A stretch of 40,988 bases of DNA. It comes from Acidobacteriaceae bacterium. Its GTDB lineage: Bacteria; Acidobacteriota; Terriglobia; Bryobacterales; Bryobacteraceae. The notes under the pieces were generated by a model, which was not told the DNA's origin, made no database searches, and worked only from the letters and a program-made list of their open reading frames with translations. The stretch lies in the NCBI GenBank assembly GCA_019240405.1, contig JAFAYL010000060.1:1-40988 (forward strand), in the 5' to 3' direction. Below are positions 1 through 40,988 of the stretch, one piece after another. Made by a program: the position numbers and the translations under genes. The stretch's first letter is position 1. Every line of letters begins with the position of its first letter.

Positions 1-402
1 GAAATGGGCATCTACGCCATCGGCCGCCTCGAGCTTTCCAAGCAGTTCGAGCACGAAGAAGACCCCCAGGTCCGCGCCTCGCTCATCGAAGCGCAAGTTT
101 TCCTCACCTATCGAAAAGACCTCAACAACCTGAGCATCCAGGAAGGCCGCCTGCGCAAGCAGCGTGAAAAAGATCAAGCCGAGCTACAGAAGCTGCAACA
201 CGAGCGTAAACAGCGCCGTGAGAATCAGATGACGCAAGCCTGGCAGCTTTATCATCAGGCCCAAAAAGCCGGAGAGGTGTTCGATGCCGCCGAATTTGGC
301 TTCGAATTTTCAACCGGAGAAGTGGAGCGTCACGCCGCCGAGGTGAAGAAGAATTGCGCCATCCGCAACCTCACCTACTACGATCAAAAACGCGCCGCCT
401 GA
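1..402 (+). CDS. Unknown coiled-coil protein, 5' end outside window
   Basis: The reading frame is open from the first base, so the true start may lie upstream; the first visible ATG is at position 4. The visible 132 residues are strongly charged, with a Lys/Arg/Glu/Gln-rich middle (about residues 45-75) that looks like a long helix or coiled coil, followed by a less charged C-terminal part ending in two alanines. I do not recognise a family. No signal peptide or membrane segment is visible. The stop is followed by a GC-rich repeat-like sequence and then by padR, so it is probably not in the padR operon. Function unknown; that it is coding is likely from the length and the codon pattern. Confidence 0.6.
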   Translation, partial: EMGIYAIGRLELSKQFEHEEDPQVRASLIEAQVFLTYRKDLNNLSIQEGRLRKQREKDQAELQKLQHERKQRRENQMTQAWQLYHQAQKAGEVFDAAEFGFEFSTGEVERHAAEVKKNCAIRNLTYYDQKRAA

Positions 403-404
403 TG

Positions 405-440
405 TAGGGGCCGGGCCATGCCGGGCCCGAACCCGGCCCG
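405..440. repeat. GC-rich intergenic dyad element, copy 1
   Basis: Just after the stop codon lies GTAGGGGCCGGGCC, a CAT loop and GCCGGGCCCG, an imperfect GC hairpin. A similar element with the same GTAGGGGCCG opening occurs at 7739-7766. Both are intergenic, which suggests a dispersed REP-like element; it may also act as a terminator for the preceding gene, although no T-run follows. Confidence 0.35.
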
Positions 441-477
441 ATCTGCTCTCCTGGTCTGCAACCGGATTCCACTGATG

Positions 478-486
478 TGTTAGATT
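478..486 (+). promoter_or_regulatory. Extended -10 promoter element of padR
   Basis: TG-T-TAGATT fits an extended -10 element (TGnTAnnnT). Its last base is 8 nt before the ATG at 495, so the transcript would start at or next to the start codon. No convincing -35 hexamer is visible, as is usual for extended -10 promoters. Confidence 0.4.
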
Positions 487-494
487 CAAGCGGA

Positions 495-848
495 ATGTCT
501 ACAGTAGACCATCTACGGGAATCGCCACTGGAATTTCTCCAGGGCACGCTTGAAGTCCTCATCCTGCGCAGCCTCCAAATTGCGCCCAATCACGCCTACG
601 GGATTTCGCAATTCATCCGGCAGCAGTCCGAAGACGACTTCGTCGTCGACAACGGTTCGTTATATCCGGCGCTTCAGCGGTTGTTGCAGCGGGAATGGAT
701 TACGGGTGAATGGAAGTTATCGCCAAACGGGAGGCGCGCGCGATATTACAAGCTCACGGCCTTGGGGCGCAAACAACTGGTAAAGTCACAGTCCGAATGG
801 CGGCGGTTCGTTCAGGCGATGAGCCGAATTCTGGAGCCGCAGCGATGA
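495..848 (+). CDS. PadR family transcriptional regulator
   Basis: A 117-residue winged-helix regulator of the PadR family. The family hallmarks are visible: [13 protein letters not shown] near residues 15-27, the wing/recognition motif [10 protein letters not shown] at 54-63 and RYYKLTALG at 83-91. I start it at ATG 495; an in-frame GTG at 477 would only add six residues of no family character. There is no Shine-Dalgarno sequence before 495, but an extended -10 is 8 nt upstream and a perfect 13-bp dyad covers 497-509, so short-leader transcription and autorepression are likely. The stop codon overlaps the start of the ADOP permease (ATGA), giving translational coupling. In Acidobacteriota such PadR-ADOP pairs are very common; the inducing signal is unknown. 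Confidence 0.9.
497..509. promoter_or_regulatory. Candidate PadR operator, perfect dyad over the start codon
   Basis: GTCTAC-A-GTAGAC is a perfect inverted repeat with a one-base centre. It begins on the G of the padR ATG and sits directly downstream of the predicted transcription start, so a bound dimer would block initiation. PadR proteins usually bind dyads in their own promoters, so autoregulation is the natural inference. Confidence 0.5.
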
Positions 849-3475
849 TGCGCGAGTGGTGGGCAAAAGTTCGGGGGGCGGTCTTAGGGCGCGGCGACTT
901 GGCGGATCTGCGCGATGAAATCGAGTCTCATTTCGAACTCGCGCGCGAAGCGAACGAGGCGCGCGGCATGAGTCCCGAACAGGCGCGGCGCGAGGCGGCT
1001 CGCGAAATCGGCAACAAAACACTGCTTAAAGAGAACGCGCGCGAAGCCTGGAAGTTCCCGCGCTGGGAGAGCTTTTGGCAGGATCTGCGCTGCGCCGTGC
1101 GCGGCTTCCGCAAATCGCCGGGCTTTACTGCAGCGGTACTTCTGACACTCGCACTCGGTATCGGCGTGAATACCGCAATTTTCAGCGTGGTGTACGCGGT
1201 CCTGCTTCGGCCTTTGCCATATCCGGCAAGCGAACGACTGGTGTGGCTTGGTGAATCGGCCGGCAAGGCGATCGACATTGCCATAACGTGGCTGAATTTT
1301 GAGCATTGGCGGGCTGAAAATCACAGCTTTGAAGAGATGGCCGGATTTCACACTGAGGATTTCACACTCACTGGCCGCGGCGACGCTGTCCTCACGCATG
1401 CCGGCGTCGTTACCAGCGCGTTTTTTGAGCTAACCGGCGCGCGGCCGCTCTTTGGAAGGCTGTTCGCCAGGGCTGACGAGAAGTCCGGCGCGGCGGACAT
1501 CGTTGTCTTGGGTTACGACTTCTGGAATCGCAGGCTGGGCGGGGATCCCGGTGTAGTTGGCACAACGCTCGACTTGAACGGCACGGGTTACCAGGTTGTT
1601 GGCGTCCTCGCCCCCTCGCCGAAATTTTTCGAGCGGCCGTTTGACTTTTGCCTGCCGTTAGGTCCACGCGAGGACCGCTTGAATCGCGGACATCACAGAT
1701 CGATGCACGTGTTAGGCCGCTTGAGACCGGGCGTAACGCTCGCCGGGGCCCGAACAGATCTCGATCAGATTATGCGGCGTCTCGATTTAGGCGATCCTTC
1801 GACCGAGAAAGGGCACCGGTCTTATGCCGAATATCTGATGGAGACGCGCACGGGAGAGATCCGGCCCACGCTCGTGATGCTGATGGGCGCGGTGCTTCTT
1901 GTTTTGGTGCTCGCATGTGCAAACGTCTCGAATCTGCTGTTGGCGCGCAGCACGGAACGGGTACGGGAACTGGCAATTCGTTCGGCTATCGGAGCGGGCC
2001 GCGCGCGATTGGCGCGGCAACTGTTCACAGAAACTCTGCTGCTCACATTTGGGGGTGGCGCCGCTGGAGTCGGGCTTGCCGCAGTTTGTTTACGTTTGTT
2101 GCAGCATGTGGCGCCCCCGGATATTCCGCGGCTCTCGGAGGTTTCGCTTGATGTTCCGGTGCTGGCATTTGCGTGTGTGGCCAGCCTCATTTCAGGTTTA
2201 ATCGCAGGCATGACACCGGTCAGGAGCGCGAACAAGCTTGATTTGACCACAGCATTGAAAGAAGGCTCGGCGGCCAGCGGACGAATGCGCCATGCACTCG
2301 GCAATCTGCTCGTCGCCGGCGAAGTAGCCGCGACCGTTGTACTGGCTTTTGCCGCGGGGCTGCTGGTTCGAAGCCTGGCGATCGCGCAAACTACGTACCC
2401 AGGTTTTGAGCCAAGTCACGTGTTGGCGCTCGAACTCCAGTTGCCGCCCGGATCTTATAAAACTGACAACGCCGTAGAGACGTTTTACAAAAGTTTGAAC
2501 GAGAGGCTGCGTCGCGAACCGGGCGTCGAGGCTGTTGGGTCAGTGAACTGCCCGCCTTCCGCAGGGGATTGTAGCGACTGGTGGTACTCGGTAGCGGGAC
2601 GGGCTGTGCGGAGCCGGGAAGACGTTCCTCTAACGCTCCAAAACGTTGCTGACGCGGACTACTTTCGAACGATGCGGATTCCGATCAAAGCGGGCCGTGA
2701 TTTCAGCAGCGCCGATCAGGCAGGCACTCTGCGGGTCACGATTGTAAACGAAACGCTTGCGCGAAAGTGGTGGCGTTCTCCAGTCGAAGCCATCGGGCGG
2801 CTAATCAAGCTAGGCGGCCCTTTCAACGAAGGGCCGTTGCTTCAGATTATTGGTGTTGCTGGCGACGTGAGTCAGATGGGCCTAGATACGATGCCGGAGC
2901 CCGAAATCTATTCTCCGTTTTCGCTGAATCCCTCACGGGCGATGGTTGTGATGATCCGAACAGCAGTGGATCCGGGATCTCTAGCTCACGCGGTGCGCCG
3001 CGACCTTGCCTCAGTCGATCACAACATTCCGATCCAATCTCTAAAACCGTTCTCAAAGTGGCTGGCGGCACCGCTCGCTAAACGGCGCTTCACAACCTTC
3101 TTACTTGGAGTTTTCGCCACGCTTGCGTTCGCTCTTGCCGGCATCGGCATTTATGGCGTCCTTAATTACTGGGTGAAAGCGCGCCAGCGCGAGATTGCCG
3201 TGCGCATGGCACTCGGAGCACAGAATTCGCGGCTTGTGGCGTGGGCCGGCTCGCATATGGGGCGACTCGTCGCAGCCGGCATTGTCGCCGGGCTTGCAGC
3301 AAGCTGGGCGGCTTCCCGCTGGCTGAGCAGCCTCGTTTTTCAGGTTTCGCCGCGTAGCCCGTCCATGCTGCTGCTAGCGCTGGCTGCTGTCGTCTTTACC
3401 GCATCGCTTGCCGCTGCTGTACCTTTTTGGCGCGCTATCCACACCGACGTCGTCGGCAACCTGCACGATTTCTGA
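845..3475 (+). CDS. ADOP family FtsX/MacB-type permease, PadR-linked
   Basis: An 876-residue membrane protein of the acidobacterial duplicated orphan permease type: two FtsX/MacB_PCD modules in one chain with no ATPase gene beside it. The first 80 residues form the prefix domain found in PadR-linked members ([19 protein letters not shown]). The first membrane segment follows [20 protein letters not shown], a large extracytoplasmic domain comes next, then a central cluster of helices with the [20 protein letters not shown] loop, a second periplasmic domain, and C-terminal helices with [13 protein letters not shown]. Tandem ATGs at 845 and 848 are both possible starts; both overlap the padR stop. 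By analogy with MacB it may work in export or lipoprotein/stress responses, but the substrate and partner ATPase are unknown. Confidence 0.92.
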
Positions 3476-3513
3476 GCAGTGACTGCCTGCTATCGCGCTA
3501 ACGGCTTAGCAGC

Positions 3514-4518
3514 TCAGACTGTTTCCCACCGTCCCGTCCCGGCTGCTCGAAACACGGCTTCAATGGCCGCCATGTTGGCGCGCGCGTCCTCCAGCGGGAC
3601 AGGTACGTCGCTATCCTCTTGAATCGCCTTTGAAAACAAATCTCCCTGCACCGTATACTGATCGCACGTCGCAAATTCCTCCGCGCGTGCGCTTCGTCCG
3701 GCCAGTTCAGAACCATCGTCGATAAAAATGCGCGTCGGCCGGTCTGGCGGAATGTTGTACGGGATCTCGATCTCGATGCGCCCGTGCGTTCCCAAGATCT
3801 GCATGCGCTGAAACGGAACCATCTGCGTGCTGCATGTGAAAATCGCCTGGCCCGGCGCAAAGTCCAGAATCGCCGAGCTCAGCCGGTCAATCCTCATCTC
3901 TGGATCGCGCTCGATCGCGCTCGCCGCGCGTACCGGCTCGCGGTCGAATAGGAAACGCGCCATTGTAATCGGGTAACATCCGATATCCATGAGCGCGCCG
4001 CCGCCGGTCTCCCGCATATTTCTAATATTCTTCGGATCTCTATTGAAGTAGCTGAACGTGCTCGTAACCGCCTGCAATGCGCCGGTCCGCCCGCTTCGCA
4101 CAATCTCCCGCGCCCGTAACCACTCGGGATGCGTTCTCACCATGAATGCCTCCCCGATCTTCACGTGCATCCTGTCTCGCACTGCAATCAACCGGTCGGC
4201 CTCTTCGACCGACATCGCAATTGGCTTTTCGCACAAAACATGCTTGCCCGCCTCTGCGGCCTTGATTGACCAGGGCACATGCAAATGGTTCGGCAGCGGA
4301 TTATAAACCGCTTCAACCTGCTCGTCGGCTAATAGCTCCTCGTACGATCCATATGCCTTCCAAATGCCTAGTCGCGCGGCGGCCTCGCGGGCCCGCTCAC
4401 CGTCTCGCGAAGCAATCGCCACAATCTCGGTTCGCTCACCTTTGCGCATCGCGGGAATCACCTTTTTCATCGCAATCCCCGCTCCACTAAGCACGCCCCA
4501 CCGGACCTTTGCGGCCAT
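3514..4518 (-). CDS. Gfo/Idh/MocA family NAD(P)-dependent oxidoreductase
   Basis: A 334-residue protein with the Gfo/Idh/MocA architecture: an N-terminal Rossmann domain opening with VRWGVLSGAGIA, the sheet-helix region with NPLPNHLH at 73-80 and the diagnostic EKP at 97-99, whose lysine is catalytic in the family; then the C-terminal alpha/beta domain with GGGALMDIGCYPI. Length fits the family (330-370). Members oxidise or reduce sugars, inositols and dihydrodiols; the substrate cannot be read from sequence. The gene runs toward the ADOP permease (38-bp gap) and its ATG is only 27 bp from the divergent pyrophosphatase start, so the two must share or overlap promoters. Confidence 0.92.
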   Translation of the reverse strand: MAAKVRWGVLSGAGIAMKKVIPAMRKGERTEIVAIASRDGERAREAAARLGIWKAYGSYEELLADEQVEAVYNPLPNHLHVPWSIKAAEAGKHVLCEKPIAMSVEEADRLIAVRDRMHVKIGEAFMVRTHPEWLRAREIVRSGRTGALQAVTSTFSYFNRDPKNIRNMRETGGGALMDIGCYPITMARFLFDREPVRAASAIERDPEMRIDRLSSAILDFAPGQAIFTCSTQMVPFQRMQILGTHGRIEIEIPYNIPPDRPTRIFIDDGSELAGRSARAEEFATCDQYTVQGDLFSKAIQEDSDVPVPLEDARANMAAIEAVFRAAGTGRWETV

Positions 4519-4545
4519 GTCACCGAGTCTCGCACCTCTGCTACA

Positions 4546-5103
4546 GTGAAACCCGTGAAACTTTACGACATCGATCCGGGCCCCGACTGTCCGGAAGTTG
4601 TCCGCGCCATCATCGAGATCCCGAAGAATTCATCGAATAAGTACGAATACGATGGCCGCCTCGGTGTGTTTCGTCTCGATCGCGCCCTCTATTCGCCCAT
4701 GCACTATCCCGGCGATTACGGTTTCATCCCTGGCACTCTCGCCCAGGACGGCGACCCGCTCGATGTTCTAGTCCTCGTCGATGAGCCGAGCTTCACCGGA
4801 TGCCTCATGGAAGTCCGCCCCGTAGGCATTCTGCATATGATCGATGAGAGAGCACTGGATCAGAAAGTCTTGGCCGTCCCCAACCGTAATCCCCGCTTCG
4901 ACAGTATCCATACCATCGATCAGGTGTTCCCGCATTCGCTCAAAGAGATCGAATACTTCTTCTCCATCTACAAAGAGCTGCAAAATGTCAAAACGCAAAT
5001 CAAAGGCTGGGGCAATCCTCGCGAGGTCCGCAAAATGATCACCGAATGCCGCGAGCATTATCTCGAGCGGTCGAAGAGAAATACTCCCAACGTGGAAACT
5101 TAA
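4546..5103 (+). CDS. ppa: Inorganic pyrophosphatase, family I
   Basis: A soluble family I pyrophosphatase of 185 residues that hydrolyses pyrophosphate to drive biosynthetic reactions. The family signature DGDPLD is at residues 68-73, its acidic residues being Mg2+ ligands. Also typical are the KYEYD (32-36) and YPGDYGFIPGT (54-64) segments. Start is GTG at 4546; a second in-frame GTG at 4555 is possible, and no ATG is available. It is divergent from the Gfo/Idh gene with 27 bp between starts. Its last 65 bp overlap the antisense 3' end of the DUF433 gene, an unusually deep convergent overlap. Confidence 0.95.
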   Translation: MKPVKLYDIDPGPDCPEVVRAIIEIPKNSSNKYEYDGRLGVFRLDRALYSPMHYPGDYGFIPGTLAQDGDPLDVLVLVDEPSFTGCLMEVRPVGILHMIDERALDQKVLAVPNRNPRFDSIHTIDQVFPHSLKEIEYFFSIYKELQNVKTQIKGWGNPREVRKMITECREHYLERSKRNTPNVET

Positions 5104-5386
5104 GGCGGAATTCTTTAGAGTCCGGCAATTCAACTCGCTTCACTTCACCGCGTTGAACGAACGCAACCGCGGCCGGTTGCTCCAGCGATGCTTTGGCGAA
5201 CGTAAGCACTTCGTGCACCTGCTCGGGACTCACGACTGGAAACCACGCCAAAAATTCCCTAATCGTGGAGCCTTTGTCGAGGTGTTCGAATAGGGAGAGA
5301 ACGGGAACTCGGGTACCCGCAAAACACCACGCGCCGCCCAATTTCTGCGGATCCCGGTCAACAGCGGGGCAGGCACTCCAGTCCAT
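5039..5386 (-). CDS. DUF433 domain protein
   Basis: The frame is open back to 5512, but the family match begins at MDWSACPAVDRDP, so I place the start at ATG 5386 (ATG 5392 is also in frame), giving about 115 residues. The core FAGTRVPVLSLFEHLDKG, the following helix and the LAWFPVVSPEQV segment are typical of DUF433, a small helix-turn-helix-like fold that often serves as the antitoxin or DNA-binding partner of a PIN-like toxin. No such partner lies next to it here. About 40 extra C-terminal residues extend beyond the domain and are encoded opposite the end of ppa. It follows the DUF2076 gene on the same strand at a short distance and could be co-transcribed. Confidence 0.75.
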   Translation of the reverse strand: MDWSACPAVDRDPQKLGGAWCFAGTRVPVLSLFEHLDKGSTIREFLAWFPVVSPEQVHEVLTFAKASLEQPAAVAFVQRGEVKRVELPDSKEFRLKFPRWEYFSSTARDNARGIR

Positions 5387-5432
5387 GCCCATCAGTCTAG
5401 CGAAACCGCCGATGTAAGCGCTGCCCTCTCGC

Positions 5433-6218
5433 TCAAACGAAATTCGTTCCGCTATCATCGAAACCGCCGCTGTCGCCCAAATCGCCGCTATCGTCGTACT
5501 GCCCTGAGTCATCGAACTGAGCGGAATCGTCTACATTACTCACATCCTCAACGCCGCTCGTATCACCCACATTCGTCGTATCGTCGGGAGCATAAACATC
5601 GTCGCCTGTATTGGGACCGCTCGCCTGGTAGTCACCGCTCGGGCCCAAATCATTCCCGCCCGGCGTGCCGTAATAATTGTTCACGGTCTCCTCCGTCGGG
5701 CCGCCGCCGAATCCCGCCCCGCCAAAGCCGCCGAATCCTGCTCCTCCATAACCGGGGTGCGAGAACAGAGAACGGATACCCTCAAATGCCAGCGCGCCTG
5801 CCGCAACACCCATCGCCGTTTGCGCCGCCCCGCGCAAAAAGCTGGGAGCGCCGCTCGGACTCGGACCCGCAGGGCTGGGCGCCAGATATTGTGGCGGCGG
5901 AGCTGTCCCGTACTGTTGTCCTGATGGAACCGTCGCATAAGCCGGCCGTGGAGCCTCGCTCTGTTGCCCCAGAAAACTTCCGCCCGATGCCGCCTGCCCC
6001 GCCTGGCCTGGATCCTGCAACTGTTGAATCTGCTGCTGTGCATGTTCAAGCGCCAGATTCTGAATTAATACCGTTTGCGTCATCAGATACAGCGCGTCCG
6101 ACCGCGAGCCGATCCGTGTTCGGATAAACTCCTCAGCTTCTGGATCTTTCGGCGGTGCCGGAGTTCGCGCAATCTTCTCCGCCAAGTCGCTCAGCATCTT
6201 TCGTTCATCGGCTGTCAT
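5433..6218 (-). CDS. DUF2076 domain protein with acidic Gly/Asp/Ser tail
   Basis: A 261-residue protein. Residues 1-70 match DUF2076: an opening MTADERKML, the PKDPEAEEFIRTRI segment and the ALYLMTQTVLIQN helix leading into a Gln-rich coiled coil. A Pro/Gly/Ser/Gln-rich linker follows, then a short hydrophobic stretch (about 130-150), a Gly-Phe-rich patch, and a strongly acidic tail made of degenerate DDSG/VDD units. This order is usual for the family, whose role is unknown (proposed periplasmic or envelope-associated). An AGGAAAA ribosome site precedes ATG 6218. The upstream 204 bp separate it from divergent glutamate dehydrogenase; I see no clear operator there. Confidence 0.85.
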   Translation of the reverse strand: MTADERKMLSDLAEKIARTPAPPKDPEAEEFIRTRIGSRSDALYLMTQTVLIQNLALEHAQQQIQQLQDPGQAGQAASGGSFLGQQSEAPRPAYATVPSGQQYGTAPPPQYLAPSPAGPSPSGAPSFLRGAAQTAMGVAAGALAFEGIRSLFSHPGYGGAGFGGFGGAGFGGGPTEETVNNYYGTPGGNDLGPSGDYQASGPNTGDDVYAPDDTTNVGDTSGVEDVSNVDDSAQFDDSGQYDDSGDLGDSGGFDDSGTNFV

Positions 6219-6422
6219 GGGTAATTTTCCTGATTAAGGAGACGTCCAAACAGACGCTAGCGTTTGCGCATTTGTTCGGAAAAAGGAAGGTTGCAAGCCG
6301 CCCTCGCTTCGTGACACTGTAAGAAAATGAAGACGCCGTCCGCGCAAGTCTTTCCACGCGCGAAAGATCCGTTCCGCGAGTCGTCTGTAAGGTTGCATGA
6401 ATCCTACTGAGGAGACCTGTAA

Positions 6423-7700
6423 ATGCTTTTAGAAGCGACCCCGTCTGTCGTCGACCAGGAAATCAATCCATGGCAATCGGCTGCCCATCGTTTCGATGAA
6501 GCCGCTCTGTTGCTGAGACTCGATGACGGCATGTGCAAAGTGTTGCGCATGCCCTCTATGGAGCTGACCGTTAATTTCCCGGTCACTTTAGATGACGGCC
6601 GCATCGAACTGTTCACCGGGTATCGTGTCCAACATTCGATCGCCAGAGGTCCCGCCAAAGGAGGAATTCGCTTCGCCCCCGACGTATCGCTCGATGAAGT
6701 CCGTGCCTTAGCCGCTTGGATGACCTGGAAGTGTGCGGTCGTGAACATTCCCTTCGGCGGCGGTAAAGGCGGTGTGATTTGTGAGCCGCAATTGCTCAGT
6801 GAATCGGAACTAGAGCGAATCACACGCCGCTACACTGCCGAAATTTCAGAATTCATCGGCCCTGAGCGTGACGTCCCCGCGCCCGACGTGAACACAAACG
6901 AGCAAACCATGGCCTGGATCATGGATACATATTCCATGCATAACCGGCACACGGTCACAGCCGTGGTTACCGGAAAGCCTCTGGAACTAGGCGGTTCACT
7001 CGGCCGTCCCGAAGCAACAGGCCGAGGCTGCATGATCGTCACTATGGAGGCCATGAAGCGCTTCCGCCTCACTCCTGAGAACACACGCGTCATCATTCAG
7101 GGCTTCGGCAACGTCGGGGGCATGGCCGCTCGCCTCATGACGCGCAAGGGGTTCAAAATCACTTGCATCATCGAGTATGATGCGGCGGTTTACAACCCGC
7201 ACGGCCTCGACATCGAATCGCTGATGGCTCACCGGAGCGAAACCGGCTCCATCAAGGGCTTTCCGGAAGCCGAGGACGTGGATCGCTTCGATGCGCTCCT
7301 CATGGATTGCGACGTGCTCATTCCTGCCGCGCGAGAAAATGTCATCACCTCCGCGAATGCCGATCGCATCAAAGCAAAGATTCTCTGTGAAGGAGCTAAT
7401 GGCCCAACTACGTTTGTCGCTGATTCCGTTCTGGCCGAGAAAAGAGTGTTCGTTATTCCCGACATCTTGGCGAACGCTGGCGGCGTCACGGTCTCATATT
7501 TCGAATGGGTGCAGGACCGCCAAGGATACTTTTGGAATGAAGCGCAAGTCAATGAGCGTCTCGAAGAAATAATGGTCACCAGCTTCAACGATGTAATCGC
7601 ATTCGCCGCGAAGCACGCCGTTAACAATCGCACAGCAGCTTATATGCTGGCGCTCGATCGCGTTGCCAACGCGATCCGGCGGCGTGGTCTCTACGCATAA
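6423..7700 (+). CDS. gdhA: Glutamate dehydrogenase (Glu/Leu/Phe/Val family)
   Basis: Catalyses reversible oxidative deamination of glutamate to 2-oxoglutarate and ammonia. The 425-residue length matches the hexameric bacterial/archaeal class. Visible landmarks are GPAKGGIRF at 76-84, the catalytic-lysine motif PFGGGKGG at 110-117, PAPDVNT in the substrate domain, and the dinucleotide motif GFGNVG at 227-232. An acidic residue follows the second Rossmann strand (IIEYD, Glu251), which favours NAD+ over NADP+ but does not prove it. A strong ribosome site (GAGGAG, 6409-6414) precedes ATG 6423. It is transcribed alone; an inverted repeat follows the gene. Confidence 0.95.
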
Positions 7701-7714
7701 TTGCTTCTAAAGAA

Positions 7715-7744
7715 CCTACACCACGCGACCCCGGCCCGTGTAGG
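7715..7744. repeat. Inverted repeat after glutamate dehydrogenase
   Basis: CCTACAC at 7715-7721 pairs perfectly with GTGTAGG at 7738-7744 around a 16-nt spacer. It lies between gdhA and mutS and could fold as a hairpin in the gdhA message, but no T-run follows, so a terminator role is uncertain. Confidence 0.35.
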
Positions 7745-7766
7745 GGCCGCGGCACTGCCCGGCCGG
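7739..7766. repeat. GC-rich intergenic dyad element, copy 2
   Basis: Begins TGTAGGGGCCG and continues through CGGCACTGCCCGGCCGG, a GC hairpin. It resembles the element at 405-440 in its opening GTAGGGGCCG and its TGCC-GGCC right arm. The two copies suggest a dispersed REP-type family in this genome. Confidence 0.35.
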
Positions 7767-7780
7767 CTGGCGCATTTCGC

Positions 7781-10351
7781 ATGACCCCGGAACCCACCAC
7801 TCCCCTCATGCGGCAATACCAAGCCGCAAAAAAGCAGGTTCCCGGCGCGCTACTGCTGTTTCGCCTCGGCGATTTTTACGAGCTCTTCTTTGAAGACGCC
7901 ATCACCGCAGCGCGCGAGCTCGAAATTACCCTCACCGCCCGTAACAAAGAACGCGGTGAGCCCGTTCCTATGTGTGGCGTCCCGTATCATGCCGCCGATA
8001 GCTACATCTCGCGGCTGATCCAGCGCGGTTATCGCGTCGCCCTCTGCGATCAGATGGAAGAAGCAGGCCCGGGCAAGAAACTCGTTCGGCGCGAAGTCAC
8101 TCGAATTGTCACTCCCGGCACCGCTACCGAATCCAGCCTTCTTCGCTCGCACGAGAACAATTATTTGGCTGCCGTCTTCATCAAAGGCGAACACAGCGGC
8201 CTTGCCTATGTCGATCTCTCAACGGGCGAGTTCCGCACAACCGAACTCGAGTGCCTCGAACTGGTTCCCGCGCTCGAAGCCCTGAACGTTCGTGAAGTCC
8301 TTCATCCCGACGGAGTCTCTATCGGTGCGCCCTGTCTCGAAACTCCACTCGATAATTGGATCTTCGGCCCCGATTACGCTGGCCGCCAGATCCTCGAGAC
8401 ATTCCGTTTGCTTTCGCTCGATGGCTGCGGTCTCGCTGACAAGCCTCTCGCCACGGCTGCTGCGGGCGCAGTGCTTCATTATCTGCGCGATACCCAGAAA
8501 GCCGCGCTCGATCACCTCAACCGCCCCAGTTACTACGAGCGCCAGGACCACATGGTGCTCGATGCTGCAACCGTTCGCAATCTGGAGCTGTTCGAGCCTC
8601 TCTTTGCAGGCGAGAACCGCGAAATCACGCTAATTCACGTACTCGACAAAACGCAGACCGGAATGGGTGGCCGCCTCCTCCGCAGGCGTCTGCTGAATCC
8701 CTCTTGCGACCAAGCCGAAATCGAAGCACGTCTCGACGCCGTCGCCGAGCTCGCCTCCAAGCTCATCATCCGGGGCGATCTTCGTAAAGCCCTCGGCGGA
8801 ATCCAGGATCTCGAGCGCCTGCTCGCCAAAGTCACTCTCGGTACTGCTTCGCCCCGCGACATGCTCGCGCTCGGAACGTCGCTGGCTCAGTTGCCCCGAG
8901 TCGCCGCTCTCATGGCGCAACTCGAAACTCCTAACCTTCGCTCAGAAATCGATCCGGTTGCCGAAGTGAGCGAAAACATTTTGGCCGCGATCTCGGATTC
9001 CGCGCCGGTCAATTTAGCCGAGGGCGGCGTCATTCGCGATGGCTTCCACGCGGAACTCGACGAATTGCGTGATATCAGCCGCAATAGCCGCCAATATATC
9101 GCCGCAATCGAAACACGCGAACGCGCCGCCACGGGCATTCAATCGCTCAAAGTCCGCTTCAACAATGTCTTCGGCTACTACATTGAGATCTCAAAACCCA
9201 ACCTGCCGCTCGTTCCTGCCGCTTACGAACGCAAGCAGACGCTCGCCAATGCCGAGCGCTTCACCACTCCCGAACTGAAAGAGCTTGAAGCGAAGGTCCT
9301 CGCCGCCGAAGATCAAATCCTCACGCTCGAGCGTGAAATCTTTCAAAACGTCCGCTCCTTCGCCGCCTCTCACGCCGCGCGAATCAAAGCTGCCGCGGCA
9401 ATCATCAGTGAACTAGACGTTGCTGCTGCGCTCGCGCAAATCGCCGTCGAAAATCGTTATCACCGGCCGCGATTTTCCGATTCTGGCGAAATGCGCATCG
9501 ACGCCGGCCGCCATCCGGTGATTGAAAAATTGACAGAACGCGATGCAATGCGGTTCATTCCCAACGATCTGTACTTGCATTCGTCAAAAGAATATATAGG
9601 TGTAATCACCGGCCCCAATATGGGTGGCAAGTCAACCTATCTCCGCCAAGCCGCGCTGATTCTCATCCTGGCCCAGATCGGTTCCTTTGTACCAGCGGAA
9701 GCCGCGCTTCTCCCGATCGTAGACCGCGTCTTCACCCGGATCGGGGCCACTGACAATCTCGCCCGTGGCCGGTCCACTTTTATGGTCGAAATGACAGAAG
9801 CCGCCGCCATTCTGAACACCGCAACTTTCCGGAGCTTTATCGTGCTGGACGAGATCGGCCGCGGAACCTCTACTTATGATGGCTTGGCGCTTGCCTGGGC
9901 CGTTGTGGAATACATTCACGACAAAATTAGTGCAAAAACACTATTCGCAACCCACTATCATGAGCTTACCGACCTAGCAGAACAACTGGCCGGAGTAAGA
10001 AATTTACATGTCGCCGTAAAAGAGTCGAATGACCAGATCTTATTCATAAGAAAGGTAGAACCTGGCCCAGCCGACCGCAGCTATGGTATCGAAGTGGCCC
10101 GTCTGGCCGGTCTACCCCTGCAAGTAATCGAGCGAGCGAGCTCAGTTTTGTTGCATCATGAAAGGAGGGAGCACGCTCTAACCGCAGAGTTAAACCCAGG
10201 CGATGCCAACGCGCCTCTACAAATAAAACTTTTTGAGCCCGTAAACCAGGGGCTCGCCGATCGCGTTCGGGCTTTGGACATCAACCAGCTCCGGCCGGTC
10301 GAAGCATTGCAGATTCTGCAAGATTTGCAGCAAGAGTTACGAAAGAGATGA
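7781..10351 (+). CDS. mutS: DNA mismatch repair protein MutS
   Basis: An 856-residue MutS1 that recognises mismatches and small loops and recruits MutL. The mismatch-wedging Phe-x-Glu motif is within GDFYELF (residues 30-36). The ATPase has its P-loop GPNMGGKS at 611-618 and Walker B LDEIGRG with Asp690-Glu691, followed by TSTYDGLALAWA and the conserved ATHYHEL. The connector, lever and clamp regions have normal spacing. ATG 7781 gives a typical N-terminus; ATG 7808 is a less likely alternative. The stop overlaps the anmK start by ATGA, so the two are translationally coupled. A short C-terminal tail ends near QQELRKR, without obvious truncation. Confidence 0.97.
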   Translation: MTPEPTTPLMRQYQAAKKQVPGALLLFRLGDFYELFFEDAITAARELEITLTARNKERGEPVPMCGVPYHAADSYISRLIQRGYRVALCDQMEEAGPGKKLVRREVTRIVTPGTATESSLLRSHENNYLAAVFIKGEHSGLAYVDLSTGEFRTTELECLELVPALEALNVREVLHPDGVSIGAPCLETPLDNWIFGPDYAGRQILETFRLLSLDGCGLADKPLATAAAGAVLHYLRDTQKAALDHLNRPSYYERQDHMVLDAATVRNLELFEPLFAGENREITLIHVLDKTQTGMGGRLLRRRLLNPSCDQAEIEARLDAVAELASKLIIRGDLRKALGGIQDLERLLAKVTLGTASPRDMLALGTSLAQLPRVAALMAQLETPNLRSEIDPVAEVSENILAAISDSAPVNLAEGGVIRDGFHAELDELRDISRNSRQYIAAIETRERAATGIQSLKVRFNNVFGYYIEISKPNLPLVPAAYERKQTLANAERFTTPELKELEAKVLAAEDQILTLEREIFQNVRSFAASHAARIKAAAAIISELDVAAALAQIAVENRYHRPRFSDSGEMRIDAGRHPVIEKLTERDAMRFIPNDLYLHSSKEYIGVITGPNMGGKSTYLRQAALILILAQIGSFVPAEAALLPIVDRVFTRIGATDNLARGRSTFMVEMTEAAAILNTATFRSFIVLDEIGRGTSTYDGLALAWAVVEYIHDKISAKTLFATHYHELTDLAEQLAGVRNLHVAVKESNDQILFIRKVEPGPADRSYGIEVARLAGLPLQVIERASSVLLHHERREHALTAELNPGDANAPLQIKLFEPVNQGLADRVRALDINQLRPVEALQILQDLQQELRKR

Positions 10352-11643
10352 GAATAGCAGGTATCATGAGCGGGACTTCGCTCGACGGCATCGATGTGGC
10401 AATCATCGATATCACTGGTTCGGGCTTCAAGGCGAAAGTCAACGTCCTGACGAGTCATTCAGTCCCCTATCCAAAGGAAATTCGTGAAGCGCTTTTCGCG
10501 ATTTCGAATGCGAACGCTCACACGGGAGATATTTCGCGCCTCAACTTCCTCCTCGGCGAGCTGTACGTCGAGGCGCTGGAAGAGACGGCTGAGCGCGCCG
10601 ATATTCCGCTTGATTCCATCAAGCTGATCGGCTGCCACGGCCAGACTATCTTCCATGAAGGACAAGGTACGCAGTACCTCGGCAAGAAGGTGGCGAGTAC
10701 ATTTCAAATTGGCGAATCGAGCATCATCACCGAGCGCACAGGAATTGATGTAATTTCAAACTTCCGCGAGCGCGACGTGGCTGCTGGAGGGAAGGGTGCG
10801 CCATTGGTGCCCTACCTCGATTACATGTTGATCCGTCATCGTGGCCGTGGACGTGTAGCGGTTAACATCGGCGGTATCGCCAACTTGACTGCCATTCCTC
10901 CGAACACAAGCACAGATCGAGTGATCGGGTTCGATACGGGTCCCGGAAACATGGTCATCGACCAGCTCGTGACCCGAATCACGCAGGGCGGCCAAACCTT
11001 CGATCGCGACGGTGTGATTGCCGCTAGTGGCGAAATCGATCAGAAGCTTCTCGCAAAGCTGCTGCGCGACAAGTACTTTCGTCAGAAGCCGCCCAAGACC
11101 GCCGGTCGCGAGCAGTACGGCTCGGAGTTCGTCACTAAGCTGCTTGATACCGAGCTCAGCAGTGAAGATCTCATCGCGACCGCAACGGCGCTGACCGCAG
11201 AGAGTATTGCGGCCGCGGTTCGCAATTTTGTCTTGCCCGTCATGCGGGTAGACGAAATTTTCGTCTCTGGCGGAGGCACGCACAATCCGACCTTGATGCG
11301 CATGCTTCGTAAGGCAATGGACCCGGTTCCGGTCATGGAAACCACCGAGGTTGGCCTTGACGTGGACGCGAAGGAAGCGATTGCGTTTGCCGTAATGGCT
11401 TATGAGACGTCTCATTCGCGGCCTTCCAATGTCCCGATGGTCACGGGAGCGAAGCGCTCTGTAGTGCTCGGAAAGATTACGCCTAACGGCCCACCTCGCA
11501 ACGGAGTCAACGGCACGAACGGGGCAACGAATGGAACGGCGCGTGGCCCCTCGGCGACTGCGACCCACAAATCCAAGGCGACTCGCACTACCAAAGTGAG
11601 CCGTCCCGCTGTAGCGGCCAAAGCCAAAGCCGCGGCCCGGTAG
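10348..11643 (+). CDS. anmK: Anhydro-N-acetylmuramic acid kinase with basic C-terminal tail
   Basis: AnmK phosphorylates and opens 1,6-anhydro-MurNAc released in cell-wall recycling, giving MurNAc-6-phosphate. The ATP-binding start MSGTSLDGID (7-16) and the GFDTGPGN segment with Asp196, equivalent to the active-site region, are clear, as is FVSGGGTHNPTL. The kinase domain ends near residue 380. Beyond it is a tail of about 50 residues rich in Gly/Asn/Thr and then Lys/Ala/Thr, ending KAKAAAR, which is not part of the known fold. The start overlaps the mutS stop. murB, another muropeptide-precursor gene, is about 4 kb downstream on the other strand and not in this operon. Confidence 0.95.
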   Translation: MRIAGIMSGTSLDGIDVAIIDITGSGFKAKVNVLTSHSVPYPKEIREALFAISNANAHTGDISRLNFLLGELYVEALEETAERADIPLDSIKLIGCHGQTIFHEGQGTQYLGKKVASTFQIGESSIITERTGIDVISNFRERDVAAGGKGAPLVPYLDYMLIRHRGRGRVAVNIGGIANLTAIPPNTSTDRVIGFDTGPGNMVIDQLVTRITQGGQTFDRDGVIAASGEIDQKLLAKLLRDKYFRQKPPKTAGREQYGSEFVTKLLDTELSSEDLIATATALTAESIAAAVRNFVLPVMRVDEIFVSGGGTHNPTLMRMLRKAMDPVPVMETTEVGLDVDAKEAIAFAVMAYETSHSRPSNVPMVTGAKRSVVLGKITPNGPPRNGVNGTNGATNGTARGPSATATHKSKATRTTKVSRPAVAAKAKAAAR

Positions 11644-11654
11644 ATACGACTTCA

Positions 11655-11675
11655 CCGGGGGCGGGGCTCGCCCGG
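11655..11675 (+). terminator. GC hairpin after anmK
   Basis: CCGGG-GG-CG can pair with CGCCCGG around a GGGCT loop, leaving a two-base bulge. No T-run follows; it may be a weak terminator or a processing hairpin between anmK and the cytochrome gene. Confidence 0.25.
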
Positions 11676-11683
11676 AACATTTA

Positions 11684-12202
11684 ATGCGATCGTTTATCTT
11701 CGGTTTCCTGATCGGGCTGATTCTGCTGCCCCTCTGCGCTTGGCTGTACGTCCGCTTCGGGTACGCTCCCGTTGCGACAGCCTCTTCGCCCATGCTGTTC
11801 GAGAGGCGGCTAGCATCTATGGCTTTGAAGGCGCGCATTGAAAAAGAAGCGCCGAAAAACGCGCCGCTGCAGGCGACGAATGACAACCTGATCGCCGGCG
11901 CTCATGTCTATCGAACCCATTGTGCTGTGTGCCACGGCCTGCCGGGTCAGCCTGATTACCCGGCCGCGACCGGAATGTTCCCCAAGCCGCCGCAATTATT
12001 CAAAGGCCACGGAGTCACGGATGATCCGCCGGGCGAAACGTATTGGAAAGTTACGAATGGTATTCGTCTGACGGGAATGCCCGCTTATGCGGATTCTTTA
12101 AAAGAAGACGAGCGATGGCAGGTTAGCCTCATGCTAGCGGATGCAGATAAACTGAGCCCGGACGCGCGTACGGTTCTCAGCCAGCCTCTTGACATTCGAT
12201 AG
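11684..12202 (+). CDS. Membrane-anchored monohaem cytochrome c
   Basis: A 172-residue protein with an N-terminal hydrophobic segment (residues 4-22) that is either a signal anchor or an uncleaved signal peptide, placing the rest in the periplasm. One haem site, CAVCH, is at 80-84, and GMPAY supplies the probable axial methionine at 132. The fold fits class I cytochrome c of the mono-haem CBB3 type. A roughly 45-residue linker separates anchor and haem domain. It lies 40 bp after anmK, so co-transcription with mutS-anmK is possible but the intervening hairpin argues for partial separation. The electron donor and acceptor are not evident from neighbours. Confidence 0.9.
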   Translation: MRSFIFGFLIGLILLPLCAWLYVRFGYAPVATASSPMLFERRLASMALKARIEKEAPKNAPLQATNDNLIAGAHVYRTHCAVCHGLPGQPDYPAATGMFPKPPQLFKGHGVTDDPPGETYWKVTNGIRLTGMPAYADSLKEDERWQVSLMLADADKLSPDARTVLSQPLDIR

Positions 12203-12256
12203 TGTTGTCCTTTGCTTGTATAAAATGCACATAACAGTCAGTAGTAAAGGAAGGTT

Positions 12257-13666
12257 ATGTCTCGAAAATGGTCTCGCGGATTTCTCTTGGCGGGATGCCT
12301 CCCTATATTTAGCTCAATCGTGTTCGCCCAGCAGCCGCCTTCAACGCCGCAGAGCGTTCATTTGCAAGTCGAAGCCGGAACACCACTAAGGCTGTACATC
12401 ACTCACCGCGTTTGGTTCCGGAAAAACGAAACAGTTCAAGCTAAATTTGCCGACCCGGTCTGGGCGTTCGATCGAGTTGTCATCCCGGCCGGAACGGTGA
12501 TTCAAGGGCAAGTCACAAACTTGATATCCGTCCCTGGAACGGAGCGCGCCCGGGCCATTGTCGGAGGCGATTTCACTCCATTGAAGCGCGCTGAGGTCTC
12601 ATTCTCAACTGCCACGCTTCCCGATGGCCGAACACTACAGCTTCAAACGCAAGAGTCACTTGGCCTTTCGACGATTTATGTTCCCGGTCGGGCAAAAAAG
12701 AGGTCGAAACAGAGAAGCAGCCCGAAGATTCCGAGCCGTGCCAGCCAGTTCATCAGGAGTCAGGCGCAGGCTCAGCTCAACGCGCGGAGTCGCGGGCTTT
12801 TCGATTTTATCCGGGGACCGAACAAACGGGAATGGCTTGAGAATTTCTTGATGACGAAGCTGCCCTATCATCCCGAGTGGTACCGCTCAGGAACGCGCTT
12901 TGACGCGGTTCTCGCGCAGCCCGTCGACTTTGGAAACGTAAGCGTTGCACCAGAAGAACTCGAGGCTATTGGCAGCTACCCTGGGCGAGATGTGATTGCT
13001 CAGATGCGGATTCTCTCGGACATCAGTTCCGCGGATGCACATGTAGGCGACAGCATGGAGGGAGAGCTTTCGCAACCGCTGTTCTCATCGGATCATCAGC
13101 TCGTCCTTCCGGAAGGAACACGCGTGCACGGCAAGATCACGCTGGCTCGACCCGCACGGTTTCTGCGTCGCGGCGGTCAACTTCGGTTCGCGATCCAGGA
13201 CATCGAGCTTCCAACCGTTGTGGCCAATATTGAGCCCCGCGCGCCGGCAAGCGTGAATCGATCGCAACCGGCTCAAGCACAGCTAGTCGAGGCGGAAGCA
13301 GATCCCGGTGCCGTGAAGGTCGATCCGGAAGGAACCGCGAAGGCCACTGAATTAAAGACTCGTTTTCTCCGCCCTGCCATCGCCGGGTTGATCGCCGTGA
13401 AATCGATGGATAATGACACGGGTAAGCAAACCGCATCAGGTACCGGGTCGCCGAACACAGCAGGCCGGGGCCTTGGCGGTTTCTCCGGTTTCGGTTTACT
13501 CGGAATCGCTGCTTCAAAAGGGCCGCCCCAGGTTGCCGCCGGCCTCGGCTTCTACGGACTCGCCTGGTCCGTCTACTCGACCATCATTTCACGTGGCGGA
13601 GAAGTCCGATTTCAAAAGAACACCGCGATGGCAATACGGTTCGGTTCGCCCCCTAGAACGCGGTGA
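12257..13666 (+). CDS. Secreted protein of unknown function
   Basis: A 469-residue protein with a signal peptide ending near FAQQ (about residue 25). Two similar segments can be seen: VVIPAGTVIQGQV and, 200 residues later, LVLPEGTRVHGKI, each followed by a strand-rich stretch (RAEVSF and GGQLRFAIQDIELP). Their shape recalls the small beta modules of TrbI/VirB10-like proteins, but similarity is too short to assign a family. The C-terminal part is Gly-rich with a hydrophobic patch and ends in EVRFQKNTAMAIRFG. A strong ribosome site AAGGAAGG precedes ATG 12257, and TATAAA at 12219-12224 is a possible -10. Its stop codon directly abuts the convergent amidohydrolase stop (no intervening base). Confidence 0.8.
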   Translation: MSRKWSRGFLLAGCLPIFSSIVFAQQPPSTPQSVHLQVEAGTPLRLYITHRVWFRKNETVQAKFADPVWAFDRVVIPAGTVIQGQVTNLISVPGTERARAIVGGDFTPLKRAEVSFSTATLPDGRTLQLQTQESLGLSTIYVPGRAKKRSKQRSSPKIPSRASQFIRSQAQAQLNARSRGLFDFIRGPNKREWLENFLMTKLPYHPEWYRSGTRFDAVLAQPVDFGNVSVAPEELEAIGSYPGRDVIAQMRILSDISSADAHVGDSMEGELSQPLFSSDHQLVLPEGTRVHGKITLARPARFLRRGGQLRFAIQDIELPTVVANIEPRAPASVNRSQPAQAQLVEAEADPGAVKVDPEGTAKATELKTRFLRPAIAGLIAVKSMDNDTGKQTASGTGSPNTAGRGLGGFSGFGLLGIAASKGPPQVAAGLGFYGLAWSVYSTIISRGGEVRFQKNTAMAIRFGSPPRTR

Positions 13667-15379
13667 TCATCTTAATAAGAGGCCGCTGCGATCCTGTTTG
13701 TACCTATCGCGCGGGTTGCTTGGCTCAGCCACGATCCTTCCATCAAAGATTGTCATCCATACCTTGGTATCGGCGATCTTGATTGGATCAATCGAAAAGA
13801 TATCATCCGACAATACGGCTAAGTCAGCCAGCTTTCCCGGTTCAATTGAGCCTTTGATCTTCTCGTCAAAGCTCGCGTAAGCCGATCCCATCGTGTAGGC
13901 GCGCACTGCTTCTTCAACCGTAATCTTCTGTTCTGGAATCCAACCATCGGGATGTTTGCCATCCAGAGTCCGTCGTGTCACCGCGCCGTAAATGCCCATC
14001 AGAACGTTCATGGGCGCAACATCCCAGTCCGATCCGAACGCAAGTGTCGCTCCTGAATCGAGCAGCGACCGGAACGCGTAGGTGGTCTTTGCGCGCTCTG
14101 GTCCAATGCGCTTTTCGGCCCAGCGTCCATCGTCGATGCAGTGGTACGGCTGCATGGAAGCGATCACATGCAGGCGCCCGAACCGCGGAACATCCGAAGG
14201 CTGCAAATGTTGAGCGTGTTCAATCCGCAGCCGCCGATCGCGCTCGCCATGTTCGCGCTCGAGGCGCTCGTAGAATCTCAGGATTGTATTGTTTGCCCTA
14301 TCTCCAATCGCATGAATCGCAATCTGGAGTCCAGCTGCGTCGGCGTGCTCGATGTTGGCCCAGATGCTTTCGGGATGCACCAACTCGGCGCTCGCAATCC
14401 CGCTTGTATTTGGAGCATCAAGGTACGGTTGAAAGAACCAGGCGGTCGTCGATCCCAGTGAGCCGTCGGCAAACCCTTTCAACCCTCCGATATGCAATGT
14501 CTCGTTTCCAAAGTCCGCAACGAGGCCGATATTCGCTAGCCGTTGCCACGAAACGAGCGGCTGATGTCCCGAAATGCGCACTGTCAACTCGCCTTTATGA
14601 AGCATCGTCTGATACGTGCGAAACACATCGGGTGATGCGGACATGTCTTGCACACTCGTCACGCCATTCGCATTCGCATAGGCCTGCGCAGCCTTGATGG
14701 CTTTCCTAATTTGCTCCTGCGAGGGAGCGGGAATCACTCGCTCCACCAGGCCTTGCGCCGCATCCTTCAAAATTCCGGTGGGATTGCCTTCCGAATCGCG
14801 CACGATCACACCGCCTGGCACATCCTTCGTGTTCCTGTTTACTCCCGCGAGTTTCAGCGCGACCGAATTCGCGAGCGACATGTGTCCGTCCAACCGGTTG
14901 ACAAATACGGGCCAATCTTTCGTCACATTGTCAATCAATTGCCGTGTCGGCAAACGCGCCGGTGTCCAGTTCTCGTGATCCCAATCGCCGCCCGTGATCC
15001 ACTGCCCTCTCGGCGTATGTTGTGCAAATTCTGCCAGCGTAGCGCGGAACTCTTCCTGACTTTTTGCATAACGTAGTTGTGGTCCCGCTAAGTTTGAGCC
15101 TCCTGAAAAGAAATGCACGTGGGCGTCATCAAAGCCCGGCAGCACACGCCTCCCGTCAAGATCGATTACCTCGGTGCCAGATTCCTTCAGCTTCAGAATC
15201 TCCGACGTGCTTCCTACTGCCACAATCCGATTTCCCCGAATCGCAACTGCTTCCGCCTCTTTCTGCTCAGGATTCACCGTCCAAATCTTCCCGTTGATCA
15301 GCAGCAACGTAACCGGCTGTTGCGCGTGAAGCGACATACCGAGTAGCCAGAGCAGTGCGAAGGACAATTTAATAATCAT
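13667..15379 (-). CDS. Exported amidohydrolase, YtcJ-like (Amidohydro_3)
   Basis: A 570-residue metal-dependent hydrolase of the amidohydrolase superfamily. A signal peptide (1-19, ending LHAQ) indicates export. The first metal-ligand motif HVH is at 87-89 (GFDDAHVHF). Further typical blocks are GGDWDHENW, the [11 protein letters not shown] segment, [17 protein letters not shown] and [10 protein letters not shown], which supply the remaining histidines and the catalytic aspartate. The C-terminal [16 protein letters not shown] closes the composite beta-sandwich. YtcJ-like enzymes act on varied amide or formamide bonds; the substrate is unknown. It starts 6 bp after the murB stop, so they form one operon. 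Confidence 0.92.
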
Positions 15380-15385
15380 GCGATT

Positions 15386-16378
15386 TTAAACCAAAGCCGG
15401 AGCGTGTTCGAAGCCGACGTATTGGACTTCCTCTTCTAATTCGAAGCCAAAACGGTCGCGCACGCGTTGCTTCAGTTCCTGGATGATGGCGACCAAGTCT
15501 GCTGCTTCGCCGGCTCCGTCGTTGTACACCAAGTTCGCGTGATAGGACGCGACTTGAATATCGCCGCGCCGGATCCCTTTTGCTCCTGCCTGCTCAAGAA
15601 ACCATGCCGATGGCACTTTCCCGTCGCGCACCACAGTGCCGGGCACTTCCGCTTGCACGTGCTCCGGAAGATCGTCGAAAAAGACATTCTTAAAGATGCT
15701 GCCAGCGCATTTCATTTGTGGCGGATACTTCAGGTCGCGAATCGTACGAATTTCACGGGCCGTGTTCGCAAGGTCGCCCGGATCCCCGCTTTCAAACCGG
15801 AGATCCAGGGACAAAATCACCCACTCTTTGCGGGTCTTGAAGATACTCTCGCGATATTGGAAATCGCATTCAGAATTGCGAAACGCTTTAACGTGCCGGC
15901 CGTCAGTGGCTCTCACACATTCAACTAGCTCGTTAATCGAACGGCCGTATGCGCCTGCATTCCCGTAAATCGCGCCCCCCACATATCCCGGGATACCGGT
16001 CATCGTTTCCAATCCCTTCATGCCGAGGCGAATGCTTTCGTCCACTACATCCTGCAAAACGGCCCCCGCTTCGACTTGTAATAGCATTCCCTTGCGTTCC
16101 AACCGCGAGCCTTTATAACGAAGCACCACCCCATCGAAGCCAAAATCAGACACGATCAAGTTCGTGCCGCCACCGATAACCACATTGGGAAGTTTAAGCT
16201 CCTGAACAGTACGGCGGGCCTGCGTCAGTGCACTCTCATCAGGGGCATCGCAAAGGACCGCGGCGGGTCCACCAATACGAAAACGCGTATGATCCGAAAG
16301 CGGCACGTTGACGAGAACTGTCAGTTCCGGAATCGCACACAGCCGATTGACTGCCGCCGGCATTACCGCCATTGTCAC
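15386..16378 (-). CDS. murB: UDP-N-acetylenolpyruvoylglucosamine reductase MurB
   Basis: MurB reduces UDP-GlcNAc-enolpyruvate to UDP-MurNAc with FAD and NADPH. The FAD-binding GGGTNLIVSD is at 69-78 and GIPGYVGGAIYGNAGAYG at 128-145. The active-site YRES is at 175-178, the proton-donor serine is Ser227 in AGSIFKN, and the C-terminal catalytic glutamate is in LEEEV (about Glu317). Start choice is open: GTG 16378, ATG 16372 and ATG 16363 are all in frame and lie within or beside three 9-bp direct repeats. The amidohydrolase follows after 6 bp. In most bacteria murB sits in the division/cell-wall cluster; here it stands apart. Confidence 0.96.
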   Translation of the reverse strand: MTMAVMPAAVNRLCAIPELTVLVNVPLSDHTRFRIGGPAAVLCDAPDESALTQARRTVQELKLPNVVIGGGTNLIVSDFGFDGVVLRYKGSRLERKGMLLQVEAGAVLQDVVDESIRLGMKGLETMTGIPGYVGGAIYGNAGAYGRSINELVECVRATDGRHVKAFRNSECDFQYRESIFKTRKEWVILSLDLRFESGDPGDLANTAREIRTIRDLKYPPQMKCAGSIFKNVFFDDLPEHVQAEVPGTVVRDGKVPSAWFLEQAGAKGIRRGDIQVASYHANLVYNDGAGEAADLVAIIQELKQRVRDRFGFELEEEVQYVGFEHAPALV

Positions 16379-16399
16379 GATTGTCGCAACTGTCGCAAA
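16373..16399. repeat. Three tandem 9-bp direct repeats (TGTCRCRAN)
   Basis: TGTCACGAT, TGTCGCAAC and TGTCGCAAA follow one another without a gap. They cover the upstream edge of murB and lie 15 bp before the divergent coiled-coil gene start. Direct repeats of this period are typical of tandem monomer or head-to-tail factor binding, but no matching regulator is known to me. Confidence 0.5.
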
Positions 16400-16413
16400 A
16401 TGGAAGCACGTCT

Positions 16414-16673
16414 ATGTCCCCGGATAACAACTCCCCTGCAACCAAAGCTGATCTGAAAGCGCTCGAAGAGAAGCTCATTGAAACTATGCGCGATATGCAA
16501 ACCGAGCTGCTCCGCGGATTCGCCGCACACAACACCGGACTCACGGTTCGGATGCGAAAGGTTGAAGCTGACCAAAGTAATCTGGACGCCCCACATCACC
16601 ACGCCTAGCCCAGCTTGAGCAGCAGGTCACCGAGATGAACATTCGCCTAATGAGACTCGAGAGTCACCGCTAA
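16414..16673 (+). pseudogene. Small coiled-coil protein gene with frameshift
   Basis: ATG 16414 has a GGAAG ribosome site at 16402-16406. The frame encodes a charged heptad-like helix (LKALEEKLIETMRDMQTELL, then RMRKVEADQSNLDA) and stops at 16608. Continuing in the -1 frame from about 16590 gives RLAQLEQQVTEMNIRLMRLE and a TAA at 16671-16673, which continues the coiled coil. The switch falls at a run of four C bases (GCCCCA), so a one-base loss is the simplest explanation. Intact, the protein would have about 86 residues. It may be a real pseudogene or a sequencing error. It is divergent from murB and convergent with the second ADOP permease. Confidence 0.6.
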
Positions 16674-16685
16674 GCAAGCCGGAAC

Positions 16686-19160
16686 TTATTCGTACCGGAG
16701 AGCAATCACCGGATCGACTTTTGTCGCCCGCCTCGCCGGAATGTAACAGGCCAGTAGCGCCGTGGCAGTTAAAACGAGCGAAACCCCTCCGAATGTCAAT
16801 GGATCGTTCGGGCTGATGCCGAAGAGCAGACTCGAAAGCGCTCGTGTCAAGCCTAAAGCGATCAATAATCCGACCAGCAATCCGATACCTGCGAGCCCCA
16901 ACCCGTTCCCTACAACCATCCACAAAACCTGACTCGAGCGCGCGCCAAGAGCCACGCGAACTCCAATTTCGCGCGTCTGCTGATTAACCGAATAAGAGAG
17001 CACGCCATATACGCCCACGGCCGCCAGGACCAGGGCGAGCACGCCGAATACCGTCAGCAGGCCCGCCCCCATTCGCGGCGCCCAAAGGCCTTGCGCAACG
17101 GCTTCGCGAATAGTCTGCACGTTCGTGAGAGCAAGATTCGGGTCAACTGATTGGATCTGCCGGCGAACCGTTCCGATCACTGCTTCGGGCCTTCCACTCG
17201 TCCGCACTTGGACCGTCGCCGCCGGAGCGTAATCCTGGGTGATCGGCAAGTAGACCAGCGGCTGCGGCTCCTCCCCAATCTGATTGACCACGCTATTCCC
17301 CACCACGCCCACCACTTCCCTCAAGAACTGATCACCGAAGAAGTGGAAACGCTTTCCGACCGCATCCTGATTGGGCCAAAAGTGCTTCGCCATCGCTTGG
17401 TTGACGATCGCAACCGGAGCCATGTCTTGGCGATCCGCGTCAGTGAAAACGCGTCCGCGAATTAGCGGAATACGAAGAGTTTCGAAATAGCGCGTCCCGA
17501 TATCGTTAAGTGCCGTCAGAGTGCCGCGATAACCGGAAGTCTCGTTCTGACCTTCCGGAAAAACGGTCCGCAAAAAGGTTCCAGCAAGCAGAGGATTGGA
17601 GGCGATCGTTGCTGACTCCACTCCGGGAGAGGCCTTCGCGCGTTCAACCGCTGCTCTGAAAAACTGCTGTCCGCGGCCCTCGTTGTAATGCAGCGCTCCT
17701 AAATCGAAGGCCATCGCAAAGAGTTTTTCGGATTCGAACCCGAGCGGCGTCGCTTGCGCGTTTTGCATGCTTCGAATGAACAGTCCCGCGCACACGAGCG
17801 CCACCAGCGCCAATCCCATTTCTGCAACGACGAGCAAGCTGCGAAGTGGATTTCGCGCCCACCCCACTGTGCCCCCGCGTCCGCCCGCTTTCAAGACTTC
17901 GGCGACGTCTGGTTTTGCGGCTCTAATAGCCGGAGCAACCCCGATAAGAAGCGCGGTGAACAGCGCGACACCTAGCGTAAACAAGAGCACGTGCGAGTCG
18001 AGCGATAGATCTATGCCGCTGTCTTCAATAAACGGCGGCCGCAAAGACCAGAGTGCAGACCGGCCCACTACGGCGATAACTAGACCCGCAGCCGCCCCGA
18101 GCAGCGCGAGAACGAGGCTCTCGGTGAGCAACTGGCGCAACATACGTCCGCCACTCGCCCCAAGCGCCGTGCGCAAGCCGATTTCCTTCTCCCGGCGGGC
18201 AGCTTGGGCAAGAAGCAGGTTCGTCAAGTTGACACAGGCAATCAGAAGGACCAAGCCGACCACACCCATCATCAGTCCCCCCGCGAGCGCGATCTGCGCG
18301 TGGTTGTTTGCCCCAACAGCAGCGTCGGCCAACGGAGTTAAAACTACGCTTCGACCAGCGTTGTCCGTCGGGAACTCGCTCTCGAGATGCCGCGCCATGA
18401 TCTTCAGTGACGCTTCTGCCTGGCTTACACTGATACCCGGTTTCAAACGGCCGATCACGGTCGTGCCCAAAAACCGCCGAGTATCGAAATTCTGTTTGAA
18501 GAACCCCGAGAGCACGGCCGGGTACATGCTGACTGGAATCCAGACCTGCTCAGCGCTCGCAAACGTGAATGTACTTCTGAAGCCGCGCGGCGCCACGCCG
18601 ATCAGAGTGTACGGCACAGCATTGAGATTGAGGGTCTTGCCGAGGGCGTTCGGATTCGAGCCAAGCTTGTTCATCCAAAACGCGTGGCTAACTACCACAA
18701 CATTATTTCCGCCCAGTTTTGTATCTTCATCTGGGAGAAAGAACCGGCCGACCGCCGGGTTAATCCCGAGAATGTCGAAATAATTTGCGCTGACTAGCTG
18801 CCCTTGTATTTGCTTCGGCTCCGCGCCGTTGCTCCAAGTAATTGGCGGGATGGCAATGCATGCGAGTCCCGAGAAAACCTGGTTCTCTTTCGCGTAGTCC
18901 TTGAAATTGCCGTACGACATGCCCTGTTTTTCGGCGTTGGCCTGTGTAACTCGAGTTTTCGCATCGATGGTGTCCACCTGCACTAATCGCGAAACACTCT
19001 TGACGGGAAGAGAGTGTAGAAGGATGGCATTTACAACGGTAAAGATGGTTGTATTCGCGCCAATACCGAGAGCAAGCGAAAGTACAGCAATCACGCTGAA
19101 TGCCGGATTCTTCAGAAGCATTCGAACCGCATATCGTACGTCTTGGAAAAGCGTTCCCAT
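16686..19160 (-). CDS. ADOP family FtsX/MacB-type permease, no PadR partner
   Basis: An 824-residue duplicated permease. It opens directly with GTLFQDVRYAVRMLLKNPAF and the first membrane helix (VIAVLSLALGIGANT), lacking the 80-residue prefix domain of the PadR-linked copy at 845-3475. A MacB-type periplasmic domain follows, then helices with the AQAARREKEIGLRTALGASG loop, a second periplasmic domain and C-terminal helices with QQTREIGVRVALGARSS. No ATPase or PadR gene is adjacent. Export or envelope-stress roles are inferred from MacB. It is transcribed on its own, 53 bp after the RbsD-like gene on the same strand. Confidence 0.92.
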   Translation of the reverse strand: MGTLFQDVRYAVRMLLKNPAFSVIAVLSLALGIGANTTIFTVVNAILLHSLPVKSVSRLVQVDTIDAKTRVTQANAEKQGMSYGNFKDYAKENQVFSGLACIAIPPITWSNGAEPKQIQGQLVSANYFDILGINPAVGRFFLPDEDTKLGGNNVVVVSHAFWMNKLGSNPNALGKTLNLNAVPYTLIGVAPRGFRSTFTFASAEQVWIPVSMYPAVLSGFFKQNFDTRRFLGTTVIGRLKPGISVSQAEASLKIMARHLESEFPTDNAGRSVVLTPLADAAVGANNHAQIALAGGLMMGVVGLVLLIACVNLTNLLLAQAARREKEIGLRTALGASGGRMLRQLLTESLVLALLGAAAGLVIAVVGRSALWSLRPPFIEDSGIDLSLDSHVLLFTLGVALFTALLIGVAPAIRAAKPDVAEVLKAGGRGGTVGWARNPLRSLLVVAEMGLALVALVCAGLFIRSMQNAQATPLGFESEKLFAMAFDLGALHYNEGRGQQFFRAAVERAKASPGVESATIASNPLLAGTFLRTVFPEGQNETSGYRGTLTALNDIGTRYFETLRIPLIRGRVFTDADRQDMAPVAIVNQAMAKHFWPNQDAVGKRFHFFGDQFLREVVGVVGNSVVNQIGEEPQPLVYLPITQDYAPAATVQVRTSGRPEAVIGTVRRQIQSVDPNLALTNVQTIREAVAQGLWAPRMGAGLLTVFGVLALVLAAVGVYGVLSYSVNQQTREIGVRVALGARSSQVLWMVVGNGLGLAGIGLLVGLLIALGLTRALSSLLFGISPNDPLTFGGVSLVLTATALLACYIPARRATKVDPVIALRYE

Positions 19161-19213
19161 GTTTTCGCCTCAATGTAGCAAGTCAGCCAACCTCATTCAA
19201 CACCTCGAGCCCC

Positions 19214-19771
19214 TCATCTCTCATCTTTAGCCATAGAGGCTCTTAGTTTCTGCTCGGCCTCAGAGGTCCAATAGGCGCAATCAAGCTGCAAGAAAACTGA
19301 CGTATACGGGAGTGTCATGTTCGTCTTGATGATGAGAACTCGGAACGTCTGGGCAGTAGCATCGAGCTTCGAGATGAGTTGCTCGTGAGGTAAGGTTTGC
19401 ACGTTCCAATTCTTGAGAACCGTATGGAGCTGGCTTCGATAGGCTGTAATCCCGTGGGCATCGGTTTCGGGAATGTAACTCAGTTCGCGGTCGGTGAACA
19501 CGATGGGGCGGACGTGTTTGGCAGAGGAAAGGGCCGAAAGAACTGCTTCGAGCACCTGAAAGTGATCGGCGCGGGAAACAATTGTTTCGATGCCGTCGCG
19601 CGCTTGAGCGGGATATGCGGAGTCGGCGATTACGATCCAATTGCGGTGGCCGTAGGCGGGGAGCCGATCATGGAGGATTTGCTGCCATGCGGATTGATTC
19701 TCCGAATCGGCTGAGGCGGCATTTCGACCGAGGCTCAGAAAAAGACAAAAAACGATCATGGCGCGCTGCAT
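19214..19771 (-). CDS. Secreted RbsD/FucU-like protein
   Basis: A 185-residue protein with a signal peptide (about residues 1-20). The mature part resembles RbsD/FucU sugar-ring isomerases: LPAYGHRNWIVIADSAYP matches the family's GHxDxIVxxDAxxP with the catalytic His kept, and the C-terminal TLPYTSVFLQLDCAYW matches TPYxNxILxxGVxF, where Tyr is kept and the Asn is replaced by Ser. RbsD and FucU are normally cytoplasmic decameric pyranases or mutarotases near sugar-transport genes; an exported copy with no sugar genes nearby is unusual. The assignment rests on motif alignment by eye. Its ATG is close to the divergent GNAT gene. Confidence 0.65.
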   Translation of the reverse strand: MQRAMIVFCLFLSLGRNAASADSENQSAWQQILHDRLPAYGHRNWIVIADSAYPAQARDGIETIVSRADHFQVLEAVLSALSSAKHVRPIVFTDRELSYIPETDAHGITAYRSQLHTVLKNWNVQTLPHEQLISKLDATAQTFRVLIIKTNMTLPYTSVFLQLDCAYWTSEAEQKLRASMAKDER

Positions 19772-19801
19772 AGAAGTATGTTTTTATCAGATCATTTGTT
19801 C

Positions 19802-20245
19802 ATGAGCTCGATGGTGCTGCTGATTCGAGAGATCACTCTGGGCGACGCCGAAGCTGTTGCGAAGCTCAGCGGGGAGCTTGGGTATCCGGCTTCCGCGGCG
19901 GAGATGGAGCTGCGGATCAATGCGCTTCGTGAGGCGAGTAATCATGCCGTGTTTGTGGCGTGCGCGTCTGATTCGGTAGTCGGTTGGATCGATGTTAGCC
20001 TGACATATCATCTACAAGCGGAGCCCAAATGTGAAATTGGCGGTTTGGTGGTCGGCGAGGGGTGTCGCAACGGCGGCACTGGTCGAGAGTTGCTCGCGAG
20101 AGCGGAAGAATGGGGACGCAGCCGAGGCGTGAGAGAGATGTTAGTTCGATCCCGCGTAACGCGCGAAGCTGCGCACCGGTTCTATCGCCGCGAGGGCTAC
20201 CGGCAGACGAAAGTTTCCGCGGTTTTTTCAAAATCGCTCGGTTAA
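19802..20245 (+). CDS. GNAT family N-acetyltransferase
   Basis: About 147 residues with the GNAT fold: an N-terminal IREITLGDAEAVAKL, a central SVVGWIDVSL strand pair, the acetyl-CoA pyrophosphate-binding motif RNGGTG within GLVVGEGCRNGGTGRELL, and the C-terminal AAHRFYRREGYR. Start is uncertain: ATG 19778 is the longest, ATG 19802 gives a typical N-terminus and ATG 19811 is also possible; none has a good ribosome site. Four bases separate it from the acyl-CoA synthetase, so they are probably one operon. The acceptor substrate is unknown. Confidence 0.88.
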   Translation: MSSMVLLIREITLGDAEAVAKLSGELGYPASAAEMELRINALREASNHAVFVACASDSVVGWIDVSLTYHLQAEPKCEIGGLVVGEGCRNGGTGRELLARAEEWGRSRGVREMLVRSRVTREAAHRFYRREGYRQTKVSAVFSKSLG

Positions 20246-20249
20246 GGCA

Positions 20250-21896
20250 ATGTTGAGTCATTCGAAGGGGCCGGATCTGGCGCTGCTCGACCGTACCACG
20301 GATGAGCAGCTTGAAGCGGTAGCGAATCGCTGGCCCGATCGCCTGGCGGTTGCCTCAATGCATCAGGGCCGGAGGCTGGCGTGGCGAGAATTGCGCGACC
20401 GCGCTGCCCGAGTCGCAGCAGGGCTAGCGAGCCTCGGTGTAAAACGGGTGGATCGGGTGGGGGTTTGGGCGACGAACTGCTGGGAGTGGGTCGTGGTGCA
20501 TTTCGCTTGCGCGAAATTAGGAGCCGTCCTGGTCAGCGTGAATCCTGCTTTGCGAGCTCGTGAGCTTGCCTTTGTACTCAAGAAATCGCGCATGAAGGCA
20601 CTGTTTTTGCGCGAGCGCGATGAACGATCCGCTTATGCTGAAATTCTCGCCGAAGCGCGGCGTGAGGCGGTTTGCGAACTGGAACACGTTATTCTCTTCG
20701 AGAATCCGGAATGGACAGAGTTGCTAGAAACACGGCCGCGGAGCCACGCACCATCGAAGCTCGACGATGTGATCAACATTCAATACACCTCGGGAACGAC
20801 GGGATCGCCAAAGGGTGTGTCGTTGACGCACAGAAACCTCGTGAACAACGGTTTCATAATCGCGCGGGCGCTTCGGTACACCGAGCTTGATCGCATTTGC
20901 CTTCCCGTCCCGCTGTCACATTGTTTTGGAAATGTGATCGGGACAATGGCGGCGCTTGCGCGCGGCGCTGGCCTGATTCTTCCGAACTGGTGCTTCGATG
21001 CGCGAGCCACGCTGGCGGCGATCGAGGCCGAAAAGGCGACGTCTTTATACGGCGTTCCGACGATGTTTATCGCGGAGCTCTCTCATCCCGAATTTTCTAG
21101 GTTTGATGTGAGCAGTCTTCGGACTGGAGTTATGGCGGGGGCTCCGTGCCCGATGGAGTTAATGCGCAGGGTTATCTCGGACTTACATTGCCCGGAACTC
21201 GCGATCGGCTATGGCCTGACGGAAACCTCGCCAATTATCACGATGTCCGATATTGATGACGAGTTAGAACGTCGCGTGTGTACGGTTGGAAAGGTGATGC
21301 CGTGCACCGAGATAAAGGTTGTGTCAGTGGAGAACGGCAAGACCGTTGAAACGGGGGCGCAGGGTGAAGTCTGCGCGCGCGGATACATGCTCATGAAGGG
21401 ATATGACGATGATCCAGAGGCGACGGCCCGCGCGATTGACGGCGATGGCTGGTTTCACTCGGGCGATCTCGGCACGATGCGCGATGACGGATATCTGCAG
21501 ATCACGGGCCGCGCGAAGGACATGATTATCCGCGGAGGAGAGAATATTTATCCTCGCGAGGTTGAAGAGTTTTTGTATGCGCATCCGAAGATCGCCGAGG
21601 TCCACATCGCCGGGTTACCTGATGAGCGCCTTGGCGAAATTGTGCTTGCGTGGATTCGTTTGAAGACCGGCGAATGTGCGACGGCAGATGAGATCCGGGA
21701 GTTCTGCAGGGATCGCATCGCGCATTTCAAAATTCCGCAGCGGATTCGCTTTGTCGACTCGTTTCCGACAACGCCAAGCGGCAAGATTCAGAAGTTTCGA
21801 ATTCGCGAGATGGAGTTACGCGAACAGGAGTTCGAACGAGATGGAGCTACTTTGGCGGCGCGCCCGATGGTTTCACGAGCTCCGCGTCGATCGTAA
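20250..21896 (+). CDS. Acyl-CoA synthetase / AMP-dependent ligase
   Basis: A 548-residue adenylate-forming enzyme that activates a carboxylic acid with ATP and joins it to CoA. The phosphate loop YTSGTTGSPKG is at 179-189; GYGLTETSP is the A5 motif; HSGDLGTMRDDGYLQITGRAKDMI covers A7-A8 with the hinge region; and the catalytic lysine is in TPSGKIQKF near the C-terminus. The sequence resembles medium-chain and fatty acyl-CoA ligases, but chain length cannot be judged. AAGG just before ATG 20250 is a ribosome site overlapping the end of the GNAT gene. The last 50 bp overlap the convergent YceI gene; the residues encoded there are beyond the conserved domain. Confidence 0.93.
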   Translation: MLSHSKGPDLALLDRTTDEQLEAVANRWPDRLAVASMHQGRRLAWRELRDRAARVAAGLASLGVKRVDRVGVWATNCWEWVVVHFACAKLGAVLVSVNPALRARELAFVLKKSRMKALFLRERDERSAYAEILAEARREAVCELEHVILFENPEWTELLETRPRSHAPSKLDDVINIQYTSGTTGSPKGVSLTHRNLVNNGFIIARALRYTELDRICLPVPLSHCFGNVIGTMAALARGAGLILPNWCFDARATLAAIEAEKATSLYGVPTMFIAELSHPEFSRFDVSSLRTGVMAGAPCPMELMRRVISDLHCPELAIGYGLTETSPIITMSDIDDELERRVCTVGKVMPCTEIKVVSVENGKTVETGAQGEVCARGYMLMKGYDDDPEATARAIDGDGWFHSGDLGTMRDDGYLQITGRAKDMIIRGGENIYPREVEEFLYAHPKIAEVHIAGLPDERLGEIVLAWIRLKTGECATADEIREFCRDRIAHFKIPQRIRFVDSFPTTPSGKIQKFRIREMELREQEFERDGATLAARPMVSRAPRRS

Positions 21897-22437
21897 TTCC
21901 GATATCATTACCAACCATCCCTGGAGCGCCACTTACTCCGAAATCCATCCGATTAATGTTGGTCGTAGCGGAAATACCCATGTGCAGGTTGCCTCTAGGA
22001 TCTTTAAACGGCTTCGACGGGCCATCGACATCCAGGACTGCTTCTTTGGTTACGCCATGAATTGTGAGATCGCCGGTAACTTTGAGCTTTCCCTCCCCGG
22101 CTGGTTCAACGCGCTTGGATTTGAACGTGATGGTTGGATATTTCTGTACGTCCAGGAAGTGATCGCTACGCAGATCGTTATCACGCATCTCAACGCGAGA
22201 ATCAACTGAAGCGGCATCAATGCTCACATCGACAGATGACTTGGCGACTTCGGATGGGTCATATTCAACGGTTCCGCTGAGCTTCGTGAACGTGCCGCGA
22301 ACGGTTGAAATCCCCATATGGCGCACTGAGAATTGAGCGGCGGAGTGAGGCGGATCGAGCTTCCACGTCTCGATTTGGGCATAACTCAGGGTGCCGAAAG
22401 TGACAGTACTAATAAGCGCAATGGCGAATCGAAGCAT
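21847..22437 (-). CDS. YceI family periplasmic protein
   Basis: A 196-residue lipocalin-like protein. I start it at ATG 22437, which gives a clean signal peptide (MLRFAIALISTVTFGTLSYAQ) with a probable cleavage after the first Ala of the AQ pair; the frame is open upstream to 22506 but that part has no signal character. Typical YceI blocks are ETWKLDPPHSAAQFSVRHMG, GTFTKLSGTV, the RDNDLRSDHFLDVQKYPTITF segment and GDLTIHGVTKEAVLDV. YceI proteins bind amphiphiles or isoprenoids; some are induced by base or osmotic stress. Its promoter appears to overlap that of the divergent SBBP gene. The 3' end overlaps the acyl-CoA synthetase gene by 50 bp. Confidence 0.93.
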   Translation of the reverse strand: MLRFAIALISTVTFGTLSYAQIETWKLDPPHSAAQFSVRHMGISTVRGTFTKLSGTVEYDPSEVAKSSVDVSIDAASVDSRVEMRDNDLRSDHFLDVQKYPTITFKSKRVEPAGEGKLKVTGDLTIHGVTKEAVLDVDGPSKPFKDPRGNLHMGISATTNINRMDFGVSGAPGMVGNDIGITIDAELVKPSGAPPK

Positions 22438-22448
22438 AGAGATTTCAG

Positions 22449-22456
22449 AATATACT
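22449..22456. promoter_or_regulatory. Overlapping divergent -10 elements, yceI and SBBP gene
   Basis: AATATACT holds a TATACT -10 for the plus strand (22451-22456) and TATATT for the minus strand (22449-22454). The minus element ends 11 nt before the YceI start, the plus element 27 nt before the SBBP start. RNA polymerase could serve only one direction at a time. No good -35 is visible for either. Confidence 0.4.
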
Positions 22457-22483
22457 GGATGGCTGCCTCTACGAAAGGGATTT

Positions 22484-24580
22484 ATGCGCATTTCATTAAA
22501 AGGCAATCGAAGCGCAGGTTATCTACAGGCGAGCCGCGGGGCGCTGTTGACGTTCCTGGGCGGAGTGGCATTTGGATTTCCCGCGACGCTTAGCGTCCCA
22601 CTCTCCTTCGAAGAAAATCGGGGCCAGACCGACAAGGAAGTTCAATTTCTTGCCCGAACACCGGACGCAACCGTTTTTCTTAGCAGGGACGCCGTGGTAT
22701 TTGATTTTCGCGGGGAGAAACAGCACGTGTCCGTTCTCCGAATGAAGTTCGTAGGGGCAAAGCAAACAACAAAGATCGTCGGGGTCCAAGCATTGGATAG
22801 TAAGTTGAACTATTTGATTGGGAATGATCCCCATCGCTGGTATCGTGGGTTGCGGACGTACGCTGGCGTGAAGTACACAGAGATATATCCGGGGATCGAC
22901 GTGCTGTATCGCGGCAACGGGCGGGATTTCGAATACGATTTCATGCTTTCGCCTGGCACAGATCCAAGGAATATACAGATGGAGTTTCCCGGAGTAGCCC
23001 TCCGCGTTGATACAAACGGCGATCTTATCGCAGGGTTGAGAAATCGCGAAGTTCGCATTCACAGGCCTATTGCCTATCAACAGGAATTGAAGGGCGGCGA
23101 AAGGCAGTCAGTAGATATCTGGTATGTTCTGCATACAGACAAAGTAGGATTCAGGGTTGGAGCCTATGACCTGACGAAGTGCCTAGTAATTGATCCAACG
23201 ATCGTTTACTCGACTTACCTGGGCGGCAGTGGTGATGAGGGAATCTTTGGCATTAAATTCGATGCCGCAGGAAATATTTATGTTGCCGGCGAGACCTCGT
23301 CGTTAAATTTTCCAACTGAGCACCCGATTCAGCCAAAGCTTGGCGGGAGTTATGATTGCTTCATCAGTAAGTTTGATCCGAGCGGATCGCGACTGATCTA
23401 CTCAACCTACTTAGGTGGAAGCGGATACGATCATTGCTCTTCGCTTGCGTTGGGTGCGGACGGTAGCGCATATGTGGCGGGCGTCACGATGTCAGCGGAT
23501 TTCCCTATTGCGAATGCGCTGCAGAATAAGTTGCGCGGGAAGCAGAGCGGATTCGTTTCGCGCCTGAACAGCGAGGGAACAGACCTGATTTTTTCGACCT
23601 ATCTCGGCGGCAGTGGAACCGGCGATGCGGCCGGGGATCTTGCTTTAGATGGTGAAGGGAACGCGCTCGTAACCGGCTTTACGAATTCGACTGATTTCCC
23701 GGTAACTAAAGGCGCATATCAGACCGTTTGCGACGGCGGCGCGAATCCGGGCCAGTGCATAGGAGACGCATTTGTGACGAAACTCAGCGCCTCCGGGCAA
23801 CGGCTCCTTTACTCGACGTATTTGGGTGGGGCTGGCTATGATGGCGCGAATGCGATTGCAGTTGACCGATACGGATCGGCATGTATCACGGGCCAGACAT
23901 CGTCGGCTGACTTTCCGCTCAGGAATGCATACCAGAAAGCGATCGCCGGGCCGGCGAATGCTTTTGTTACGAAATTGGATCCAGGCGGTTGCGCGCTCGA
24001 GTTTTCGACCTATCTTGGCGGAAACAGTTATGATGCCGGTCTCGGAATCGTTGTTGACGAGTCACGCGATGTACTCGTCACAGGATTTACAGGTTCAACC
24101 AATTTTCCGCTCGCGCATCCGTATCAGTCTAAGTACGGAGGTGGATCTAGCGATGCGTTCGTTACTAAATTTGCAACAAGCGGTAGCGAGCTGATTTATT
24201 CTACTTACTTAGGCGGATCGGGAATGGACTTTGCGGTGCGGATCGCTGTGGATCCTTCAGGAAATGCCGCGGTAGTTGGATTCACAAGCTCGACGGATTT
24301 CCCTGTATTGAATGCGCTGCAGGAGAAATATGGAGGCGGCTATACGGATGGTTTTATTACGAGATTCGGTCCGGATGGCCACGCTGAGTTCTCGACTTAC
24401 CTGGGCGGTAAGGGAGATGAATATGGCTATGCCATCAACGCTGATCAGGAGGGTAGCATCTGGGTGGGTGGAAGCACGTCATCTCGGGACTTCCCTCTTG
24501 TGAAGCCATTTCAGAAACATTATGCTGGTGGACTGTTTGACGCGTTTCTGACTAAAATCTCGGTCGGGCATATAGACTAG
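22484..24580 (+). CDS. SBBP-repeat beta-propeller protein
   Basis: A 698-residue secreted protein. I start at ATG 22484, preceded by GAAAGGGA; upstream residues in frame lack a signal. An N-terminal hydrophobic segment (ALLTFLGGVAFGF) is a probable signal. Residues about 40-260 form the domain that usually precedes these repeats, opening FEENRGQTDKEVQFLAR. Then come seven repeats of about 62-73 residues, each beginning STYLGG and containing a GxTxSxxFP core and a DAFVTKL-type end. Seven blades would close a propeller. Such SBBP proteins are abundant in Acidobacteriota; binding to carbohydrate or surface is inferred, not shown. The stop overlaps the convergent metalloprotease-like gene by 4 bp. 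Confidence 0.9.
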   Translation: MRISLKGNRSAGYLQASRGALLTFLGGVAFGFPATLSVPLSFEENRGQTDKEVQFLARTPDATVFLSRDAVVFDFRGEKQHVSVLRMKFVGAKQTTKIVGVQALDSKLNYLIGNDPHRWYRGLRTYAGVKYTEIYPGIDVLYRGNGRDFEYDFMLSPGTDPRNIQMEFPGVALRVDTNGDLIAGLRNREVRIHRPIAYQQELKGGERQSVDIWYVLHTDKVGFRVGAYDLTKCLVIDPTIVYSTYLGGSGDEGIFGIKFDAAGNIYVAGETSSLNFPTEHPIQPKLGGSYDCFISKFDPSGSRLIYSTYLGGSGYDHCSSLALGADGSAYVAGVTMSADFPIANALQNKLRGKQSGFVSRLNSEGTDLIFSTYLGGSGTGDAAGDLALDGEGNALVTGFTNSTDFPVTKGAYQTVCDGGANPGQCIGDAFVTKLSASGQRLLYSTYLGGAGYDGANAIAVDRYGSACITGQTSSADFPLRNAYQKAIAGPANAFVTKLDPGGCALEFSTYLGGNSYDAGLGIVVDESRDVLVTGFTGSTNFPLAHPYQSKYGGGSSDAFVTKFATSGSELIYSTYLGGSGMDFAVRIAVDPSGNAAVVGFTSSTDFPVLNALQEKYGGGYTDGFITRFGPDGHAEFSTYLGGKGDEYGYAINADQEGSIWVGGSTSSRDFPLVKPFQKHYAGGLFDAFLTKISVGHID

Positions 24581-26358
24581 CGGAACTCCATACCTCGTAG
24601 GATGCCGTCGGTGCCCGCGTCCGGGTTAGGCGCGGCAGCGTATTCAACATTCACGTCTTTTAAGGGCTGAGGACCGCACGTGAATTCGGCGGGCGCATTG
24701 GTCATGAGCACGTGAGATGGATCGGGAACCGCGAGCGTGAGTGGTCCACCGGCGGTGTCGAGCGTGACTCCGGCGACGCGGTCACCCCGGCACTGAATTT
24801 CGCGCAGTTTTGCTGAGGCGCGGCGGATCTTATCTCCGGGCTCGATGAATGCGTTCCAATGTTGGGTATTGTGTGGAACGCGTGTGGTCATGAGTTGCGG
24901 GCGGCCGCTTGCATCGCGCGTGAATTGAACGGCGAGATCGGTTTGCGCGACGTAGGCAAGCTGGGCGGCATTGGCTCGCTCAGCGGCGTTTGCGGCGTGC
25001 TGCATCGCCTGGCGGGCGGCAGAGATTGCCTCCTCGCGCTTATCGAGCTGAGTTAGCGCGTAAGCAAGAGCGCTCCAGTACGCGTAAGAGCGAGCCGGGT
25101 TAATGTGTCGCATTGCGCGAAGCTGAGTCACAGCAGAATCGTAGCGGCCTGCATTGCTTTCGAGCAGCGCGAGATTGAAACGCGCATCGTCGAAATCCGG
25201 TTTCAATGCGATGGCTCGTTCGAGCGCGGTCCGGAGCTCGTTCGGTGGGACGCCAGCATCTTGGGCGATTGCCACATATCGATAGCAAAGCCCGGCATCG
25301 GTTATGCCGAGATCGATAGCGCGCTTCCACTCTTTGCGCGCAGTTTCACGATGGCCTTTGCGCAGGGCGATCGTGCCGAGAGCGGCGGAGATATCTGGAT
25401 CCGCGGGCGCCTCGCCGGCGAGATTGCGATAGAGCGACTCGGCGCGATCCAATTGCCCGCCCGCGAGGAGCAGGTCGGCCATGAGTGAGCGCGAGGCAAA
25501 CGGGGAGAGAATCGATACTTGAACCGCGAGATTGCGTGCGGGGATGCCGGGCAGCACGAGAGGCGGGAAGCTGATGCGCACACTTGCATGCATGTCACCT
25601 TCAATCGCGTCCAGAGGTTTGCGAAATACGGCGGGTAACGCTTCGGGACTTGGCGTTCCTGAGGCAAGCGCTTCAATGAGAGATTGAAAACGCGGTCCGT
25701 ATTCTGGCGAGAGGATGAGCATTTGAGTCAGGGCCCAACTTTCGGCGTAGAACAATGCCGATTGGTCGCGATCATCACGCAGAGGAGAGTCAGACGGCAG
25801 AGTCAAGAGTTGACGCAAGGGCATCCACGGGACGCGCCGCAGCAATTGAGAGCGCGAAGGTAAATCTCCGCCGAGAGTACAGTCGTTTTCCTGGATCCGG
25901 ACGGTGGAGAAGAAGTCAGCGAGGCCCTCGTCGAGCCAGGGCGGAAGCCGCAGGCCGGCGACATACCGGATGAGATGCTCGTACTCGTGAGCGGCGATGG
26001 GAAATTCGCTTGAATCGATTCCGGACATCACGATGTAGTCACGTCCTTCCGTTCCGATGTAGTAAGCCTTTGACGTGGGACGGAGTTGGTACGGGCGGGA
26101 ATCAGCGAGCGAACGGAATGCGATTACTCGTACAGGCGGACGGGCGCTTATGTTTAGACCCGCCTGCTGCTCGGCGAAGGCGCGTAGTTGTTCAAACCAC
26201 GTGAGGGCGGCGCGAGCGCTCGCCTCGCCTGATTGCGAATACAATTCGAAGTGATCCGTGCGGACGAGAGTCCAACCGGGACTATCGCTGCTGCTACTTG
26301 CAGGGGCCGCGGAAGCGAGACAGCAGAATAAGGCTAATAGCGCAGGACAAATTTTCAC
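24577..26358 (-). CDS. Exported TPR protein with HExxH metalloprotease-like domain
   Basis: A 593-residue protein with a signal peptide (1-20). Residues 30-260 resemble the peptidase MA / DUF1570-like group: HEYEH at 124-128 fits HExxH zinc ligands with catalytic Glu125, and WLDEGLADFF supplies the third ligand at Glu144. From about residue 285 several TPRs follow (blocks LYRNLAGEAPADPDISAALG, ALERAIALKPDFDDARFNLALL and AISAARQAMQ). The C-terminal 120 residues look beta-rich and are unassigned. The ATG overlaps the phosphatase stop (ATGA), so the two are translationally coupled. Protease activity is plausible from the intact motif but untested. Confidence 0.8.
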   Translation of the reverse strand: MKICPALLALFCCLASAAPASSSSDSPGWTLVRTDHFELYSQSGEASARAALTWFEQLRAFAEQQAGLNISARPPVRVIAFRSLADSRPYQLRPTSKAYYIGTEGRDYIVMSGIDSSEFPIAAHEYEHLIRYVAGLRLPPWLDEGLADFFSTVRIQENDCTLGGDLPSRSQLLRRVPWMPLRQLLTLPSDSPLRDDRDQSALFYAESWALTQMLILSPEYGPRFQSLIEALASGTPSPEALPAVFRKPLDAIEGDMHASVRISFPPLVLPGIPARNLAVQVSILSPFASRSLMADLLLAGGQLDRAESLYRNLAGEAPADPDISAALGTIALRKGHRETARKEWKRAIDLGITDAGLCYRYVAIAQDAGVPPNELRTALERAIALKPDFDDARFNLALLESNAGRYDSAVTQLRAMRHINPARSYAYWSALAYALTQLDKREEAISAARQAMQHAANAAERANAAQLAYVAQTDLAVQFTRDASGRPQLMTTRVPHNTQHWNAFIEPGDKIRRASAKLREIQCRGDRVAGVTLDTAGGPLTLAVPDPSHVLMTNAPAEFTCGPQPLKDVNVEYAAAPNPDAGTDGILRGMEFR

Positions 26359-27356
26359 GCTATGGCCATGCGGCCGAGCACCACGATGGTCGTGTCGTCC
26401 GATTTCAGTGATCCATTGCAGAAGAGCCGAAGGTCGTCCCGGCAGGCGGCGATAAGTTGTGAAGGATTAGCACAGCGGCTCCTTGCAATCAATTTGCAAA
26501 GCCGGTCCGACCCGTATTGAGCTCCTGAAGAATCCGACGCTTCAGAAATTCCATCGGTGTACATCAGCAGGCTGTGACCGGGCCGAAGGTTTAGTTCGCC
26601 TGCCAAGAACTGCTCATTGCAGAACATTCCGACAGGCAAGCCCGAGGCCTCAACAGGCGTTACAGCGCCGTCGTGAACGTGTAGCGGAGGAGGATGTCCA
26701 GCGTTGACAATTACAACTCTGCCGTTTGGCTCGGCGCGTCCGCAAATCAGGGTCGCGTATTGATTCGGCAATGTGCTTTCGCAAAACACGCGAGTCGCGT
26801 GCGAGAGTATCTGCTCGAGCGGCAAGCCGACCGAGATCAAAGTGCGGAACATGGCATGGAGGTGCGCCATCAACATGGAGGCCGCTACGCCCTTACCCGA
26901 GACATCGCCGACCATGAAATAGAATCCGTTCTCGCCTGCGTCGACGATGTCGAAGTAATCGCCGCTGACGATGCCGACCGGCTCGTAGTGATGTGCGACG
27001 TGCCAACCGCAGCACATGAGATCCTGCTGGGGCAGTAAAGCTCGCTGCACCTGAGCAGCGAGCTGGAGGTCGTGTTCGAGCGCGTCTCTTTGTTCCTTGT
27101 TCAAATGATTCAGGCAGAAGCGAGTGAGCGGATCGGCGATCAGGCGGTCGGTTTCAACGGGGGTATGGCAGTATTCACAAATTCCAAAAGACCCGCAGTC
27201 CATGCGAGCGAGAGCGTTATCGACCTCGCTTAGCAATGCATGAAGTTGGGGCGCGTGGGCCGATTCGGCGACGGCATGCTGGAGCTTATGGCGGCGATCC
27301 AGCAACTGATCGCGCATGAAGGTGTCTAACATGTCTGCTGTTTGAGTTTCGGGCAT
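26355..27356 (-). CDS. Zinc-finger/SpoIIE-type (RsbU-like) PP2C phosphatase fusion
   Basis: A 333-residue fusion. Residues 14-84 resemble DksA/TraR: a helical hairpin, then a zinc finger C60-x2-C63-x17-C81-x2-H84, with His as fourth ligand where DksA has Cys. Residues 95-330 are a PP2C SpoIIE domain: QRALLPQ, SGDYFD (Asp133), GDVSGKG (Asp151), NAGHPPP, YTDGISEA (Asp268) and DDTT (320-323) supply the metal-binding aspartates. RsbU-type phosphatases usually dephosphorylate an anti-anti-sigma STAS protein in partner switching; no STAS or kinase gene is adjacent. The TPR metalloprotease-like gene overlaps its stop. Confidence 0.85.
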   Translation of the reverse strand: MPETQTADMLDTFMRDQLLDRRHKLQHAVAESAHAPQLHALLSEVDNALARMDCGSFGICEYCHTPVETDRLIADPLTRFCLNHLNKEQRDALEHDLQLAAQVQRALLPQQDLMCCGWHVAHHYEPVGIVSGDYFDIVDAGENGFYFMVGDVSGKGVAASMLMAHLHAMFRTLISVGLPLEQILSHATRVFCESTLPNQYATLICGRAEPNGRVVIVNAGHPPPLHVHDGAVTPVEASGLPVGMFCNEQFLAGELNLRPGHSLLMYTDGISEASDSSGAQYGSDRLCKLIARSRCANPSQLIAACRDDLRLFCNGSLKSDDTTIVVLGRMAIA

Positions 27357-27444
27357 TCTGAACCTCCAGGGGTCGGCAAAGCCACCAGATTAGATGCACA
27401 GATCTGAAAAAAGTTCGCAGAATGAGGATTGGGGCTCCCCTGAA

Positions 27445-27465
27445 CTCAGGCTGCCGAAGCCTGAG
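27445..27465 (-). terminator. Hairpin over the regulator stop codon
   Basis: CTCAGGCT and AGCCTGAG form an 8-bp stem with a 5-nt loop spanning the last codons and stop of the MntR-like gene. On the minus strand a T-run (27407-27414 region, six T) follows some 30 nt later, further than in a classical terminator. It may slow or end transcription before the phosphatase gene. Confidence 0.4.
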
Positions 27466-28156
27466 GCGTCCGCGCGACGACAAAGATTTGAGCGGCAAGG
27501 TGTTGACCTAACCGGATCGTGCTGTTCTGACCGCCAATCCGTACCAGAAGCGAGGCATTGCGTACGCCCGCTTCGACAACGACCGAAGTGCCTGGACGCA
27601 AACCCAATCGTTCGATAGCCCTAAGATCCGAGGCGTCACGATCGGAGACACTGCTGATCAAAGCCGGCACGCCACAGGCCCAATTCAACAAGTTCACCTC
27701 ATCCCTCGCAGAGAAAGCGCCGTTTCTCTCGGGAATGACATGACCGTGCGGATCGAGCAGCGGATCGCCCAATTTCGCGGCGATCTTATCTTCGAGCTTT
27801 TCCGAGATGAAATGCTCAAGGCGCTCTGCTTCCTCGTGAACTTCGTCCCAGCCGTAGTCCAGGAAGTCATGCAGAAAGCGTTCGAGAAGGCGATGATGCC
27901 GCAGCACTTCGAGTGCCCGTTTCCGTCCAGCAGTGGTTAAGCGCGCGCCGTGATGCTTCTGGTATTTGACCAGCGCTGGCTTGTCTGTCGAGAGCTTCTG
28001 CAGCATGCCGGTGACGGAGGCAGCCCGGATACCGAGATGTATAGCCAGCGCATTACTGGCGACGCGCTGATCTTCAGGTCCACTCAGCTCAAGAATTGCC
28101 TTGAGATAGTCATCGGCGGATTCTGTATGGCCTTTAATGCGAGATTTAGACGGCAC
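27446..28156 (-). CDS. mntR: DtxR/MntR family metal-dependent repressor with FeoA domain
   Basis: A 236-residue regulator. Residues 1-75 are the winged helix, 80-145 the metal-binding dimerisation domain, and 155-230 an SH3-like FeoA domain. Candidate ligands are Asp16 (SADDYLKAIL), His88 (HHRLLERFL), His107 (EVHEEA), Glu111, Glu114 and His115 (ERLEH). Position 16 is Asp where DtxR has Met10, and 111 is Glu where DtxR has Cys102; both match manganese-type MntR. The GTG start at 28156 touches a TTTAG-N6-CTAAA box, so autoregulation is likely. TTGCCC (28189-28194) and TAGACT (28167-28172) form a promoter with a 16-bp spacer. It is divergent from the TonB-dependent receptor. The symbol is by similarity; an iron sensor is not excluded. 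Confidence 0.88.
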   Translation of the reverse strand: MPSKSRIKGHTESADDYLKAILELSGPEDQRVASNALAIHLGIRAASVTGMLQKLSTDKPALVKYQKHHGARLTTAGRKRALEVLRHHRLLERFLHDFLDYGWDEVHEEAERLEHFISEKLEDKIAAKLGDPLLDPHGHVIPERNGAFSARDEVNLLNWACGVPALISSVSDRDASDLRAIERLGLRPGTSVVVEAGVRNASLLVRIGGQNSTIRLGQHLAAQIFVVARTPQASAA

Positions 28157-28160
28157 TAAA
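28145..28160. promoter_or_regulatory. DtxR/MntR-type box over the regulator start codon
   Basis: TTTAG-ACGGCA-CTAAA on the plus strand: perfect 5-bp arms around a 6-bp spacer, covering the regulator's GTG start (28154-28156). It shares arms and spacing with the box at 28222-28237. Confidence 0.55.
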
Positions 28161-28166
28161 TATGCA

Positions 28167-28194
28167 GTCTATCGTAACTGGGCATTCCGGGCAA
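28167..28194 (-). promoter_or_regulatory. Promoter of the MntR-like regulator
   Basis: On the minus strand, TTGCCC (28194-28189) and TAGACT (28172-28167) are separated by 16 bp. The -10 ends 10 nt before the GTG start, so the message would be leaderless or nearly so. Confidence 0.4.
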
Positions 28195-28208
28195 GCGGCA
28201 AGAACGCG

Positions 28209-28217
28209 TGATATGCT
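28209..28217 (+). promoter_or_regulatory. Extended -10 promoter of the TonB-dependent receptor
   Basis: TG-A-TATGCT is an extended -10. Its end is 11 nt before ATG 28229, and the predicted start of transcription falls within the box at 28222-28237. Confidence 0.45.
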
Positions 28218-28221
28218 CTGT

Positions 28222-28237
28222 TTTAGGCATGCCTAAA
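28222..28237. promoter_or_regulatory. DtxR/MntR-type box over the receptor start codon
   Basis: TTTAGGCATGCCTAAA is a perfect 16-bp palindrome whose centre contains the ATG start codon of the TonB-dependent receptor. TTAGG/CCTAA half-sites are those of the DtxR family. The arms are the same as in the box at the regulator's own start. Confidence 0.65.
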
Positions 28238-31200
28238 TTACTAATTTCACTGTTCGTTTTGTTTGGCGCATGGCTCACCGGATCTTCGATGTGTGAAGGC
28301 CAGGGCGAAACGACAAGCGCGCTTGCCGGCCAGGTGAGCGATGAGACGGGCGGTGCGGTTGCGCAGGCACAGGTTACGATTTCGAATGCTCGAACCGGTC
28401 TAAAACGGACCGCACAAACGGATGGCGCCGGCCGTTTCGAGTTTCCGCAGTTAGCCCCCGGCGTGTATTCCGTTCAGGTTGCGGCGCCGGGGTTTCAGAC
28501 TCAGCAAAACAGTGCAGTCGCGGCGCCGCTTGGACGTACTCAAACAATGAATTTCGTTTTGCAGATCCCAACCATGACCCAGGCTGTGACGGTAAGCGAA
28601 CAAACGAATCTCATCAGTCCCGAGAACCCAAATACCACGACAACGTTTACAGCACCGTCGCTCGCGAACCTTCCGAACCCTGGCGGAGATATGACGTATC
28701 CTCTCCAATTTGCTGCGGGAGCTCTTATCAATACGGCAGGTAGCGGAAACGATTTCGTTGGCAGCACAAACGGCTATGGCAATGTCGAATTCAACGGCCT
28801 GCCAGCGCTATCGAACGGCTATATCGTTGATGGCCTCGAGACGAACGACCCTTTGACGAACCTCAACAGTGGTCTTTCGACGAACCTAGTGCTCGGATTG
28901 AATTCCATTGCGGAAGTTACCGTGAATACCGTCTCTTATGCTGTCGATCAAGGCCGTTATGGAGCGTCGCAGGTCAACTATGTCACCAAGTCCGGCACGA
29001 ACGAATTTCACGGCAATCTATATGAGATCTGGAACGGATCACGGTTCAATGCGGCGGATTTCTTCACGAACGCGACCCCCGGTAATCATAAGCCGCGCTC
29101 GACTGTAAACCATTTCGGCGGGAGTTTAGGTGGCCCGATTCTTCGCAATAAGCTTTTTTTCTTCTTTGATTCGGAGTGGGTTCGGATCGCGCTGCCGATC
29201 GTAACAGCAACAACAGTGCCGACACCGGCTCTCAGAACGTACATCCTTGGACAGCTTCGTACCGGTGGCCGGGATGCGCTAACCGGGGCGACATATCCTG
29301 CCCAGCCTCAGCTCGTGCCGTTCTATCAAAAGCTGTTTTCGCTCTACGGCAACACGAGCGGCACACCGCTTGCCGTCCTGGGCTGTCCCTTTAGCAGCAA
29401 TGGGGCCGATGCAATAGGAAATCCACCAAGCGGAAATGGATGCGCGAACCGTCAAAGTGTTTCGCATTCAAGCGATGATCACGAGCAAGTGCAGACTGCC
29501 CGCGTCGATTACAACATCAACGACAAGAACATGACTTGGTATCGTTTTCAATACGACGGCGGTTTACAGGCGGTATACACCGATCCAATCAATCCCCTGT
29601 TCAACGCCATTTCACCTCAGCCGCTCTACTCGTTCGCCTCGGGCTACACGCACGTTTATTCGCAGAATCTGGTCAACTACTTCAATCCCGCTTTTTCGTG
29701 GTATGAGAGCTTATTCGGTCCGGCGAATTTGGCGCGGACACTCTCAGCGTTTCCGATTGTGCTCGAGCCAAGCGGTTCGAGCGCGCCGTTCACCTCGCTC
29801 GGAGGCATGGACAATTCATGGATTCAGGGACGCGGCGCAAGCCGCTTTTTCATCAATGACAACCTGGCGTGGAATGTGGATGCGCACGAATTTCGCTTTG
29901 GCACAAATACGCGGATCTTTTGGCTGAACGACTATGATTTCGGCCAAGGTACGGTGCCCACGGTCACGTACACAGATCTGCCGGAGTTCATTTACGGGAT
30001 CGCATCCACCGCAACCGAAACTTTTCCATTCGCAGATTCACAGCCATTCCACTTTTTAAACGCAGATTTTTACGCGCAGGACACCTGGAAGGTGACTTCA
30101 AGCGTCACGTGGACGCTCGGGCTCAGAGCGACTCACAACTCGAATCCGCTGAACCCGCACGATCTGGTGGCGCGCTTGCCGGGCTCGTTTGCGGCCATTT
30201 CACACGATGTCAACCAACCTTTAGATGAGCTGATACGGACCGGCGCTCGAAATTTATTCGAATCCACGCCGCTTGCGATCTTACAGCCGAGAACGGCCAT
30301 TGGATGGCAGATCAGGCCAAAGACGGTGCTGCGAACAGGCTTCGGCCTGTTTAGCGATCTGCTACCCGGAAGCATCGCGGATCTGCTGGGAGCGAACCCG
30401 CCTTATGTGAATACCTTTCAGGGAGGTTTATCGGGGACGGTGGGAGGAATCGCGATCGCGCCCGGTGTTCCCGCGAGTGCGGTTGACGCGACGGTGCAGG
30501 CCGATCAAAGCTTTCTGACCGGTTTTCAGAAGAGCGAGATCTCGTGCGCCTCAACACTTGCAAACGCGCACACTTGCATTCCACCGGTTTCCATCACAGC
30601 GGCCCCTGAGGGGAAGCTGCATGCCCCGTACGTCATGCAGTGGAGCTTTGCGTTGGAACATCAACTGGGCAATTCGGTTAATTTGCGAGCTCAGTACGTG
30701 GGAACCCGCGCTGTGAATCAGCCTTATACGATGCAGGTCAATGGCTATCAAACCGTGTGCGCCGGTTGTTTCTCGCGATTCCCTTATCGGGAGCCGACGG
30801 ACGCGCGATTTGCGGCGGTAACACAACTCAATACGGGCGCAAACAGCCATTACAACGGACTCCAAATTACGGCGGAGAAACGGCTGCAAGGCGGGCTGCA
30901 GGCGCAGATTAATTACACCTTGAGCCACTGCATTGACACCGTGTCGAACGGCGGTTTCCTGCAGTTTTCAGCAGGCGGTATTCTTTCGCCTCTGCCCTAT
31001 GATCTGGGTCGCGATCGCGGCCCGTGTGATTACGACATCCGGCATAACCTTACGGGGAATTACACCTATCAGCTTCCGCTGAAGGTGCGCAACCGCTTGC
31101 TCGGATATGGTTTGAACGGCTGGCAGATATCGGGTTCCGTGTTCTGGCACAGCGGAATTCCATTCTCCGTTCTGAGCGCGCCTTACACAGCAAATGGGAA

Positions 31201-31702
31201 TGGCATTGTCAATGGAAGCGGTCCGCAGTTCGCGAGTGTAGTCCCCGGTGTGCCGTTGTATGAGCACAATCCCATTCCCGGTATTACGCAAACAGGGACA
31301 ATTCAGTGGCTGAACCCGAATGCCTTTGTTTCTGCCGTAGACCCGAGCACAGGTGCTTGCGCGGACGGGAATACCCTGCGGAACTGTCAATTCGGAGATC
31401 TCGGCCGCAATGCGCTGCGAGGACCAGATTTCATATGGAGCGATTTCTATCTAACAAAGTGGTTCCTGTTGACCGACCGAATCAAGCTTCGCATTGAAGG
31501 GCAATTTTTCAATGTTTTCAATCACGCGAATTTCGCCTTACCGTCAATTGTGATCGCCGGGGTTCCCGGCAATCCGGCGACACAGACCGGATTCGGAGCG
31601 CTCACTTACACAACATCGCCTCCCACGGGTCTTCTCGGGGTCGGGTTGGGCGGTGACAGTTCCCCGCGCATGATCGCTTTTCAGGCGCGCTTAGAATTCT
31701 AA
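28229..31702 (+). CDS. Oar-like TonB-dependent receptor with carboxypeptidase-regulatory domain
   Basis: A 1157-residue outer-membrane protein. A signal peptide covers about residues 1-22. Residues 28-115 form a carboxypeptidase-regulatory-like (Ig) domain: LAGQVSDETGGAVAQAQVTI and GRFEFPQLAPGVYSVQV. The plug follows, with FNGLPALSNGYIVDG and YVTKSGTNEFHGNLYE, then the long barrel ending FQARLEF with a C-terminal aromatic residue. The class is abundant in Acidobacteriota and usually linked to glycan or peptide uptake. ATG 28229 is chosen over GTG 28208 because it starts the signal peptide cleanly. The start lies inside a perfect DtxR/MntR box and the divergent neighbour is an MntR-like repressor, so metal-regulated expression and a role in metal uptake are inferred. 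Confidence 0.92.
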   Translation: MPKLLISLFVLFGAWLTGSSMCEGQGETTSALAGQVSDETGGAVAQAQVTISNARTGLKRTAQTDGAGRFEFPQLAPGVYSVQVAAPGFQTQQNSAVAAPLGRTQTMNFVLQIPTMTQAVTVSEQTNLISPENPNTTTTFTAPSLANLPNPGGDMTYPLQFAAGALINTAGSGNDFVGSTNGYGNVEFNGLPALSNGYIVDGLETNDPLTNLNSGLSTNLVLGLNSIAEVTVNTVSYAVDQGRYGASQVNYVTKSGTNEFHGNLYEIWNGSRFNAADFFTNATPGNHKPRSTVNHFGGSLGGPILRNKLFFFFDSEWVRIALPIVTATTVPTPALRTYILGQLRTGGRDALTGATYPAQPQLVPFYQKLFSLYGNTSGTPLAVLGCPFSSNGADAIGNPPSGNGCANRQSVSHSSDDHEQVQTARVDYNINDKNMTWYRFQYDGGLQAVYTDPINPLFNAISPQPLYSFASGYTHVYSQNLVNYFNPAFSWYESLFGPANLARTLSAFPIVLEPSGSSAPFTSLGGMDNSWIQGRGASRFFINDNLAWNVDAHEFRFGTNTRIFWLNDYDFGQGTVPTVTYTDLPEFIYGIASTATETFPFADSQPFHFLNADFYAQDTWKVTSSVTWTLGLRATHNSNPLNPHDLVARLPGSFAAISHDVNQPLDELIRTGARNLFESTPLAILQPRTAIGWQIRPKTVLRTGFGLFSDLLPGSIADLLGANPPYVNTFQGGLSGTVGGIAIAPGVPASAVDATVQADQSFLTGFQKSEISCASTLANAHTCIPPVSITAAPEGKLHAPYVMQWSFALEHQLGNSVNLRAQYVGTRAVNQPYTMQVNGYQTVCAGCFSRFPYREPTDARFAAVTQLNTGANSHYNGLQITAEKRLQGGLQAQINYTLSHCIDTVSNGGFLQFSAGGILSPLPYDLGRDRGPCDYDIRHNLTGNYTYQLPLKVRNRLLGYGLNGWQISGSVFWHSGIPFSVLSAPYTANGNGIVNGSGPQFASVVPGVPLYEHNPIPGITQTGTIQWLNPNAFVSAVDPSTGACADGNTLRNCQFGDLGRNALRGPDFIWSDFYLTKWFLLTDRIKLRIEGQFFNVFNHANFALPSIVIAGVPGNPATQTGFGALTYTTSPPTGLLGVGLGGDSSPRMIAFQARLEF

Positions 31703-31739
31703 AGCGCACGGCGCAGCCCGGCTCAGGGTGCGAACACGA

Positions 31740-32987
31740 TCAAATCTTCAAGAACAACTTTCGCCGGTACATCCAAAGCAATATCAGCCAGTATGTAATC
31801 AGCACTGCCGAGCCAAGGAGCAGTGGATACAGTGACGGACCGAGAATCAGAAACGGCTGATCGCCGAGATGTATTCGAAAACTGGAAGTGATGAAGTCCT
31901 CGAAGAGATGCGCGATTAGATACGCGGCGATCGAGTTCATTCCTACGACGACCAACGGGAAAGCCCACTTACGGCGCTGTTTGACATCAATGATCCAGCT
32001 AAATGCGGCAAGAAAGAGAAAACAGATGCCGCCGCTGAAAAGCGTCCAGCTTGGTGTCCAGATCCGCTTTACGACAGGGCAGATTCCAGTGAAATGCAGC
32101 AGGAGGCCCGCTGCGACTCCGATTCCTCCCCCGGCAACGAAACGCTTCATGGGAATGCGAGGGGCGTATGCGCGCAGCCAGCGCCCGGCAACCAATCCGA
32201 GGATCATTGTCCCGAGGGTAGGAATAAAACTCAGGGTGAGATAGCCACCCTCATTTGCGACAAAGGGCTTCGAGCGCGGGAAGAGATTCAGAAACCACTG
32301 GTCAAAGACGTTGCCCAAGTTCGAATTTTTGTTCCAGTGCGCCGCAAAACCAGAAAAGTTGTGGGGCCAGTGCGGCGGGACCTGAACGGCAGCGTAGTCA
32401 AATCCAGGGCCAGGCAAGGGATACAGAGCCCAGGCCAGCCAGTAGCCGAACAATATTGCGCCAAACACGCCCCATTGCCACCGCGCTGATCGGAAACCCA
32501 GCAGGAACAAAAATGGGTAGCCCAAACCGATCTGCGTCAGAGTATCTTCAAACGTAAAATACGTCCGATCCTGACCGATCGAGCGGAGAAAGATACCCAA
32601 AGCGATCAGGATCAACGATCGCCATAGCGCATGCGCGAACATCTTTCCGAACGTCCCGCCTTTGCGCAGCCTGCTTGCGATGGAGTACGGCAGCGCGACT
32701 CCGACAAGGAATGAAAACGAAGGCTGGATCATGTCATGGAGAGAACAGCCGGCCCATTCGACATGAGTCTGGTTGTAACCCAGGAAGGCCCAGAACCAAT
32801 TTCCCGGATGAGCTTGCGCGACGGCTGCAAGGCGCAAAACCTCGGCCATCATCAGCACCATTACGAGCCCGCGATAAGCATCCACGGCAACGTTGCGCGC
32901 TGCGGAGAGTGGCTGGAGCGGAGTTTCTACCGGCGCGATAATTGGGACATCGCTCGAGGCGGACGCGGTTGTCAGCGTATGTTGCAT
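31740..32987 (-). CDS. DUF5009 / HGSNAT-like membrane acyltransferase
   Basis: A 415-residue polytopic membrane protein of the DUF5009 group, related to heparan-alpha-glucosaminide N-acetyltransferase. After about 30 hydrophilic residues comes the hallmark [16 protein letters not shown], then [25 protein letters not shown], where the His-Asp pair is the likely catalytic site region. About ten hydrophobic segments follow. Family members transfer acetyl groups from cytoplasmic acetyl-CoA across the membrane to sugars; the acceptor here is unknown. AGGAG lies 7 nt before ATG 32987. A palindrome, CTACTAGTAG, overlaps that ribosome site. It is convergent with the TonB receptor (37-bp gap). Confidence 0.88.
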
Positions 32988-32996
32988 TGACTGCTC

Positions 32997-33006
32997 CTAC
33001 TAGTAG
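32997..33006. promoter_or_regulatory. Palindrome CTACTAGTAG before the DUF5009 gene
   Basis: A perfect 10-bp palindrome overlapping the Shine-Dalgarno of the DUF5009 gene. A second dyad, CACTC-N6-GAGTG, lies at 33011-33026. Either may be an operator for the divergent DUF5009 and GMC genes. Confidence 0.3.
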
Positions 33007-33129
33007 AACTCACTCGAATTAGAGTGCGCGGCCTCGGTTCTGCTTTGCGAAAAACTCGGGTTCAATACAGCCTTAGCGCTGCTCCGCGCGATTCGACATA
33101 GATAGGATGGAATCATTTGGGAGAGCACG

Positions 33130-34920
33130 ATGTTTTTTCGAATACAAACGTCTGCGGAGCCTGAAGTCGATTTGAGTGTGGTCTACGACGCAGTGGTCGT
33201 GGGCACGGGCGCGGCTGGGGGAATGGCGGCACATGTCCTGACGTCACATGGCATGAAGGTATTGCTGCTCGAAGCCGGCAAGAAGATCAATACCAGCGAA
33301 ATTCTGCATTCGATGGAGTGGCCTTACGATCATCCGCGACGCGGCAGAATGCCGCCAGGCTACCATGCGTTGACACAGAACGAATATAACTTTCGCAAAC
33401 CACCGTACGCGCAGAACTCGCCTTATACGAAGGTGACGTCGTATGTGCAACACGGAGGTGGCTCCGATTACAGCAAGACCATTGTGGTGGACGAGAAGCA
33501 GCACCCATATACAGGAACCGAATACGCGTGGGTGCGGGCGCGGTGCGTCGGGGGAAAGACGAACATTTGGGGCAGGCTTGCGCTGCGGCTTTCCGATTAC
33601 GATTTCAAGGGTGCGAGCCGGGATGGGTTCGGCCAGGATTGGCCCATTTCGTATGTCGACATCGCGTCTTACTACGACAAGGTTGATCTCTATCTTGGGG
33701 TTTCGGGACATCCAGAAAATTACCCTGCCATGCCGGACGGACAATTTCAGCGCGCGATAAAGCTGAGCCCGTCCGAAATGCATTTGCGCGAGACGCTCAA
33801 GGGCATGGGCCGTATTCTGACGCCCTATCGAGCTGGGGTGACAACGGACGGGCTGAAGCACAACAAATACCGGAGCCGGTGTTGGGGGCGTGGCGCATGT
33901 AACCGCCACGTTGGAGGATGCGATATTCACGCGGCGTTCGATTCGCCAACGGGTTTGATCCGCCCGGCGCAAGACACTGGAAATTTGACGCTCAGGCCGA
34001 ATTCGACAGTGTATGAGGTGACCGTCGATAAGAACACCGGGAAAGCGAGCGGCGTCTCATTTATCGATACGGAGACGCGAAAAAGCTATCAAGCGAAAGC
34101 GAAGGTCGTGATTCTCGGCGCGTCGACGCTCGAATCGGCACGACTGATGCTGAACTCAAAATCGACCTTGTACTCGAATGGGATCGGCAACTCGAGCGGA
34201 CATGTCGGGCACAATTTCTGCGAGCACATTATGGGTCCGAGCGTCGGCGGCTATTGGAAAGATCTCGTGGGAAAGCCGCGGACATTGGACGATGGACGCC
34301 CGGGCGGATTCTACGTTCCACGGTTTCGGAATTTAAACGGACCGAAATCGGACTTCATTAGAGGATACGGATTCGAGGGTGGCGCTGGAACTGGAATGGT
34401 TCCGGGAACTGCGTTTGACACACCGGCGTTTGGCGCCGAGTACAAGAAAAATGTCCGCGACTACGCGGGCGCGACAATCGAGATGGGTGGTTTCGGAGAG
34501 GTGCTGGCGCGATATGAAAACTATGTCGATCTCGACCCGGAGGTGAAAGACGCCTGGGGTGTCCCGGTTCTCCGATTTCACTATAAATTCGGAGATAACG
34601 AAAAGAAGATGGTCGCAGATATGGCGGCTTCCGCCCGCGAGATGTTCGAGGCGGCGGGATTTGTGATTACTTCCGTTAACGACCGGCCGTTGACTGAAGG
34701 GTGGTCCATTCACGAACTGGGAACTTCGCGCATGGGAAATGACCCGAAGACGTCAGTTTTGAATCAGTACCAGCAATCGCACGATGTGAAGAATCTGCTG
34801 GTGGTGGACGGAAGCAGTCACGTGTCGGCTTCGGCGCAGAATCCGACCTGGACCATTATGGCGCTGTGTTGGCGCTCTTGCGACCACCTGGCGGATCAGA
34901 TGAAGAGGGGAGAAGTGTGA
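33130..34920 (+). CDS. GMC family FAD-dependent oxidoreductase (large subunit)
   Basis: A 596-residue flavoprotein dehydrogenase. The FAD dinucleotide motif GTGAAG is at 25-30 within YDAVVVGTGAAGGMAA, with LLLEAGK after the second strand. The middle CVGGKTNIWGRL segment and the C-terminal HELGTSRMG and SAQNPTWTIMAL blocks are typical GMC_oxred_C; His and Asn there are the usual catalytic pair. It resembles the large subunit of gluconate/sorbitol dehydrogenases. GGGAGAG precedes ATG 33130. The stop overlaps the next start by one base (TGATG), coupling it to subunit 3. No signal peptide is present, so export would depend on the partner. Substrate, probably a sugar or polyol, is unknown. Confidence 0.92.
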   Translation: MFFRIQTSAEPEVDLSVVYDAVVVGTGAAGGMAAHVLTSHGMKVLLLEAGKKINTSEILHSMEWPYDHPRRGRMPPGYHALTQNEYNFRKPPYAQNSPYTKVTSYVQHGGGSDYSKTIVVDEKQHPYTGTEYAWVRARCVGGKTNIWGRLALRLSDYDFKGASRDGFGQDWPISYVDIASYYDKVDLYLGVSGHPENYPAMPDGQFQRAIKLSPSEMHLRETLKGMGRILTPYRAGVTTDGLKHNKYRSRCWGRGACNRHVGGCDIHAAFDSPTGLIRPAQDTGNLTLRPNSTVYEVTVDKNTGKASGVSFIDTETRKSYQAKAKVVILGASTLESARLMLNSKSTLYSNGIGNSSGHVGHNFCEHIMGPSVGGYWKDLVGKPRTLDDGRPGGFYVPRFRNLNGPKSDFIRGYGFEGGAGTGMVPGTAFDTPAFGAEYKKNVRDYAGATIEMGGFGEVLARYENYVDLDPEVKDAWGVPVLRFHYKFGDNEKKMVADMAASAREMFEAAGFVITSVNDRPLTEGWSIHELGTSRMGNDPKTSVLNQYQQSHDVKNLLVVDGSSHVSASAQNPTWTIMALCWRSCDHLADQMKRGEV

Positions 34921-35438
34921 TGACTAGCGAAATCAACCGGCGCGAGCTAGTTCAACTTCTCGCCGGAGCGGCGTTCGCGCTGCAGTTGCCCGCTGCTGAA
35001 CCGGGGGCTCCATTATTCTTCACAAAGGATGAATTTGCGCTTCTGGATAAGTTAACGGATCTCATCATTCCGACTGATGAGCATTCGCCTGGAGCTCATG
35101 ATGCTGGAGTGGCGCCCTTCATAGATCGAATGACGGCGGAGGCATTTCTCGCTGAAGAAAAGGAGACTTGGCGCAGGGGCTTGCAGTCAATTAATGCGCT
35201 GTCGCAAACCACGAACGGCGCCCCCTTTTTGCAAGCGACCGAAGCACAGCAGATCGCGCTGTTGCAGAAGATTTCGAAAAATGAGGAGCACGGCGAAACG
35301 CCTCAAGAAAAATTCTGGGGCCAGCTTAAACAAACGACCGCATTCGCCTATTACACGTCAAAGATCGGGATTCATGAAGAGATGAATTATAAGGGCAACG
35401 TGTTAATACGAGAGTTTGTCGGGTACGACGCGACTTAG
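34920..35438 (+). CDS. Gluconate 2-dehydrogenase subunit 3 family protein
   Basis: A 172-residue partner of the GMC enzyme. ATG 34920 overlaps the GMC stop; the frame is open upstream inside the GMC gene, but that part is not the start. INRRELVQLLAGAAFAL at 5-21 is a twin-arginine-like signal, fitting hitchhiker export of the folded flavoprotein. The family blocks FTKDEFALLDKLTDLIIPTDEHSPGA and the C-terminal YTSKIGIHEEMNYKGN are clear. Gluconate dehydrogenases have a third, cytochrome c subunit; none follows here. The stop overlaps the convergent TPR gene by 4 bp. Confidence 0.9.
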   Translation: MTSEINRRELVQLLAGAAFALQLPAAEPGAPLFFTKDEFALLDKLTDLIIPTDEHSPGAHDAGVAPFIDRMTAEAFLAEEKETWRRGLQSINALSQTTNGAPFLQATEAQQIALLQKISKNEEHGETPQEKFWGQLKQTTAFAYYTSKIGIHEEMNYKGNVLIREFVGYDAT

Positions 35439-36304
35439 CGCGGGGCTGGCGTATCTGCGGCGGTTCTGAGCTTATCGAGAATCGCTTTCGCTTCGTCTTT
35501 CTTGCCTTCGGCCATGAGGGTCTGACCGAGAAGATAATTTGCGGAGTGGTTATTCGGATCAATGGCGAGGGCGCGTCGTAGAATTCCCTCCGCGTTCGAG
35601 AAATTCGCTTGTTTGAAATAGCACCGGCCGAGAAGAATGTAGGGTCCGCTGTAATCGGGATTTAGCCAGACTGCGCGTTGAAGATTGGGGATTGCGAGAT
35701 CCCAGTGCTCTTGCCGCTGGTAGGCGTCGCCGAGCCGGTACCACGCCATGGCGAAATTGGGATTAAGGGCGAGTTCTTTCGTAAGCTCCGCAACGCCTTC
35801 GTCGAGATGTCCGCGATATATCGCGACTTCACCAAGCAGGAAATGAGCTTCGGGCAACTTCGGATCGAGAGTGAGAGCTTCGTTGACCTCGGCGACGGCT
35901 TGATCTTCGTATTCTTTCTTCAGCATCATCTGACCGGCAAGCAGATGGCCTGCGGCGGAATTGGGTTTCAGTCCGAAGAGGCGAGCGAAGGCGGCTTCGG
36001 ACTGATCCTGCTGCTTGGTTTGTAGGTAGGCGTAGCCGAGCATGTAATTGGCTTCGTTAAGGGTGGGGACCTTCTCGAGCCAGGGAATCGCTTTGGGCGC
36101 CTGCGACAGCATGAAGTAACTCTGGCCGATCATTAGCACGGACTCTTTATATTCGGGCGTGCTTGGATTTTCGGTCTTCACGGCCTCTTGCAACGCGGCA
36201 ATCGCTTCTGAGTATTTTTGCTGCTTGTACAGATCGACGCCGTGCTGATGAGTATCGCTGGACGCGGCCGCTGAAAGGAGCAGCGCGGCAAGGACGTGCA
36301 GCAT
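35435..36304 (-). CDS. Exported TPR repeat protein
   Basis: A 289-residue protein with a signal peptide (about 1-16) and then almost continuous tetratricopeptide repeats, for example YKQQKYSEAIAALQEAV, VAEVNEALTLDPKLPEAHFL, ELALNPNFAMAWYRLGDAY and RALAIDPNNHSANYLLGQ. About six to seven repeats make a protein-binding solenoid. It starts 3 bp after the stop of the cytochrome/copper-monooxygenase-like TPR gene and is the last gene of that operon. A scaffold or assembly role for the periplasmic redox proteins is inferred from position only. Confidence 0.85.
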   Translation of the reverse strand: MLHVLAALLLSAAASSDTHQHGVDLYKQQKYSEAIAALQEAVKTENPSTPEYKESVLMIGQSYFMLSQAPKAIPWLEKVPTLNEANYMLGYAYLQTKQQDQSEAAFARLFGLKPNSAAGHLLAGQMMLKKEYEDQAVAEVNEALTLDPKLPEAHFLLGEVAIYRGHLDEGVAELTKELALNPNFAMAWYRLGDAYQRQEHWDLAIPNLQRAVWLNPDYSGPYILLGRCYFKQANFSNAEGILRRALAIDPNNHSANYLLGQTLMAEGKKDEAKAILDKLRTAADTPAPR

Positions 36305-36307
36305 GGT

Positions 36308-38197
36308 TCAGTTCGGCTTGGCTGCGTCGCGTTGAGCGGCCAAACTGGCGCGCGCACGGGCGAGATTTGCGCGAGCGGTCTGATGGTCGGGATTGATCCT
36401 CAGCGCGTTTTCAAAGGCCTGAGTTGCGCCTATCAAATCGCCTCGCATGGCAAGCAAAGCGCCTAAATTGGTCTGAATGTCGGCGTCGTCGGGTTTTAAG
36501 CGCGCTGCTTCGCGGAAATGGGGAAGAGCTTCGTCGTAGCGATGTTCGGCGAGGAGAACGGTGCCCAGGCCGGCTTGCGCATCGGGGTCATCCGTCTTTT
36601 GCTTGAGAAATTCAGCGTACTCGCGTGCGGCTTCGTCAGGATTTCCATTAGCGGCGAGCGCACGTGCCAGATTGTAGCGGGCATTGAGGTAAGCCGGATC
36701 GATCCGCAATGCTTCTTGAAGTTCCGGAATTGCATCGCCGAGTCGGTTTTCGGTCATAAATGCCGCCGCTAAACTGTTTCGGGCCGTCGCGTTCTGAGGC
36801 TGTACTTGAAGCGCTTGCTGATAATAAGTGATCGCTCCTCGAGTGTCGCCGCGGAATTGGCATAGCGCGCCGAGATTGTAGTGGGCCAGAAAATCGCCCG
36901 GATATTTTTCGAGGCGTCTACGCATTAACGCTTCCTGCAGCAGGAGTCGAGGATCTTCGTGCGATTCTTTCTTGGGCAATACCTGAAGCCAGACGTGCCC
37001 CATCTCGTCGATACTGCGGTCGCCGCCATGCACTCGGATCGGGGGATTGCTTGGGTTACGCGGGTTCGCTGAAGAATTGTCGTACGTGATGCGCATGGCG
37101 AGAGTTGCGCCTGCGGGGAGCGGGACGGGATGACGGTAAGTATAGACCGCCTGCCAGTTGATGTCCCAATCGTTGATTTTGATCAGCCATCGGCGTGTTC
37201 CGTCCGGCAGCGTGGCCCAAGCTTCTATTTGTTTGCCGACGTAGTGGGCATGCGGATAAATGGCGAGAACGTCAACCGCAACCGGCAGCTTCAACTCATC
37301 CGTCACCTGAAAGTTTCGGTCGCCGGGCGGGATATCGAGGGCGCCGTCGTGCTCCAGTTGAAGCAGCATGGGGAAGAGGGTGGGAGGCCGGGAGGAGAAA
37401 TAGAAACCGATGGTGGGTTGGATTAGCTCCGGTTTTCCTTTCGGCTGTAGATGGAGGTTCAGAATCAAATCTGTGCCGGGATCGAGACGCCAACTCATGC
37501 CCTCCGGCTCGGGCTCGAGCACCGAGCCGGGTTTCCAGAAGAGAAAGTGCGAATCGGGATCGAAGACGTCGGGACTGCCTTCCGTAGTGACGTCCATGCC
37601 GGGAAAGCCGGACTGCCCATCTTCGCCATCGCGTTGCCGCAAGCGCCGGGTTCGGTCGACGACGATGTTGGCGTGATGCACGACACCTGTATTGCCGGGC
37701 CGTAGCTCGACAGCGCGAACATATTTGGTTTCTTTGAGGTCGACCGGGATCACAAAATTCCGGAAAACATCGCCGCCGGCTGCCGGGACGGTGTAGGGCT
37801 GGGGCATTTTTACGATGAGGTCCGGCGCACCCATTTGCCAGCCTGCTGTGAAGTGAGGATTGGGCGGCAAATCGGATGGCTTGCCTTCGGGCATGCCCTG
37901 CTTTACCCAGTCGGCGATGAGGCGCAGTTGGGCCTCGGTGAGGCGGCGCTCGCCGGCGAAATCGCCGTAGCCGGGCTCAGGCGGCCAGGGGGGCATGTAG
38001 CGGCGTTGTGTAACGGCGATGATTTGCGCTGCGTGGCTGCGAACATCGCGGTATGTGAGCAAAGGGAAAGGCGCCACTTCTCCGGCGTGATGGCAGGGGG
38101 CGCAGTATTGATAGGTAATGGGGGCGATGTCTTTGTCGAAGGTTACCGGCGGCCCAGGTAAGCGCAAGGACAGTAGCGCCAGCCACGCACACTTCAT
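36308..38197 (-). CDS. Cytochrome c / copper type II monooxygenase-like / TPR protein
   Basis: A 629-residue three-part exported protein. A haem site CAPCH is at 32-36, with MPPW (Met68) as likely axial ligand. Residues 120-410 resemble the PHM/dopamine-hydroxylase fold: His174-His175 (GVVHHANI), His249 (LILNLHLQP), His316-x-His318 (YPHAHYV) and Met399 (DEMGHVWLQ) match the two copper sites in order. Residues 430-620 are TPRs. ATG 38197 overlaps the redoxin stop (ATGA); a longer frame to 38218 is open but less likely. In related genomes redoxin, cytochrome and copper domains are often in one chain; here they are split over two coupled genes. Substrate unknown; copper ligation predicted. Confidence 0.85.
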   Translation of the reverse strand: MKCAWLALLSLRLPGPPVTFDKDIAPITYQYCAPCHHAGEVAPFPLLTYRDVRSHAAQIIAVTQRRYMPPWPPEPGYGDFAGERRLTEAQLRLIADWVKQGMPEGKPSDLPPNPHFTAGWQMGAPDLIVKMPQPYTVPAAGGDVFRNFVIPVDLKETKYVRAVELRPGNTGVVHHANIVVDRTRRLRQRDGEDGQSGFPGMDVTTEGSPDVFDPDSHFLFWKPGSVLEPEPEGMSWRLDPGTDLILNLHLQPKGKPELIQPTIGFYFSSRPPTLFPMLLQLEHDGALDIPPGDRNFQVTDELKLPVAVDVLAIYPHAHYVGKQIEAWATLPDGTRRWLIKINDWDINWQAVYTYRHPVPLPAGATLAMRITYDNSSANPRNPSNPPIRVHGGDRSIDEMGHVWLQVLPKKESHEDPRLLLQEALMRRRLEKYPGDFLAHYNLGALCQFRGDTRGAITYYQQALQVQPQNATARNSLAAAFMTENRLGDAIPELQEALRIDPAYLNARYNLARALAANGNPDEAAREYAEFLKQKTDDPDAQAGLGTVLLAEHRYDEALPHFREAARLKPDDADIQTNLGALLAMRGDLIGATQAFENALRINPDHQTARANLARARASLAAQRDAAKPN

Positions 38198-38703
38198 TTC
38201 AGGTCTTCGATGACGCACCCGACACTTCGAGTCTCATGAAACGGCGGAACTCTTCCGGAGCAGATGGCGGAAAGCTCGTCTTCCAACTCATGCTGCGAGG
38301 GCTGCGCTCTGGCTTTTCCGAGATCGACGTACCGGTCGTCGATGCGGCCCACATACGCGAGCTCGCCGTGGATGAAAACCGCCGCTTCGGGAGTGACTCG
38401 CGCCTTAGCGCGCGCGACGTACTCGTGATGCGGGTCGAGGACGGAGGGAATGGAGTAGCCGTAATCGCGCGAATGCTGTTTCATGGCTGCTTCGGTAAGG
38501 CCGGCTTCGGGATAGACGAGCAGGAAATCGATGCCCAGAGGCGAGTACTTTTTGTAGAGCCGCTCGAGTTCGGGTGCGTAGCGATTTGAGATGGGGCAAT
38601 CGGAGCGTATGAACAGGAGCACGGTTGCCTTCTCGCCGTGGGATGCGAGGATCCCTGCCTGTTGAGATAGCGCGGCTAACGCGAGCGCGAACATGGGGAG
38701 CAC
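38194..38703 (-). CDS. Exported redoxin (thioredoxin-fold) protein
   Basis: A 169-residue thioredoxin-like protein with an N-terminal hydrophobic signal. The active-site region is SDCPISNRYAPEL: a single peroxidatic-type Cys36 with Ser39 in place of the second Cys of CxxC. FLLVYPEAG, SVLDPHHEYV and TPEAAVFI (with the cis-proline) fit the redoxin fold, and GRIDDRY follows. A C-terminal FHETRSVGCVI holds another cysteine. Start is GTG 38703 or ATG 38694. TATACT (38712-38717) on the minus strand is a -10 only 8 nt from the GTG. First gene of a three-gene operon; its stop overlaps the cytochrome/copper gene. Confidence 0.87.
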   Translation of the reverse strand: MLPMFALALAALSQQAGILASHGEKATVLLFIRSDCPISNRYAPELERLYKKYSPLGIDFLLVYPEAGLTEAAMKQHSRDYGYSIPSVLDPHHEYVARAKARVTPEAAVFIHGELAYVGRIDDRYVDLGKARAQPSQHELEDELSAICSGRVPPFHETRSVGCVIEDLK

Positions 38704-38711
38704 TACTCAAA

Positions 38712-38717
38712 AGTATA
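38712..38717 (-). promoter_or_regulatory. -10 element of the redoxin operon
   Basis: TATACT on the minus strand, 8 nt before GTG 38703 and 17 nt before ATG 38694. A hairpin-forming dyad (GCTTCA-N6-TGAAGC, 38723-38740) lies just upstream in the -35 region and might be an operator. Confidence 0.35.
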
Positions 38718-38820
38718 ACCAGGCTTCACCTCACTGAAGCGGACTTTTCGGAAGCACAAAACGGTTCTTCGCCTCTTAGGTAAAATATGAGAAAAGCTAG
38801 TTGGAAAGGTGACAATAAAG

Positions 38821-39069
38821 ATGCGAAGTGCGACGAAAGCCACAAAAACATTCTCGTTGGATAAAGCCATCCTTGCAGAAGTGAAGCGTTCGAAGGGAAC
38901 AAGCTCGGAAAGCGAGCGCGTCAACACGCTGCTGAAATTTGCATTAGATCTTGAAAAACGAGCTGCGTTATACGAAGAGGCTGCAAATTTCTTTGCGAGC
39001 CCGGCTGAAGCTCGTGAGGACCGGCGAGCGTTCGAATCAGCGAGCCTCAGGGCTTGGCGTAGAGGGTGA
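38821..39069 (+). CDS. Probable antitoxin of a MazF-type pair
   Basis: About 82 residues. ATG 38821 has GGAAAGG at 38803-38809; GTG 38809 is an alternative. The N-terminal KTFSLDKAILAEVK followed by a helix with SSESERVNTLLKFALDLEKR suggests a ribbon-helix-helix DNA-binding unit; the C-terminal half is charged and likely to fold on the toxin. TAAAAT at 38781-38786 is a possible -10. The MazF-like gene starts 6 bp after the stop. The family is not one of the well-known MazE types; the call depends on the neighbour and the layout. Confidence 0.72.
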   Translation: MRSATKATKTFSLDKAILAEVKRSKGTSSESERVNTLLKFALDLEKRAALYEEAANFFASPAEAREDRRAFESASLRAWRRG

Positions 39070-39075
39070 GGGCTT

Positions 39076-39423
39076 TTGAAGCGAACGGCCAAGCCCGCGG
39101 GGTGGCACCCCAAACGCGGCGAGGTCTGCTTATTCGCCCTCGACAAGCAACGCCCTGCCTTGGTGATCTCTGCTGATGCTCTGAATGTTCACGCGCTTGA
39201 TATATGCGTCGTGCCCATCTCCACGGTTGAGCACAAGAGCTTTAGCCTGAGGCCCAAGTTGAAGGCAGGGGAGGGAGGTCTCGACCGGGATTCCTGGGTG
39301 AAATGCGATCAGGTCACGACAATCGAAAAGGCCAAAGCGGTGTATCCGCCGCTCGGATCGTTATCGAAGGCGTCACTCGCCAAGATTGAAGAGGCGATTA
39401 AACGATCGCTGGATCTCATCTAG
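39076..39423 (+). CDS. MazF/PemK family toxin (endoribonuclease)
   Basis: A 115-residue protein of the PemK/MazF fold. RGEVCLFALDKQRPALVIS at 14-32 carries the Arg-Pro pair (Arg26), PIST at 47-50 the Ser/Thr of the active site, and DSWVKCDQVTTIEK at 72-85 the conserved Gln. The C-terminal LAKIEEAIKRSLDL helix is typical. MazF toxins cut mRNA at short sequences. The start is TTG 39076 with a strong GAGGGTGAGGG before it that overlaps the antitoxin stop; a weak start codon behind the antitoxin would keep toxin below antitoxin. Confidence 0.88.
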   Translation: MKRTAKPAGWHPKRGEVCLFALDKQRPALVISADALNVHALDICVVPISTVEHKSFSLRPKLKAGEGGLDRDSWVKCDQVTTIEKAKAVYPPLGSLSKASLAKIEEAIKRSLDLI

Positions 39424-39454
39424 AGTCGCGACAGCAAACTCCCACGCGCTCAAA

Positions 39455-39460
39455 TATAAT
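39455..39460 (+). promoter_or_regulatory. Consensus -10 (TATAAT) of the multihaem cytochrome gene
   Basis: Exact TATAAT ending 14 nt before ATG 39475, which predicts a leader of about 6-8 nt. No good -35 is visible and there is no Shine-Dalgarno before the ATG. Confidence 0.45.
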
Positions 39461-39474
39461 GGCGCTTGTTGCAG

Positions 39475-40988
39475 ATGCTCCGCGCTGCGCTGGCTCTTTG
39501 TGCCGGTATATTGACGGCAGCGTGCATCAGCGGTGGGGAAACGCATCCCTGCCTTCCTTGCCATCCCCGAGAGGTCGCGCGGTTTGGTCAATCGGCGATG
39601 GGCCGCTCGGTGAGTTTCCCGTCCGATGAGCCGTCAGGAAGCTTTCATCATGCGACATCGGGCAGCACCGTTCGTGTGTTCTGGAAGAACGGCCGCATGC
39701 ACCACGAAATCCAAGAGCGAGGACTATCGGCCGATTATCCGATCGCGTATTCGGTCGGCGCCGGGAAAGTCGGCAAGAGCTATCTCATCGAGCTAGGCGG
39801 ACATTTTTTCCAATCCCCGGCAGCATATTACACCGCGCACGGGGAGTGGAACGCCTCGCCGGGTTACGAAACGGAACGCATCCTCGACTTCTCTCGCTCG
39901 ATCACTTCCGATTGCCTGGTTTGCCATGTAGGTGCAATTAAGCCCGGGGCAGAAAAGACGGAGCTTACGCCGATCTCGTGCGACCGCTGTCACGGCGATG
40001 GAGAGAAGCACCGCGAGCGTCCGGTTCCGGGAACGATTGTGAATCCAGCCAAACTGGCGGGGCGCATCCGGGACAGCGTTTGCGAGCAATGTCACCTGGA
40101 GGGCGCAACGGTTGTTTTGAATCCGGGCAAGTATTGGTGGGACTTTCGGCCCGGAGAAGCTCTTGAAGAAGTGGAGACTCATTACGTCTATCGGACCGAA
40201 AAGGACGCGCCATCCTCGATCGCGGCGGTCAGCCAAGCGGAGCAACTGGTACTGAGCGCGTGCTGGCGCGCGAGTGCGGGCAGGCTTTGGTGCGGCACGT
40301 GCCACGATCCGCACGGCGAAGCTGTGAATCGCAAGCAGCAGATTGAGCAGATTTGCGAATCGTGCCATGCGCGTGGGGGGTTATCGAAGGCACATACCGT
40401 GCAGCAGGATGACTGTGCCGGCTGCCATATGCCGAGCCGGCAAGCGATGGACATAAGTCACGCAGCAGTAACCGATCACCGCATTACCAAACGGCCGGCT
40501 GGGATTATGGACGCACAGACCGCGCGTTTTATAGGCGTCTGGCATGATCCTAAACCAGAGCTTGTGGAACGTAATCTAGGTCTCGCTTACTTAAACACGG
40601 CGAAACAGCGGCAGTCCGGCGCAGATTTTGAGCAGGCCTTTCGTCTACTTTCGAAATTGCCCGCTGCGCAAAAAGATACGGCAGTGTGGGCGGCGCAAGG
40701 CTACATGCTTTTGGGCACTGGACACGCGCCAGCCGCAGTCGAGTGCTTCGAACGTTGTGTGCGTGACAATCCCGAGCGGGCCGAATACTGGCTAGACCTC
40801 GGTGTGGCTCAAGATGCTGCTGGAAAGAGTTCCGAGGCAATCCAAGCCTTTCGCCAGAGTATAAAGGATGATCCCTACGATTATCGCCCGTACAGGGCGC
40901 TCGCAAAGCTCTATCAACGCCTGCATGAAGCGGGGCGCAGCGAAGCCGTCGTGAGGGAGTTTCAGCGCCTTGTACCACAGAGTATCGG
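39475..40988 (+). CDS. Seven-haem cytochrome c with C-terminal TPRs, 3' end outside window
   Basis: An open frame of 504 codons that runs off the window. A signal sequence (about 1-16) ends in TAAC, so either ordinary or lipoprotein cleavage is possible. Seven CxxCH haem sites can be read: CLPCH (26-30), CLVCH, CDRCH, CEQCH, CGTCH, CESCH and CAGCH. The last is followed by MPSRQ and a VTDHRI segment, as in cytochrome c-554/NrfB-like multihaem proteins with fused TPRs. From about residue 365 come TPR units (LVERNLGLAYL, AVECFERCVRDNPERAEYWLDLG and AIQAFRQSIKDDPYDYRPYRAL). ATG 39475 is the first in frame; an ATG at 39459 belongs to another frame. Electron transfer partner and substrate are unknown. 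Confidence 0.9.
   Translation, partial: MLRAALALCAGILTAACISGGETHPCLPCHPREVARFGQSAMGRSVSFPSDEPSGSFHHATSGSTVRVFWKNGRMHHEIQERGLSADYPIAYSVGAGKVGKSYLIELGGHFFQSPAAYYTAHGEWNASPGYETERILDFSRSITSDCLVCHVGAIKPGAEKTELTPISCDRCHGDGEKHRERPVPGTIVNPAKLAGRIRDSVCEQCHLEGATVVLNPGKYWWDFRPGEALEEVETHYVYRTEKDAPSSIAAVSQAEQLVLSACWRASAGRLWCGTCHDPHGEAVNRKQQIEQICESCHARGGLSKAHTVQQDDCAGCHMPSRQAMDISHAAVTDHRITKRPAGIMDAQTARFIGVWHDPKPELVERNLGLAYLNTAKQRQSGADFEQAFRLLSKLPAAQKDTAVWAAQGYMLLGTGHAPAAVECFERCVRDNPERAEYWLDLGVAQDAAGKSSEAIQAFRQSIKDDPYDYRPYRALAKLYQRLHEAGRSEAVVREFQRLVPQSI

Follow-up and report, generated by a model that had tools for sequence, protein, structure and literature searches.

Predicted operators over both start codons of an MntR-like regulator and a divergent Oar-like receptor gene suggest a small regulon for outer-membrane metal uptake in an acidobacterium

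Why would the gene for a metalloregulator and the divergently transcribed gene for a large outer-membrane receptor each carry the same inverted repeat on the start codon? The locus that raises this question lies on a contig (C17, 40988 bp) that was analysed over its entire length, hereafter the window, and that belongs to a 4.45-Mb acidobacterial genome with a completeness of 95.8%. The regulator gene (27446..28156, - strand) has a GTG start and encodes a DtxR/MntR-family protein of 236 aa; the receptor gene (28229..31702, + strand) encodes an Oar-like outer-membrane protein of 1157 aa, here referred to as type A. The initial annotation had placed a TTTAG-N6-CTAAA dyad over the GTG and a palindrome with the same arms over the ATG, and inspection of the sequence finds both dyads exactly there: (i) box 1 (28145..28160, without strand; TTTAGACGGCACTAAA) is a predicted operator that holds the regulator GTG (28156-28154) at box offset 4, and (ii) box 2 (28222..28237, without strand; TTTAGGCATGCCTAAA) is a predicted operator, a perfect 16-bp palindrome, that holds the receptor ATG (28229-28231) at box offset 7. 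The two start codons point away from each other across a spacer of 72 bp. The receptor ORF has an alternative in-frame GTG upstream, at 28208, and we favor the in-box ATG because relatives repeat an in-frame start at the same position in the box. On our best reading, the locus forms a small regulon of an MntR-like type that serves metal uptake at the outer membrane, and we estimate a probability of roughly two in three that it consists of an autoregulated Mn-type (MntR-like) regulator and one divergent target, the Oar-like receptor.

The simplest explanation for two such boxes is chance, and box number by itself offers nothing against it. The exact pattern TTTAG-N6-CTAAA has two copies in the genome, both at the regulator/receptor locus, and 42 one-mismatch sites lie elsewhere; a first-order Markov model predicts 1.2 exact copies and 49 sites at up to one mismatch compared to 2 and 44 observed, and the pattern read backwards, which served as a control, yields 8 and 241, respectively. 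Box number was dropped as evidence, as it lies close to or under the chance expectation and falls short of the reversed control; the evidence consists solely of position and conservation. With respect to position, once one exact copy is given, another would fall within 200 bp of it with a probability of about 1e-4. The expectation in the initial annotation that mntH, feoB or similar genes would share the box did not hold in this genome, as the genome-wide scan gave no further exact copy, and the one Nramp region inspected among three in this genome has no box at up to one mismatch. Eighteen of the 42 one-mismatch sites were compared with mechanically called ORFs of at least 100 aa: 15 lie inside ORFs (one of these, L039, just 35 nt past a start) and three lie outside, i.e. 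33 nt upstream of a 132-aa ORF (L046), 175 nt upstream of a 375-aa ORF (L099) and between divergent ORFs that by eye resemble a tyrosyl-tRNA synthetase and a transporter (L100). At these 18 sites, no metal gene was recognised by eye.

Conservation gives a different picture. Orthologues of the regulator (E<=1e-30) are found in 52 of 237 family genomes at 53 places, and the surroundings of all 53 were compared. The family belongs in or close to the Bryobacterales, in line with a feoB fragment of genome G142 that has 100% identity to the one of a named Bryobacterales MAG (L004 and L171). At 49 of these loci a box with at most one mismatch lies within -400..+100 of the regulator start. In total, the promoter windows contain 74 boxes at this threshold (45 of them exact) in 25.7 kb, whereas 563.5 kb of other DNA from the same loci contain two, neither of them exact; at this background rate, 0.09 boxes would be expected in the promoter windows, and this comparison was made without picking loci by their boxes. 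Outside the box, the promoters have diverged to about random, given that box-aligned flanks compared in 8-nt windows have a pairwise identity of 23-35% on the receptor side (28 loci) and 25-41% on the regulator side (35 loci). The box arms are 91-94% identical pairwise, a value that is partly obtained by construction because the loci were picked for a box with at most one mismatch (28/33 and 35/53, respectively). Thus, even if about 1.2 exact copies are expected in the genome anyway, the 74 boxes versus 0.09 expected contradict chance, for which we see a negligible probability. Based on these comparisons, both boxes are very probably operators of the adjoining regulator.

Does the receptor box belong to the receptor, or does the regulator control itself only, with the receptor box as a by-product of a common divergent promoter? 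A type-A receptor, whole or in part, is divergent from the regulator at 33 of the 53 places, several of which are cut by contig ends (L135 retains residues 946-1090 only). The receptor has a box with at most one mismatch at 31 of these 33 places, 28 times its own and three times a single box shared with the regulator (L157, L158 and L160); at L159 and L165, where both genes are present, a box at this threshold is absent on either side. The regulator in turn lacks a box at its own start in nine of the 33 loci, and at L131 and L162 the box counted for the regulator is that of the receptor. The divergent arrangement with start codons 72 bp apart, the three shared boxes, and an unlinked second receptor copy in genome G199 (L197), which has no box at up to two mismatches in a genome where the regulator is present, all fit autoregulation only. 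Three observations argue against it: (i) in genome G016 the receptor lies on a different contig than the regulator and yet its ATG still lies in an exact box, which a further box, with one mismatch, precedes by 67 bp, and the regulator of that genome is itself without a box; (ii) in 20 of the 33 type-A loci an in-frame receptor start lies inside the box, always at offset 7; and (iii) the box also occurs at unlinked receptor genes of a second type in G023 and G065. Control of the regulator only is therefore, in our judgment, highly improbable.

The two second-type cases emerged from a search for the exact palindrome TTTAGG-N4-CCTAAA in 42 genomes (about 284 Mb), 30 with and 12 without the regulator, the latter defined by having no match at E<=1e-30, with assembly gaps possible in some; 26 of the 52 regulator-bearing genomes were outside this search or only partly covered by the strict word. 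The palindrome occurs at 17 places in 16 genomes, all 16 among the 30 genomes with the regulator and none among the 12 without. Fourteen of the places are the regulator locus, one is the G016 receptor, and two are second-type receptor genes or operons: in G023 the palindrome lies at the start of an unlinked receptor gene with a one-mismatch box beside it, and in G065 it lies about 18 nt upstream of a gene that by eye is pheA-like, the second-type receptor following 3 nt further on. The reversed control palindrome is found at 25 places, 18 in the 30 genomes and seven in the 12. As the control is commoner (25 vs 17), the palindrome is not enriched in number, but its places are special. The converse comparison starts from the type-A receptor, which has matches at E<=1e-250 in 36 of the 237 family genomes; six of the 36 lack this regulator by the same E<=1e-30 threshold, and only one of these six (G195) has a box at the receptor within one mismatch, with one mismatch. 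All six carry a PF02742 gene of another kind.

Which metal would such a regulator sense? The protein contains a winged helix, a metal-binding/dimerisation domain and a C-terminal FeoA (SH3-like) domain, matching the Pfam models Fe_dep_repress (PF01325; 42.5 bits, cut-off 26), Fe_dep_repr_C (PF02742; 96.4 bits, cut-off 27) and FeoA (36.2 bits, cut-off 23). The N-terminal winged helix together with the metal-binding/dimerisation domain places it in the DtxR superfamily, and it is the sole PF02742 match in its genome. The predicted ligands D16, H88, E111, E114 and H115 are conserved in 50, 53, 52, 53 and 53 of the 53 orthologues, respectively. In the available part of one report, the Mn-specific set of Bacillus subtilis MntR is given as Asp8/Glu99/Glu102/His103 and the Fe-specific set of DtxR as Met10/Cys102/Glu105/His106 (PMC4805248); D16/E111/E114/H115 match the Asp/Glu/Glu/His set of the Mn type and not the Met/Cys/Glu/His set of DtxR. 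B. subtilis MntR uses Glu11 in its second Mn site; the aligned residue is a lysine in 51 of the 53 orthologues, so that this mark of MntR is missing. SloR and ScaR, two Mn regulators with solved structures, likewise align with a lysine at this position, so that Glu11 is no general mark of Mn regulators. Scores against the curated NCBIfam MntR models stay below their cut-offs (NF047407, 181.5 of 350 bits; NF003025, 51.8 of 138; NF008273, 44.6 of 153), and we use the name MntR-like for this reason.

Alternatively, the regulator might sense iron in the manner of IdeR or DtxR and the receptor import a ferric chelate. The boxes resemble what we take to be DtxR/IdeR half-sites, the FeoA domain is a shared feature, the Glu11 position is a lysine, and relatives of the regulator adjoin feoB, which usually encodes an iron transporter. 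This alternative is nevertheless at odds with the D/E/E/H rather than M/C/E/H ligands, with Nramp as the partner at seven places and with a score of 79.5 bits against a cut-off of 290 for the actinobacterial DtxR model. Moreover, the FeoB linked to MntR in Porphyromonas gingivalis is described, in the text available of that study, as a manganese transporter (PMC4805248); because a FeoB-type Mn transporter thus occurs in an MntR operon, the feoB context of the relatives is compatible with Mn. Weighing these points, we consider an iron-sensing regulator unlikely and the sensed metal to be likely Mn rather than Fe.

The partner genes in relatives bear on what the receptor carries. At the 20 places without a type-A receptor, 18 have a box with at most one mismatch, and the partners are (i) a second-type receptor at six places, identified by Pfam at L156, L161 and L167 and by similarity at L128, L166 and L168, (ii) a Porin_O_P-like porin, barely over the Pfam cut-off, at one place, (iii) Nramp/mntH directly downstream of the regulator at seven places, all in genus g34, other members of which carry the type-A receptor, and (iv) a feoB context at four places, with feoB itself seen at three and the fourth (L172) inferred from an adjacent dtxR-like second gene after which the sequence ends; at two places no partner was recognised. 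Relative to all 53 places, the boxed regulator is followed by Nramp at seven and stands in a feoB context at four. Second-type receptors with disrupted reading frames occur at L128 and L156, and at L153 the Nramp match is split in two. On a regulator tree (FastTree, midpoint root), in which some nodes are weak, the context changes nine times over the 53 tips. Genes of the mntH and feoB kind, which the initial annotation expected in the regulon and at which the genome under study has no exact box, do adjoin the same regulator in relatives, and the suggestion in that annotation that the receptor is tied to metal supply gains support from this comparative evidence.

We call the receptor a metal importer mainly because the partners are inner-membrane metal importers or outer-membrane proteins. 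The data suggest that this receptor of soil acidobacteria takes up a metal, probably manganese, and import of a metal or a metal chelate appears fairly likely to us. A metal-regulated receptor could, however, have a non-metal cargo, i.e. an organic ligand needed in metal limitation or a chelator with an incidental metal. Consistent with this possibility, the regulator in G227 is followed by a gene for a sodium symporter of the Na_sulph_symp/CitMHS type, and a first look for candidate stretches of such receptors gave 83 in the genome under study (32-378 in the family genomes listed), most of which presumably have other cargo. Given that the relatives have metal transporter genes (mntH, feoB) as partners and that, in the 42 genomes, the exact palindrome was found nowhere but at genes or operons of the regulator and the receptors, we regard a non-metal cargo as rather unlikely. 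As an observation in its own right, the symporter gene of G227 (L167:4446-5867) lies after the MntR-like gene, an arrangement that might fit uptake of a metal-organic acid.

The receptor protein combines an N-terminal carboxypeptidase-regulatory-like domain (PF13620, CarboxypepD_reg; 1.8e-20) with an outer-membrane beta-barrel (PF25183, OMP_b-brl_4; 8.7e-139), the combination by which Oar-like/SusC-type receptors are defined. Pfam (E<=0.001) finds no Plug domain in it, and because this domain is not recognised, TonB dependence of the type-A receptor is presumed only; in the second-type receptors, the Plug domain scores above the cut-off at L156 and L247 and below it at L161 and L167. An alignment of 30 receptor sequences contains eight near-invariant cysteines (C386, C405, C773, C783, C844, C847, C901 and C933) and six such histidines, and a metal site was sought among them; no convincing metal motif was found in this alignment, and the translated type-A receptor has no CQNC motif. 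A search of solved structures returned nothing relevant for the type-A receptor and weak matches (E about 0.1) to YncD and a PQQ transporter for a second-type receptor.

Why, then, would the operators lie on the start codons? The initial annotation had proposed that the regulator blocks initiation and perhaps translation at the start codon. In 21 regulator genes a GTG lies at box offset 4, and promoters were scanned for -35/-10 pairs with 200 shuffles as a control, L138 being excluded because its in-box GTG is out of frame. A -10 element with its end 6-9 nt ahead of the start codon is present in 18 of the 21 regulator genes (shuffles: mean 2.2, largest 6) and in 12 of the 20 receptor genes with an in-box start (shuffles: mean 2.9, largest 8); for six other regulators with an in-box ATG, two fit this spacing (shuffles: mean 0.7, largest 4). 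A distance of 6-9 nt is the usual one from a -10 element to the transcription start, which makes it likely that most of these genes have their start codon at +1 or close to it. In the window, candidate elements that match the consensus only are an extended -10, TGA-TATGCT (28209..28217, + strand), ending 11 nt before the receptor ATG, and a -10, TAGACT (28166..28171, - strand), ending 9 nt before the regulator GTG; for the regulator, the pair scan ranks TACGAT best, which ends 14 nt before the GTG. The best -10 elements of the window, at 11 nt and 14 nt, are thus beyond the 6-9 nt range, and it is the promoter spacing in relatives that suggests leaderless transcripts. In the accessible portion of a survey of leaderless genes, these are predicted to make up 9.7-19.4%, on average 13.3%, of the genes in three acidobacterial genomes (PMC3160421). 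A translation block at the start codon is unsupported, given that proteins of the DtxR family bind double-stranded DNA and that the spacing in relatives favors a block of transcription; thus, of the earlier proposal, regulator and receptor boxes for one DtxR/MntR-type regulator are borne out by the comparative evidence and translational control is not.

Combining the conservation of the boxes with the promoter spacing, we suggest the following scheme. In the presence of ample metal, for which Mn(II) is the most likely candidate, a metal-loaded dimer would occupy the TTTAG(G)-N4/6-(C)CTAAA boxes of both genes. Because each of these would overlap the presumed transcription start, just 3' of the -10 element, we propose that RNA polymerase would be excluded from the regulator promoter and the receptor promoter alike. 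Under metal scarcity the repressor would depart and the receptor would be produced, and it would import the metal or its chelate through the outer membrane. Leaderless or nearly leaderless transcripts would account for the position of the start codons inside the boxes, such that transcription start, start codon and operator coincide. A broader version of this scheme, to which we give somewhat less than even odds, holds that (i) the Mn regulon of the family has been cut down to a self-controlled regulator and one receptor, (ii) the Oar-like receptors are importers of Mn or Mn chelates, (iii) the partner was swapped several times, for a second receptor type or a porin, with the operator kept and, in many genomes, still enclosing the start codon, and (iv) the operator on the start codon represents metalloregulation of leaderless genes in these bacteria. 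The locus may explain how Acidobacteriota control their manganese uptake, a conserved metalloregulator operator at one Oar-like family would provide these receptors with a direct, testable function, and the superposition of operator, presumed transcription start and start codon would make for a clean case in which to study leaderless-gene control.

The closest published parallel is from Stenotrophomonas maltophilia, in which an MntR-controlled locus for a TonB-dependent receptor and a thioredoxin-fold protein has been reported (PMC13217887, 2026), and this makes the link between MntR and a receptor less novel. As far as the available text of that report goes, the two systems share an MntR-type regulator and an MntR-box before an outer-membrane receptor gene near mntR, and the locus has a proposed role in Mn/Fe-limited growth (PMC13217887). 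They differ in that the S. maltophilia box is 25-bp long and sits 75 bp ahead of the start in the space between -35 and -10, whereas the acidobacterial box overlaps the start codon; in that the S. maltophilia receptor has a CQNC plug motif, which the type-A receptor lacks, and a pTFP partner, whereas the gene adjoining downstream at the acidobacterial locus is not of the thioredoxin-fold type; and in that the S. maltophilia module includes mntH and mntP, whereas the acidobacterial genome has no further exact box. MnoT of Burkholderia, a Mn-specific TonB-dependent transporter, is similar, set beside the type-A receptor by its description in the part of the paper at hand, as an outer-membrane receptor that imports Mn under scarcity, and differs in its partner, a Mn-binding protein that is secreted by a system under OxyR activation (PMC8602904). 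PgMntR-FeoB2 of P. gingivalis, as portrayed in the text available, parallels the feoB context of the acidobacterial relatives in that an MntR-type regulator with a FeoA domain lies beside a Mn-carrying FeoB; there, the target is an inner-membrane transporter, and PgMntR has Cys108 at the position of the acidobacterial E111 and two FeoA domains (PMC4805248).

ScaR and SloR are Mn metalloregulators of streptococci, which are Gram-positive and have no outer membrane. They share the DYLK and EAExLEH metal-site motifs with the acidobacterial regulator, and ScaR aligns across the FeoA-type domain; lacking an outer membrane, these bacteria offer no such receptor as a target. In the literature search, with most subscription journals outside its scope, neither an MntR-receptor pair in Acidobacteriota nor, for Oar-like/carboxypeptidase-regulatory-like TonB receptors in Acidobacteria, an assignment of cargo was found. 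For Granulicella, the available part of one study lists mntR-like ORFs and yet concludes that the regulator is another one (PMC7315648).

Several observations lie beside this argument. Upstream of the type-A receptor in G084, G222 and G224 (L190, L194 and L195), three of the genomes lacking the MntR-like regulator, repeats like TTAACTATAGTTTA are seen by eye, which resemble, again by eye, sequences before the second-clade DtxR genes at L077, L079 and L081; they were not seen at the second-clade genes of these three genomes themselves (L226, L219 and L218). The similarity suggests that another DtxR-family regulator may have replaced the MntR-like one there. In G124, an E1-E2 P-type ATPase gene, confirmed by Pfam, and a small ORF lie ahead of the type-A receptor gene (L191); a similar small ORF precedes the receptor in G137 (L192), where no ATPase was seen. 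These two cases may provide a further metal-linked context for the receptor family.

A porin-like divergent partner accompanies both the MntR-like gene in G219 (L163), where the Porin_O_P match is barely over the Pfam cut-off, and a second-clade DtxR gene in G038 (L079), where it is under it. In the feoB-type relatives (L004:6762-7820 and L088-L096), the gene after the regulator encodes another protein, of ~350 aa. In L004 this protein has an N-terminal hydrophobic stretch, as judged by eye, followed by DtxR metal-binding and FeoA domains, and is possibly a membrane-bound regulator; FeoB comes after it and is split into two ORFs. A plasmid search with the locus returned three records with short matches within annotated regulator genes. 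Finally, the window contains at 26355-27356 (- strand) a gene for a SpoIIE-type phosphatase with an N-terminal DksA/TraR-like zinc-finger stretch that scores below the Pfam cut-off, an unusual pairing.
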